NCBI GenBank assembly: GCA_024711005.1
Contig: JANJTQ010000335.1
Location: 1 to 34,166 of the forward strand
Origin: Opitutaceae bacterium
GTDB taxonomy: Bacteria > Verrucomicrobiota > Verrucomicrobiia > Opitutales > Opitutaceae
DNA: 34,166 nt
Reading direction: 5' to 3'
Below are positions 1 through 34,166 of this stretch, piece after piece. The position numbers and the translations under genes are program-made. Positions within the stretch are counted from its first letter, which is position 1, and the number at the start of each line of letters is the position of its first letter. The notes under the pieces are model-generated. The model made no database searches, was not told the origin of the DNA, and was given only the letters and a program-made list of their open reading frames with translations.

Positions 1-1091
1 CGCATGATCTGGCGGAGCTGGTTGCGGGCGACCTGCTGCTCCTGCTCGTTGGTCATCTCGTCGATGAAGTGCGTCTGCTTCGCGGCGTCGCCGGCGGAGA
101 ACAACAGGAGGCAATCGCCGGGCAGTCCATCGCGACCGGCGCGACCGGTTTCCTGATAGTAGCCCTCGATGTTTTTCGGAAGATCGTAGTGGATGACCCA
201 GCGGACGTTGGGCTTGTTGATGCCCATGCCGAAGGCGATCGTCGCGCAGATGATGCGGACCTCGTCGCGGAGAAACAGCTCCTGGTTGCGGGCGCGTTCC
301 TCGGCGGGGAGGCCGGCGTGGTAGGGGCGGGCACTGTAGCCCCGGCCGGCGAGCGCTTCGGCCACGCGCTCCGCGGCGGCGCGGCTGGCGCAGTAGACGA
401 TGCCGCTCTCGTCCTCGCGCTTTTTGACCCAGGCGAGAATCTGGTCGGTGGGTTTTTCCTTGGGGGTGACTTTGTAGGTGAGATTGGGGCGGTTGAAGGA
501 CGCGACGAAAACGGACGGGTTGCGGAGCTTGAGATGTTTGATGATGTCGACGCGGACGCGCTCGGTCGCGGTGGCGGTGAGCGCCATCACGGGCACGTCG
601 GGGAGAAGTTCACGGAGCTTGGAAATCTGGCGGTATTCGGGACGGAAATCGTGTCCCCATTCGGAGACGCAGTGGGCTTCGTCGATGGCGATGGCGGCGA
701 CGTTCCAGGACTTCAGGTTGTCCTGCCAGTTATCGAGCATGAGACGCTCGGGGGCGACGTAGAGCAGGCGCCATTCGTTGCGATGCAGGCCGGCGAGACG
801 CGAGCGGGCCTCGGCGGACGAAAGGGTGGAGTTTAAGTAAGTGGCGGCGACGCCGGCGGCCTGAAGCTGGTCGACCTGGTCCTTCATCAACGCGATGAGC
901 GGAGAGACGACGATGGTGAGGCCGATGCGATGGAGTGCGGGGATCTGAAAGCAGAGGGATTTGCCACCGCCGGTGGGGAGCAAGGCAAAGACGTCGCGCC
1001 CGGCGAGGGACGTCTCGATGATGTCGCGTTGAAGGGGACGGAACTCGGGATAGCCGAAGGTGGTGTGAAGGGTGTTGAGCAGGTCTGGCAC
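1..1091 (-). CDS. recQ: ATP-dependent DNA helicase RecQ, 3' part outside window
   Basis: Superfamily 2 DNA helicase that unwinds DNA 3'-5' during recombination and repair. The reading frame starts with GTG at 1091 and runs off the left edge, giving about 363 residues; the C-terminal zinc/RQC/HRDC part is not visible. Seen in the translation: the N-terminal Q-motif region (FGYPEFRPLQ), Walker A (LLPTGGGKS), motif II as IDEAHCVSEWGHDFRPEYR, and near the edge motif VI (YYQETGRAGRDG). The GTG was chosen because an in-frame stop lies at 1155-1157, no ATG lies between, and the protein then begins a few residues before the Q motif, as is usual for RecQ. No clear ribosome binding site precedes it. 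Family assignment is secure; the start is less so. Confidence 0.95.
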   Translation of the reverse strand, partial: MPDLLNTLHTTFGYPEFRPLQRDIIETSLAGRDVFALLPTGGGKSLCFQIPALHRIGLTIVVSPLIALMKDQVDQLQAAGVAATYLNSTLSSAEARSRLAGLHRNEWRLLYVAPERLMLDNWQDNLKSWNVAAIAIDEAHCVSEWGHDFRPEYRQISKLRELLPDVPVMALTATATERVRVDIIKHLKLRNPSVFVASFNRPNLTYKVTPKEKPTDQILAWVKKREDESGIVYCASRAAAERVAEALAGRGYSARPYHAGLPAEERARNQELFLRDEVRIICATIAFGMGINKPNVRWVIHYDLPKNIEGYYQETGRAGRDGLPGDCLLLFSAGDAAKQTHFIDEMTNEQEQQVARNQLRQIM

Positions 1092-1203
1092 GGGAAAATC
1101 GATGCCGAGATTGGGGTGGGACGAGGATGCCTCAACGGTGAATCTCGGGAAAATTCACGCCCCGGCCCGCACCTGCCGCAGGCATGAAAATGGGGACAAC
1201 GCA

Positions 1204-1235
1204 CAAACCAGTTTGTCACCTATTAAGTGACAAAC
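1204..1235. promoter_or_regulatory. Nested palindromes, operator candidate upstream of recQ
   Basis: GTTTGTCAC (1211-1219) and GTGACAAAC (1227-1235) form a perfect 9-bp inverted repeat with a 7-base AT-rich centre. It overlaps a second palindrome, ACAAAC-CA-GTTTGT (1204-1217). No T-run follows on either strand, so a terminator is less likely than a protein-binding site. The element sits about 115-145 bp upstream of the recQ start. Function is inferred from symmetry only. Confidence 0.35.
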
Positions 1236-1289
1236 CGGGTTTGGGCCGCGCTGCTGGAACACCAGGTGTGGTGCACGAGGCGAGGGCAC

Positions 1290-1327
1290 AAAAAAACTCC
1301 GTCGACGAGAGAACTCGGCGACGGAGT
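1290..1327 (-). terminator. Intrinsic terminator of the cyclophilin gene
   Basis: ACTCCGTCG (1296-1304) pairs with CGACGGAGT (1319-1327), a 9-bp perfect stem. On the minus strand it is followed by a run of seven T (plus-strand A-run at 1290-1296). It lies about 90 bp beyond the cyclophilin stop and also separates that gene from recQ. Confidence 0.8.
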
Positions 1328-1414
1328 GGGGGCGGGTTTCGAGGGCCGCCTGCCGACCTGTGCGGAGCGCGAGCAAGCTCGCGGCCTGCCCGGACGGGTT
1401 GATGAGGGCGGACG

Positions 1415-2035
<621 letters not shown>

Positions 2036-2269
2036 GAAGGTTAAGGAAAGAGGTGGATCAAAAAGGACGGCGGTGCAGTGTCGATTGTTCCTTGCGATAT
2101 GCGATGGTCTGTCGGAACCACTCGCTCACCTCCGAGCCATGCGATGAATCGCGCCTGCGAGCCGGCGGGCCCACGGGAAAATTGGGATGGAGGGATCATT
2201 TCTTGGCGAAGGCTGCGCGCCGGTTGGCATCGCTTTGACTTGAGTCACAGGGTCGCCATCGGTGCTCCC

Positions 2270-3556
2270 ATGGACACCTCTTCTTGGCTCCATCCGCGTG
2301 ACGAACTGGTCGCCACGATGGATCGAATCTACCGCTACCACATGACGACCACGTCGGGCGGTAATCTGTCGATTCTGGATGCCGACGGGAGCATTTGGAT
2401 CACTCCTTCGCGTGTCGACAAAGGTTCCTTGCGCCCCGCCGATGTGGTGCGTGTGGGCGCCGATGGAAAGCCGGAGGGGTTGCATCCGCCGTCTTCCGAA
2501 TTCCCGTTTCATCGCGAGATCTACAAGCGCCGGCCCGATATCAAGGCGATCGTGCATGCGCATCCGGGGGCGTTGGTTGCTTTCAGTATCGTGCGCAAGT
2601 TGCCTGAAACCCGGGTGCAGACGAATGCATACGCGTTGTGCGGCAAAATCGCCTATGCGGCCTATGCGTGTCCGGGCAGTCAGGAGCTGGGTGACAAAAT
2701 CGCCGAGGCGTTCGCCGCGGGTGCGGATTGCGTGATGCTGGAGAACCACGGCGTGGTGATTGGCGGAAGCGATCTGGCGGACGCGTTTCAGCGCTTCGAG
2801 ACTTTGGAGTTCGTGGCGCAGACGGTGATCAAGGCTTCTTCATTGGGAAGCTTGCGCACGTTGCCTGCGGACGTTCTAGCGAGTCAGGCCGTGCCGGATT
2901 ACGCGGTGCTCGAGCCGGCTGCTCCGGGCAATCGGGAGAAGGAGCTGAGAACGCAGGTGTGCGAGTTCGCACAGCGTTCGTATCGCAAGAGGCTGATGAT
3001 CAGCACGGCGGGTGCAATTTCGGCGAGGATCGACAAGTCGCAGTTTGTGATCACGCCGAGACGACGAGACCGACTCGACTCGCAGCCGTCGGGTCTGGTG
3101 CGCGCAACCAAGAATGCCTGCGAGGCGGGCAAGCGTCCGAGCCGCACGGCGCGGTTGCATGCCCTGATCTATGAGGCCAATCCGGAAATAGGCGTGGTGA
3201 TCAGCGCCCAGCCGATGCACGCGAGTGCGTTCTGCATGGCCAACGCGGAGTTCTGCACCCGGACGATTCCCGAGAGTTATTTGGTGCTCGGAGATGCGCC
3301 GAAGACACCTTTCGCGTGCATTGTGAACGATGCCGAGGCGCTGGCCGCGCGGATGTCGTTGAAAACATGTCCGGTGTTGTTGATCGAAAACGAGGGAGCG
3401 CTGATCGTGGGACGGACGCTGCTTGAGGCGTTTGACCGGTTGGAAGTGCTGGAAGCGACCGCCGAGGCGTTGCTGCTCAGCCGTCCGCTTGGGCAACTCG
3501 TGCCGATGCCGGACGATGCGCTCACGGAGCTGCGTCGGGCCTTCGGGCTCGAATAA
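2270..3556 (+). CDS. Tandem class II aldolase/adducin-domain protein
   Basis: About 428 residues made of two class II aldolase/adducin domains (about 8-200 and 218-428). This family holds Zn-dependent sugar-phosphate aldolases and epimerases such as fuculose-1-phosphate and rhamnulose-1-phosphate aldolase. In the first domain the expected residues are present: SGGN phosphate loop, Glu77 (PSSEFPFH), zinc ligands His96 and His98 (VHAHPG) and His160 (ENHGVVIGG). In the second domain the same places read RPSRTARLH, SAQPMHA and ENEGALIVG, so the acid and the His ligands are gone. The first half could be the enzyme and the second structural or regulatory. The frame stays open upstream to 2078, but the ATG at 2270 was chosen because the extra 64 residues resemble no family member. 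Substrate unknown. Confidence 0.85.
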   Translation: MDTSSWLHPRDELVATMDRIYRYHMTTTSGGNLSILDADGSIWITPSRVDKGSLRPADVVRVGADGKPEGLHPPSSEFPFHREIYKRRPDIKAIVHAHPGALVAFSIVRKLPETRVQTNAYALCGKIAYAAYACPGSQELGDKIAEAFAAGADCVMLENHGVVIGGSDLADAFQRFETLEFVAQTVIKASSLGSLRTLPADVLASQAVPDYAVLEPAAPGNREKELRTQVCEFAQRSYRKRLMISTAGAISARIDKSQFVITPRRRDRLDSQPSGLVRATKNACEAGKRPSRTARLHALIYEANPEIGVVISAQPMHASAFCMANAEFCTRTIPESYLVLGDAPKTPFACIVNDAEALAARMSLKTCPVLLIENEGALIVGRTLLEAFDRLEVLEATAEALLLSRPLGQLVPMPDDALTELRRAFGLE

Positions 3557-3600
3557 TCAATTGGGACTATCGACCAGTGGGGTGTGGTAGTCCCTGTGTG

Positions 3601-3636
3601 AAAAAACCCGGTCGGATCAGGGGTGATCCGGCCGGG
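3601..3636 (-). terminator. Intrinsic terminator downstream of the ECF sigma gene
   Basis: Positions 3607-3619 pair with 3624-3636 over 13 bp (one G-T wobble) around a 4-base loop. On the minus strand a run of six T follows (A-run 3601-3606). It terminates leftward transcription about 170 bp beyond the sigma-factor stop. On the plus strand there is no T-run, so it is not a good terminator for the aldolase gene. Confidence 0.85.
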
Positions 3637-3806
3637 CCTTACACAACTACAGAGCTGACACTAACCTGAAAGCTTGGGGACTGATGAATTTAATTTATGG
3701 AGGCGAGTGGGGGCTTGTCGGGCAGGGCTGGCATGAGCGGGATGTGGACCGGCTCACCCGGAGGATTCGCCCTACCTTGCCTGACCCGGGTAACATCTCG
3801 ACGCGG

Positions 3807-4532
3807 TCAGGCGCAGGCGACGGCGTGGCGACCATGGGCGTCGCGAGTGCTTTCGAAAAAGTCGGACGGGGTCGACTCGGGGCCGAACTCGGGGGCGCAT
3901 TCCGCGAGGAGCTTGCGCAGGTTTTCGCGAGCACGGGCGATGCGGCTCTTGACCGTGCCGACGTTGATGCGCAGGGCCTTCGAAATGTCCTCGTAGGGAA
4001 GATCGAGCACGTTGCGCATCGTAAGAATCTCGCGGTGCGAGGCATCCAACTTGTCCATGCACAGTGCGATCAATGAAACGAATTCGTTGGTCGTGGTCTC
4101 GTGGGCGGGATCGGCGTCATCGGCGGCGATGAGGTCGGAGAACGTGGCATCGGATTCGTCCGAAAGCGGGCGTTCCAAGGAGAGCGAATCCTGGCGACGG
4201 CGGCGGAAGAAGTACCAGTACCGGTTGCGCGATAGGTTGAGCGCGATGCGGTAAAGCCAGGTGGCGAGAGAGGAGTCTCCGCGGAAATTCGCGAGACCCC
4301 GGTGGGCGCGGATAAAGGCGTCCTGGACGATTTCCTCGGCATCGGCGGAGTTGCGGAGGAGGTTGTGGGCGAGACTGAACAGGCGGTTGTGATAACGCTG
4401 CATGATCTCCACAAAGGCGGTTTCATCACCGGCATTGAAACGGGCGACAAGCGTGGTGTCGTATGCCGCTTCGGCGGCGGATTCCGGCTTGGCTGGGGTG
4501 ATGTGGCGGGCGGGGTGAGTGATGGCGTGCAT
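3807..4532 (-). CDS. ECF-type RNA polymerase sigma factor
   Basis: A sigma-70 family factor of the extracytoplasmic-function type, directing RNA polymerase to a stimulus-specific promoter set. Of 241 residues, about 40-110 are region 2 (RYHNRLFSLAHNLLRN, ADAEEIVQDAFIRAHRGL, FRGDSSLATWLYRIALN). Residues about 165-218 are region 4 with a helix-turn-helix (LDLPYEDISKALRINVGTVK, RIARARENLRKLL). Between them is an acidic linker, and about 25 extra residues follow region 4. Region 3 is absent, as expected for ECF factors. No anti-sigma gene with a transmembrane segment is adjacent, which is unusual for classic ECF pairs. A strong AAGGAGG lies about 35 nt upstream of the ATG, too far to serve this start. 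The gene is on the same strand as the NRPS genes, 464 bp downstream of them. A regulatory link is possible but unsupported. Confidence 0.93.
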   Translation of the reverse strand: MHAITHPARHITPAKPESAAEAAYDTTLVARFNAGDETAFVEIMQRYHNRLFSLAHNLLRNSADAEEIVQDAFIRAHRGLANFRGDSSLATWLYRIALNLSRNRYWYFFRRRRQDSLSLERPLSDESDATFSDLIAADDADPAHETTTNEFVSLIALCMDKLDASHREILTMRNVLDLPYEDISKALRINVGTVKSRIARARENLRKLLAECAPEFGPESTPSDFFESTRDAHGRHAVACA

Positions 4533-4996
4533 GATGTGTTCCGTGTGGGTTGGAGTTGAATCGAACGCCCTCCTTTACCTTGCGCCGTGCCAGCCAGTTA
4601 AAGTTTGTGCTATCTCGTTATATAATAATCTGTTAAAAAAACGGCATGGGGCTGTTTACCGATGGGACGCCCTTGCAGAATGCGCGACGACTTTCTTGAC
4701 CCTCGTGCAGCCTGCAAGAAGCAGGGAGCGGAGATGGGTGATGCGGGATCGGAGGCCTTGCCGCCGAGCCGGACAAATCAGTCACGAAAGAAAGTCATGG
4801 GTCGCTCGCACCCGGAGGTGTGCGTGGTTTACGGATGCGGGTATTGACCCATATTCCGTCGTTCAGTTCGTCAGGTCCGCGAGCGAGGAGCTGTTGGTTT
4901 GCGGATCGTCAACCGGTGATTTCCTCGCGCCTTTGGATGGGGCGAAATCCGGTGAGGGTAGGGCGAACCCTCCGGCTGAGCCGAGTCCATGCCGGC
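4533..4996. other. 464-bp intergenic gap with AT-rich island
   Basis: No coding frame here has recognisable content. The stretch 4597-4640 is strikingly AT-rich against its surroundings. On the plus strand TTAAAG and TATAAT (within TTATATAATAATC) stand 17 bp apart like a promoter, but no plus-strand gene follows. On the minus strand the same island would lie 65-110 bp upstream of the sigma-factor start and probably contains its promoter. I see no convincing terminator for the NRPS genes in the gap. Confidence 0.5.
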
Positions 4997-7771
4997 TCAA
5001 CGGCCCGGAGCTTGGGTTGATTCGGCCACGGCGGCGATATGGGTTTCCAAAGCGCGAGCCAGGTGACCGACATGAGGCTCGGTCATGAGGGTTTCGTGCT
5101 GACCGGGCATGATCTTCACCGTGACGCCTCCGCGAGCGAGGTCCGTCCAGCCGCACTGATGGTCGAACGAACAGAAGAGCGGATGTCCGCGGGTGCGGAA
5201 GAGCGTGACATGTCCGTCGTACGGGCCGGTTTTGTGTTCCGCGACCGCGCGGGTGTGTTCGCGCCACAGTCGTTTCTCGGAGTCGGAGAGACCGGCCACG
5301 TCGACTCGCGCATCGGCGTCGATTCCCTCGTGGGTGGGCGCGAGCCGGAAGCAGGCGGCGAGTTTTCGCTTTAACGTGCGGAACTTCCATTTGACGAAAT
5401 CGCGGCGGGTATGCGGCTCCCATTTGAGGAAACGCCCGAACCAGAAGCAGAAGTTCCACAGGAATCGGACGAGATGGACGGGGGTCCAGTAGAAGCGATC
5501 GTAACTGGAGTTTGACGGCCAGGAGTTGAACAACGCGAGCAACGCGACCGTCTCCCCCTGCCGGCGAAGTATCCGGGCCATTTCATAGGCGATGTCGCCG
5601 CCGAAGCAGTATCCGCCAATGCAATACGGACCTACGGGCCGGAAGCGCCGCAGTTCCTTCACATAACGTTCCGCCATGGCGGCGATGGATGGCGAAGAGG
5701 CGTTTGTTTCGAGTTCGGGGGCCTTGAAGACGTGCACCGGCTGGTGGGATCCGAGATGGCGGGAAAGATTCGCATAACCCCACAGCATGCCTCCGCCGAT
5801 TCCGTGGACGAGGAACAGGGGCGGACGATCGCCCCGTGTTTGCACGCTGATGAGCAGGGTGGTGTCGCCATCGTCGCCGGCTCCCGCGGGACGATCCGCG
5901 AGTGCGGCGAGGGTGGCGACGGTCGGGGCCTTGAGGATCGTGTCGTGCGCGAACTTTCGCCCGATTCTTTTTTCGACCTCGGAGAGCATGGCGACGCCGA
6001 TCAACGAGTCCCCGCCGATATCGAAAAAGTTGTCGTTGATGCCGACTTTTTCCTGGCCGAGCAACCGACTCCATATCTCGCAGATGATTTCCTCCGACCG
6101 CGTGCGTGGCGGTTGATAGCCCGGGCCGTTGTCGGCCGCGCGAATGCGGGACGGGGCGGGCAGGGCCTTCGCATCGATCTTGCCATTGGGCGAGAGCGGG
6201 AGCCGTTCGAGGAAGACGACCGAGGAGGGCACCATGTAGTCGGGCAGGCGTGTCCGGGAGTAGGCGCGGAGTTCGCGCTCCGAAGGCGGCGCGGTCGCGT
6301 CCGGATCGGGCACGACGTAGGCGACCAGTTTTTTTCCGCCCTCCGGCTCGGTCCATAGGCGGACAACCGCCTCGCTTACGGCGGGAGCGGAAACCAGCAC
6401 CGATTCAATCTCTCCCAGTTCGACGCGAAAGCCGCGAATCTTGATCTGTTGATCGGCGCGTCCGAGAAACTCGAGACAACCGTCGGACCGGTAGCGGCAG
6501 ACGTCACCCGTTCGATAAAGACGCGCGCCGGGGATTTCCGAAAACGGATCGGGGATAAAGCGCTCGGCGGTGAGTTCGGGGCGGTTGAGATAACCGCGGG
6601 CGACGCCGGCGCCGCCGATGAACAACTCGCCGGGTTCACCGAGCGGGACGGGCTCCAGACTCTCGCTCAACAAGTAGGTCGTGTAGTTGGCGATGGGCCG
6701 TCCGATGGTGGCGGGTTCGTCCGGATCACGCAGGGCGCAAGTCGCGACGACGGTGGTCTCGGTGGGGCCGTATTGATCGTAGACGCGTTTGATGTGGGGC
6801 AGCTTGTAGAGCCCCTGAACGACGTCGTCGGGCACGGCCTCGCCTCCCAGGTTGACGGTTTCCAGTGACGTCGGCAGGCCGCCGATCCGCAGCAGCTGAC
6901 GGATCGCCGAGGGCACGGTATCCATTAAATGGATCTCGTTGGCGGCCGGCAGATCGGGCACCGCGAGGGCGTTCTCGGCGATGATGACCTTTCCGCCGAA
7001 GCTGAGCGGCACGAATAGTTCAAGGACCGACGCGTCGAAGCAGATGGTCGCGGTCGCGACCACTCCGCTCAACTCGCGCGGACTGTAAAGGCCGCCGCCC
7101 CAATGGACGAAGGCCACGGCGTTGCGATGTTCGAGACAGACCCCCTTGGGCCGTCCGGTGGAGCCGGACGTGTAGATCACGTAGGCCAGATTTGCGGGAG
7201 TGGCGGAGGGAGGCGGATTGTTGTCGGGGGCCCGGGAAATATGTTCGTCGGCATCGACGCACACGATGGTCGGAGCGGGACCGCTCGCCGCCAGGTCGCG
7301 CAAGGCGCCGGCCAGCGAAGCGTGGGTGAGCACCGTGTGGACCTTGGCGTCTTCGAGGATAAACGAAAGCCGGTTGGACGGATACAGCGGGTCCAACGGC
7401 ACGTAGGCTCCGCCCGATTTGAGCACGCCGAGGAGCGCGCAAACCATATCGACCGTGCGCGGCAGGAAGATACCCACCAAGGTCTCCGGACGAACGCCGT
7501 TTTTTCGAAGACGGTGGGCCACCCGGTTCGCGCGTCGGTTGAGTTCGCGATAAGTCAGGCGCTCGTGACCCACGACCAACGCCTCCGCGTCGGGCGTGGC
7601 CGCGGCTTGCATCTCAAAGCGATTATGCAGGCAAGTATTTAGAGGGTAGGGTGTTTCGGTCCGATTCCATTCAACGAGCACTTGATCACGATCTTTGGGC
7701 GAGAGTGTGGGGTTGGGTTCTGAAATAAGCGTGCCTTCGGACGGTGAGGAGGTCTGCGAGTTCGTTGCCAT
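4997..7771 (-). CDS. NRPS termination protein: A-PCP-thioesterase, no C domain
   Basis: A 924-residue nonribosomal peptide synthetase protein. Adenylation domain about 25-540: YTSGSTGRPKG at 200, FDASVLELF with Asp246, YDQYGPTETT, YRTGDVCR, IKIRGFRVELGEIE, and PLSPNGKID with the A10 Lys531. Carrier domain about 555-630 with phosphopantetheine Ser589 (IGGDSL). Type I thioesterase about 648-915 with nucleophile motif GYCFGG (Cys722 in place of Ser), Asn749 where the triad Asp often sits (LLALFNSW), and His892 (GQHETL). The protein begins at the C-to-A linker (VLVEWNRTE), so a condensation domain is truly absent. By hand alignment to GrsA the specificity residues read DALDNGQVVK, the same as in the first protein of the cluster. 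It is separated from the PKS gene by 149 bp, so it may have its own promoter. Last step and product release of the cluster. Confidence 0.95.
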   Translation of the reverse strand: MATNSQTSSPSEGTLISEPNPTLSPKDRDQVLVEWNRTETPYPLNTCLHNRFEMQAAATPDAEALVVGHERLTYRELNRRANRVAHRLRKNGVRPETLVGIFLPRTVDMVCALLGVLKSGGAYVPLDPLYPSNRLSFILEDAKVHTVLTHASLAGALRDLAASGPAPTIVCVDADEHISRAPDNNPPPSATPANLAYVIYTSGSTGRPKGVCLEHRNAVAFVHWGGGLYSPRELSGVVATATICFDASVLELFVPLSFGGKVIIAENALAVPDLPAANEIHLMDTVPSAIRQLLRIGGLPTSLETVNLGGEAVPDDVVQGLYKLPHIKRVYDQYGPTETTVVATCALRDPDEPATIGRPIANYTTYLLSESLEPVPLGEPGELFIGGAGVARGYLNRPELTAERFIPDPFSEIPGARLYRTGDVCRYRSDGCLEFLGRADQQIKIRGFRVELGEIESVLVSAPAVSEAVVRLWTEPEGGKKLVAYVVPDPDATAPPSERELRAYSRTRLPDYMVPSSVVFLERLPLSPNGKIDAKALPAPSRIRAADNGPGYQPPRTRSEEIICEIWSRLLGQEKVGINDNFFDIGGDSLIGVAMLSEVEKRIGRKFAHDTILKAPTVATLAALADRPAGAGDDGDTTLLISVQTRGDRPPLFLVHGIGGGMLWGYANLSRHLGSHQPVHVFKAPELETNASSPSIAAMAERYVKELRRFRPVGPYCIGGYCFGGDIAYEMARILRRQGETVALLALFNSWPSNSSYDRFYWTPVHLVRFLWNFCFWFGRFLKWEPHTRRDFVKWKFRTLKRKLAACFRLAPTHEGIDADARVDVAGLSDSEKRLWREHTRAVAEHKTGPYDGHVTLFRTRGHPLFCSFDHQCGWTDLARGGVTVKIMPGQHETLMTEPHVGHLARALETHIAAVAESTQAPGR

Positions 7772-7810
7772 TGCCGGGCTATTTTACGGTTAATCGGAAA
7801 AACGGTGAGT
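7772..7810 (-). promoter_or_regulatory. Upstream element shared by both A-PCP genes (copy at A-PCP-TE gene)
   Basis: On the minus strand GATTAACCGTAAAAT ends nine bases before the ATG of the thioesterase-bearing gene. The first NRPS gene has GATCAGCTGTAAAAT at exactly the same distance. TAAAAT is a fair -10 hexamer, and its distance to the ATG would give a leaderless or nearly leaderless transcript. No good -35 box and no Shine-Dalgarno sequence are seen. It could equally be a duplicated flank without function. Confidence 0.35.
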
Positions 7811-7920
7811 GGGCATTGGACCCAATCAGCGGATGGGGTGGGCCCCAGCCGCTTTTCCGAGTGGGGTGGCCGGCGCGTGATTTTGGGGCGCGCGTATCGG
7901 CCGGGACCCGGGTGGACAGG

Positions 7921-10900
7921 TCAGCTGACATCGGGCGGTTCTCCGTTCGGGCGATTCCGGATGGGCGGGAGATCCGCGGAAGCTGACGACGGCGGGTCGT
8001 CGCCGGATTGGATATCCGCCAATAACGCCTGTTCCACCAATGGGGCGAGGCCGGCAATGGTGGGTGTTTTGAACACGGTCCGTATGGGCAATTCGATTTG
8101 CAGATCGTTGCGCAGGCGCGCGACAAAACGCAGTGCGAGCAATGAATGCCCGCCGAGTTCGAAGAAGTCGTCGTGCACCCCGAACTGCTTTTGGTCGAGA
8201 ATATCGCTCCACATGCCGGCGAGTGTTTCCTCGGTGAGCGTGCGTGGAGGCACTCTGAGCGGGCCGGTCGATGTGGCGGTTGGAACCGGAAGGGGCAGGG
8301 CTTTGCGGTCGATCTTGCCGTTCGGCGTGAGAGGGAGCCGTTCCAGAATCATGAACTGTTCGGGGATCATCGACTGCGGAAGCCGGGCGTCGAGATGCTC
8401 GCGGATGTCGGTGACGAAGGCGGATTCGGACGGCTCTTCCGCGGTGTTTCGGCGGACAAGATAGGCGACGATCCGTTTTTGTCCGGGCACGTCTTCGCGT
8501 GCGACGACGGCGCAGTCGCCGACGGAGAGGTGGGAGCGCAGCACGGTTTCAATCTCCGCGAGTTCGATGCGCAAACCGCGGATTTTGACCTGGTGGTCGG
8601 CGCGGCCGAGGTACTCGAGGTTGCCATCGGGACGGTAGCGGCAGAGGTCGCCGGTGCGGTAGAGACGGTCGCGTGGATCGTTGGCGAACGGGTTCGCGAT
8701 AAACTTTTTCGCGGTGAGTTCCGGCTGGTTGAGGTATCCCCGGGCGACGCCGGCGCCGCCGATGAAGAGTTCGCCCACGGTGCCGACGGGTACGGGCTCC
8801 CGATGTTCGTCGAGGAGGTAGAGCCGGGTGTTGGCGATGGGCCGGCCGATGGTGGCGGGCTTGTTCGGATCGCGGAGAGCGATGGTCGAATACGTGGTGG
8901 TTTCGGTCGGACCGTAGAGATCCCAGACCTTTTGAATGTGGGGAAGCGCGTGGAGTTGCCGGACGACCTCCACCGACAACGGTTCGCCGGCGAGCGTGAC
9001 TGTGGTTACCGAAGGAGGAATGCCCCGCATGCGAAGGACCTCGGCGATGATCGACGGCACGGACACGATGAGCCGGACCTCATGGGCCGCGGGCAGGGAA
9101 GGCAGGTCGAGGGCGTTGCCCGCGAGGATGATTTTGCCGCCGTGTGCGAGGGTGACGAAGAGTTCGAAGACCGACAGGTCGAAGCAGATGGAGGTGGACG
9201 CGAGGACCCCGTCCAACTGCTTCGCGTCGAAGACCACGCCGGCCCATTGGGCGAAGGCGACGGCGCTGCGGTGTTCGAGCGCGACACCCTTGGGTCGTCC
9301 GGTGGAGCCGGACGTGTAGATCACATACGCGAGGTGTTCGGGGCGGGTGACGGTCGGGAGATTCGACGGATCCGCCGCGGCGATCGGCCGATCGGTATCG
9401 ACGCACACGATATGGGGAGTCTGGGTGAGCGACGCGCTGAAGGCGCGAAGCGTGCCGGCCAGTTTTTCCTGCGTCAGAACGGTGTGCGCCCGCGAATCCT
9501 GGAGCATGTAGGCGATGCGATCGGCGGGATAATTCGGATCCATCGGCACATAGGCGCCGCCGGCCTTGAGAACGCCGAGCATGGCGCAGACCATGTCGGC
9601 GGAGCGTTCGGTGAAGATGCCGACCAGGCTCTCCGGACCGACGCCAAGGGCCCGCAAACGCCGCGCCACACGATTGGCCCGGCGGTTGAGTCCCGCGTAA
9701 GTCAGGCGCTCCCGGCCGACCACCAGTGCGGTGGCGTCGGGCCGCTCCGCGACCTGTGCCTCGAACAGCTCGTGCAGACACACCGGAGGATAGGCCATCG
9801 CGGTGTTGTTCCAATCCGTGAGGACCTGTCGCCGCGTCGCCGTGTCGAGCAAGGGCAACGTCGAAAGGGATGTTTCGGGTCGGGCGACGACGCCTTCGAG
9901 CAGCGTACGGAAATGCCCGAGCCAGCGCGTGATCGTTTCCGGGGAGAACAGATCGCGGTTGTAGTTTACATCGACGATGAGGCCGTCGCCGGACTCGCGC
10001 ACGCCGAACAGCAGGTCGAAGTTGACGAAGCTCTTCGGGTTTGGCGTCTCGGTGCACTGAAGACCGTCGAAGGGCAGGTCGCCGGGAGGCACGAGCGTGA
10101 GCACCGCATTGATCAACGGAGGACGCCCCTGCTCGCGAGTGAGCGCCAACTTTTCCAGCAACTTGCCGTAGGTGTAGTTGTCGTGGTCGGTCGCGACCTG
10201 CGTCAGCTCCTTGATCTCCGCGGCAAAACGCGTGAAGGGCATGTCGTCTTCGCCGGTGGCATAGATGGGAAGAAGATTGACGCAATGTCCGACCACCCGG
10301 TCCGCGCCGGGCTGGGTCTGGCCCGCGCTGCAGATCGCGATGACGCTCTTCTTTTGTCCGCTCAGACGTTGCAACAACACGTGGAGTGCGGAGAGCAAAA
10401 CGACGAACAAGGTGGCACCCTGTTTCGCGCCGACCTCGCGCAAGGCCTGCACGAGATCGGAGTTCACGGAAATCTCGGCGCCGGCACCGTGGTTTTCGAC
10501 GTCGGCGGTCCTCGGGAAATCAGTCGGCAGTTGCAGAGGAGGCGGCAGCTCGGCGAAACGATGCAGCCAGTAGGCTTCGGCCGTGGCGTAGGCGGCTCCG
10601 GCGCGAGCGGTTTCCTGACGACGGGCGAATTCGCCGAAGGGTAATGGCGCGGGCAGTTCGCAGGCGCGGGCTTGGACGCGGGCCGAATAAAGCCGTCCCA
10701 ATTCTTCCAGCACCACGCCCCAGGACCAGCCGTCACAGACGAGGTGATGCGCCCCCATCAGGAGCACGTGTTCGTTGGCGTCGATCCGGAAAAGCCGGGC
10801 GCGCACCAACGGGCCTCGGACGAGATCGAAGACGTTGCTCATTTCCGCGGAGATGGCCGCGGCGAGTTGTTCGCGGCGAGTCGTCTCGGGTTGGGAGGTG

Positions 10901-13900
10901 AGGTCGAGCAAAGGGATGTCCAGTTCCGGCGCGGGCGCGGCGCGTTGTCCGCTTCCATCGGCCGCGAACGTCAGTCGCAGTCCCTCGTGACGGTCGACCA
11001 CCTGGCGCAATGCATCGCACAACGCGTCCACGTTCAGCGGACCCCGGAAGGTGATCGTGGACGAATCGTTATAGGCGCAGGACATCTCGGGGCTCATTTG
11101 GCAGGCGAGCCAGATTTCCTGTTGTTGATCGGTCAGCGGAAACGATTCGGCCGGAGCTTGAGCGACGTGGTCGGATGCGACGACCGATTCGCGTTGGGGT
11201 GGGGCCGTCTCCTCGCCGGGCAGGACTCGATCGAGATGGTCCGTGAGGGCGTCGATCGTGGTCACCTCGTCGAGGAGCTGGCGGAAGGTGATGGCCGCCC
11301 CGAAGCGGGTCTGGATCTGCTGGCGGGCTTGGGTGAGAAAGAGTGAATCGAAGCCGAGTTCGAGGAATGACCGAGACCGGTCTCCGGCGGACAGATTCAT
11401 ACCGGATAAGGCGTGAAACAACGCGAGCAACTCGGTGGCGAGCCGCTCGCGGCGGGAAGGTTCCGCCTGCGGCGTGATTGCCAACATGGGCGGCGTGGCC
11501 GTATCCGCGGTCGTTGGCTGAGCGGAGACGGACGAGGTGAGGACGAAGAAACCCGGGTTGCTGCCGCCGTGGAAAAACGTATCCGCGGAAGAGACACGCG
11601 GTGCGTCGATGAAGTGGCGCTGTCGTTCGAACGGGTAGGTCGGCAGCGAAACGCGCCGGCGGTTTTCATACGCGTGGAAGCCGTTCCAGTCCACGGATAC
11701 GCCGGCGAGCCAGAGCTTGCCGAGCGCCGCGAGGATTGCGGCGGATTCCGGCTCCTTGGATGTGCCGAGGGAGCAGACGACCGCCTGCGACTCGTGCCGG
11801 GCGGGATGCTGGCGGGCGAGCGAGCCGAGTGTCTGACCCGGTCCGATCTCCAAGAGTACCCGTTGAGGATCGTTGAGCAGGTGTTCGAGGCCGGCGGCGA
11901 AGCGGACGGGTTGGCGGAGGTGGTTCGCCCAAGACTCCGGACTGGTTGCCTCCTCGTCTTCGATCCAACGCGCGGCCACGTTGGAAACATAGGGAATCCG
12001 CGGCGCCTGCATCGGGATCGTGCGGAGGATTTCGGTGAACGGCTCGATCGCCGGCTCCATCATGTGGGAATGAAACGCGTGCGAAGTAAGCAGGCGGACG
12101 GACGACCGACCTGAGTCCTGCAGGCGCCGTTCAAGGTCGTCGATCCGGGTGTTCGGACCGGCGACGACGCACAGGTTGGGTGCGTTGGCGGCGGCGAGAC
12201 ACAGGTCGTCGTCAAGCAACGGGATCACCTCCGCCTCGGGCAGGCGCACTGCGAGCATCGCGCCCTCCGGGCATTCCTGCACGAGCCGTCCGCGTTCGGC
12301 CACGAGACGAAGGGCGTCTTCAAGGGTGAATACGCCGCCGAGGCAGGCGGCGACGTATTCGCCGACGCTATGGCCGATCATCCCGGCGGGCCGCACGCCC
12401 CACGACATCCAGAGCCGGGCGAGTGCGTATTCCACCGCGAACAACGCGGGTTGCGTGAAACGCGTCTGAGTCAACTTCTCCCCGGCGTCCGCGGCCTCGG
12501 CCTCGGAGGGATGCAGCAAGGTGCGCAGATCGAGTCCGAGGTGCGGTTGTAGAATCTCGGCGCAGCGGTCGAGTTCCGTGCGGAAAACCGGTTCGCTTTC
12601 GTAAAGGCCGGCGCCCATGCCGACGTACTGAGAGCCTTGTCCTGGAAACATGAATACGACGGGGGTTCCGGTAGCGGTGACGGATCCGTCGAACACCCCG
12701 CGGGCATCGGGCTTTTCGAGAAGACCGACCGCCTCGGCGGAATCGCGGCACAGGACGACCCGGCGCGAAGGGAACTCGCGTCGCCCGGTTTGCAGGGTGA
12801 AGGCGACGTCGGCGAAGTTTACGCCGCTGGTGTTTTTCAGGTGATCCCGCAGGCGGATCGAGGCGCGGTCGAGCGCGGTTTCGTCGCGGGCGGAGAGCAG
12901 GAGCAATTGCCACGGGCGGGAGCGGCCGGAGGGAGGCCTCGGAGGCGCCTCCTCAAGAATGGCATGGGCGTTGGTGCCACCGACGCCGAACGAGCTGACG
13001 GCGGCGCGAAGCGGTCCGTCCCGACGTTCCCACCGGGCGAGGCGGGTGTTGACGAAGAACGGGGTGTTTTCGAGATCCAGCTTCGGGTTCGGTTTGTTGA
13101 AGTGCAGACTCGGCGGGATTTCCCGATGATGCAGCGAGAGGGCGGTTTTTATGAGGCCGGTGACACCGGCGGCCACGTCGAGGTGGCCGATGTTGGTTTT
13201 GACTGAGCCGAGCGCACAGAACTGTTTTTGGTCGGTGCCGGCGCGGAACGCTTCGGCGAGGGCGGACACCTCCACCGGATCGCCGAGAGCGGTGCCGGTG
13301 CCATGCGTCTCGACGTAGCTGATGGTCTCCGGGGAAACGCCGGCGAGCGCCTGTGCGAGCTGGACGACCTCGATCTGACCTTCGACGCCGGGAGCGGTGT
13401 AGCTGACCTTGTCGGAGCCGTCGTTGTTGATGGCACTGCCTTTGATGACGGCGTAGATCTGGTCGCCGGATGCGAGGGCGTCGTCGAGTCGCTTCAACAC
13501 GACGAGACCGAGTCCGCTGCCGAAAATCGTGCCGTCGGCGGCGGCGTCGAACGCGCGGCAATGTCCGTCGGTGGAGTCGATTCCGCCCTCTTGGTAAACG
13601 TAGCCCTTGGTTTGAGGAAAGATGATCGAGGCGCCGCCCGCCAAGGCCGCGTCGGACTGGTGCATGAGCAGGCTTTGGCAAGCCATGTTGACCGCGACGA
13701 GAGAGGTCGAGCAGGCGGTCTGCACCGTGACGGCGGGGCCGCGCAGGTTGAGTTTGAAAGCGGCGCGGGTGGCGAGGAAGTCCTTCTCGTTGCCGAGCAT
13801 CGTCTGGAAAAAGCCGGCTTTGTTGGCATCGAGAAGGTCTCGGATGAACGCGGCGCTGGTGCAGAGATTCGCGAGGAGGTAGGTGTTGCGGTTGAGCCCG

Positions 13901-14276
13901 GCAAAAAGGCCGATGGGGCCGTCGAATCGTTCGGGATCGCAGCCGGCGTCTTCAAGCGCCTCCCAAGCGCATTCCAAGAACACCCGCTGCTGGGGATCCA
14001 TGTGCGCGGCGTCCACCGGCGTGATGCCGAAGAAGCTCGCGTCGAAGAGGTCGGCATCCGCGAGCACCGGACGGGCTTTGACGTAGCACGGGTCTTTCAG
14101 CTGGTCGGGGTCCACACCCGCCGCAACCAGTTCCTCGTTGGTGAAAAAAGTGATGGATTCGACGCCGTTGCGCAGGTTGTTCCAAAACGCGTTGATGTCG
14201 TTGGCGCCGGGGAAACGGCCGGCCATGCCGACGATCGCGATGCCTTGGGTGGAGAACGGGTTCGGGGCGGTGTTCA

Positions 14277-14280
<4 letters not shown>
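7921..14280 (-). CDS. Hybrid PKS-NRPS: KS-AT-ACP-C-A-PCP
   Basis: A 2119-residue two-module protein. Ketosynthase about 12-440 with Cys190 (TACSTS), His326 (HGTGT) and His366 (NIGH). Acyltransferase about 540-840 with Ser638 (GHSVGE) and HAFH at 734-737, the signature of malonyl-CoA specificity. ACP with Ser979 (LGFDSL). Condensation domain about 1045-1480 with an intact HHLVCDG motif (His1178-His1179, Asp1183). Adenylation domain about 1500-2010 and PCP with Ser2046 (LGGHSL). No KR, DH, ER or methyltransferase domain is present, so the keto group formed should survive. Hand-read specificity residues of the A domain are DLFVTALTYK, similar to small aliphatic (Ala-like) codes as I recall them, low certainty. 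The start overlaps the stop of the preceding A-PCP gene by ATGA, so the two are translationally coupled. It extends the first amino acid by malonate, then adds a second amino acid. Confidence 0.96.
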
Positions 14281-16256
<1,976 letters not shown>

Positions 16257-16295
16257 TGATGAGCGATTTTACAGCTGATCATGGCATGGCGGCAG
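16257..16295 (-). promoter_or_regulatory. Upstream element shared by both A-PCP genes (copy at first NRPS gene)
   Basis: On the minus strand GATCAGCTGTAAAAT ends nine bases before the ATG, matching GATTAACCGTAAAAT at the other A-PCP gene in sequence and spacing. TAAAAT could be the -10 box of the operon promoter with a very short leader. No -35 box of quality is seen and there is no Shine-Dalgarno sequence. Confidence 0.35.
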
Positions 16296-16412
16296 TGGGC
16301 CCCCGCCCCATTCGCGGTTGAATCAGGCCCCATCAGTCAGGCCGGTTTTCTGGGACTAGTCTACTTGGGCCGGCGAGCGTCTGGTCGCTCCGGTCGTTGC
16401 CGGCGGGCGCGC

Positions 16413-16802
16413 TTATGATGCGGGCGTAACCGGCTTCAGCGTGACGACCGCGCGGATCGTTTCGGCCGCGGCGGCTTCGGTGAAGGGTTTCTTCAGCATG
16501 GCGTTGACACCCAAGGTGGTGACTTGGGGAAGCACTTTGTGATCAGTCGAGGCGGTCAGCATGATCACCGGAATTTCGCGGAGTTGCGGATTCGATTTCA
16601 ACATCGTGAGCATCTCGATGCCGTTCATCGTGGGCATGCTGACATCGATCAACAGGAGATCGGGAAGGGCCCGTTCCATGGCGAAGAGGCCGGTGAATCC
16701 ATTGGTCGCCTCGCTGATGGTACAGTCGAACGCGTTGAGCGCTTTTTTGACGAGCAATCGCACCGCTTTGGAGTCGTCGATGACAAGAATGTGGAGAGGC
16801 AT
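16413..16802 (-). CDS. Single-domain response regulator (CheY-like)
   Basis: A stand-alone receiver domain of 129 residues that would relay phosphate from a histidine kinase without a fused output domain. Phosphorylation-site residues are all present: acidic pair Asp9-Asp10 (VIDDS), phospho-acceptor Asp53 (LLLIDVSMP), Thr84 (MLTAS) and Lys105 (KKPF). The frame is open to 16871, but the start MPLHILVIDD at 16802 was chosen because the receiver fold begins there and the 23 extra residues are Pro/Arg-rich and unlike the family. It lies immediately upstream of the NRPS operon on the same strand (156 bp gap) and 151 bp downstream of the larger regulator, so a two-gene signalling unit is likely. 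No partner kinase is adjacent. Confidence 0.9.
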   Translation of the reverse strand: MPLHILVIDDSKAVRLLVKKALNAFDCTISEATNGFTGLFAMERALPDLLLIDVSMPTMNGIEMLTMLKSNPQLREIPVIMLTASTDHKVLPQVTTLGVNAMLKKPFTEAAAAETIRAVVTLKPVTPAS

Positions 16803-16953
16803 GGGAGGCGGGTGCGAAGTGGGGCCGGAGCGGCGGGTTCGTATGAGCGGGCAGACACCCTGATTTGGCAAAGAATTTGTTCACGCCGCATGCCGTCAGC
16901 CGTCACGGGACGGTGTCGTCACGCCTGTCATCATCCAACCGGCATCCAGTCGG

Positions 16954-18159
16954 TCAGCCGCCGGAGTGGACGTGGAAGAGGAGGTCGTGGACGAGCGGCT
17001 CGTTGCAGGCGGCTTCCATGGCGACGGCGTGTTCCAAGTGGGCGATCGTGATCACTGGTTCAATTCCGGCACGACGGCGGGCAAGTTCGATCGTGCGGTG
17101 GAGCTGCATGTAATCGCCCTTCCATACATAGCGGTTGATCCAGCGAATGGCCTCCGGATCGAACACGCTGCGGCCGGAGCCGATCCGGCTCAGGATTGAC
17201 CGGGAGATGGCGGCCCAGTCCATCCAGCGGTCGGCGAAGAGTGGCAACCGCACGGTGGCGGTCACCGCGCGCATCAGGAGCAATTCGTTGAAGTGCAGAT
17301 CGCACAGCGATGTTTGCGCGCAGAGGACCATCCGAAGGCGTCTGGCTAGCGATGCATGGTTTTCCACGCGTCCGCACAGCAGGTCCTCGATGAAGGCCTG
17401 CCGATCGGTATCGAGGCGATCGGCCTCAAGCATGACAAAAAAGACCGGGTTCGCATCCTTGGCGGCGGGTTTGAGCAGCCGATCGAAATGATCGGAGGTG
17501 AATTCGTCGGCATGACAGACGAAGGTGTGAACGTTGGCGCTGGGAGCCAGGCTGATGGCAATTTCGAAGCGACCGGAGCCGACGGGCCCTTCGAGGATGG
17601 CAAGAGATTTGAAGTCGCGCAGGCGTTGAAGATCGGTCTGTAGTTTCCGGGCGAACTTTGAAACACCGGCGGCGATCGGGCTGTGCAGCACGGGTGTCGT
17701 AGGGGTGGACAGGGGAACCCGGAAGGAGGGTGCCGCGAGGCGGTGAGAGTCGAAATTGGGGTGTCGACGAACGAAGGTGTCGACGATCCTGTCGCGAAGC
17801 GCGAGGGGATCGACGGGCTTGGGAAGCAAGTGGTCGATGCCGAGTTCGGCATATCGCGCAGCTTGGTCGGCGGTGACGGTGCCGCAGACAATCACCGGGA
17901 GTTCGGGGCGAAAACCGCGCAGTTCGGTCAAGATATCCAGGCTACTCATCCCGGCCGTGTCGTGATCGAGAATGGCAAGATCGAAGACCTCGTCGCGCAA
18001 CGCCTGGATGGCCCGCCGGCCGTCGCACAGGCTGATCACATCGTAGCCGGCATTTTCGAGGAGAATCACCAGAACCCCGTTGTGTGCGATCGAGTCATCG
18101 GAGATGAGCACGCGAGCGGGAACGGATTTAACGGCGGTCATAGGAGGGAACGACTGCAT
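16954..18159 (-). CDS. Response regulator with degenerate NtrC-like AAA+ domain
   Basis: A 401-residue protein. Residues about 15-125 are a receiver domain (Asp21-Asp22, phospho-acceptor Asp65 in LAILDHD, Lys114 in LPKPVD). Residues about 165-365 resemble the AAA+ ATPase of sigma-54 activators, but the key parts are altered. Walker A reads GPVGSGRFE (Arg for the essential Lys). Walker B is FFVMLEADRLD without the usual DE pair. No GAFTGA loop is present where sigma-54 contact would be. The C-terminal end (LEHAVAMEAACNEPLVHDLL) is short and carries no clear Fis-type helix-turn-helix. It probably does not hydrolyse ATP or activate sigma-54, and may act by protein contact, perhaps with the CheY-like protein encoded next. 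Start at 18159 or the ATG six codons later are both possible. Confidence 0.75.
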   Translation of the reverse strand: MQSFPPMTAVKSVPARVLISDDSIAHNGVLVILLENAGYDVISLCDGRRAIQALRDEVFDLAILDHDTAGMSSLDILTELRGFRPELPVIVCGTVTADQAARYAELGIDHLLPKPVDPLALRDRIVDTFVRRHPNFDSHRLAAPSFRVPLSTPTTPVLHSPIAAGVSKFARKLQTDLQRLRDFKSLAILEGPVGSGRFEIAISLAPSANVHTFVCHADEFTSDHFDRLLKPAAKDANPVFFVMLEADRLDTDRQAFIEDLLCGRVENHASLARRLRMVLCAQTSLCDLHFNELLLMRAVTATVRLPLFADRWMDWAAISRSILSRIGSGRSVFDPEAIRWINRYVWKGDYMQLHRTIELARRRAGIEPVITIAHLEHAVAMEAACNEPLVHDLLFHVHSGG

Positions 18160-18370
18160 GGATAATTTTTCGTCAAAATTTTACGAGCCCTGAGAGGCGG
18201 ACGCAGTGATTTTCCGGCAGTTCCTCATCGTATGCAAATTGCCTGCGCGATAGGCGGTGGAGCGCGATCTCCGAGCGCGTTTCGCAGGCGGACGGTCTCA
18301 ACGGCGCCCGGAGGTCGCCGTCCCCGTTTTGGTTTTACCGGCCACGAGGCTCTTTAGCTTTTAGTAGGGC

Positions 18371-19942
18371 CTATCGTTTTTCGGCGACGGCCCGGCGGGC
18401 GGCCTCGGCATCCGGGCCGGTGGTGGCGATTTGCTCCAAAGGCGATTCCGCCGGCCCGGCAATGACTTCGCCGGCGGGTTTGAATCGTGAGCCGTGGCAG
18501 GGACAATCCCAGGTGTGTTCGGCGTCGTTCCAGTCCACGATGCAGCCCAAGTGCGGGCAAACGGGCGAGCAGAGGGTGAAATCGCCGTGTTCGTCGCGGA
18601 AGGCCGCGACCTTTTTACCCTCGATGCGCAGGACCTTGCCCGAGCCGGGCGAGATCGATTCCAAGGGCCCGCTTTCGCCCCGGCTCAACCAGTCGCGGAC
18701 AAGATGGTACGGGTAGTCCTTGTTTTCCTTTAAGTAACTCCACGTGCCGCCGAGCCACTTGCGGCGATGGACGTCGAACAGATGGTTCCACCGATTGTCG
18801 CGACCGAAGTCCGCGTCCACCGCCATCATCGCGGTCAACGTGCCGAACGTCATGCCGTTTCCCGAGAACCCGGTGCCGGTAAACTGGTTCCTCGCGGTTT
18901 CGCCAATGAAGGGGAGCCCGTCGTTGGTCTCGATCACCTGTCCCGACCAGCGGTGATCGATCTCGATCTGCGGGACGATGCGGCGGAAACGCTCCTCCAA
19001 CCGTCCAAACGCCGCGGCGGTGTCGTGTTCCTGGCCTGTCTTATGATCCTCGCCGCCGAAGATTGCGTAGGAAAAGTCGCGGTGTTGTTCGACCCGCAGG
19101 TAATGGTAGGGATCGAGCATATCCCAATACAGGGCATCGGGAATCACTCCACGCGGCACACGTCCGCCAATCGCGTAACTGGTATAGAGCGCCAGCTTGG
19201 TTTGAAACAGAAGGGCGTTCAGCGTGCGGGTGGTTCCTTGCAGCGGCGTGTGGGTGGCCAGTACCAGACGATTGCCGCGAATCCGAAAGCCGCCCGCCCG
19301 GACGCCGTGAGGATTGTCGATGATCTCCCCGACTTCCGTGTCTTCAAACACGTGACTGCCGCCGCCCGGTATTTTGGGCAGGAGGGCGGCGAGATACTTA
19401 AGCGGATGAAACCGGGCCTGGCCGGGAAACCTCACGCCCGGCGCGCCGATGAACGGAATGACATCCTGGTATTCGGCGGAGATTTCCAACTGTCGCGCGG
19501 CGTCGATCTCGCGTCGCAATTCCTCGATCGCGCCATAACCGGCATAGCCGTTTTCGCCGGCGGGGGCGTGGAGAAAACCCGGAACGCGTTGGAATCCGCA
19601 ATCGATGCCCTCATCGCGGACGAGTGCGGCGATCTGTCCGATCGCCGCGGCGCCGGCATCCCACACCGCGCGCGCGGCGTCCTTGCCGAACAGGTCGATC
19701 AACTCGTGGAGCCGCAGGTCGGTGACGGCGGTCAGGTGGGCGGTCGTGTGGCCGGTATCGATGTGGGCGCAGCGCGTCCGCTCGATCAGGGCCACCCTGC
19801 GACCGGCGCGTTTGAGGAGGAATGCGGCGGTGATCCCGGTGATGCCTCCGCCCACCACGATGGTATCCACCTGTAAATCGCGGTCAGGCTTGGGAAAGCG
19901 GGGCGGAGACGCGGAATCGATCCAATATGATGACGTATTCAT
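18371..19942 (-). CDS. FAD-dependent oxidoreductase with C-terminal Rieske domain
   Basis: A 523-residue fusion. Residues about 25-400 are a DAO/glycine-oxidase-type FAD domain with the dinucleotide motif [15 protein letters not shown] and a C-terminal FAD-contact segment ([19 protein letters not shown]). Residues about 420-520 are a Rieske [2Fe-2S] domain with ligands Cys462-x-His464 (CPHLGC) and Cys480/His483 (CPCHGSRF). The architecture matches the Bacillus YhfW type of protein, whose substrate is not established as far as I know. Electrons taken from an amine or similar substrate by FAD could pass to the Rieske cluster. A 30-residue membrane protein is encoded 13 bp upstream on the same strand, so the pair is probably one operon. 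Confidence 0.92.
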
Positions 19943-19955
19943 ATTATGAATGCAG

Positions 19956-20048
19956 TCATTTTTTGGGACGCTTCGATTTCTTAACTGCCACGACGATCGC
20001 GATGACGATGATCAGGCCGAAAACGAAGAGAATGGTTTCGATGCCCAT
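19956..20048 (-). CDS. Small single-span membrane protein (30 aa)
   Basis: A short frame from ATG at 20048 to TGA at 19956. It encodes [20 protein letters not shown] followed by [10 protein letters not shown]: a short N-terminus, about 20 hydrophobic residues and a strongly basic tail. This is the pattern of a real single-pass inner-membrane protein with the tail inside. The stop is 13 bp before the FAD/Rieske start, suggesting co-transcription and perhaps anchoring of that enzyme. TTGGAATC just before the ATG is a weak ribosome site. No homologue is recognised. The codon choice and the hydrophobic/basic pattern argue against chance. Confidence 0.6.
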
Positions 20049-20392
20049 GATTCCAATCTACTCGCGAACGGCTGTTTCGTCTTGTCGTGGACTTACGGCA
20101 AGACGGTTGGGGGTTTTACCTGTGGGGTCACGGGGCTGGCGCCCGCGAACCCCGGAGAATTTCGCACTCCGCAGTCAGAGCAGAAGTCGGGATGACCGCC
20201 GATGAACACCGCTGAGCGGCAATCGGATCGGACATCTGTGTTCTCTGCGCAATCTGTGGTTAAATTTCCGAGGTCGGAGTTTTTACCGCAGATTACACAG
20301 AAAGCACAGATGCCGGAAAAACTCGGCACGACCAGATCGGGAATTCCGCACTCAGCAATCCACAATCCGCACTCCACAGTCAGCGAGCCTTC
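20049..20392. other. Intergenic gap filled by repeat material
   Basis: No gene is supported. The gap holds an imperfect inverted repeat (20232-20312, listed separately) and a 16-base near-direct repeat CGCACTCC[G/A]CAGTCAG at 20163-20178 and 20368-20383. It also holds a stretch of short ATCCGCA/ATTCCGCA words at 20340-20375. This kind of repeat debris is common in intergenic DNA of environmental Verrucomicrobiota and Planctomycetota. Confidence 0.6.
20232..20312. repeat. Imperfect inverted repeat of about 31-bp arms
   Basis: The left arm (20232-20263) begins ACATCTGTG and contains AATCTGTGGT. The right arm (20282-20312) reads TTTACCGCAGATTACACAG and ends in CACAGATG. They pair over most of their length with about five mismatches and an 18-base spacer. 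Arms with CAGATT/ACAGATG words recur as interspersed elements in related genomes, as I recall. It lies just downstream of the aldo/keto reductase and could also help terminate it. Confidence 0.6.
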
Positions 20393-21232
20393 TTAGAAAT
20401 CGAAGTGATCCGGATCGGGGCCGAAGCGCTGGTGCCGGTCGAGCTGGTCGAGCACCGCGATGTCGGCCGGGCTGAGTTCGAAATTAAAGAGGGACGCGTT
20501 TTCCGCGATATGCTTCGGGTTCGACGAGCGCGGAATCGTGACAACCTGGTGTTGCAGGTCCCAATGGAGGACGATCTGCGACGGGGTTTTGCCGTGTTGC
20601 CTGGCGATCTCCACGATCTCCGGCACCTCGCCGACCTTGCCCTGCATCAGCGGAGACCATGCTTCCCGAACGATTCCGTATTTGCGGCAGGTGGCGGCGA
20701 GCGCGGGTTGAAGAAGAAACGGATGGAACTCGATTTGATTTACCATCGGGATCACCTCCACGCCGGGTTGGAGCAGGGCATCGAGGTGATGCGGCAGGTA
20801 GTTGCTCACACCGATCGAGCGCGCCTTGCCCTCATGATAGAGCTGCTCCATCGCCTTCCACGCCTCGCGATCCTTGCCGACGATCGGCCAGTGAAGCAGC
20901 AGCAGGTCCACATGGCTCAGGCCCAGTCGTTCGAGGGAGTCGTGACAGGCCTGGATGACGCCCGCGCGACCCTGGCGGATGTCGTCGGTCCAGATCTTCG
21001 TGGTGACGAACACCTCGCTGCGAGGCAGCCCGCTGTCCCGGACCGCCTGGCCCACACCGCGTTCGTTCTCGTAGATCGCGGCGGTGTCGATGTGGCGGTA
21101 GCCGTGCTTGAGCGCGGTGGCGACGGCGTTTTTCACTTCTGGGCCATCGGCGAGTTTCCAGGTTCCGAAGCCGAGCAGAGGGATGTGTCGACCGCTGTTG
21201 AGCTGACGGGTGTCGTGGATGTTGAGTGGCAT
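20393..21232 (-). CDS. Aldo/keto reductase
   Basis: A cytoplasmic NAD(P)H-dependent carbonyl reductase of 279 residues, close in type to 2,5-diketo-gluconate reductases and other small bacterial AKRs. The catalytic tetrad is visible: Asp49 and Tyr54 (HIDTAAIYENE), Lys79 (TTKIW) and His114 (LLLHWP). Cofactor-binding words include SIGVSNY, NQIEFHPF and IPRSSNPKHIAEN near the C-terminus. The frame is open upstream to 21964 on the antisense of the MarC gene. The start MPLNIHDTRQLNSG at 21232 is where the family normally begins, leaving a 144-bp gap to the divergent MarC-type gene. The substrate cannot be told from sequence. Confidence 0.94.
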   Translation of the reverse strand: MPLNIHDTRQLNSGRHIPLLGFGTWKLADGPEVKNAVATALKHGYRHIDTAAIYENERGVGQAVRDSGLPRSEVFVTTKIWTDDIRQGRAGVIQACHDSLERLGLSHVDLLLLHWPIVGKDREAWKAMEQLYHEGKARSIGVSNYLPHHLDALLQPGVEVIPMVNQIEFHPFLLQPALAATCRKYGIVREAWSPLMQGKVGEVPEIVEIARQHGKTPSQIVLHWDLQHQVVTIPRSSNPKHIAENASLFNFELSPADIAVLDQLDRHQRFGPDPDHFDF

Positions 21233-21376
21233 GTCGTGCTCCGACCGGAGGATGGACCCGTGGTGCCGACGCGCGCAAAGAAAAACTCCCAAGGGAACTG
21301 GTTGGACGGGGCATCGCGAGAGGGCTGGACGCGGAGCTGGCGGTTTGGCCTGCGGCGGGTAACGTGACGCCTGCGT

Positions 21377-22012
21377 ATGAGTCTGATGGAATATGCCCTG
21401 TTGGCGTTCGGGTCGCTGTTTGCGATCATGGATCCGGTTACCCTGGTTCCGGTGTTTGTGACCATGACGGCTCGGGACTCCCGGGCATCGCAGATTCGTA
21501 CGGCGCGGCTGGCCTGCGCGGTGGCGGCGGGCGTGTTGAGTCTGTTTGTCCTGTCGGGGCAGTGGATTTTTAAGCTGCTGGGCGTCACCATTCCGGCGTT
21601 TCAGATCGCGGGCAGCGTGCTCCTGTTTCTCATCGCGCTCGACATGTTGTACGCCAAGCGCACCGGGGCTCGTGAATCCGAGGAGGAGGTGGAGGCGGGG
21701 GCGGCCAAGGAGGACATTGCGATTACGCCGCTGGCCGTGCCCATGCTGGCGGGACCCGGCGCGATCTCCGCCGTCCTGATCCTTCGCGGCCAAGCCCAGG
21801 GGCTGACCCAGCACGCCGTATTGTTGGGCTGCATCGGGACGGTCTGTTTGCTCGGCTATTTCATCCTGCGTTTCGCGGTGCTGGGCGCGCACCGGATCAG
21901 TCCATTGTTTTTCAAGCTGACGACGCGTTTGATGGGCTTGTTGCTTGCGGCGGTGGCGGTGCAATTTGCGTTGAACGCCCTGCGCCAGTTGGGACTGCCG
22001 TTGCAGTTCTAG
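21377..22012 (+). CDS. MarC-family integral membrane protein
   Basis: A 211-residue inner-membrane protein of the MarC/UPF0056 family, with about six hydrophobic spans. Family words seen: FGSLFAIMDPVTLVPVFVTMT at the N-terminus, then IAGSVLLFLIALDML. After a charged central loop rich in Glu come the conserved PLAVPMLAGPGAISAVLIL and the closing RLMGLLLAAVAVQFALNAL. The role of the family is not settled; the old link to multiple antibiotic resistance was withdrawn for E. coli MarC. It is divergent from the aldo/keto reductase and convergent with thpR (63-bp gap). Confidence 0.93.
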   Translation: MSLMEYALLAFGSLFAIMDPVTLVPVFVTMTARDSRASQIRTARLACAVAAGVLSLFVLSGQWIFKLLGVTIPAFQIAGSVLLFLIALDMLYAKRTGARESEEEVEAGAAKEDIAITPLAVPMLAGPGAISAVLILRGQAQGLTQHAVLLGCIGTVCLLGYFILRFAVLGAHRISPLFFKLTTRLMGLLLAAVAVQFALNALRQLGLPLQF

Positions 22013-22075
22013 CGCCGCTCCTCGACACGCAACGCCGCCGTCCCTGTGCTCGGCTGCTATCTATCTTCGCCGGGT

Positions 22076-22633
22076 TTATCCGGGCGTCCCCAGCGGGAAG
22101 GTTTTCAGCACCCGGTGTTCTGCACCTTCCGGTTTGAGGTCGCTGACCATGAGGTGGAAAGCATCCACGCGCCAGGCGGGGCCCGTGAAATCGCGGTGTT
22201 GTTTCAACCATTGCTCCACGGCCCCGGCGGATGCCTCGCTGGTGCGGGCAAGGGTGAAATGCGGCACGAACGGCCGCAGCTCGAAGGGCACGCCGGTCGC
22301 GAGCAGGCGGTCGTCCACCTGCTGGCGGAGTTGGTGCAAGTGGGGATGTCCGGCGATACCCGCCCAGACGACCGACGGATGTCCGCGCGGCGGGAAACGT
22401 CCCGCCCCTTCGACGGCGAGGAAGAACGGTTGCACGCGCACGACGGAAAGGGCGTCCTCGATCTGTTGTCGTGCCGAATCGGATACACCCCCGATGAACC
22501 GAAGGGTCAGATGCAGGTGTTGCGGAGGCGTCCAGCGCGCCCGGGCGATTTCGCCGTGCAAGGCGATGAGCGCGGCGCGCACCGGTTCGGTGGGCTGGAT
22601 GGCCACGAAAAGACGTTGGGCAAACGGCGTCAT
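22076..22633 (-). CDS. thpR: RNA 2',3'-cyclic phosphodiesterase (LigT/ThpR)
   Basis: A 185-residue 2H-phosphoesterase. These enzymes open 2',3'-cyclic phosphates on RNA ends and can join some tRNA halves in vitro. The two defining H-x-T motifs are His41-Leu-Thr (LHLTLRFIG) and His125-Phe-Thr (VPHFTLAR). The N-terminus RLFVAIQP and the closing segment FHLMVSDL also match the family. Length is typical. It lies 75 bp downstream of the histidine kinase on the same strand, so it may be read from the same transcript, though no functional link is evident. Confidence 0.93.
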   Translation of the reverse strand: MTPFAQRLFVAIQPTEPVRAALIALHGEIARARWTPPQHLHLTLRFIGGVSDSARQQIEDALSVVRVQPFFLAVEGAGRFPPRGHPSVVWAGIAGHPHLHQLRQQVDDRLLATGVPFELRPFVPHFTLARTSEASAGAVEQWLKQHRDFTGPAWRVDAFHLMVSDLKPEGAEHRVLKTFPLGTPG

Positions 22634-22708
22634 CAGCGTGCAACGTTGTCCGGCGGCGCGCGCGACGCCAGTCCGCGTCGACGGATTGTCAGATGGGGGC
22701 GCGCGGGA

Positions 22709-24709
22709 TCACGCTTGCTGCAGATCGATCCAGAAGGTGCTGCCGCGGCCAGGTTCGGAGGACACGCCGACATCGCCGCCCATGCGCTCGACGGCTTTTT
22801 TCACGATCGAAAGACCGATGCCGGTTCCTCCGTAGGACCGGTCGGCTTGCTCGAAAATTCTGAAGATATCGCGGTGTTTTTCCGGTTCGATGCCGATTCC
22901 GTTATCCCGAAAAAAGAGGCGGATACGACCACCGACCGGCTCGACCCATACGCGGATCCGGGGTTTCACGTTGGGGCCGACAAATTTCACCGCGTTGCCG
23001 AGGAGGTTTGAAAAAATCTGCGTAAGCATCGCCTCGTTTCCAAGCACCGCGGGGAAAGATCCTTGGAGAACGACATCGGCTTTCTGCGGAACGAACATCG
23101 GATACGTTTCAACGATGCTGCGGAGCAACGGTTCGAGCTGTATGCGTTCCAAGGACGAATCTCCGCGGACCGCGCGGCTGTAGGTGAGCACGTCGTTGAT
23201 GAGCTTGTCCATGCGCTCGGCGGCGGTGGCGATTCGACGCAAAAAATCGAGGCCCTCCGCATCGAGCTGCCGGGCGTGCTCCGTGAGGAGAATTTCCGAA
23301 AATCCCTGCAAGGCCCGCAACGGGGCCCGGAGATCGTGCGCAATGCTATAGGAGAACGCCTCCAGCTCACCGATAATTTCCCGCAACTCCGCGGTGCGTG
23401 CGGTCACGGTTTGCTCCAGCTTCTCCTTCGCCTGTTTCTGGTCCTCGATATCCGTGACCGATCCGATCCACAGCAGGATCCTGCCGGAGGGGTCCCGCAT
23501 CGGGCGGGCTCGCGTGAGGTGCCATCGGTACTCACCGTCATGCCGCCGGAACCGGTGCTCGATTTTGAAGGGCTCACCCGTCTCGACCGCGTGTTTCCAG
23601 CGACGGCTGTTTTCCGCCCGCTCATCGGGATGAATGAAATCCAGCCAGCCACGGTTGAAGAATTCCCGACGATCGCGTCCGCTGAACTCCATCCACTGGG
23701 GATTCACATAATCGACCGCTCCGCTCGCGTCGGTGGTGAATATTTTCTGCGGCATGGATTCCGCCATGAAGCGCAGCTGCTTTTCGCTTTGTCGAAGGCT
23801 GCGGGCGGCGCGTGCGCGTTCAAGCGACTCCCAGCAGCGCGCCACGACCAGTTCGACCAGTTGGATTTCCTCGCGAGTCCAGACTCGCGAGGCGGTTTGG
23901 TGGACGGCCATCGCCGCGGTGAACTTGCCCGCCTTGTGCAAGGGCACGCAGATCACGGCGCGGATATTCGTGGCGCGATAGGCGGGCAGGTCGGCGGGGC
24001 CGATTCGCGGGTCGGTATCGGTGTCGGCCACGACGTAGGCCTCATTGGCGAGCATCTGGCGCTCGCATTCCTTGCCGAACGCCGCGACTTTCCAGCGACC
24101 GACGATGCTGGGAACCCCGTTCCGGTAGTCTCCGGTGATGACGAATTCGTTTTCATTTTGGACCTCCGCATAGGCGCAGCGGTCGACCGTCAACTGTTGG
24201 CCCAAAACGCGAGCGGTCTCCGCCATGATTTCCTCTGGATTGGCAAGCGACTGGGAGGTCTCGTTGAGGTTCACCAAGAATTGGAGCATCTCCTCCTTGC
24301 GCTTCCTTTTGGTGACATCGCGCGTTGTGCCGGCGATCGTCTCCACTTCGCCGCTCGCACCGAAGATCGGCGCGAAGATGTAGTCGTAAACCCTCCGCCC
24401 GTTTGGGCCGACGCATGGAGCCTCGCCCAGGACCGGCTCCTTGGTGCTCACGGCCTGCTCGATTTCGCGATCGTACAGCGCGGCGAGTTCGGGCTCGTAA
24501 CCGAGTTCGGCGAACGTTTGCCCGACCATTTCGTCCAAAGACCGTCCCCAAATCGCCGCCAGGGCCGGGTTGGCGTAGCGAATCCGATGATTCCGGTCGA
24601 AGACGCAGATCAAGTCAGGGGTGCTGGAGAGAATCGATTCATACAGTCGCCGCTCCTGTTCGGAGTGCGTGGTTTCGGATGACCGGGGAGAATCGTTGGA
24701 CCAACTCAC
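22709..24709 (-). CDS. PAS-GAF-PAS sensor histidine kinase
   Basis: A soluble 666-residue histidine kinase with no transmembrane segment. In order: PAS about 18-135 (LYESILSSTPDLICVFDRN), GAF about 145-300, PAS/PAC about 312-425 (YRWHLTRARPMRDPSGR) and a coiled linker. A HisKA domain follows with phospho-acceptor His458 (YSIAHDLRAPLRAL, the phytochrome-kinase style), then HATPase with the N box (NLLGNAVKF), RDNGIGIEPE and GGTGIGLSIVKKA. The frame is open to 24913, but that extension runs through an inverted repeat and does not look like protein. The GTG at 24709, preceded by GGAACTC, is the best start, with PAS beginning soon after. No response regulator is adjacent. The nearest are at 16413-18159. 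Confidence 0.93.
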   Translation of the reverse strand: MSWSNDSPRSSETTHSEQERRLYESILSSTPDLICVFDRNHRIRYANPALAAIWGRSLDEMVGQTFAELGYEPELAALYDREIEQAVSTKEPVLGEAPCVGPNGRRVYDYIFAPIFGASGEVETIAGTTRDVTKRKRKEEMLQFLVNLNETSQSLANPEEIMAETARVLGQQLTVDRCAYAEVQNENEFVITGDYRNGVPSIVGRWKVAAFGKECERQMLANEAYVVADTDTDPRIGPADLPAYRATNIRAVICVPLHKAGKFTAAMAVHQTASRVWTREEIQLVELVVARCWESLERARAARSLRQSEKQLRFMAESMPQKIFTTDASGAVDYVNPQWMEFSGRDRREFFNRGWLDFIHPDERAENSRRWKHAVETGEPFKIEHRFRRHDGEYRWHLTRARPMRDPSGRILLWIGSVTDIEDQKQAKEKLEQTVTARTAELREIIGELEAFSYSIAHDLRAPLRALQGFSEILLTEHARQLDAEGLDFLRRIATAAERMDKLINDVLTYSRAVRGDSSLERIQLEPLLRSIVETYPMFVPQKADVVLQGSFPAVLGNEAMLTQIFSNLLGNAVKFVGPNVKPRIRVWVEPVGGRIRLFFRDNGIGIEPEKHRDIFRIFEQADRSYGGTGIGLSIVKKAVERMGGDVGVSSEPGRGSTFWIDLQQA

Positions 24710-24816
24710 GAGTTCCGAATCATTACGGCTGAACAGGGGTAACCGCAATGACCCGTGGTATCGGGAAATCCCCGAAAGATGCCCTTGGTCTTGGATCCGC
24801 GCCCGGCGTCCGAGAT

Positions 24817-24888
24817 GGAGATCCGACGACCTCGGGGGGTCGGTTCGGAGCGTACGTCGATCAAGCCCGACGAGGTCGTCGGGCCTCC
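24817..24888. repeat. Inverted repeat with CCGACGACCTCG arms
   Basis: GGAG-AT-CCGACGACCTCG (24817-24834) pairs with CGAGGTCGTCGG-GC-CTCC (24871-24888), about 16 of 18 bases, around a 36-base loop. The right arm is itself near-palindromic (CCCGACGAGGTCGTCGGG). This looks like an interspersed REP- or MITE-like element between two genes. Confidence 0.6.
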
Positions 24889-24924
24889 AAGCCGAGCCCC
24901 GGTCCGAACCCAACGGAGTAGTGC

Positions 24925-25080
24925 AATGAAACCGACCTGGAGTTCGGCGACGGGGCCGCCGAGCTTGTGCGGGCTGCGGTGGCGGAACGCAGTGTTGCCG
25001 GCGGCGGGCGTGTAGAACGTGTAACCGATGCGACCGCCGGTGGCGACGACGCGCACCGGATCGACGGCGACGAGCGAAGA
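24925..25080 (-). pseudogene. Possible gene remnant, family not recognised
   Basis: On the minus strand a stretch with coding-like GC-rich third positions translates as VAVDPVRVVATGGRIGYTFY, then TPAAGNTAFRHRSPHKLGG and PVAELQVGFIALLR. It then enters the inverted repeat at 24817-24888. It has no credible start or ribosome site and sits directly behind the terminator of the PEP-CTERM gene. I do not recognise the family. It may be the 3' end of a gene broken by the repeat, or a longer copy of the repeat itself. Confidence 0.25.
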
Positions 25081-25082
25081 GG

Positions 25083-25117
25083 AAAATAAAAACTCGCCGC
25101 CCTTGGGAGGCGGCGAG
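25083..25117 (-). terminator. Intrinsic terminator of the PEP-CTERM gene
   Basis: CTCGCCGCC (25093-25101) pairs with GGCGGCGAG (25109-25117) around a 7-base loop. On the minus strand TTTTTATTTT follows. It lies 35 bp beyond the PEP-CTERM stop. Confidence 0.85.
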
Positions 25118-25151
25118 CGGGTGGCTGAAACGGAAACGCTGTTGGATGAGA

Positions 25152-26657
25152 TCAGAAGTCGGCGCGACGAGCTTTGCGGCGGATGCCGGCGTAGCCGAGG
25201 AGTCCGGCGCCCATCATGAGGGCGTAGGTGGACGGCTCGGGGATGGCGGCGGCGTAGGTGAGGATGCCGCTGAGTTCGGAGAACGACCAGCCGTCCTTGG
25301 TCCAGATGTTGTCGGCGTCATCGTCGGAGAAGCCGGCGACGGCGAAGGTGCCGGAGAAGCTTTCAGTGAGCGTGTCGACGTCGACGATCAGCCAGCTGTT
25401 GCCGTCGGTGAGATCGGCGCCGGAGAGGTCGAAGTTGAAGGTGCCGTTGAAGGTCGCGGCATTGGCGCCGCCGCCGCTGACGCGGTTGTTGATACCATTG
25501 GCACCGATGTCGAAGGTCATGCTGCCGCTTTCGGCCAAGGTGAAGGTGCCGGCGGATACCAGCGTATTGCCCGAATGGGTGTTGGCGCCGGAGAGCGTGA
25601 GATTCACGGTGCGGGTTCCGATGGCGCCGACGGTGAGATTGCCTGCGCCGGAGATCACTCCGCTGATTTCGAGGTTCGGATTGGTACCGCTGGTGAGGGC
25701 GGAGCCGATCAACAGGTCTCCGAACAGGGCAATATCGCCGCTCAGGACGGTGTTGGCCGCGCTGGTACTGATCGAAATCGACTTGGTGCCGCTGCTGCCG
25801 GCGCGCACGTCGATCGCATTGGTGATCGTGGGAGAAGTGGTGATGCTCAGGCGGGCGCTATTGGTGCCGGTGGTGTCGCCGAGTTCGATTTTTCCGGTGC
25901 CTGCCGAAGTCGAGATCGCAAGATTGCCTCGCTTGATCGTGGTGCCGCCGGTGAAGTTAGTGGTCTGGGCGAGCGGGTTGCCACCGAGGGCCGAAAAGGT
26001 CACGGTGCCGGTGCCGGCAGAGTCGATGACAATGGAGAGCGCCCTGGTGCCGTCGGCGCTGTCGCCCATGCTGTTGGCGAAGCTGATGCCCCCGGTACCG
26101 TTGGCGCTGAGGGTGAGTTCAACCGGGCCTGTCGCCGAGTCGGAGGTACGCACGCGGCGCACCGACAGGCCGCTAGATGAGTTGTTGGTCCAAGTTTGGG
26201 AGGCGGTGACTTCCGTGAAAAGACTTCCGGTGCTTACACCGACATTGCTGGCAGCTGCGCCGGTGTTCACCGTGATGCCGCCCGGGCCGAGTGTCAGCGT
26301 GCGCGTGCCGCTAGTGTTCTGGGAGATCGTGGTGGTGGCCGACGAGCCAAATGTGAGCGAGTTTGCCGCGATGCTTCCGCTGAGGAGGATGCTACCGCCC
26401 AGAGAGTTGTCGGGAGTGGTGTTAAAGAAAAGGTCGTCCGAAACAGTCGGGGCGGAGGTCGACGGAGCGGTTTCGGCGGCGTCGGTATACCAATTGCCGG
26501 CGGTCGCCCACGCGTTGCTGGGTGTGACCGCGTCCCAACCGCCCCAGTAAAGATCGGTGGCACGTGACTGGATGGGAAGAATGCCGGCGGCGAGGGTCAT
26601 CGCGGCGAGGAGCTTGGAGGCCAGGGTGGATCTGGGCGGGAGTTTCATGATGAACAT
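25152..26657 (-). CDS. PEP-CTERM-anchored surface protein with autotransporter-like repeats
   Basis: A 501-residue exported protein. The signal segment is at the N-terminus (MKLPPRSTLASKLLAAMTLA, cleavage probably after ...QSRA). A long region rich in Thr, Ser, Gly and Asn follows, with beta-helix words typical of autotransporter passenger repeats (ISGAGNLTV, LTLSGANTHSGNTLVSAGTF). The end is a textbook PEP-CTERM sorting signal: IPEPSTYALM, a hydrophobic span (MGAGLLGYAGI) and RRKARR. Proteins of this kind are processed by an exosortase and end up on the surface or in extracellular matrix. No exosortase gene is in the window. Two ATGs three codons apart (26657, 26648) are possible starts. The gene has its own AT-rich upstream region with palindromes, and its own terminator. 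Confidence 0.93.
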   Translation of the reverse strand: MFIMKLPPRSTLASKLLAAMTLAAGILPIQSRATDLYWGGWDAVTPSNAWATAGNWYTDAAETAPSTSAPTVSDDLFFNTTPDNSLGGSILLSGSIAANSLTFGSSATTTISQNTSGTRTLTLGPGGITVNTGAAASNVGVSTGSLFTEVTASQTWTNNSSSGLSVRRVRTSDSATGPVELTLSANGTGGISFANSMGDSADGTRALSIVIDSAGTGTVTFSALGGNPLAQTTNFTGGTTIKRGNLAISTSAGTGKIELGDTTGTNSARLSITTSPTITNAIDVRAGSSGTKSISISTSAANTVLSGDIALFGDLLIGSALTSGTNPNLEISGVISGAGNLTVGAIGTRTVNLTLSGANTHSGNTLVSAGTFTLAESGSMTFDIGANGINNRVSGGGANAATFNGTFNFDLSGADLTDGNSWLIVDVDTLTESFSGTFAVAGFSDDDADNIWTKDGWSFSELSGILTYAAAIPEPSTYALMMGAGLLGYAGIRRKARRADF

Positions 26658-26729
26658 GGGGGATGGGCTAGTTGCGGATCGTGACGGGCAGGGTATCTGT
26701 TGGTCGGGGGTGAAAGCCGGAAACCGGTT

Positions 26730-26741
26730 TTGCTATAGCAA
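26730..26741. promoter_or_regulatory. Palindrome TTGCTATAGCAA
   Basis: A perfect 12-bp palindrome about 75 bp upstream of the PEP-CTERM start, inside its likely leader. Its half-site GCTATAG recurs in the inverted repeat at 26855-26878, on the other side of the candidate promoter. This arrangement suits a DNA-binding protein that bridges two operators; the function is inferred. Confidence 0.4.
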
Positions 26742-26809
26742 CGCTACGTTGGTGCTTGAACTCTCCACAATGGTTTTGTTGTGCAATAGATTGCATTCTT
26801 AAGACGTTA

Positions 26810-26837
26810 GATATAAAATGGTAACGATTTTTAACAA
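26810..26837 (-). promoter_or_regulatory. Candidate promoter of the PEP-CTERM gene
   Basis: On the minus strand TTGTTA (26832-26837) and TATATC (26810-26815) stand 16 bp apart in AT-rich DNA. They match the housekeeping -35 and -10 boxes at about four of six positions each. The long leader to the ATG (about 145 nt) is a weak point. Confidence 0.35.
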
Positions 26838-26854
26838 CGCTTGCTTCTAGGGGA

Positions 26855-26878
26855 GCTATAGTGAAAGAACACTATAGC
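26855..26878. promoter_or_regulatory. Inverted repeat GCTATAGTG-N6-CACTATAGC
   Basis: A perfect 9-bp inverted repeat with a 6-base centre, just upstream of the candidate -35 box of the PEP-CTERM gene. No T-run follows on the strand of the neighbouring beta-barrel gene, so a regulator site is favoured over a terminator. It shares the GCTATAG half-site with the palindrome at 26730-26741. Confidence 0.45.
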
Positions 26879-27055
26879 AATCGGTCGTGCAAAACGGCCT
26901 CTTATGCGTCCCGCTGAGTTGCCGCCTCACCCCGTCGACGGGGAGCTCACCGCCTCACAGCCCAAAAGGGGTGTCGTTCGGTCGACGTCCAAGGTTGGCG
27001 TTGGAACGGGCGCATAGGATTAAGGTGCGCCCGCCGTGCGGGAATTGAACCTGTC

Positions 27056-28339
27056 TCAAAACACCCGGCGCACGCCGACCGTGGCGATCCAACGGGTGTA
27101 TTCGCGACCGGGTTTGTCGGCGATGGCGGACTCGCCCCATTCGCGGAGGAGTTCCAGATCGAGCTTGGTCTTTGAGCCAAGCGTCCGGGTGACACCGAGC
27201 GTACCGGTGTAGATCCAGTCAAGGCGGTGGACGGCGGACGCACCGTAGTCGCGGCTGTCGCCGACCTGGACGTCGGCGAGGACGGCCATGCTCCAGACCG
27301 CGTTGAATGTGTGATCCCATCGCAGGTTGCTCCCGGTATGGTGATAGGCGCAGCGGCCGCCGCCCGAGAGCCAGAGATAGTCCTTGCCGGTAAACGTGAC
27401 CGTGTCGGTCGCGGACGGGGTCCAAATCGCGGAGGCTTCGACGTAGCGGGTCGTGCGAGTGCGATCGAACCCGGGGGCGGCGGCGTCTCCAAAATGACGC
27501 AGATCGGGTCCGCCGACGATGCGCAGGAGGAGGTCGCTCCGGGGCCTGCCTTCGACGCCGACCAGGAACCGGGTCAACGTGTTGCTGTAATTGTGCGACA
27601 CGCCGAGGAGATCGGCCTGACGCTGTTCTCCGACGCGTACGCCGGCGACGAGCGCGAACTCTTTGGCCACGAACCGGCCCGCATCGAGACCGGTCGACCA
27701 CTCGGACCGGTCCACATAGTTGGCGTAGCCGGGGACAAGCGCCGTGCTGACGTGGCGCGTGTGATAATCATTCACGCAGAGATCCCCGGCGGCACGGAGA
27801 AACCCTCCGTCAAACGTCCGCGTGAGCTGTCCGCCCAGCTTGGTGTTGATCTGGTCGCGGCGGTCGCGCACCGGGACTCCTCCGATGGCCGGACCGCCGC
27901 CGGCCTGACCGAAGATGGGAGAGGTCTCCGCGCCATCGACGTAGAGGAGACTGCCCTTGAGTTGATAGCTCCAAGCGCCCTGCTTTCCGAGCAGGCTCAG
28001 GAGCAGGCGATGGTTGTCGTGGTGTTCCGACGAATATGCTTCGTAGCGGACCAATTCGGGCGAGTAGCCGGCGTTGAACTGCAACGCCGGGGACGCCTGC
28101 CACCCGGTTTCAAGTGCGAGCGAAGCCCGGGCCACCCACGAACCGGCCCGGTTGGGAACGGCGCCCGTGACGCCCGGAAGAATGGCCGAGCGGTCTTGCA
28201 AGAAGACGTTGTCGTCATAGCCCACGCGAGCGGCGAAGGCGGGCCGGAAGGTCCACGCAGGCGTGGGCGTGGGTGCGGCTTCTGCACGGGCTACGGTGGC
28301 GAGGAGCGTGAATGACAACAGACGGACAACGATGCGCAT
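27056..28339 (-). CDS. Outer-membrane beta-barrel protein
   Basis: A 427-residue exported protein with a signal peptide (MRIVVRLLSFTLLATVARAE, cleavage near AEA). The body is of alternating beta-strand character with many Arg/Tyr/Trp girdle residues. It ends in Phe after an amphipathic strand (TRWIATVGVRRVF), the usual signal for outer-membrane barrel insertion. Repeated strand pairs such as RVGYDDNVFLQD, LQFNAGYSPELVRYEAY and HTFNAVWSMAVLADVQVGD resemble the uncharacterised barrel proteins often found near PEP-CTERM or polysaccharide genes. Ligand and function are unknown. It is 398 bp upstream of the PEP-CTERM gene on the same strand and 257 bp downstream of the coiled paralogue pair. Confidence 0.8.
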   Translation of the reverse strand: MRIVVRLLSFTLLATVARAEAAPTPTPAWTFRPAFAARVGYDDNVFLQDRSAILPGVTGAVPNRAGSWVARASLALETGWQASPALQFNAGYSPELVRYEAYSSEHHDNHRLLLSLLGKQGAWSYQLKGSLLYVDGAETSPIFGQAGGGPAIGGVPVRDRRDQINTKLGGQLTRTFDGGFLRAAGDLCVNDYHTRHVSTALVPGYANYVDRSEWSTGLDAGRFVAKEFALVAGVRVGEQRQADLLGVSHNYSNTLTRFLVGVEGRPRSDLLLRIVGGPDLRHFGDAAAPGFDRTRTTRYVEASAIWTPSATDTVTFTGKDYLWLSGGGRCAYHHTGSNLRWDHTFNAVWSMAVLADVQVGDSRDYGASAVHRLDWIYTGTLGVTRTLGSKTKLDLELLREWGESAIADKPGREYTRWIATVGVRRVF

Positions 28340-28436
28340 GGCGCCGTCTACGTTAGACTACGGGCCGATACCCGGCCCTGCGTTTTTTGACAAAGAGCGG
28401 TTGGTTTTTGGCGATGAGGCGGGGCGGAGCTCCGAT

Positions 28437-28571
28437 ATGGAGTGCGGCGAGCTCTCGCCGCTTTCGACGATGGGGCTCGCCACATCGCCTTCGCCAAACG
28501 ATCGGGTGATCGCACAAAGGCGGGCCGTCAGGCCGGCCCGTCCAAAGCGGCGAGAGCTCGCCGCACTCCAT
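28437..28571. repeat. 135-bp element with perfect 28-bp terminal inverted repeats
   Basis: Positions 28437-28464 are the exact reverse complement of 28544-28571 (28 of 28 bases), with 79 bases between. Each arm contains its own hairpin (CGGCGAG-CT-CTCGCCG), and the loop has a further GGGCC/GGCCC stem. The element fills most of the gap between the beta-barrel gene and the gene ending at 28597. It looks like a REP/MITE-type mobile repeat. It could also act as a transcription terminator or mRNA stabiliser, although no T-run follows. Confidence 0.8.
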
Positions 28572-28596
28572 AGGGGAACCCGGGACTTTCCGCGGT

Positions 28597-29883
28597 CTAC
28601 CGGGTGATTTGATGAGTGCTCCGGGTGCCGTCCGGTTTGTATTCGATGACCTGTCCGCGTTCGAGCGACTTGATCCATTGTCCGTGGCGCTTGAGATAGG
28701 CATCGGCCGCCTCGGCGCCGAGTTGCGCGGTGAGTTGCTCGCGCGTTTGTCGGGCGATGGCCTTGAGGCTTTCCTGTTTCGCCCCAGGGGTGAGGTTTGT
28801 GTCGCGCACCACCTTGAGTGCATCGGTGGGGACGCTGTAGCGCAGATCGTAGATCCGGGTCGCGGTGGTCTGAGGCAGCCCGAGCCGGTCGGTGAGAGCG
28901 GCGAGGTTGCGATAATCATAGTCCTTCGCGCGGACATAGTCGCGGGCGCGATCGGGGCCGAGTTGACTCGCGATCTGCGTATCGAGGGCCTTTTGCGCCT
29001 CGTTGCGTTGCTTGTCATAATCGGGACCGGCGTCGGGCGGTCGGGACGCGAACCGGTCGTCGAATTGCTTGCGAAGTTCGAAGAGCGCGCGGAACTCCTG
29101 CTCGGTGGGGGCAAAGGCGGCGAGGTCGGAACGAAGCCGGTTGGCGGTCGGAGAGGAACGCAGTTCGTATTCGCGGAACTCCTCGGGCGTGAGGACGGCT
29201 TTCAACTCGGCCGCCTTCTCTTCGCGCAAAAAACGGAGACTCTCCTCGTCCGAGGCGAGGGGGAGTCCGCGGGTCTCGCGCTGGATCTGCGAAATCATCG
29301 TGTTGTAGTCCTCGTTGATCTCGCGGAGGAGGTCGCGTTTCTCCGCCGGGATGGGGTTGTTGTCGTTCGCCGCGGACGGCGCATCACCCAGGAGTTCGCG
29401 ACGAAGGGCGATCTTCTCGCGGCGAAGGTCGAGTTGGGCGAGGCGTTGATCGAGCGTGGTGGGATCGTTGTAATAGGTGCCGCCCTGCTCCCAGTAGTTG
29501 CGTTCGACGCGGGGAGGGCGGAGCGCCTCCTCGCGGGCGCGAAAACGATCGTTGATTTCGGCGATGACGAGCATGCGAACCCGAGGCTCGGGCAAACCGG
29601 CGGCGCGGAGATTGGCGGTGAAGATGGCGAGGTCGGCGGACTGAAGACGGCTCCACGTTTCGGGCGGCGGCGCGTCGGGCGCGGGCGGAACGGTTGAAAC
29701 CGGACGAGGAGAGTCGGACGTCGCGGTGCCGGCGGAACCGGCGAGGCGTCCGGAGTTGTATTTGGAAGTAGAATACGGCGTCCGGTAGCCGCCGTCCGGG
29801 GTGGCCGGCCGAAGGACAATGTACCCGAGGAGCGCGGCGTTGGCGGCGAGCGAGGCGGTGATGATGAGGGTTGCGCGGTTCAT
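28597..29883 (-). CDS. Membrane-anchored coiled protein, paralogue of the next gene
   Basis: A 428-residue protein of no family I recognise. It has one N-terminal hydrophobic segment (LIITASLAANAALLGYIVL) with the remainder presumably outside the inner membrane. A Pro-rich linker and then long charged helices follow, with heptad-like Glu/Arg/Leu spacing. It aligns along its length with the product of the upstream gene: LRAAGLPEPRVRMLV, YNTMISQIQRETRGLPL, LTPEEFREYELRSSPTANRL and TEQEFRALFELRKQFDDRF have close counterparts there. No catalytic motif is seen. The two genes are 15 bp apart and surely co-transcribed. Confidence 0.75.
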   Translation of the reverse strand: MNRATLIITASLAANAALLGYIVLRPATPDGGYRTPYSTSKYNSGRLAGSAGTATSDSPRPVSTVPPAPDAPPPETWSRLQSADLAIFTANLRAAGLPEPRVRMLVIAEINDRFRAREEALRPPRVERNYWEQGGTYYNDPTTLDQRLAQLDLRREKIALRRELLGDAPSAANDNNPIPAEKRDLLREINEDYNTMISQIQRETRGLPLASDEESLRFLREEKAAELKAVLTPEEFREYELRSSPTANRLRSDLAAFAPTEQEFRALFELRKQFDDRFASRPPDAGPDYDKQRNEAQKALDTQIASQLGPDRARDYVRAKDYDYRNLAALTDRLGLPQTTATRIYDLRYSVPTDALKVVRDTNLTPGAKQESLKAIARQTREQLTAQLGAEAADAYLKRHGQWIKSLERGQVIEYKPDGTRSTHQITR

Positions 29884-29898
29884 CGGCGTGGGACGGGG

Positions 29899-31206
29899 TT
29901 ATTTGGCGACTGACGTATTCGGGTCGTTGGGGAGGGCCTTGGTGTTCCAGCCGGGGCTGTCCGTTCTGAAGGTGATGGTATTGCCCCGGTCGAGTTCCTT
30001 GAGCCAGCCCATGCCGTTGTTTTTGAAATACGCCTCGGCGCCTTCGTCGCCGAGACTGGCGCGGACTTGCTCGCGGGTGTCGGCCGCCAGCGCGGCGAGA
30101 GCCTCTTTTTTCTGGGCGGTGCCGAGCGCGGGATTGTCGGTGATCTGTTGCACCGCCGAGGCGGCGGTGTCGCGCAGGGAATAAAGGCGGGCGGGCGTGT
30201 CCGCCGGAAGTTCGAGGCGGCGGGTGGCGGCTTCAAGCTGGCGCCAATCGTTGTCCTGGAGGCGCAGCGACTCGGCATACCGTTCTTCGCCGACCACGGA
30301 CTTGATCTGCTCCATGATCTCCTTCTCGGCCTCATGGCGCTCCTTCCAGTAAGTCTGGTCGCGCTCGACGAACGGATCGTGATTGGCGTCGTTGTTGAAC
30401 TTCTCGTCGAAGGCTTTTTGGAGCGGGAAGAGGGCAAGGTATTCCGCTTCGGTTGCATCGACCCAAGTCATCTTGCCGCGGAGCTGCTGTGCGGAGGGCG
30501 ACATGCGCAGCTCGTAGGCCTGGCGTTCTTCGGGTGACATGAGCGCCTCGAGGTCGCGTTTCTGCTCTTCCTGCAGAAACCGTATTTTCTCGGCGTCGGA
30601 CGGGAGACGGAAACCCTGCGCGTCCAGGTTCACCTCGTTGATGAGTTCCTGATAGTCCTGTTGGATTTGTTGGAGAGCCTGACGTTTCTCGTCCGGAAGA
30701 AACGAGAGACGCGGGTCTTGCCAGCGGTTCCGAGCGGCGCCGGGGCCGAGGATACTTTCGATCTCGTCGCGCATTTCACGTTGGAGGCGGCGGGATTCCT
30801 CGCGCTCGGCCTTGGTCATGCCGTTTAAAAACCCGCTCTGTCGCTCACGGTCGTTTTTCCACCACGGTCCATCGGGATCCCAGGCCTGACGGTGAAGCAC
30901 CTTGAAGCGTTCCTCGTATTTTTTGCCGATCTGCATCTGAACGATGGAACGAACGATGTCATCCGACAAACCGGCGGCGCGCAGCAGATCGCGGAGCGCT
31001 CCGACATCGTTGGCGTTGAGCGCGGCGACGAGTTCGGGCGGAAGGGTGAAGCCCGCTTTGGTTTGGGGCGGAGCAGGTTTGGCAGATGCATCGGACGGAG
31101 TTGGAATGCCATCGTCTTTGTAGGCGGAGGAGTGGCGAAGCGTGACGGTGACGAGCGCGGCATTGGCGACGAGCGAGGCCGCCAAAACGAGAGGCAAGGG
31201 CTTCAT
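29899..31206 (-). CDS. Membrane-anchored coiled protein, paralogue of the previous gene
   Basis: A 435-residue protein with an N-terminal hydrophobic anchor (LPLVLAASLVANAALVTVTL), a Pro-rich linker and a long charged helical body. Corresponding words to its neighbour are LRAAGLSDDIVRSIV, YQELINEVNLDAQGFRL, MSPEERQAYELRMSPSAQQL and TEAEYLALFPLQKAFDEKF, so the pair arose by duplication and has diverged. The C-terminus (LKELDRGNTITFRTD) matches the other's SLERGQVIEYKPD. No enzymatic motif is seen; a periplasmic structural or sensory role is possible. It is first in a pair, 49 bp downstream of the lipase-like gene, so all three may form one operon. Confidence 0.75.
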   Translation of the reverse strand: MKPLPLVLAASLVANAALVTVTLRHSSAYKDDGIPTPSDASAKPAPPQTKAGFTLPPELVAALNANDVGALRDLLRAAGLSDDIVRSIVQMQIGKKYEERFKVLHRQAWDPDGPWWKNDRERQSGFLNGMTKAEREESRRLQREMRDEIESILGPGAARNRWQDPRLSFLPDEKRQALQQIQQDYQELINEVNLDAQGFRLPSDAEKIRFLQEEQKRDLEALMSPEERQAYELRMSPSAQQLRGKMTWVDATEAEYLALFPLQKAFDEKFNNDANHDPFVERDQTYWKERHEAEKEIMEQIKSVVGEERYAESLRLQDNDWRQLEAATRRLELPADTPARLYSLRDTAASAVQQITDNPALGTAQKKEALAALAADTREQVRASLGDEGAEAYFKNNGMGWLKELDRGNTITFRTDSPGWNTKALPNDPNTSVAK

Positions 31207-31255
31207 GGAAGAGACAACGGGAAGGATCCGTGAACGCGCATCGATCGGAGGTTCT

Positions 31256-31972
31256 TTATATGGCGGGCGGAGTGAAGCGACCGGTGCGCAGGAATGCGCG
31301 GACCTCGGCGAGGACGGGCCGGCGCCACATCAGCCACGTGTGCGAAAAGGGCAGGGTGACGTGGGCGCTTTCATCGGCGAGGTGGGTGCGATCGACGGAG
31401 ACTTTGCCGTCATCGGCCCCGGTGATCAGGGCGGAGAAAAACGGGTTTAGCGACACGTTGCCGGCGATGATGCCGATCTCCACGCCGGGCGGCGGCGTGC
31501 CCAAGGTGCGGGGCACGGAGGCGTCGTCGGTACCGAGTTGCAGACCGGCCGGGCCGTTGAGGCGGCGGTAAAGACTCCACGTGCGCAGGTGGTCGACGAG
31601 TTCGCTGCCCGCGTTGGGCGGGGCGAGCATGACGACGCGGCCAAGCGACTCCGGGGTGCCGTGGTCATGGAGGTATTGGCGCACGAGAATGCCTCCGAGC
31701 GAATGGGTGACGATGTGGATACGCTCGCTGGTGGCGGCTTCGGCGAAAACAGGAGCGAGGGTGGCGTCGGCGAGCGTGCGGATGTCGGCGTTTTGCGACG
31801 GATAGGCAAGGTTGCGAACGTTATAACCGTCGTCTCGCAAATCGTGGGCGAGGCGCGCCATCGCGAGCGGGCTGCGACCAAGCCCATGAAGCAGCACCAC
31901 GGTGTCGGCGTCGGCCGCGTGGGCGACGGAAACGATGCCGAGCATGCAGCAGAGGAAGGGGAATGCTTTCAT
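31256..31972 (-). CDS. Exported alpha/beta hydrolase (lipase-like)
   Basis: A 238-residue hydrolase with a signal peptide (MKAFPFLCCMLGIVSVAHAA). The alpha/beta fold shows the oxyanion segment VVLLHGLGRS, the nucleophile elbow with Ser91 (VTHSLGG), an Asp candidate in TGADDGKVSV and a His candidate in PFSHTWLMW. The order and size match the small triacylglycerol-lipase/PGAP1-like esterases of Gram-negative bacteria. It most likely acts on ester bonds in the periplasm or at the outer membrane; the substrate is unknown. It precedes the coiled pair by 49 bp. Confidence 0.88.
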   Translation of the reverse strand: MKAFPFLCCMLGIVSVAHAADADTVVLLHGLGRSPLAMARLAHDLRDDGYNVRNLAYPSQNADIRTLADATLAPVFAEAATSERIHIVTHSLGGILVRQYLHDHGTPESLGRVVMLAPPNAGSELVDHLRTWSLYRRLNGPAGLQLGTDDASVPRTLGTPPPGVEIGIIAGNVSLNPFFSALITGADDGKVSVDRTHLADESAHVTLPFSHTWLMWRRPVLAEVRAFLRTGRFTPPAI

Positions 31973-32420
31973 CGGGGCGAAGAGCGTACACTTATTCTTC
32001 CGGGGGCAAAGGATTGGGGCGAGGTGTTTAATTGAGGGAGCCGGAAAGAGCGGATGACCGTCTACGACATCGGATTCAAAAGAACGATCCGCTTCGTCTG
32101 GCGTGACCTACGCGCAAGGTGTCGCTTCGAAATAATCCGACGAGCTGCTTGCGCCTGCGCGTATCGCCCATTCATTGCCGGATCTTTCGCAGGCGTTTTG
32201 CCGATGGCATGTTCTGTCACTTTGCAGGTGACGGATCCCTCTCTCTCTGTTCCGTAGTCCTCCGCAGATTCTGAACCGCGAGTCGGGCTTATCACCCCAA
32301 GTCCGGCCGACCTTACGATTAGAACCTTTTTCGCTCGGCGAGACCCCACAAATTTCGCCGACCCCACCAAGGGGCGTGCCTTGTGCACAACCATCGAAAC
32401 CACGCGTCATCCGCTCGCAT
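31973..32420. other. 448-bp gap between divergent genes
   Basis: No recognisable gene. Frames are open on both strands but read as Arg/Ala-rich low-information protein without a family. The promoters of the hydrolase (minus) and the poly-HAMP gene (plus) should be here; I cannot assign boxes with confidence. Confidence 0.5.

Positions 32421-34166
<1,746 letters not shown>

What the first reader, a model, noticed from the sequence alone, without database searches (positions are those of the whole stretch)
6540..7120. Near-identical A-domain DNA in the first and last NRPS genes: recent duplication or gene conversion
Positions 6540-6637 and 15013-15110 are identical over 98 bases. By hand count only about 16 differences occur over the roughly 325 bases from 6540, while the flanks (N-terminal lead, PCP, region after A8) differ far more. 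The ten specificity positions are the same in both (DALDNGQVVK by hand alignment). The patchy pattern points to gene conversion that keeps the two modules on the same substrate.
Basis: seen in the sequence. Interest (0 to 1): 0.6.

Follow-up and report, generated by a model that had tools for sequence, protein, structure and literature searches.

The report
Gene conversion between two NRPS domains
Two enzyme modules in one bacterial peptide-making gene cluster share a stretch of about 300 bases that was copied between them long after the genes themselves diverged, a known way for such genes to evolve; the copying was not needed to keep their shared predicted substrate.

Summary
The genes are A-PCP (14277-16256, "A1") and A-PCP-TE (4997-7771, "A3"), either side of a KS-AT-PCP-C-A-PCP gene. 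Silent divergence A1-A3 is high on both sides of the tract (dS 1.14, 0.96) but 0.20 in A1 residues 305-415; relatives from two other genomes differ there by dS 0.55-0.68. The silent-identity run was reached by 0 of 2000 shuffles and is the only one of 37 within-genome pairs below p=0.01. Local homogenisation by recombination is well supported, but it is not very recent and its direction is unresolved. The proposed purpose is not supported: the code DALDNGQVVK is the same in relatives without the tract, and at least 5 of its 10 positions lie outside the tract. An older layer exists: the two A domains form one clade while their carrier domains belong to separate lineages, implying an exchange near the A-PCP linker. 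New member of a known kind (microcystin mcyB1/mcyC precedent, PMC2174460).

The parts
6540..6865 (-). homogenised tract in the A domain of the A-PCP-TE gene (A3); motifs A5-A6, within Acore; sharp 3' edge at 6540, 5' edge between about 6838 and 6866
   Evidence: 16 differences in 6540-6864 against its copy; dS 0.20 over A1 residues 305-415 against 1.14 and 0.96 in the flanks; likelihood edges: start A1 residue 313-319, end 412-451
15013..15338 (-). the same tract in the A domain of the A-PCP gene (A1)
   Evidence: offset 8473
6540..6637 (-). 98-base perfectly identical core in A3 (motif A6, GELFIGGAGVARGYLN)
15013..15110 (-). 98-base perfectly identical core in A1
4997..7771 (-). A-PCP-TE gene (924 aa, P0001), last NRPS gene in transcription order; no C domain; TE motif GYCFGG
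7921..14280 (-). KS-AT-PCP-C-A-PCP gene (2119 aa, P0002), middle gene; its A domain (A2) reads DLFVTALTYK
14277..16256 (-). A-PCP gene (659 aa, P0003), first NRPS gene; no C domain; its PCP is of a lineage separate from that of A3

Best explanation
The adenylation domains of the first (A-PCP) and last (A-PCP-TE) NRPS genes are old paralogues. After this lineage split from those of the two closest relatives found, a tract of about 300-330 bp coding for the later part of Acore (from about the residue-299 region through motifs A5 and A6, ending before A7) was copied between the two genes by homologous recombination within the cell, most likely non-reciprocally (gene conversion). Shown: localised silent identity, absent from relatives. 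Inferred: RecA-type recombination, non-reciprocity, and that it happened within this genome. Direction is unresolved. The event sits on an older one, in which the whole A domain came to be shared by two genes whose carrier (and TE) domains belong to different lineages, with a junction near the A-PCP linker (about A1 residues 540-550). Substrate identity is kept by selection on the protein and is older than the conversion.
For: Exact 98 bp and 16 differences in 325. A1-A3 dS 1.14 upstream, 0.20 tract, 0.96 downstream; in the tract, A1 or A3 against G001_A1 or G004_A 0.55-0.68, and G001_A1 against G004_A 0.62. Silent-codon run: 104 of 118 identical codons inside, 159 of 298 outside, 0 of 2000 shuffles. 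Two-edge likelihood gain 24.3 log units over no tract. 1 of 37 within-genome A-domain pairs below p=0.01. Tract tree joins A1 and A3 with short branches (0.024, 0.042), support 96/92. Older layer: in the PCP A1 joins G001_A1 at 100/100 and A1+A3 is rejected (AU 3e-7), whereas the A domains of A1, A3, G001_A1 and G004_A form a 100/100 clade.
Against: Trees of the A-domain flanks do not reject A1+A3 as sisters (AU 0.476 upstream, 0.654 downstream), so inside the A domain the case rests on branch length and silent divergence, not on conflicting topology. The tract region is slower at silent sites in other pairs too (dS among A1, A3, G001_A1 and G004_A 0.55-0.68 there, against 1.03-1.21 upstream), and the best runs of A1-G001_A1 and A3-G001_A1 fall in the same A5 region (p 0.0185 and 0.0325), so part of the contrast is regional. 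In the tract, A1+G001_A1 and A3+G001_A1 just escape rejection (AU 0.056, 0.057). Only two close relatives were found, and the pairing of A3 with G004 in the PCP has modest support (70/67). No reads were available to exclude an assembly error.
Confidence: 0.85

Rival explanations
1. No conversion: strong codon-level or RNA-level constraint around motifs A5-A6 keeps the DNA alike in both copies.
For: Silent change is slower in this stretch in other pairs too (dS 0.55-0.68 against 1.03-1.21 upstream); A5 and A6 are highly conserved motifs.
Against: Relatives of both genes differ at silent sites in the very same stretch about three times as much as A1 from A3; A2 against either copy shows no significant run (0.092 and 0.086; 0.121 and 0.126).
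Confidence: 0.05
2. Recent duplication of the whole A domain, with fast divergence of everything but the tract.
For: The A domains do share ancestry along their whole length.
Against: dS of 0.96-1.14 in the flanks, about as high as between genes of different genomes, is not explained by fast protein change; in windows between residues 201 and 280 the protein is 93-97% identical although third positions agree only about half of the time.
Confidence: 0.02
3. Both genes took the tract independently from a third donor (another locus or another organism).
For: Exchange of A-domain segments between clusters and species is reported (PMC8097286 and PMC9205934, passages read). One of the C77 domains shows a weak run with A3 (31 of 43 codons, p 0.043 uncorrected).
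Against: Of the four other A domains tested in this genome (A2 and three of contig C77) none has a run near 104 of 118 with A1 or A3; the reading needs two events at the same place. Other AMP-binding proteins of the genome were not tested.
Confidence: 0.05
4. Assembly artefact: short-read collapse or a chimera between the two near-identical stretches.
For: The genome is in 351 contigs; no reads to check.
Against: The tract is not identical (16 differences in 325 bp), which collapse would not leave; each gene's carrier domain and place match a relative (A1 PCP with G001_A1 in the same gene order, A3 PCP-TE with G004).
Confidence: 0.03

Closest known systems
mcyB1/mcyC adenylation-domain homogenisation in microcystin synthetase (Fewer et al. 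2007, PMC2174460; passages read, parts of the abstract among them)
   Same: Two A domains of one hybrid NRPS-PKS cluster overwritten by one another within a strain, with low divergence in the A domains and high divergence in neighbouring domains.
   Different: There the exchange is linked to variant products and shown in several genera; here it is one genome, a tract of about 300-330 bp, and no predicted change of substrate.
Intragenomic A-domain recombination in wollamide/desotamide synthetases (PMC9205934; passages) and the survey of Acore exchanges (PMC8097286; passages)
   Same: The recombined stretch lies inside Acore and leaves Asub and the carrier alone.
   Different: Those exchanges change the amino acid taken; this one joins domains with the same code. 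The older layer here, with a junction near the Asub-PCP linker, departs from the reported trend to keep the Asub-T interface intact.
A-PCP-TE genes of related genomes (G002, G012, G004)
   Same: A3 has the same A-PCP-TE order and the GYCFGG thioesterase motif; the G004 gene is 74% identical over A3 residues 4-917.
   Different: In the window the A-PCP-TE gene lies beside a KS-AT-PCP-C-A-PCP gene and an A-PCP gene; in G002 and G012 a search of the genome found no C domain.

Membership tests
Intragenomic gene conversion between NRPS A domains (mcyB1/mcyC kind) | localised excess of identity at silent sites between paralogues in one genome | tested here: met
   dS 0.20 against 1.14 and 0.96; 0 of 2000 shuffles
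Intragenomic gene conversion between NRPS A domains (mcyB1/mcyC kind) | paralogues closer to each other than to relatives in other genomes in the tract | tested here: met
   A1-A3 dS 0.20; to G001_A1 and G004_A 0.55-0.68; tract tree 96/92
Intragenomic gene conversion between NRPS A domains (mcyB1/mcyC kind) | different tree topology in tract and in flanks of the A domain | tested here: inconclusive
   flank trees unresolved; A1+A3 not rejected (AU 0.476, 0.654); only the PCP rejects it (AU 3e-7)
Intragenomic gene conversion between NRPS A domains (mcyB1/mcyC kind) | non-reciprocal transfer with known donor | tested here: inconclusive
   both copies are about equally far from G001_A1 (0.65, 0.64) and from G004_A (0.55, 0.68) in the tract
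   same code DALDNGQVVK in G001_A1 and G004_A, which lack the tract
Functional NRPS A-PCP and A-PCP-TE | intact A3, A5, A7, A8, A10 motifs and PCP GG[DH]S | tested here: met
   motif strings of own_A1, own_A2 and own_A3; which motifs matter is recalled
Functional NRPS A-PCP and A-PCP-TE | amino acid activated | not testable with these tools
   no substrate predictor on hand; the code string was not found in any paper of the library

The most novel reading that the evidence does not exclude
Beyond an ordinary conversion tract, this cluster may be an assembly line in which the same A domain was installed, without its C domain, at both ends: at the entrance on a KS-facing carrier and at the exit on a TE-facing carrier, with exchange near the A-PCP linker. 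Release would then be by an autonomous A-PCP-TE unit with a cysteine thioesterase that either uses its own aminoacyl-carrier as the acceptor (the TE, not a C domain, making the last bond) or makes a separate product. Conversion would keep homogenising the two copies.
Probability: 0.12. Interest if true: 0.6.

Novelty: new member of a known kind. Interest (0 to 1): 0.3.

Why it matters
It gives one more clean case of within-cluster homogenisation of adenylation domains, in a genome that groups with Opitutaceae (Verrucomicrobiota), and shows that identical specificity codes need not mean conversion: the code here is older than the converted tract. The older layer, with A domains shared and carriers of separate lineages, may interest those who engineer NRPSs by exchange at the A-PCP linker.

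Tried and rejected
Direction of transfer: compared each copy's tract with G001_A1 and G004_A; both copies are about equally far, so no donor is named. A second, younger event for the exact 98 bp: 1 of about 25 silent sites changed there against 14 of about 61 in the rest of the tract, Fisher p 0.057, on a stretch chosen after the fact; not claimed. Conversion involving A2: best runs not significant (A1-A2 0.092, A2-A3 0.086; 0.121 and 0.126). Duplication of the whole gene: rejected by silent divergence. Substrate prediction: no predictor on hand; no library paper holds the code string (searched DALDNGQVVK, DALDNGQVV, DALDNG).

Limits of the tests: the run test printed a header naming 10000 shuffles; 2000 were run. 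8 of its 66 pairs fell below 0.05 without correction, the lowest after A1-A3 being G012-G008 at 0.006. In one search the G001_A1 row still held an out-of-frame end past an assembly gap; (the dS table), 42 and 47 used the corrected row; the pair list used only the first piece of G001_A1. One search left the G001_A3 row out of the PCP tree (11 of 12 rows kept), because that gene has no recognisable PCP. The thioesterases counted were found with the window's own TE as the query, in 14 stretches I had chosen, so the set is not a fair sample. Entry 2 of the notebook gives 9 TEs; the count is 12.

Full report
Observation. The window holds three NRPS/PKS genes on the minus strand, in transcription order: A-PCP (14277-16256, A1), KS-AT-PCP-C-A-PCP (7921-14280, its A domain called A2) and A-PCP-TE (4997-7771, A3). 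By nucleotides the 3' edge (low coordinate) is sharp at 6540 and the 5' edge lies near 6838-6866. A two-edge likelihood on silent codons puts the start at A1 residue 313-319 and the end at 412-451 (within 2 log units; best 314-423), with a gain of 24.3 log units over no tract. In the protein the tract covers motifs A5 (338-342) and A6 (385-400) and by nucleotides stops before A7 (423-427), inside Acore.

More than chance. Codons with the same residue in A1 and A3 were scored as identical or not: 104 of 118 identical inside the best run, 159 of 298 outside; 0 of 2000 shuffles reached the score. Among 66 pairs of 12 A domains, 8 were below 0.05 uncorrected, and the lowest after A1-A3 was 0.006. 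Among 37 pairs of A domains within one genome (30 domains from 12 genomes or records, of which 8 have two or more), 1 was below 0.01 and 3 below 0.05. NG86 dS for A1-A3 is 1.14 upstream (residues 46-304), 0.20 in the tract (305-415) and 0.96 downstream (416-540).

Relatives. Among 252 genomes of the family, 27 (this one included) have a match to A3 at E up to 1e-150, but only two others have a match above 70% identity: G004, an A-PCP-TE gene (74%), and G001, whose first gene matches A3 at 71% over residues 2-422 and lies in the same order before a KS-AT-PCP-C-A-PCP gene. In the tract, A1 and A3 differ from G001_A1 and G004_A by dS 0.55-0.68, and those two differ from each other by 0.62. The homogenisation therefore came after these lineages split. 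It is not very recent: G002 and G012, two other genomes of the genus, differ by 0.24 in the same stretch. Against my reading: the stretch is slow at silent sites in these other pairs too (0.55-0.68 against 1.03-1.21 upstream), flank trees do not reject A1+A3 as sisters (AU 0.476 and 0.654), and in the tract A1+G001_A1 just escapes rejection (AU 0.056), so the case within the A domain rests on branch length and silent sites.

Function of the conversion. The ten code letters, placed by motif anchors that I recall from the GrsA numbering, are DALDNGQVVK in A1, A3, G001_A1 and G004_A. The latter two lack the tract, so the code is older than it. Four of the ten positions (250, 251, 254, 288) lie between residues 201 and 310, where the protein is 83-97% identical by window while third positions agree 47-63% of the time in windows that do not reach the tract: selection on the protein, not copying, keeps them. 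No library paper holds the code, and I name no amino acid.

Older layer. In the PCP (residues 541-640) A1 joins G001_A1 at 100/100; A1+A3 is rejected at AU 3e-7; A3 falls with G004 at 70/67 (11 rows). In wider trees of 28 A domains and their 28 carriers, the four A domains form a 100/100 clade. Its place among other A domains is unresolved (13.6/60); by BLAST the nearest outsiders are the A domains of KS-AT-PCP-C-A-PCP genes (56-59% identity). In the carrier tree A1 and G001_A1 stand together (99.9/100) and fall only weakly (42.7/42) with other carriers, one of them that of the first gene of C77; A3 and G004 fall among TE-facing carriers with the G002/G012/G008 group at 98.5/100. Protein identity of A1 to A3 falls from 15/20 to 6/20 between residues 530-549 and 550-569; A3-G004 also dips there (8/20) and recovers to 16-17/20, while A1-A3 does not recover. 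An exchange near the A-PCP linker is the simplest reading; this is inference, and it departs from the reported trend that the Asub-T interface is kept (PMC8097286, passages).

Setting. A second cluster in the same genome (contig C77) has C-A-PCP, KS-AT-PCP-C-A-PCP and C-A-PCP-TE genes, and G035, G189 and G107 have a KS-AT-PCP-C-A-PCP gene followed by C-A-PCP-TE. The window's cluster lacks the C domain in both outer genes. The search found four C domains in the genome: three in C77 and one in the window's middle gene, so no free-standing C domain was found that could serve A3 (the assembly is 96.6% complete in 351 contigs). G002 and G012 have an A-PCP-TE gene and no C domain was found in either (G002 is listed at 99% complete in 3 contigs, G012 at 93% in 320), so the A-PCP-TE type can probably work alone. 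All 12 TE domains mapped carry GYCFGG, with cysteine in place of the usual serine; that some NRPS thioesterases use cysteine I know from recall and from a search listing (listing only).

Known kind. Overwriting of A domains within one cluster was described for mcyB1 and mcyC (PMC2174460, listing and passages), intragenomic Acore exchange in wollamide synthetases (PMC9205934, passages), and gene conversion in mcyA2 (PMC3640908, passages). This is a new case of that kind.

Noticed in passing
L027 minus strand, reverse-complement offsets 12076-14074 (G001:C68): The third gene of the related G001 cluster is an A-domain-like ORF of 666 aa with the P-loop (YTPGAID), the A10 lysine and the PCP serine lost, and no TE was mapped in the stretch: apparently a dead A domain at the place of A3.
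   Followed up: partly
window 4997-7771; L022, L025, L028, L029, L031, L080, L081, L082, L083, L085: The 12 thioesterase domains mapped in these stretches (found with the window's TE as query) all carry GYCFGG, a cysteine where type I NRPS thioesterases usually have serine.
   Followed up: partly
L028:10145-12967 (G002): A stand-alone A-PCP-TE gene overlapping an ABC transporter gene and followed by a GNAT acetyltransferase, in a genome in which no C domain was found.
   Followed up: partly
L021:8562-9914: An erythromycin-esterase-family gene directly upstream of the A-PCP-TE gene of the Rariglobus record.
   Followed up: no
L082, L083, L085, gene before the KS-AT gene: The A domain there is matched in two pieces some 400 aa apart, as if split by an insert; its nature was not determined.
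   Followed up: no
window 18371-19942: A FAD-dependent (DAO) oxidoreductase fused to a Rieske domain lies upstream of the cluster on the same strand, past two response-regulator genes.
   Followed up: no
window 32955-34100: Exact direct repeats of 26-38 bases (33504/34056, 33469/34021, 33128/33404, 32955/34059, 32955/33507) near the window's end.
   Followed up: no
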